From Elusimicrobiota bacterium (GTDB lineage: Bacteria > CG03 > SLGR01 > PWQF01), in contig PWOI01000107.1 of the NCBI GenBank assembly GCA_003557485.1, positions 1 through 6,044 of the forward strand: a stretch of DNA of 6,044 nucleotides. The letters are read 5' to 3'. How positions within the stretch are numbered: position 1 is the stretch's first letter; the number at the start of each line of letters is the position of its first letter. Below the pieces are notes generated by a model, which was not told the DNA's origin, ran no database searches, and was given only the letters and a program-made list of their open reading frames with translations. The translations under genes were made by a program, and so were the position numbers. Positions 1-6,044 of the stretch are shown one piece after another.

Positions 1-3000
1 AAGGTATATGCAGATGTTGTGGAAGAAGCCTGGCTTACCCCGTAATTGCTTCCCCCTTTTATATATCTGGTATATCTGGTATTCGGGGTTAAATCAGTTT
101 CAACCCAGTATGTTGTCGGATCTGAAAGAACATTTAATGTTTCGTCCTCATCGTCAAATATATGGTACGCGGTTGCTCCCGGCGTAAGCTCCCAGCTCCA
201 CTTAATGGAGGTAGATGAAACCGCTATACCATCAAAATCCTCAGGCGCATCAAGCTCCTGCCATTTGTAAGTAAGGTACTCTTCAATTTCTTCTCTCTCG
301 GAATCCGACAGCGCCCTGTTATAGATTATAACTTCGGCTATATCTCCTGCCCAGCGTCCCCAGCCCCAGGGATTAGCTCCGATTCCAACAAGAAAATTTT
401 CATCTTCAATTGGCTTGATAGTTTCTGTAGAGTCTGACAGCAGACCGTCTCTCCATGCATCCAGATTCGTCCCGTCATACCTTCCGGTAAGCAGATAGGG
501 TGTATCTGCAGATACCGGTGTAAAAAATGCGCTCTGCCAGTGGCCGCTGTCATACTCAAAAGCAAATCTTCCCTGAAAACCCCCTTCCTCATCCCAGTTA
601 ACAAGAAAAACACTGTTCCAACCTACAACTATTTCAGTAGCCCTCTGACCTGCCTCTTTCGTGGACTGCATAACAATAAACGCGGTCCACTCCCCGTCCT
701 CGGGATAATCTATTTCCGGGGTTGCAAGGTAGTGGTCGGCTCCGTCAAACCTTACCGCAGGCAGGTCCTTAAATAAATTTGTTTTGTAAACCGGCCTGTC
801 GCCGGGCGTTGCCTGGGAGGCATGATGCGAGGAGCCGCTTAAATCATCCCACTGCTCAACCGGAGCATCGTCTGACAGGCCTTCTATGGAGGATGCATCA
901 AGGTGAAGCACCCTGCCGGCCGTGGTGATATCAGAAGCAGGGGTAAATGTTGAAACAAAATTTGAAAAACCTGTTTCTATTCCATCATGGTTGTAAGCCC
1001 ATACACGGAACCAGTATGTCGTTGACCTTTCAAGTTCCGGTACCAGCGCAGTTGCAGCTGTATAACCCGAATCAAAATCTACCGGAGTTGATACTGCCAC
1101 TGAAAAATTTGAATCGGTTGAATATGAAATCCCGTAAAAGGTCCCGCCGGGATTGCCGCCGTCTGCCCAGGAAAGCTCCACATAACCTATACCGACACTT
1201 GTAACTTCAAGGCTTGCAGGATCCCTTGCCCGGGTATACACCGGGTACGGGTCAGCTAACGCGGGCGCAGAGTCCCCTCCCTGGTTAAACGCCGCTATAC
1301 TGTAATAGACAGACGCAACATTTGCCGTAAGACCTTCCTGCGTATAGGATTCCTCGTCTGCAGTAAGCGTTGTAGTACCTACTTGTACATTTCCATCTAT
1401 ATCTCTTATAATAAACCCGTATTCATTATCTGAATTGTCTGTCCAGGTCCAGCTTATGGTAGTTGAAGATACAGCAGTTCCGGCAAAATCCGATGGGGCA
1501 GCCGGAGGAGCAGTCTGCCATTTATCAATAAGATATGATTCCACCTGGGCTCTTTCGGAATCATTTAGATTCCTGTCATAAATAATTACTTCCCCCACAT
1601 CTCCTTCCCAGGGACTTGTTCCTCCGGGACCGGCACCTATGCCCACATAATGCCAGGTACCGTCTTTCGGAGCCGCGGAAGCCATAGTAGAGGTAATTAT
1701 ACCATCTCTCCAGGTATGTATATTTATACCGTCATACCTTCCGGTAAGCAGATAGGGAACATTTCTAGTTACCGGAGTAAAGAAGGCACTTTCATACTCA
1801 TCATCAGTGTTTTCAAAGGTAAACCGTGCAGAGTAACCAAACTCCCCTTCTCCCCAGTTAGCAATAAAAGCGTTATCCCATTCAAATACTATTTCCGTCA
1901 CCGAGTCTGAGGGATCGTTGGGAGACTGCATAACTATAAAAGCAGTCCAGAGTCCGTCTTCGGGCTGCTCCATCTCAGTATACGGCGTCAGAAGAAACTG
2001 GTCAACCCCGTCAAACCTTACCACAGGCAGGTCATTTATAATCCCGGCCTTGTAAACAGGAGCAGTTCCCGGAACAGCGTGGTACTGGTTTCCGCTTAGA
2101 TCGTCCCACTGCGTAACCGGATCATCATCTGCAAAACTGATAGCAGTAGCGTCAAGATGAAGAAGTCTTCCGGTAAGAGGTATGTCAACCTCAAGAGTTG
2201 AAGTTGATACGGTATCTGAGAAATCACTCATTATCTCATCATTATTGTAAGCCCATACACGGAAATAGTATGTGGTTGAAGGGTCTAATCCCGCCACTAC
2301 CGACTCAGTATCTGTATGACCTTCAGCAAAATCTATCGGCGTTGAAACTGCTACGGAAAAATTAGTGTCCGTGGAATAGGAAAGCCCGTATCTTGTGCCG
2401 GCGGGGTTGTCATTGGCCTGCCAGGAAAGCTCCACCTGGGTTATATGAACATTTGTAACTTCAAGGTTTGCCGGCACTGCCGCAAGCGTATAGAACGTGG
2501 CATGGTTGGAATCAAGCGAATAATCGCCACCGTGCAAAGCCCTGGCAAATCTTCCGTAGGCGGTATTGGTAGCCAGACCCGTTTCATAGTAAAACAGGTC
2601 TACTATTCCGTCATCTATCTGGCTTGAATCAGTAGCGCGGTATATGGCGTAACTGTCGGCTCCTTCCGCTGTATCCCAGCTCCACTGGATTGAAGTAGTC
2701 GTCTGTGGATCCCCGGTAAAGTCCAGCGGAACCGGCAGGTGGGGGTTCTCCTGCCAGCTGAAGAACGGATAACTGTGCCCGTCAACTATATTCCAGGTAA
2801 AACCGACATTTACCTCTCCCCCGAGTACTGCAGTGATATCCCAGGCCGCATCCAATCCAACCGTACCGGTATCAAAAAAAGTATCCAAATCCATCATTTC
2901 TGCAGTTGTTTTGCCCGTGCCGTCGGCGCTTGACCCCTGACCGGAAGTTTCTATATACCAAAAGGAATCAGAAACAGTTGTCGCTTCATGTTTATATCCA

Positions 3001-6000
3001 ATAAGTCCCCCGACATTTGTTGTTCCTGTAACAGCGCCAACAGAATAAGATTTATATATACCTCCATGATAATCATTGTAGCCAACAAGTCCGCCAACCT
3101 TATCAACTCCTTCAACGGAACCAGTTGCATAAGAATCATTTAATCCTGATTGGTACTGTTTACCTATAAGCCCTCCCACCGCGTCAGTCCCAATCACTAC
3201 TCCGGATGAATAACTTTTTTCAACGTTTGACCAAAAATTTTCACCAATTAGACCTCCTACTCTTTCATTGCCGGTTACGGAACCTGTTGCATAGCAATCT
3301 TCCATATCCGAAACATAATGCATTCCTACAAGCCCCCCCACGAATTTGTTGCCTTCTACAGTAGCTGTGGAAGAAGAATTAAATATTTCTGCCCTATTCG
3401 CCCCATCACCAGCAATACTACCGACAAGACCCCCTGTATTTATGGTTTCACCGGTCACGGATCCCTCTGAAAAACAACCTGTTAAAATTCCCTGCTCATT
3501 CCTCCCGACGAGGCCCCCCACATTATCGCCGCTTCCGGTCACTGTAGAACTTGAATAGGAATTTTCAACCAGTGACCCTGCTTCCATAAACCCTATAAGA
3601 CCCCCTACATTCGCATTACCACTTACATTCCCGGTTACATAACAGTTTTGAATCGTGCCGGAACTGCGGCCGACCAGGGCACCTGTGAAGTCCCTTCCGG
3701 TAATATCAACATCAATAAGCCCCAGGTTGCTTATATCAGTCCCGTCGGTATAACCGAAAAGAGACTGCCATTCTGTATTATCCCTGTCTATAAAAAGGTC
3801 TTTAATTTCATACCCCTGTCCGTCAAAGTTTCCTTTAAATCTGTCTGCATCAGTTCCTATGGGTATCCATCCCTGCCCGCCGTTTGCATTTGATGATGCG
3901 TGGACATCATAACCGTCGGTTATTTCATCAAGGTCATTTGCAAGTATAAAATAATTGTCAGGGTCAGAATAATTACGGATTGCATAAAGATAATGCCAGT
4001 TCGTTATTTCATACGGGTCTTCAGATGTGCCGCTTCCACCCGGGAAAAACCATCCCTGAACACTGTCAACATAAAGATATCCGGCTCCGCTTGAATCCTC
4101 TCCTCCTGATATGCGTACCCCTACCTCTTTTACATCATCTGTATCCGTGACTGTCTGGTCCGGATTTCCTTCCCAGTCTCTCGCTGCACTAAAATCTATT
4201 GCAACTTTTGTCCAGGAACCTTTTACTAAATCAGTCCATTCATTAGATTCAAAAAACAGATAATCTTCCCCTGTTTTTACAATCATGTTGGCTGTTAAGG
4301 GTTTGTCTGGAGCAAGAGGGGCATCAGCAGGCACGTAGACCCAGCACCATAATCCCTCGTACTGACTTAAGTCAAGCGGATGGAAGAGTTCTCTTTTTAC
4401 CTCGTCATCTATTATATCCAAACCGGTATTCGGACAGGTTGTCTTTGTATCATAATCCACACTGAAGGCCAATGAATAATCACCTGCCTGTACGTGCTCG
4501 CTTGATATGAATGTCGGTCCGAAGTTGGGCAGGTAGTATTCTGTATCATCAGCTTCCCAGCCCTGGGTGCCCGTATCAAAGTGATACAGATACACACCCG
4601 TTGGTGTTTCTGATACTTTATCAGTATTAGTTGAATCAAAACTGTCTTCATTAACGGTCTTTACGACATAGTAGTACTCTATATTATTTACCAAATCAAA
4701 GTCATGGTAAAGACTTACGCCCGGGTAAGTTGTTTCATGTACCAGGTAAGTTGTACCGGCAGGATCCGATTGGCGATATATTCTATGATGGCTGCGGGTA
4801 GCGTCAATAGGATTATCCCATGAAACATCAAGCTGACCGCCGGTACCCGGATCCGTAACGGAAATATTTGTCGGCGGTTCCGGAACATTTTCGCCACCGC
4901 CGTACCAGTTGTAAAGAGTTGAGCCCGGCGAACCGGAAGGAGTGCCACCGGCGGGCTTGTTCTGCGGAGTAAACCTTTTGTAATCAAAATCGCCCTCTTC
5001 TCCGGAAAAAGGATCAGGATGCCAGTCCCACCAAAAAGCTCCTTTGATCCAGGGTTTGTCATGCAAAACACGAAACACCGACTCATAGTACCTTCTTTGC
5101 TGCTCTCCGCTGTAAGGCCTGTCATCCCTTATCTGCCAGGGCTCAAAGAATGCAGCGTCCGTAGACGTACACCCTATTTCCGGGAATATAATATCTTTGT
5201 TGCCCCAGTGGGCCCTCCAGGCTTCCAGCTCTTCTATCCACTCAGCCGCTATGACTGTAACCGTAGAGCCACGATAGTGGTGCCATCCGCCTACCGCCGC
5301 GCTTATCGGCGCTCCGTAAGTCTCCGACTCCGGATAAACAAGAGGGAAATATGCATTGACGCCGAGAACATCCAATTTATCCCAGAACATTATCTGCTTA
5401 TGCTCAGTCCAGGTGGGAGAATAGGTGGTGGAGCCCGAATAAACGGCAGTTATCTCATCAATAGTGGTATTCCACTGGTTAGTATATTCATCAAGGGCCC
5501 GCGTCATACTTCTCAGTTCCGTACCCACGCAAAACATTTCAACATTGTACTCTTCTGCCAGGGCAGCGTAGGTAGTAATAAAAGTCCGGTAATTATTAAA
5601 CCACAACCCACGGTTTGTAGGTTCTATTTCTCCGCGAAACACACCGTAGCTAACATGGTCAATATGGGGTTTAAGCATAACCTTCATACCCAGATCATGC
5701 GCCCTGTTTATCGCCCGGATAAGAGATTCATCCGTGGGTGTATATTCAGAATGCCTGTACATTGTATTGTCTGTATCATTGTCAAAATACCAGGTTACCA
5801 GAAGCGCTATCCAGTTTGCTCCTGTTGTACGCACCTGGACCAGCGAATTATCCGAAGCCACGCTGTCGAGCTCATCAAACCACCAGGAATTATAATGTAT
5901 TCCTTTCGCCCACCAGGGAACAACCGGCTGGACGCCGGATGAAGAAACCGGGCCGTCTTCATCAGAAAATTCTCCTCTGTTTTTCGACCAGTCCACAGCC

Positions 6001-6044
6001 CTGACTTTGTAATCGTAATTTGTCCAGTTTTCTGCTCCCCGGTC
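1..6044 (-). CDS. Giant multidomain exoprotein (GH113-like hydrolase + CBM-like + GLUG repeats + FnIII/LamG train), partial at both ends
   Basis: Seen: the minus strand is open from 6044 to 3 (2,014 codons, plus two bases of a split codon at the left edge), with no stop and no frameshift, and recognisable domains follow one another without a break. Domain order by local residue number: FnIII tail 1-37, GH113-like TIM barrel 44-381, FnIII 389-482, CBM-like beta-sandwich 485-665, GLUG region 667-1097, FnIII-A 1103-1187, FnIII-B 1189-1284, LamG 1286-1510, FnIII-A 1512-1604, FnIII-B 1607-1702, LamG 1706-1929, FnIII-A 1932-2014 (cut). No start codon, ribosome binding site, signal peptide or anchor can be judged because both ends lie outside. 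Cysteine is rare (about seven in 2,014), and Asp, Gly, Ser, Thr and aromatic residues are abundant, as in exported proteins. Inference: a secreted or surface-attached polysaccharide-binding and degrading protein. The frame is near certain; the overall role is moderately supported. Confidence 0.96.
3..251 (-). other. FnIII-A domain, copy 3 (runs to the window edge)
   Basis: Local residues 1932-2014. Shows APEDFDGIAVSSTSIKWSWE, AYHIFDDEDE, TTYWVETDLTPNTRYTRYIK and SNYGVSQASSTTSAYT. The domain is nearly complete: the last strand reaches the edge of the window. By the order seen in the two earlier modules, an FnIII-B and a LamG may follow outside; that is a prediction, not an observation. Confidence 0.8.
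258..929 (-). other. LamG-like (ConA-like lectin/glucanase fold) domain, copy 2
   Basis: Local residues 1706-1929. Shows RVLHLDASSIEG, PVEQWDDLSGSSHHAS, DLPAVRFDGADHYLATP, WTAFIVMQSTKE, YLLTGRYDGTNLDAWRDG, GDIAEVIIYNRALSDSER and IEEYLTYKWQ. It aligns along its full length with LamG copy 1 with only small in-frame length differences. DNA at 472-500 is identical to 1729-1757 in copy 1. Likely role: glycan binding or structural. Confidence 0.88.
939..1226 (-). other. FnIII-B domain, copy 2
   Basis: Local residues 1607-1702. Shows PASLEVTSVGIGYVELSWAD, YGISYSTDSNFSVAVSTPVD and STTYWFRVWAYNHDGIE. Nearly every core position matches B copy 1, including the acidic-aromatic F strand and the loop after it. 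At DNA level 991-1010 is identical to 2245-2264 in copy 1. Confidence 0.85.
1233..1511 (-). other. FnIII-A domain, copy 2
   Basis: Local residues 1512-1604. Starts APPAAPSDFAGTAVSSTTIS and continues with WTWTDNSDNEYGFIIRD, QEGLTANVASVYYSIAAFNQ. The ordering matches A copy 1 and the cut copy 3 (shared A-V-S-S-T-(T/S)-I with copy 3). It sits between the first LamG and the second FnIII-B and so marks the boundary of the repeat period of about 1,257 bases. Confidence 0.8.
1515..2189 (-). other. LamG-like (ConA-like lectin/glucanase fold) domain, copy 1
   Basis: Local residues 1286-1510. It shows LLHLDATAI, PVTQWDDLSGNQYHAV, DLPVVRFDGVDQFL, LWTAFIVMQSP, YLLTGRYDGINIHTWRDG, GDVGEVIIYDRNLNDSER and VESYLIDKW. 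These mark the Laminin_G_3 type of concanavalin A-like domain, where Q-W-x-D-x-S-G-x-x-x-H opens the fold and E-(V/I)-I-I-Y-x-R-x-L-x-x-x-E-R closes it. Such domains bind glycans or act structurally; no glucanase catalytic motif is evident. It pairs with the FnIII-B domain just N-terminal to it, and this pair is repeated once more downstream. Confidence 0.88.
2193..2480 (-). other. FnIII-B domain, copy 1
   Basis: Local residues 1189-1284. Strand pattern: PANLEVTNVHITQVELSWQ, YGLSYSTDTNFSVAVSTPID, then LDPSTTYYFRVWAYNNDEI. The F strand T-Y-Y-F-R-V-W-A-Y-N is a clear FnIII signature. It is highly similar to the second B copy in sequence and length, including the segment SVAVSTP. Probably a spacer presenting the LamG domain that follows. 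Confidence 0.85.
2484..2738 (-). other. FnIII-A domain, copy 1
   Basis: Local residues 1103-1187, directly after the GLUG C-cap. It shows PVPLDFTGDP, SIQWSWDTAEGADSYAIYR and TGLATNTAYGRFARAL. It belongs to the FnIII subtype built on the phrase S-I-x-W-S-W followed by L-x-x-N-T-x-Y, common in exoproteins of anaerobic candidate phyla. It is one of three A-type copies, and these have diverged much more than the B-type and LamG copies beside them. Confidence 0.75.
2754..4046 (-). repeat. GLUG repeat domain with N- and C-terminal caps
   Basis: Local residues 667-1097. The N-cap starts GGSGTSEDPYEITNWHYLYA and runs through NYFILANDLDE, GWIPIGTDADRFKGNFDGQG and SLFGYT, the usual lead-in to GLUG arrays. 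Nine VGGL(V/I)G-type units follow, their core Val (or Thr in one unit) at local residues 791, 813, 842, 870, 902, 929, 956, 983 and 1011. Spacings are 22, 29, 28, 32, 27, 27, 27 and 28. The first is degenerate (TGALVG). Each unit pairs this core with an N/D/K-S/C-Y-x-x-G-x-V-x-G strand. The C-cap has SFWYIETSGQ (W1029), GTGKTTAEMM, and ends DGHSYPFFSW. GLUG arrays are thought to form a right-handed beta-solenoid-like stack and occur in bacterial adhesins, surface enzymes and other exoproteins; their exact function is not known. Here the array probably serves as a rigid stalk or adhesive surface between the enzymatic half and the FnIII/LamG half. Confidence 0.92.
4050..4592 (-). other. CBM-like beta-sandwich domain
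   Basis: Local residues 485-665. It begins YLYHFDTGTQGWEADD, the characteristic first strand of jelly-roll carbohydrate-binding modules (Phe-Asp-x-Gly-x-x-x-Gly-Trp). It continues with SSEHVQAGDYSLAFSVDYD (the 'bound ligand sharpens into GxYSL' strand), LDLSQYEGLWCWVYVPAD, SWTKVAIDFSAARDW, EVGVRISGG and finally YLYVDSVQGW. This strand order matches families such as CBM4, CBM11 and CBM27, but I cannot decide which. C537 and C567 could form a disulphide. Inference: it binds the polysaccharide cut by the adjacent hydrolase. It could instead be a purely structural jelly roll. Confidence 0.65.
4599..4880 (-). other. FnIII linker domain after the hydrolase
   Basis: Local residues 389-482. The pattern is PPTNISVTDP, then LDVSWDNP (B-strand Trp), HHRIYRQSD (C strand), and IEYYYVVKTVN (F strand with the Tyr-x-Val core), ending before SETPTG. 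This is the usual order of bacterial FnIII domains found between catalytic and binding modules of secreted glycosidases. It carries no catalytic residues and probably sets the distance between the barrel and the CBM-like domain that follows it directly. Confidence 0.8.
4902..5915 (-). other. GH113-like TIM-barrel glycoside hydrolase domain (putative beta-mannanase)
   Basis: Local residues 44-381. Seen: a barrel start WWAKGIHYNSWW; the strand-2 segment GANWIALLVTWY (W85); PTDESLIRAINRAHDLG followed by KVMLKPHID (H127); CVGTEL with E176; GVNAYFPL with Y232; IIFPEIGC with E289; and GAFWWDWHPDP (W338, W339, D340). The family pattern (GH113 and related GH-A clan barrels) puts the acid/base Glu after strand 4, here E176, and the nucleophile Glu at the end of strand 7, here E289. 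Both are in the expected context, so the domain looks catalytically competent. At about 338 residues it is slightly longer than I expect for the family, with extra sequence between Y232 and E289. Characterised GH113 members are beta-1,4-mannanases, hence the substrate guess. An uncharacterised sister family with another beta-linked substrate is possible. It follows an FnIII tail and precedes FnIII and CBM-like domains, a normal arrangement for a secreted CAZyme. Confidence 0.78.
5937..6044 (-). other. C-terminal part of an FnIII domain (cut by the window edge)
   Basis: Local residues 1-36 contain NYDYKVRAVDWSKNRGEFSD, the typical end of a fibronectin type III domain: the F-strand pattern Y-x-Y-x-V-x-A followed by the final strand. 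The rest of the domain lies beyond 6044. A short linker ending in VQPVVP joins it to the hydrolase. It shows that the protein has at least one more domain N-terminal to the enzyme, so the catalytic domain is not at the mature N-terminus. It is probably a structural spacer. Confidence 0.75.

Follow-up and report, generated by a model that had tools for sequence, protein, structure and literature searches.

A GH113 barrel, a mannanase-type binding domain, and a GLUG array in one giant protein fragment from an Elusimicrobiota bacterium

The 6,044 nucleotides of contig PWOI01000107.1 (assembly GCA_003557485.1, Elusimicrobiota bacterium), here called the window, encode part of a giant protein in which a GH113 barrel, a domain related to mannan-binding modules, and a GLUG array lie in a single chain. 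The parts are known, and we did not find their combination anywhere else among the genomes searched. With moderate confidence, we read the protein as a multimodular beta-mannan hydrolase that is exported and probably sits on the cell surface.

Architecture and the catalytic barrel

One stop-free frame on the minus strand fills essentially the whole contig (6044 bp), and the window protein is an internal fragment of one giant modular protein. No overlaps with the window ends were found among the other contigs fetched, and the protein could not be extended. The GC content is fairly uniform across the window (0.43 to 0.52), and no ungapped direct repeat exceeds 90 nt, the next longest having 54 nt (both 78%). 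Neither feature gives any sign of chimeric assembly. The domains run from an fn3 tail through GH113, an fn3-like domain, the mannanase-type galactose-binding domain, and the GLUG array to a region of fn3 and two LamG_3 domains, as follows.

3..6044, minus strand: single open frame, 2014 amino acids, open at both ends; internal fragment of a giant protein
5931..6044, minus strand: fn3-like tail, residues 1-38, with the N terminus missing; read from the sequence, no Pfam score
4929..5915, minus strand: GH113 catalytic TIM barrel, residues ~44-372; Pfam PF22612 (E 3e-52) and phmmer match to AaManA
5517..5519, minus strand: E176, predicted acid/base, aligned with AaManA E151
5178..5180, minus strand: E289, predicted nucleophile, aligned with AaManA E231
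4596..4877, minus strand: fn3-like linker domain, residues 390-483; read from the sequence, not significant alone in Pfam
4059..4592, minus strand: mannanase-type galactose-binding domain, CBM27/CBM59-like, residues 485-662; PF21253, family profile, and fold model
3690..4058, minus strand: lead-in to the GLUG array, residues 663-785; homologous to the matching part of the same-genus giant G012 C98
2931..3749, minus strand: GLUG array, nine motifs; eight PF07581 stretches, nine anchors
2736..2930, minus strand: post-GLUG segment, residues 1039-1103, conserved in sister giants; blastp to G012 C98
2193..2735, minus strand: two fn3 domains, residues 1104-1284; PF00041, the first below cut-off alone
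1545..2177, minus strand: LamG_3/concanavalin-like lectin domain 1, residues ~1290-1500; PF13385, under the cut-off by itself, counted together with domain 2 when the whole protein is searched
945..1502, minus strand: two fn3 domains, residues 1515-1700; Pfam, each below cut-off alone
297..887, minus strand: LamG_3 domain 2, residues ~1720-1916; PF13385, 41.7 bits, cut-off 27.6
9..248, minus strand: fn3 domain, residues 1933-2012, with the protein C terminus missing; PF00041, 26.7 bits, cut-off 25

A first-pass annotation of the sequence had covered 2754-5915, corresponding to residues 44 to 1097 of the frame, and had placed a hydrolase barrel, a CBM-like domain, and a GLUG array in one polypeptide; the uninterrupted frame and the Pfam matches bear this out. 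The FnIII domain that it placed after the barrel and before the CBM can be made out by eye, but Pfam did not score that segment as fn3 on its own. Outside the annotated stretch lie the fn3-like tail preceding the barrel and, downstream, an fn3, fn3, LamG_3, fn3, fn3, LamG_3, fn3 series (residues 1104-2012).

The barrel had been called GH113-like, with the caveat that a profile search might put it outside the hydrolases. The search returned GH113: residues 62-346 match positions 15-273 of the 289 in PF22612 at 178.2 bits against a cut-off of 27. A phmmer search of the PDB gave AaManA (4cd6, E 1.4e-28) and 7dv7 (E 9e-22), and both catalytic glutamates are intact, as judged from their alignment with AaManA E151 and E231, which we take to be the catalytic residues of the retaining clan GH-A mechanism. 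The columns that are invariant in five diverse GH113 members, some of them related to active clade 1 enzymes, are also kept. Clades 1 to 4 of the family have active members and clade 5 has none, and some GH113 proteins outside clade 1, including a clade 3 Streptomyces enzyme, were inactive on every substrate tried (PMC9032380). In our tree, the barrel falls outside a mainly Bacteroidota group that matches inactive clade 5 by taxonomy, with weak support near the window (80-90, unstarred), and the inactive clade 3 Streptomyces enzyme may lie near the window barrel.

The binding domain and its pairing with GH113 in Omnitrophota

The domain annotated as CBM-like is predicted to bind its substrate and belongs, by sequence relationship, with the mannan-binding families CBM27 and CBM59. 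On its own segment, residues 487-661 match Mann_GBD_bact (PF21253) at 37.5 bits (cut-off 27). A single-sequence PDB search with the segment gave no match, and the relationship emerged only with a profile built from the window and 14 homologues, which matched 1pmh (E 2e-8), 1wky (E 6e-6), 1of3 (E 4e-4), and 6tn6 (E 0.009); all PDB matches of this profile at an E of 0.01 or below are mannanase modules. A fold model of moderate quality likewise had the mannanase 1wky as its top match. Two tryptophans of the segment, W12 and W140, do not vary in A2/A3 and are candidate ligand-contact residues. The CBM27 profile did not match the window protein alone, and we therefore describe the domain as a relative of CBM27 rather than a member.

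The same two families occur together in Omnitrophota. Among 384 genomes, 40 had a strong GH113 score, and the binding-domain family was also present in 39 of these, compared with 6 of the 344 genomes lacking a strong GH113 (Fisher p 8e-46). The apparent long GH113 of one genome, G319, is actually a GTA/phage baseplate protein (GTA_TIM, 230 bits), so that the binding-domain family accompanies true GH113 in 39 of 39 genomes. Stand-alone relatives of the binding domain usually adjoin GH113 genes, and one locus (L019) holds three GH113 genes, two CBM27-like secreted proteins, GH94, GH116, ROK, and a sugar ABC transporter. GH94 is also found in a known mannan PUL (PMC13357471), and the GH94 and GH116 partners could equally fit a gluco-configured glycan. 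The only GH94 of the window genome lies in a 1770-aa frame that opens with apparent membrane segments, outside any mannan locus. The window chain covalently joins parts, recognized as GH113 and CBM27-like from their sequences, that Omnitrophota encode as neighboring genes in a sugar-uptake locus. The CBM27/CBM59 relationship and the co-occurrence with GH113 in Omnitrophota both support a mannan-type substrate.

The GLUG array and probable export

Pfam Glug (PF07581) recognizes eight stretches (89.6 to 111 bits, cut-off 20.5), whereas nine G[AG]L[VI]G anchors can be seen by eye, at residues 788, 814, 843, 871, 903, 930, 957, 984, and 1012, with a spacing of about 27 to 28 amino acids. The self-similarity of the array is highest at lag 28 (0.158; the maximum in 500 shuffles was -0.46 +/- 0.08), and because of the nine anchors and this period the nine units of the first-pass annotation are a fair description. 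Residues 680-1103 are 41% identical to G012 C98 by blastp. A PDB sequence search with the array gave no match; its single-sequence model is nearly all-beta, with a pLDDT of 42.5, too poor for a structure search. A weak, sub-cut-off match to Peptidase_M26_N at residues 741-805 is the sole tie between the window and the IgA1 protease, the N-terminal domain of which includes a beta-helix (PMC7695701).

Arrays of this kind also occur, in the same genus, in giants without a recognized catalytic domain, where they are joined to other CBMs. This makes GLUG arrays look more like general-purpose scaffolding than a dedicated adhesin, and the earlier proposal that the array does the adhering is not supported. 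The evidence for substrate binding, drawn from domain relationships, favors the CBM27/59-like domain and, judged by their family, the LamG domains.

Both ends of the protein lie outside the contig, so its display can be judged only from sister proteins. The same genome encodes several giant modular proteins, among them sister giants that carry signal peptides and tails of the T9SS type (type A, 28 bits on one of them, cut-off 23), as well as a PorV/PorQ family protein (182 bits, cut-off 90) and an SprA homolog that scored just under its cut-off of 200 (199.6 bits, E 5.5e-59). With these putative type IX parts and sister proteins in the genome, it is plausible by analogy that the window protein is exported and displayed on the surface via a type IX-like system. 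In the same-genus genome G012, two binding domains of the CBM27/59-like kind and a GH5-like enzyme share one chain, and genes for a PorV-family protein and a sugar ABC transporter lie in that locus. The window protein also suggests that giant glycan-active proteins are exported by a type IX-like route in a small phylum of which little is known.

Rarity, relatives, and alternative readings

GH113 domains nearly always stand alone in their proteins, and the literature names a single modular exception (PMC9032380); the 80 relatives that we compared were likewise almost always single-domain, in agreement with the annotation's remark that these enzymes are mostly single-domain. The architecture search that it had proposed returned no second GH113-GLUG chain among about 177 GH113-bearing genomes from four phyla, with Bacteroidota and Verrucomicrobiota sampled lightly. 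Two long frames considered as parallels were set aside: an 1818-aa Planctomycete frame lacks GLUG and consists in part of ADP-ribosylglycohydrolase and GH43/GH130 segments, and a 1078-aa frame of G416, also without GLUG, looks arginine-rich at both ends and is probably a high-GC open frame that extends beyond the actual gene. Viral contigs held no match to the barrel or GLUG-array patterns, and a mobile origin of the barrel is not supported, since its best plasmid and phage relatives are only 22 to 33% identical.

AaManA (4cd6/3civ) and BaMan113A (7dv7) share the barrel family and both aligned glutamates with the window, but their PDB chains are about 320 to 350 amino acids long, whereas the window barrel is one part of a chain exceeding 2000. 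Clade 1 enzymes mostly have no signal peptide (PMC9032380). The Ardenticatena sp. protein resembles the window in having GH113 fused to a carbohydrate-binding module, though that module is from another family, CBM8, and no GLUG, fn3, or LamG is reported for it (PMC9032380); related Ardenticatenia GH113 frames have 554 to 564 amino acids. The Omnitrophota clusters (L019, L021, L029, and others) hold the same enzyme and binding-domain families side by side, but as separate genes of about 200 to 600 codons and without GLUG. The Bacillus sp. JAMB-602 mannanase (1wky, CBM59) and the CBM27 proteins 1pmh and 1of3 also combine a barrel with a related mannan-binding beta-sandwich; their barrels are of other families, and their CBMs resemble that of the window distantly (profile E 2e-8 to 4e-4). 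Pantoea giants (L013, L045) likewise carry GH113 in a giant, probably exported protein, but with DUF3060 and other regions beside a type I secretion permease, in contrast to the CBM27-like and GLUG regions and the type IX context of the window. The same-genus giants G000 C16 and G012 C98 have fn3 and CBM modules and GLUG regions 31 to 48% identical to that of the window; G012 C98 also has Mann_GBD, and GH113 was recognized in neither. What distinguishes the window is a GH113 built into a giant, probably extracellular protein with the kind of mannan-binding module that Omnitrophota keep separate. The fusion leads to a specific hypothesis on the substrate of GH113 enzymes outside the Firmicutes, and to a GH113-CBM27 partnership that can be tested.

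As a beta-mannan hydrolase, the protein would use its barrel as a retaining glycosidase cleaving beta-1,4-mannosidic bonds; by alignment, E176 would be the acid/base and E289 the nucleophile. The CBM27/59-like domain, one fn3-like linker away, would hold the barrel on a mannan-type polysaccharide, and the GLUG array, fn3, and LamG domains would make up an elongated extracellular stalk that adds further contacts to glycans. The missing N terminus presumably carries a signal peptide and the missing C terminus a type IX sorting tail, as in the sister proteins of the genome. An exported glycosidase of GH113 fold could instead act on the cell's own exopolysaccharide or another beta-glycan in biofilm remodeling rather than on environmental mannan. 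Clade 5 proteins, which showed no mannanase activity and lie near GT2 genes, have been proposed to take part in polysaccharide construction (PMC9032380), a Streptomyces relative adjoins GT2, wecB, and polysaccharide deacetylase genes, and a Pantoea relative adjoins a type I exporter. We nevertheless consider such a role unlikely: the fused binding domain groups with mannan-binding CBM27/59, the loci in Omnitrophota include ABC uptake genes and a phosphorylase and so appear catabolic, and the window barrel is placed outside the mainly Bacteroidota group.

Less probable still is an adhesin-enzyme in which GLUG would be the part that attaches to a partner cell or host surface, with the barrel trimming mannan-containing glycans at that site. 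The genome does encode several giant modular proteins, and GLUG proteins elsewhere are annotated as potential adhesion proteins, such as a sortase-anchored one in Bacillus cellulosilyticus (PMC3617157). However, arrays lacking a recognized enzyme and joined to different CBMs fit a scaffold of general use, the protein has no recognizable receptor-binding domain of a known kind, and nothing indicates a partner cell. Equally doubtful is a one-molecule apparatus, undescribed in this lineage, in which a GLUG solenoid would serve as an adhesive stalk docking the cell on a mannan-bearing substrate or partner cell, while a GH113 head with a CBM27-like hand, displayed by a type IX-like system, would cut the attachment glycan. 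We give very little credence to the idea that the barrel is catalytically silent and survives as a lectin-like remnant within a giant surface protein of structural function. Its place in a very long structural chain would fit that idea, as would its being the sole GH113 of its genome in a phylum where most genomes have none, but the barrel has kept both catalytic glutamates along with the invariant columns.

Domain order and the GH113 barrel

A single stop-free minus-strand frame of 2014 residues, open at both ends, spans the entire window, which is a whole contig (6044 bp) of a 2.07-Mb genome bin that is 86.6% complete. The frame is an internal piece of a longer protein, and window positions 2754-5915 correspond to its residues 44-1097. 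Pfam profiles gave the following order:

Residues 62-346, minus strand: GH113
Residues 487-661, minus strand: mannanase-type galactose-binding domain
C-terminal to the binding domain, minus strand: Glug, eight stretches
After the Glug stretches, minus strand: fn3 and two LamG_3 domains

Several fn3 copies scored too low to pass the cut-off for a single domain; the copy that links the barrel to the binding domain was visible by eye only. The first-pass annotation had placed a GH113-like barrel, a CBM-like domain and a nine-unit GLUG array in one chain, and the Pfam order within the single frame bears this out; the count of nine also stands, with nine anchors mostly 27 to 28 residues apart (Pfam, eight stretches). 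The architecture is real and unusual, and is made of known parts.

The barrel matched the solved GH113 mannanases 4cd6 (E = 1.4e-28) and 7dv7 (E = 9e-22) and retains both the acid/base and nucleophile glutamates, E176 and E289, in keeping with its proposed identity as a hydrolase. No activity could be demonstrated for one GH113 clade (PMC9032380), which corresponds, as matched by taxonomy, to a mainly Bacteroidota group in our tree of 88 GH113 domains. The window barrel fell outside that group, in the half holding the Firmicute mannanases. Its nearest positions were an Actinomycetes bin, Pantoea and Streptomyces, with support of only 80 to 90, so that this placement is tentative.

A mannanase-type binding domain, fused or adjacent

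The domain previously called only CBM-like can now be identified more narrowly. Searched alone, the segment matched PF21253, and a profile built from it and 14 stand-alone relatives, run against all solved structures, matched mannanase binding modules only at an E value of ≤0.01 (1pmh, 1wky, 1of3, and 6tn6). The AlphaFold model was moderate (pLDDT 62, pTM 0.66), and its best Foldseek match was likewise mannanase 1wky. Mannan is bound by CBM59 and, as a characterised module, by CBM27 (PMC3617157, PMC13357471). In a same-genus genome (G012 C82, L141 4730-8026), one protein carries two such binding domains with DUF5060 and a GH5-like domain; a PorV-family gene and genes for a sugar ABC transporter lie at the same locus.

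We scored 384 Omnitrophota genomes for GH113 and the binding-domain family. The family was present in 39 of 40 genomes with strong GH113 matches, whereas among the 344 others it was present in 6 (Fisher p = 8e-46, a value that overstates independence, the genomes being related). The lone exception (G319 C56, L143 8912-12139) proved to be a GTA/phage baseplate protein with no real GH113; its related TIM barrel lifts it above the cut-off, a source of false GH113 calls. Omnitrophota loci often hold two or three GH113 genes with small secreted binding-domain-only proteins between them, and this adjacency was seen repeatedly. At L019 (4248-13679), GH113 genes and CBM27-like secreted proteins occur with a GH94 phosphorylase, a GH116, a ROK regulator and a sugar ABC transporter, making loci of this type candidate mannan-utilisation clusters. 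Whereas in Omnitrophota the two are neighbouring genes, the window protein fuses them in one chain, which supports a common role for them on one substrate, with a mannan as the simplest candidate.

Rarity of the fusion and role of the GLUG array

According to PMC9032380, GH113 proteins nearly all consist of that domain alone, and a CBM8-carrying one is the sole exception named. In 80 relatives the barrel-containing frames agree with this, and with the first-pass view of the family, measuring 329 to 642 aa, except for one of 729 aa and two giants (Pantoea and a Planctomycete). Strong Omnitrophota matches lay in frames of ≤624 aa, Chloroflexota matches of >100 bits in frames of ≤689 aa, and the one other GH113 above cut-off in the window's small phylum (16 genomes) in a 620-aa frame; two longer Planctomycetota frames (1818 and 1078 aa) were both without GLUG. 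No GLUG array was found in any fetched locus of GH113 relatives, a full-text search for GLUG with mannanase found nothing, and the passages retrieved for GLUG with glycoside hydrolase describe no fusion of the GH113-GLUG type. To that extent the architecture retains its claim to be unusual, in a survey strongest in Omnitrophota, Chloroflexota, Planctomycetota and the window's own phylum, and shallow in Bacteroidota and Verrucomicrobiota.

The long frames have other partners. The Planctomycete 1818-aa frame (L088 1608-7061), a putative single gene, joins ADP-ribosylglycohydrolase, GH43/GH130-like and GH113 segments. The Pantoea GH113 (L045 2292-9833; L013 1-4836) lies within a giant protein bearing DUF3060 repeats (2514 aa in P. 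ananatis), which on a Pantoea sp. JZ2 plasmid adjoins a type I secretion permease/ATPase. On conjugative Enterococcus faecium megaplasmids, a GH113 gene (L016 2830-6723) adjoins a carbohydrate ABC transporter and an IS3 transposase.

The GLUG array had been proposed as the adhesive part of the protein. Specific adhesion is possible, but we found nothing supporting it, and GLUG also occurs in giants where no GH113 was seen. In G012, a giant combines GLUG arrays with fn3 and a binding domain of this mannanase type, and its assembled part shows no GH113; one from the window's own genome (G000 C16, L099 2-3331; both ends open) has two arrays flanking a chitin-type CBM_5_12 module. The window GLUG region is 31 to 48% identical to those of the two giants. 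Because the arrays accompany other modules there, this lineage seems to reuse them as scaffold. A fold could not be defined from the single-sequence GLUG model, which was too poor. We prefer to read the array as a spacer or rod.

Probable export and display

Since both ends of the window protein are missing, evidence for export was taken from its genome. Sister giants sharing its fn3 modules have what look by eye like signal sequences at their N-termini, and the tails of several resemble T9SS or FlgD-type domains; against the T9SS type A cut-off of 23, one passes at 28.0 and others fall slightly under. Several are adjoined by PorV/PorQ-family genes (best, 182 bits; cut-off, 90). The phylum's other GH113 protein (G008) has a T9SS type A tail at its C-terminal end (24.2; cut-off, 23). 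A further frame matched SprA in collinear blocks (199.6 bits; cut-off, 200):

L134 4986-10178 (G000 C42): SprA-like T9SS translocon, 1731 aa, from a small uncultured phylum, 0.4 bit below the curated cut-off

Together, these features make it likely that the window protein is exported through a type IX-like route. The most probable reading is a multimodular beta-mannan hydrolase that is exported and displayed on the surface, with activity, binding and display all predicted. The genome's only GH94 domain lies elsewhere (G000 C130, L150 985-6294), in a 1770-aa frame with apparent membrane segments at its start, perhaps a glucan synthase-type protein.
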